This document shows, piece by piece, positions 1-6,385 of a DNA stretch of 6,385 bases. The translations under genes and the position numbers were made by a program. Under the pieces are notes generated by a model, which saw nothing but the letters and a program-made list of their open reading frames with translations, was not told the origin of the DNA and did no database searches. Position 1 is the stretch's first letter; the number at the start of each line of letters is the position of its first letter. This DNA is from Candidatus Atribacteria bacterium (GTDB lineage: Bacteria; Atribacterota; JALVIU01), in NCBI GenBank assembly GCA_027028665.1, contig JALVIU010000021.1, forward strand, positions 1 through 6,385, written 5' to 3'.

Positions 1-788
1 CTATCCCTTGTCGTTCCTGCAATAGGAGTAACAATTGCCCTCTCTTCTGCCAAAAGCACATTTAAAAGGCTTGATTTTCCCACATTGGGTCTACCCACTA
101 TTACAGTCTTTACCCCATGGGAAAGTACCCTCCCTATGGCATAAGAGGAAAGAAGCTCCTCTGTTTTATCTATGGCACCTTGTATAAGATGTGAAAGTTC
201 CTTGTAATCAAGTGGGGTAATATCCTCATCAGGAAAACTAATAATTGCCTCAAGCCAGGATATAGCAGAAAGTATTCTATCCTCTATCTGTTTTAATCTC
301 TTAGAAAGACCACCTTTTAAATGCGATAGACTTATTCTCCTTGCCTCATCAGATGTGGCTTCGATAAGGGAAAGTACAGCTTCTGCCTGTGTAAGGTCTA
401 TCCTGCCATTTAGGTATGCCCTCTTTGTAAATTCACCGGGTGCTGCGATACGTGCCCCTTCTCTGAGGACAAGCTCCAGTATTTTATTCAGTATGAACAT
501 CCCACCATGACACTGAAATTCTATAACATCCTCACGGGTATACGTATAAGGCGCGCGCATTATAAGCATAATAGTTTCATCCAGTGGTTCGTTCTCTTTA
601 GGATCATAAACATAACCAAAATGTGCAGAATAAGAGGGAAAGGATGAAAAATTCACCCTTTCCCCGGTTTTATTTCTAAACAGTCTCTCAGCTATAGGGA
701 TTGCCTGTTTTCCACTTATCCTTACAATCCCTATCCCACCCTCTCCAGGTGGTGTAGATATAGATGCGATAGTATCAAAGTCGACTAT
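1..788 (-). CDS. mnmE: tRNA uridine-5-carboxymethylaminomethyl modification GTPase MnmE, 5' part (runs off the window)
   Basis: MnmE is a GTPase that works with MnmG to modify the wobble uridine (U34) of certain tRNAs, using a folate-bound one-carbon unit. About 262 codons are visible without a stop. The N-terminal folate-binding domain starts [19 protein letters not shown] (residues 5-23) and later has [26 protein letters not shown] and SFPDEDI, all family hallmarks. The G domain begins with the P-loop GRPNVGKS (residues 232-239) and the switch I segment TPIAGTTRD (254-262), where the window ends. The G3/G4 motifs and the C-terminal catalytic Cys lie outside. No standard start exists: the in-frame stop at 810-812 is followed by no ATG, GTG, TTG or CTG before DTI. 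I place the start at ATA (786-788), 7 nt after AGGAGGT. This gives M-V-D-F-D-T-I, matching E. coli M-S-D-N-D-T-I in length. It overlaps the end of jag by 14 nt. Identity is certain; the start codon is inferred. Confidence 0.95.
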
Positions 789-1467
789 CTTTTCTACCTC
801 CTCTTCCGCCTACAGGATAAATTACAACCCTCCTCTTCGGCTCTCTACCCTCACTCTTTGTGGTAATGTATGGGTCTTTTTTCAAAAGGTTATGCACATA
901 TCTACGCTCCACCGTACTCATCGGATTCAAAGATACAGTTTTACCTGTATCCAGTGCACGACTTGCTGCTCTTCTTGCCACCCTCTTTAGATATGCCTTT
1001 CTCTTTTCTCTGTATCCATCAAGATCCAGATATAGATTTTTCTCAAAACCCTTCCTTGACGAAACGATATTTAAAAGATACTGAATGGCATCAAGGGTTT
1101 CACCATGTTTTCCAATGATGATTCCTCGGTCATCAGAGTGAATTTTTAAGAAAAGCTCATTATCGTCTCTATTAAATACCTCTATATTCGCACTTATTCC
1201 CATAAGCTTAAATATGGTGTTTAGATATTCCTCTGGAGAAAAATTTGGATCTGATCTTTTTAGCAACTCTCTTCTTTCATAAGAAATTTTTATACGTACG
1301 TTTTTTGAGCCAAAGAATCCAAAGAGGCCCTTTCCCTTTTCCTCTACCTCTTCAATATTATAATTATAATCTCTTCCGAGTTCATCCAGGGAATCCACAC
1401 CAATCATAGAAAGCGCCTCTTTAATTGCCTCTTCTTTTGTTTTTCCTACCCCTTCCACTTCTTTCAT
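775..1467 (-). CDS. jag: RNA-binding protein Jag/KhpB (Jag_N, KH and R3H domains)
   Basis: This is a 230-aa cytoplasmic RNA-binding protein. In Gram-positive bacteria Jag/KhpB (also called SpoIIIJ-associated protein or EloR) pairs with KhpA and affects cell elongation and mRNA levels; its role here is inferred from family only. Three domains are visible in order. The Jag_N domain (about 1-60) has [16 protein letters not shown] and KGLFGFFG. The KH domain (about 80-150) has the GxxG loop GKHG at 119-122. The R3H domain (about 155-218) has the R-x-x-x-H signature at R188-H192 (RRYVH). A short basic tail, [10 protein letters not shown], ends the protein. The ATG follows yidC by 18 nt and is preceded by AGGAGGA at 1477-1483 with a spacer of about 9-10 nt. 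The length is typical. The yidC-jag-mnmE order is widely conserved and supports the call. Confidence 0.96.
796..802 (-). promoter_or_regulatory. Ribosome binding site of mnmE (decides the ATA start)
   Basis: The minus strand reads AGGAGGT here, followed by a 7-nt spacer (AGAAAAG) and then ATA at 786-788. It is a full match to the anti-Shine-Dalgarno consensus. It lies inside the last codons of jag, where it also encodes the Gly/Arg-rich tail. Its spacing is the main support for initiation at the ATA. Confidence 0.75.
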
Positions 1468-1485
1468 AGCAATCTATCCTCCTCT

Positions 1486-2112
1486 TTAAGAAACAGCACC
1501 TTTTTTCGATTTAAAATCAATATAGTATCTCAGAAGCACATCTAAAAGACTCGACATACCCCAATAAAGGACTACTCCAGTCGGGAGTTTAAGACTTATA
1601 TAGCCTATAAATAGGGGCATTATAATGAGCATAGTTTTATTCTGCGATGTTTCACCTTCAGGAGACATTACCTTTTGTTGTAGAAAACTCAAAACCACAA
1701 TAAGTACCGGGAGTATATAGTAAGGATCCGGTTTTGAGAGGTTCCACAACCCCAAAAACTTTGTGTTTCCAAAGTTATAAGTGTTTAGTACCCTGAACAA
1801 GATCCAGAGTATAGGAAGCTGTATGAGCATGGGAAGACAACCACCAAATGGATTCACTCCATGCTCCTTATAAAGCTCCATCGTTTTCTTATTAAGTTCC
1901 TGTGGGTTATTTTTATATTTTTGCTGTAATTCTTTTATAAGGGGCTGGATCTTCGCCATTTCCCTCATAGAGTTTATCTGTTTTATAGTAAGGGGATAAA
2001 GCACCAATTTTATTACAACTGTAAGGAGAATAATAGCCATTCCATAGCTATGGGTTATTCCAAAAAAGAACTCTATAATATTCCGAAAAAGTACATATAA
2101 CCAGTCAAACAA
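1486..2112 (-). CDS. yidC: Membrane protein insertase YidC, short form (YidC/Oxa1/SpoIIIJ family)
   Basis: YidC inserts membrane proteins into the cytoplasmic membrane, alone or with SecYEG. The 208-aa product is the short form: five hydrophobic segments (about 24-42, 94-112, 131-147, 161-176 and 177-197) and a charged cytoplasmic hairpin (about 43-85) between the first two. The E. coli type has an additional N-terminal membrane anchor and a large periplasmic domain, both absent here. No lipoprotein Cys is seen near the N-terminus. Family motifs include [27 protein letters not shown] and DPYYILP. The groove arginine of E. coli (R366) aligns with Lys35 ([10 protein letters not shown]). The start is TTG at 2110-2112, just after GAGG; it overlaps the yidD stop by 8 nt, and the N-terminus (MFDWLY...) resembles clostridial short YidCs. 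The C-terminus is short and only weakly basic ([10 protein letters not shown]). Confidence 0.95.
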
Positions 2113-2353
2113 TTTTCCTCACTCCTATCTTATCGATTTTTAAATCAGGAACAGGATCATAACCACCGGGATTAAAAGGATGGCACCTGAGTATCCGCTT
2201 TATTGCAAGGATACCCCCCCTCCATGCCCCATAACGAGATATCGCCTCATATGAATATGTAGAACAGGTAGGATAAAACCTACATGTACGAGGTTTATAA
2301 GGGGATATAAACTTTTTATAAAACTTAAGGACTAAAAGGAGTACTTGTTTCAT
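2105..2353 (-). CDS. yidD: Membrane protein insertion efficiency factor YidD
   Basis: YidD is a small membrane-associated protein that helps YidC-dependent insertion. The 82-aa product has the family's usual length. The N-terminal stretch [20 protein letters not shown] can form an amphipathic, membrane-associated helix. The core carries the signature [19 protein letters not shown] (residues 20-38), then YGAWRGG and [17 protein letters not shown] (53-69), including conserved cysteines C24, C30 and C57. The ATG at 2351-2353 lies inside the 3' end of rnpA (29-nt overlap) with GGAG about 10 nt upstream. Its end overlaps the yidC start by 8 nt. A run of seven G at 2214-2220 (minus strand) encodes Arg-Gly-Gly in YGAWRGG without breaking the frame. 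Confidence 0.96.
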
Positions 2354-2678
2354 CCTTTTCTATCTCCTTAAACCCTTTTAAAAGATCATCCATAAGATCC
2401 CAAAAACTCACCACTTTTGCCTTAGACTTTGCAACAATTACAATATCCAACCCCTCTGGAATCCTATCCTGATTTAGCCGAATAATCTCTTTCAATCTTC
2501 GTTTTATCTTATTTCGCACCACAGCAGTACCCACCTTTTTACTTACAACTATACCAATACGGGAGTCGGGGAGAGGATTTTTTACATATAATATTACGAC
2601 ATATCTTCCAACCCATTTCTCCCCATTTCTATATACATAAGAAAACTCCCTTGATTTTTTTAGTTTATCATAAGGCAT
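2325..2678 (-). CDS. rnpA: Ribonuclease P protein component RnpA
   Basis: RnpA is the protein subunit of RNase P; it helps the catalytic RNA bind pre-tRNA and trim its 5' leader. The 117-aa length is normal. The N-terminus ([27 protein letters not shown]) matches the family's F-x-x-V-Y/F-R-x-G pattern. The arginine-rich RNR helix, [17 protein letters not shown], lies at residues 53-69. [13 protein letters not shown] and [10 protein letters not shown] are further family motifs. The ATG at 2676-2678 comes directly after an in-frame TGA and only 5 nt after the rpmH stop. No strong Shine-Dalgarno lies at normal distance (only AGGG about 16 nt upstream), so translation is probably coupled to rpmH. 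The last 29 nt overlap yidD. The C-terminal tail ([10 protein letters not shown]) is unconserved and appears constrained by that overlap. Confidence 0.96.
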
Positions 2679-2683
2679 TCATT

Positions 2684-2818
2684 CTATATAGAGACCCTTT
2701 TTCTCCCCTTTTTTCTTCGTCTTTTCAGCACCTCTCTCCCACCACGGGTCTTCATTCTTGCCCTAAAACCATGTACCTTCTTTCTTCTGCGGTTATGTGG
2801 CTGATAGGTTCTCTTCAT
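2684..2818 (-). CDS. rpmH: Large ribosomal subunit protein bL34
   Basis: This is a 44-codon gene for a small, very basic protein of the 50S subunit that binds 23S rRNA. The translation begins [20 protein letters not shown], continues [20 protein letters not shown] and ends RVSI. It matches the L34 consensus along its full length (K-R-T-Y-Q-P, HGFRARM, T-x-x-GR-x-V-L-x-x-RR-x-KGR). The ATG is at 2816-2818, with AGGAGGT at 2828-2834 and a 9-nt spacer. A GTG three codons upstream is too close to the Shine-Dalgarno and would break the conserved MKRTYQP start. It is the first gene after the only clear promoter in the window and starts the rpmH-rnpA-yidD-yidC-jag-mnmE cluster. Confidence 0.98.
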
Positions 2819-2827
2819 TTCACTCAC

Positions 2828-2834
2828 ACCTCCT
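2828..2834 (-). promoter_or_regulatory. Ribosome binding site of rpmH
   Basis: The minus strand reads AGGAGGT, a full-strength Shine-Dalgarno, 9 nt before the rpmH ATG. It is consistent with high expression of a ribosomal protein. Confidence 0.85.
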
Positions 2835-2866
2835 AATTAGTATCTTGTCTTCGCAATCACTATAGT

Positions 2867-2894
2867 ATTATACAGGAAATTTACAAAAAAACAA
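2867..2894 (-). promoter_or_regulatory. Likely sigma70-type promoter of the rpmH cluster
   Basis: A perfect TATAAT -10 box lies at 2867-2872 on the minus strand. A weak -35 candidate, TTGTTT, lies at 2889-2894 with a 16-nt spacer. Transcription would begin near 2858-2861, leaving a leader of about 40-45 nt with the AGGAGGT. The site sits in the only real intergenic gap of the window, ahead of a ribosomal protein gene, which makes it credible. The -35 box matches only half the consensus and is partly made of a T-run, so that half is uncertain. Confidence 0.65.
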
Positions 2895-2919
2895 CTCCCT
2901 TTTACAAATTTAGTTAACT

Positions 2920-4254
2920 TTACTTACCTCCAATACTCAAACCCTCCACCAAAACAGTAGAGCCTCCCACTCCTTGAGGGAAAAACTTAAGATCATTGGC
3001 TACCAACTTTACACCTTTTAAAAGGTCTCGTATATTACCTGCAATAGTCATACCCTTTACTGGATAGGTGATCTCCCCTTTCTCTATAAGATTTCCAGTG
3101 ATACCCACAGAAAAATCACCTGATACAGGGTCTATCGTGTGTGCACCAATAACAGAGGTCACATAGATAGCAAGGGAGAGATTGGAAATGATATCTTTTG
3201 GTCCTATATTCCCCGGTAGAATATGAAGATTGGAAGGCCTAATGCCAGGTAGATTTTTTATATTGGCACGAAATCCAGAGCCTGTACTTTCTGTACTAAA
3301 AAATGCTGCACTATACAGGTTATGCAAGTAGGAACCAAGTACACCCTTTGATATTATCTCTACTCGCTTTGTAGGCATACCTTCATCATCAAATGGTGAT
3401 GTAGATAGACCATTTGCAAGTGTACCATCATTTACCAGTGTAACTATCTCTGATGCAATTTTCTCCCCTATCATATCTCTGTATATAGATTTACCTTTCA
3501 TCACATTTTCACCAGAAAATGCAGGGAATAAAGCACTCAAAAGCTCTGCCTCTGCCTCAGGGTTAAAAACCACAGGAAATTTGCCTGTATTGTATATTTT
3601 TCCTCCAAGTTTTGATATCGCCTTATATGCCGCCTGTATCCCTACATCCTCTGGAGAAAGATGTGTAAGAAATGGAGAGGCTGCAATCTCAAAACCCATT
3701 TCTCTCTCATTACCTTCTTCAGAAATGAGTTCTACAAGGAAATATATAAATGTAAAACTATATTCCCGAGAGATACCGTATGTATTTAAAATCGATATAT
3801 CTCCATAACCTTTTTCTACAGTAATGGTTCTGAAGTCTTTTATTCTCTCATCATATTTCCGTGCTGCCTCTTCTATTCTTCTTGCGTAAGAGATCATCTC
3901 ATCTATACCAAGCTCTGGAATCTGGGGATCAAATATATTTACCGGGGTAGGTGGAAGGTCCTCTTTCATAAGGGTGTAGTGTGGGTTTTCTGTAGTAAAC
4001 TTAGAGAATACAAAGGCACTTTCTATGGCCTTTGAAAGATCTGCTTCTAAAAGAGAAGATGTGTAAGAGAAGCCCAATTTTTTATCATTTATAATGCGGA
4101 TACCTGCTCCCCTTTCATTTTCTTCTTTCAGTGTTTCAATTTCGCCATTTCTATATTCCACTCTAACATTTTTTGCATCCCTTACATATATTTCTCCATC
4201 CTTTATACCCCTTTTCTTAAAGTATAAAAGTGCAATATCCTTCCAGTTCTTCAT
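2920..4254 (-). CDS. tldE: TldE/PmbA, non-catalytic partner of the TldD metalloprotease
   Basis: TldE (PmbA) forms a heteromeric protease with TldD that degrades unfolded or peptide substrates; in E. coli it matures microcin B17 and degrades CcdA. The 444-aa length is typical (E. coli PmbA about 450). Visible motifs include RVEYRNGEIETLKEE near the N-terminus, NDGTL at 275-279, FDDEGMPTKRVEII, DPVSGDFSVGITGNLIEKGE, and the C-terminal STVLVEGLSIGG. Aligned with the upstream tldD product, the HExxxH position reads SALFPA (about 240-245), so the zinc ligands are absent, as expected for this subunit. The ATG overlaps the tldD stop by 4 nt (ATGA), with AGGAGGT at 4263-4269 and an 8-nt spacer. It is the last gene of its block; the next gene has its own promoter about 50 nt past the stop. 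The substrate here is unknown. Confidence 0.95.
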   Translation of the reverse strand: MKNWKDIALLYFKKRGIKDGEIYVRDAKNVRVEYRNGEIETLKEENERGAGIRIINDKKLGFSYTSSLLEADLSKAIESAFVFSKFTTENPHYTLMKEDLPPTPVNIFDPQIPELGIDEMISYARRIEEAARKYDERIKDFRTITVEKGYGDISILNTYGISREYSFTFIYFLVELISEEGNEREMGFEIAASPFLTHLSPEDVGIQAAYKAISKLGGKIYNTGKFPVVFNPEAEAELLSALFPAFSGENVMKGKSIYRDMIGEKIASEIVTLVNDGTLANGLSTSPFDDEGMPTKRVEIISKGVLGSYLHNLYSAAFFSTESTGSGFRANIKNLPGIRPSNLHILPGNIGPKDIISNLSLAIYVTSVIGAHTIDPVSGDFSVGITGNLIEKGEITYPVKGMTIAGNIRDLLKGVKLVANDLKFFPQGVGGSTVLVEGLSIGGK

Positions 4255-5630
4255 TTCACAATACCTCCTACCACTATCTGGGGGATACGAACTGTAGGCT
4301 GTGCATCAGATACAGGTACCCCTTGACCATCCTTACCACATGTACCTACGGAAAATCCAAGGTCACTCCCCACCATATCAATGGATTCAAGCACCTTCGG
4401 GCCATTACCTATAAGTGTTGCCCCTCGAAGTGCCTTTGTGGGTCGGCCATTTTCTATAAGATAGGCCTCAGGGCAGTTAAATACAAAATCACCACTTGCA
4501 ATATCTACCTGTCCTCCACCCATCTTTTTTATAAGCACACCCTTTTCTACACTCTTTACAATTTCATCTGGGTCATGGTTTCCAGGAAGTACCATGGTAT
4601 TTCTCATACGCGGTATAGGTAGATGACGAAAGCTCTCCCTTCTTCCATTGCCTGTGGGTGCTACACCAAATTTCTTGGCTGTCTTCCGTGAATGTAAATA
4701 TCCTTTAAGAATACCGTTTTCTATAAGCACAACCCTCTGAGATGGGATTCCTTCATCATCTATTCCTGTAGTGCCCCTCTTTCCAGGAAGAGTACCATCA
4801 TCTACTACGGTGATAAGTTCATTTGCTACCTTTTTTCCTATCTTTCCTTTGTATACAGACCCACCCTTTTCTATAAGATCTGCTTCGAGTCCATGCCCAC
4901 AGGCCTCATGGATCATAGTACCACCTGCAGAAGAAGAGAGAACCACTGTATAGGTACCAGCTGGTGCAGGTTCTGCCCGAAGCTGGGTAATGGCAAGATG
5001 TGCTGCCTTTTTTGCCACCTCTTCAGAGGGTATTTTCTTAAAAAGTTCAAAACCTATAGTTTCTGAAAGCACCTCATATCCTGTTTGCACATCTTTGCCA
5101 TCTGTCGCCACAGTTTGTACTATAAGTGATGTATATATCCTATCATCATGTGTGTATTCACCATAGGAATTATATATATCTATTGCCTTCTGGGTATCCC
5201 CATAAAATACCATCACCTGTACTATAGCAGGGTCATATTCACGGGCAGCTTTATCTGCCCTTTTCACAATCTCTATCTTTTCAGGTACAGACACCTCTCC
5301 AGGTAAAATCTCAGGGACAGAGGGATTTTTATACCCCATATCACGAAACTCAATCTTTCCTTCTTCTGCACGACCAAATATCTTGCCTATAAGTACCGCC
5401 ATATTATAAAGGGTATCGAAATCCAGAGATGTAGTATAAGAGAAGTACTCCTTATCTCCTTTTACTACACGTAGTGATACCCCTTTATCTATTCCCCCTC
5501 TTATCTCCTCTATCCTGCCTGATTCAAATTTTATAGAAGTGGAGGTAGATTCTTCAAAATAGAGTTCAGAAAAATCTGCACCACCTCTTGCAGTAATCAA
5601 AATCTTTGATATCTCTTCTTTTGTGAGCAT
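4251..5630 (-). CDS. tldD: TldD, zinc metalloprotease subunit of TldD/TldE
   Basis: This is the catalytic subunit of the cytoplasmic TldD/TldE protease (peptidase family U62/M103). The 459-aa product has the zinc motif HExxxH as HEACGH at residues 241-246, inside GGTMIHEACGHGLEAD. It also has the conserved C-terminal block VGTCGKDGQGVPVSDAQPT, with Cys431 as the likely third metal ligand by analogy with E. coli TldD. Other family segments are VVDDGTLPGKRGTTGIDDEGIPSQR (277-301), YLHSRKTAKKFG and ASGDFVFNCPEAYLIENG. The ATG at 5628-5630 follows serS by 9 nt; its AGGAGGT (5635-5641) overlaps the serS stop. tldE follows with a 4-nt overlap, which fits obligate pairing of the subunits. No RiPP precursor or toxin-antitoxin gene is visible nearby, so a housekeeping proteolytic role is more likely than peptide maturation; that is inference. 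Confidence 0.96.
   Translation of the reverse strand: MLTKEEISKILITARGGADFSELYFEESTSTSIKFESGRIEEIRGGIDKGVSLRVVKGDKEYFSYTTSLDFDTLYNMAVLIGKIFGRAEEGKIEFRDMGYKNPSVPEILPGEVSVPEKIEIVKRADKAAREYDPAIVQVMVFYGDTQKAIDIYNSYGEYTHDDRIYTSLIVQTVATDGKDVQTGYEVLSETIGFELFKKIPSEEVAKKAAHLAITQLRAEPAPAGTYTVVLSSSAGGTMIHEACGHGLEADLIEKGGSVYKGKIGKKVANELITVVDDGTLPGKRGTTGIDDEGIPSQRVVLIENGILKGYLHSRKTAKKFGVAPTGNGRRESFRHLPIPRMRNTMVLPGNHDPDEIVKSVEKGVLIKKMGGGQVDIASGDFVFNCPEAYLIENGRPTKALRGATLIGNGPKVLESIDMVGSDLGFSVGTCGKDGQGVPVSDAQPTVRIPQIVVGGIVK
4263..4269 (-). promoter_or_regulatory. Ribosome binding site of tldE
   Basis: AGGAGGT on the minus strand, 8 nt before the tldE ATG and inside the last codons of tldD (encoding part of VVGG). 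It settles the ATG at 4252-4254 as the start. Confidence 0.8.
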
Positions 5631-5634
5631 ATAT

Positions 5635-5639
5635 ACCTC

Positions 5640-5641
<2 letters not shown>
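5635..5641 (-). promoter_or_regulatory. Ribosome binding site of tldD overlapping the serS stop
   Basis: AGGAGGT on the minus strand shares its first two bases with the serS stop TAG (5640-5642). It lies 4 nt before the tldD ATG. The arrangement favours coupling of tldD translation to serS termination. Confidence 0.75.

Positions 5642-6385
<744 letters not shown>

Follow-up and report, generated by a model that had tools for sequence, protein, structure and literature searches.

The codon AUA matches the CAU anticodon of initiator fMet-tRNA at its first two positions only, and IF3 normally rejects it. The AUU codons with which infC and pcnB of Escherichia coli begin are also discriminated against by IF3. 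In Staphylococcus aureus the AUA starts of infC, ccpN and citZ, each with an extended Shine-Dalgarno (SD) sequence, have been proven experimentally, and reporters for the AUA starts of ccpN and citZ and the AUU start of cvfC1 gave ~10% of the AUG yield, with up to 30% for ccpN (PMC13009471). For E. coli, AUA is quoted as giving up to ~1% of AUG (Hecht 2017, via PMC12864459), and in a strain where the rpoS ATG has become ATA the protein is reduced 5-fold at most (PMC12864459). Coupling by termination-reinitiation (TeRe) at overlapping genes is described as well documented (PMC6728339).

We have analysed a window of 6,385 nucleotides, a single 6.4 kb contig of a MAG-like assembly (1.79 Mb, 413 contigs, 90% complete), which carries the 5′ part of an mnmE gene. 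This mnmE is probably a genuinely AUA-initiated gene, which would be rescued by a strong SD sequence and by coupling to the upstream gene jag, with a low output of MnmE. The relevant features are as follows.

3 to 788, minus strand: mnmE, first 262 codons (Pfam TrmE_N, MnmE_helical and the beginning of MMR_HSR1; TIGR00450)
786 to 788, minus strand: ATA, the putative mnmE start codon, the sole well-placed near-cognate codon between the in-frame stop and the conserved DTIA
796 to 802, minus strand: AGGAGGT, SD sequence by its letters and spacing, inside the jag coding region
810 to 812, minus strand: TAG closing the mnmE frame upstream
654 to 656, minus strand: GTG, the first conventional in-frame codon; a start there deletes 44 residues of the TrmE_N domain
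775 to 1467, minus strand: jag (KhpB-like), the upstream gene, an open reading frame whose homologues precede mnmE in most same-phylum loci

The minus-strand letters of the mnmE frame are TAG GCG GAA GAG GAG GTA GAA AAG ATA GTC GAC TTT GAT ACT ATC GCA. The original prediction, that the stretch from the TAG (812-810) to the conserved D-T-I-A contains no ATG, GTG or TTG, holds base for base, and the GTG at 656-654, 44 codons on, is indeed the next conventional codon, with the loss from the N-terminal domain that had been foreseen. The family models agree on where the protein should begin. In the frame taken from stop to stop, Pfam TrmE_N (PF10396) is matched over its full length (profile 1-117 of 117, E 3.4e-43) with its position 1 at residue 13, and NCBIfam NF003661 aligns from its position 4 at residue 12. 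The ATA is residue 8, and thus these alignments place the natural N-terminus of MnmE either there or one codon later. Further along lie the helical domain and the inserted G domain (PF12631 positions 1-96 and PF01926 positions 2-35), the remainder being past the contig end. The frame is open and conserved through all 262 codons, with ~50% identity to relatives, until the contig ends inside mnmE at codon 262, before the region of the C-terminal CxGK motif; the 3′ part was not found elsewhere in the genome assembly. RNA structure around the start is unremarkable (z 0.24), and a plasmid search gave no match.

The ATA is well placed with respect to its SD sequence. The predicted AGGAGGT is present and perfect, with 7 nt between it and the ATA, or 8 nt when counted from the last G of GGAGG. 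By the latter count the strong SDs of this genome (strong being 7+ matches) mostly stand 5-8 nt before ATG starts, so that the mnmE spacing is optimal for the source genome. There are 217 strong SD sites in 2 × 405 kb, or ~1 per 3.7 kb of strand, and thus a random ATA would have one suitably placed (5 positions allowed) in ~1 case in 750. The SD may owe part of its perfection to the GGRGGR tail of Jag, which tends to spell AGGAGG.

The 3′ end of jag reads GGA GGT AGA AAA GAT AGT CGA CTT TGA, and the mnmE frame is shifted by +1 from it. The TGA (775-777) lies 8 nt beyond the ATA, giving an overlap of 14 nt between the two genes, which the original prediction did not mention. TeRe pairs have stop and start codons that overlap or lie close together, and jag and mnmE are arranged in this way. 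We suggest that AUA 786-788 would be read by initiator fMet-tRNA with a single third-position mismatch, and that the pairing of AGGAGGT with the 3′ end of 16S rRNA would offset the weakness of the codon. Ribosomes brought by translation of the overlapping jag would also compensate, since those finishing at the jag UGA, 8 nt past the AUA, would already be at the mnmE start. The outcome would be a low level of MnmE that depends on jag translation. Initiation at AUA, coupling to jag and reduced yield are all elements that we infer from the sequence, while the low-expression role would follow by analogy with the measurements in S. aureus and E. coli.

How do the relatives start this gene? None of those compared is nearer than the same phylum, the source genome being alone in its family. 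In the same-phylum mnmE loci sampled there is an ATG shortly before the conserved N-terminus, with one exception (L025) that has only GTG/TTG. Thus the ATA of the window is derived, not conserved. The original prediction had looked for support in an ATA conserved in relatives together with the same SD, and this was not found among the same-phylum relatives; it had also named ATG in relatives, taken together with a lack of variation in the reads, as evidence against the start, and on the first of these points these relatives do use ATG, GTG or TTG. The overlap is another matter. In two same-phylum loci (L025 and L026) and one from another phylum (L028) the jag stop falls at the same mnmE codon (xxT GAY), overlapping mnmE, which indicates that the overlap architecture is common to them and the ATA is the derived change.

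We surveyed 110 mnmE loci from many phyla for a conventional start near the N-terminus, and four are without one: the window, an ambiguous case (L013), and two from the unrelated Campylobacterales (L077, ~2995, plus strand; L099, ~3001, plus strand). In the latter two the mnmE ATA lies in ATAA and ATAG overlaps with the jag stop. Each of these MnmE sequences is ~59-60% identical to its nearest sampled neighbours, which have conventional starts, and thus ATA probably arose more than once.

Several other genes in the source genome begin in a comparable manner. hisF ends AGA TTA TAA and hisI reads ATT ATA AAG GAT (hisIE, L112:1848-2492, minus strand), where the first GTG would cost 15 residues. 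hisIE in turn ends GAG AGA TAG, and birA (L112:1201-1875, minus strand) reads GAG ATA GAG GAA behind AGGAGG; a start at its first TTG would lose the GSTSD motif. mnhF ends AGA TAG and mnhG (L140:557-1009, plus strand) reads ATA GAG ATT ATT, its first TTG lying within the first membrane helix. All three genes are thus without a usable ATG, GTG or TTG, and have an ATA with an SD-like sequence. At the hisF/hisI, hisI/birA and mnhF/mnhG junctions the ATA overlaps the preceding stop as ATAA or ATAG. An adjacent ATT is possible in hisI and mnhG, so that ATA is firm for mnmE and birA, the others being ‘AUA or AUU’. An MFS transporter gene with a perfect SD (L120, minus strand) reads TAAAGGAGGTGAAAAAAATA GTA AAA, the sole alternative being a GTG inside the SD, and it probably also starts at ATA. 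The infC gene, encoding IF3 (L133:14757-15305, minus strand), starts with ATT behind AAGGGGTGAT, like E. coli infC, and an ATT or ATA start is probable in two more genes (that of an SLT-domain protein in L205, and one in L212). For BirA, HisIE, MnhG and IF3 the N-terminus according to NCBIfam models coincides with these codons or lies a few residues from them at most. Taken together, AUH codons (AUA, AUU) begin roughly 1-2% of the sampled genes. As a separate observation, hisF, hisIE and birA form a chain of overlaps (L112:1201-2492, minus strand) with ATAA and ATAG junctions.

These genes bear directly on the rival explanation that survives best, namely that the true codon at 786-788 is ATG, and that the ATA reflects a mistake in assembly or consensus, or a strain variant present in the minority. 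One G-to-A change would be enough, the relatives carry ATG, and the window, at 6.4 kb, is one of 413 contigs in a MAG-like assembly. Yet HisIE, BirA and MnhG lack starts likewise, and since several conserved genes without ATG, GTG or TTG begin with ATA or ATT, base-call errors cannot explain the pattern. In our sample of the genome (405 kb in 57 contigs, with 355 closed ORFs of at least 100 codons) so many changed start G's would require an error rate of ~1% per base, at which long frames like those observed would not stay open. We therefore consider this explanation unlikely. The original prediction had set a real AUA start beside an ATG-to-ATA error; the other start-less genes favour the former and leave no need of the latter, with a small chance of an error at mnmE alone.

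It is quite unlikely that mnmE is a decaying gene whose start has gone, or one giving only a truncated protein from the GTG at 654-656. That GTG is the first conventional codon and the assembly lacks the 3′ part of mnmE, but the contig end accounts for the missing part, and the GTG has no good SD in addition to its cost to the folate-binding TrmE_N domain. All 262 of the 262 codons present are open and conserved with no signs of decay, and nearly all the relatives searched have an MnmE (matches in 99 of 101 genomes, some only by way of related GTPases).

A third explanation dispenses with a separate mnmE start, and draws on one further feature.

774 to 780, minus strand: CTT TGA T at the jag stop, resembling by sequence the prfB +1 frameshift site

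Here a +1 slip at the CUU UGA that ends jag, as in prfB, would generate a Jag-MnmE fusion. The CUU UGA of such a slip site, on which the original prediction did not remark, is present within the CTT TGA T (780-774), and the +1 frame is exactly that of mnmE. However, in prfB the stimulatory SD lies only a few nt from the slip site, whereas here it is 15 nt upstream of the CTT, and the +4 base is T. The CTT is not kept in relatives that have the jag stop at the same mnmE codon, and those relatives have an ATG, GTG or TTG of their own. The geometry suits initiation from the SD to the ATA better, and we regard frameshifting as very improbable. No prfB-like GGGG-N3-CTTTGAY was found in the source genome. 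Initiation at another nearby non-canonical codon, such as AAG (789-791) or GTC (783-785), is the least probable of all: AAG is one position off AUG and 5 nt from the SD core, but its mismatch is in mid-codon and it is reportedly among the weakest start codons in the work of Hecht et al. in 2017, while ATA is better spaced and recurs in birA, hisIE, mnhG and the MFS gene.

AUA initiation thus stands as the probable reading for mnmE, but a bulk, genome-wide habit of AUA starts is rejected. AGGAGGT-N5-7-ATA occurs 34 times in comparison with 32 in the reversed control, and among the matches listed and read only those in mnmE and the MFS gene resemble starts. Counting ATA behind 7+ SDs in the 405 kb sample gives 26 cases where ~15 are expected, an excess that is suggestive only. 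Overlaps of 4 nt were counted by codon, and most matches are antisense frames, and for this reason we lean on the genes named above and leave the raw counts aside. A relaxed IF3 was considered as well. The source genome has IFSGRE where E. coli IF3 has RFRGRE, and two other solved IF3s, presumably from thermophiles, have MFRGRE and RFKGRA; given these, the variation is not obviously special, and it remains a lead.

Some further start codons were noted in passing. In rnpA of Sulfurovum and its kin there is no ATG, GTG or TTG before the conserved N-terminus in 22 of the 22 loci in which the motif was found (L056, L062, L065, L066, L071, L075, L079, L081, L082, L083, L085, L087, L089, L091, L095, L098, L100, L101, L102, L103, L106 and L111). 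An ATC or ATT is kept there, within the end of rpmH or directly after it, and this looks like a conserved non-canonical start. One of these loci, L091, is from Sulfurovum sp. AR, not listed as a MAG, so the pattern is unlikely to be a MAG error. A probable YidC frame in Sulfurovum (L075, ~460, plus strand) overlaps the previous stop as CTAA with no ATG, GTG or TTG listed near, perhaps another non-canonical start. In the window itself the listed yidC ORF (1486-2112, minus strand) begins with TTG, and its frame looks complete from there.

More widely, we put forward tentatively, as something rather short of an even chance, that AUA is a recurrent and overlooked start at gene overlaps, where termination-reinitiation, often together with an SD, would keep it working. 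hisI, birA, mnhG, mnmE with its longer overlap, and the two Campylobacterales mnmE genes would be examples. In a change from ATGA to ATAA the TGA becomes TAA, which is still a stop, as the ATG becomes ATA; passage from ATAA to ATAG preserves both. The upstream stop is retained throughout, and thus selection acting on it is blind to the loss of the downstream ATG. A general habit of ATAA and ATAG starts is not proven, the counts being small and the comparisons of 34 with 32 and of 26 with 15 giving no proof. Were AUA starts to cluster at coupled overlaps, they would have a simple evolutionary route, from ATGA to ATAA or ATAG, and would offer a cheap way to a low protein level dependent on the upstream gene. 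They would also allow the extent to which reinitiating ribosomes evade start-codon control by IF3 to be tested directly. On the practical side, gene finders that accept only ATG, GTG and TTG would shorten or lose mnmE, hisI, birA and mnhG.

The start proposed here shares its essential elements with several known systems. With E. coli infC and pcnB it has in common a near-cognate AUH codon, and infC of the source genome also has ATT; it differs in the codon, AUA, and in the gene, mnmE, for which we know of no autoregulatory logic. Like infC, ccpN and citZ of S. aureus, mnmE has AUA behind a long SD at normal distance, with low expression expected. The S. aureus starts were established by Ribo-Ret, with reporters in addition for ccpN and citZ, whereas that of mnmE is read from sequence evidence and lies in the jag overlap. 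The ccpN codon is conserved as far as B. subtilis, and such conservation, true of ccpN though not of all cases, is not seen in mnmE, where the ATA is derived. In the E. coli rpoS mutant, too, one G-to-A change has altered the start codon and some expression is left, but that is a recent laboratory mutation, while here it would be the wild-type state of several genes. In common with TeRe pairs, jag and mnmE are co-directed and overlapping, with the SD inside the upstream gene; the overlap of jag/mnmE is 14 nt long, and the ATAA or ATAG of hisF/hisI, hisI/birA and mnhF/mnhG are not among the forms given in the abstract of that account (PMC6728339). AUA starts with extended SD sequences are already known, and it is the AUAA/AUAG overlap pattern that is the freshest part.
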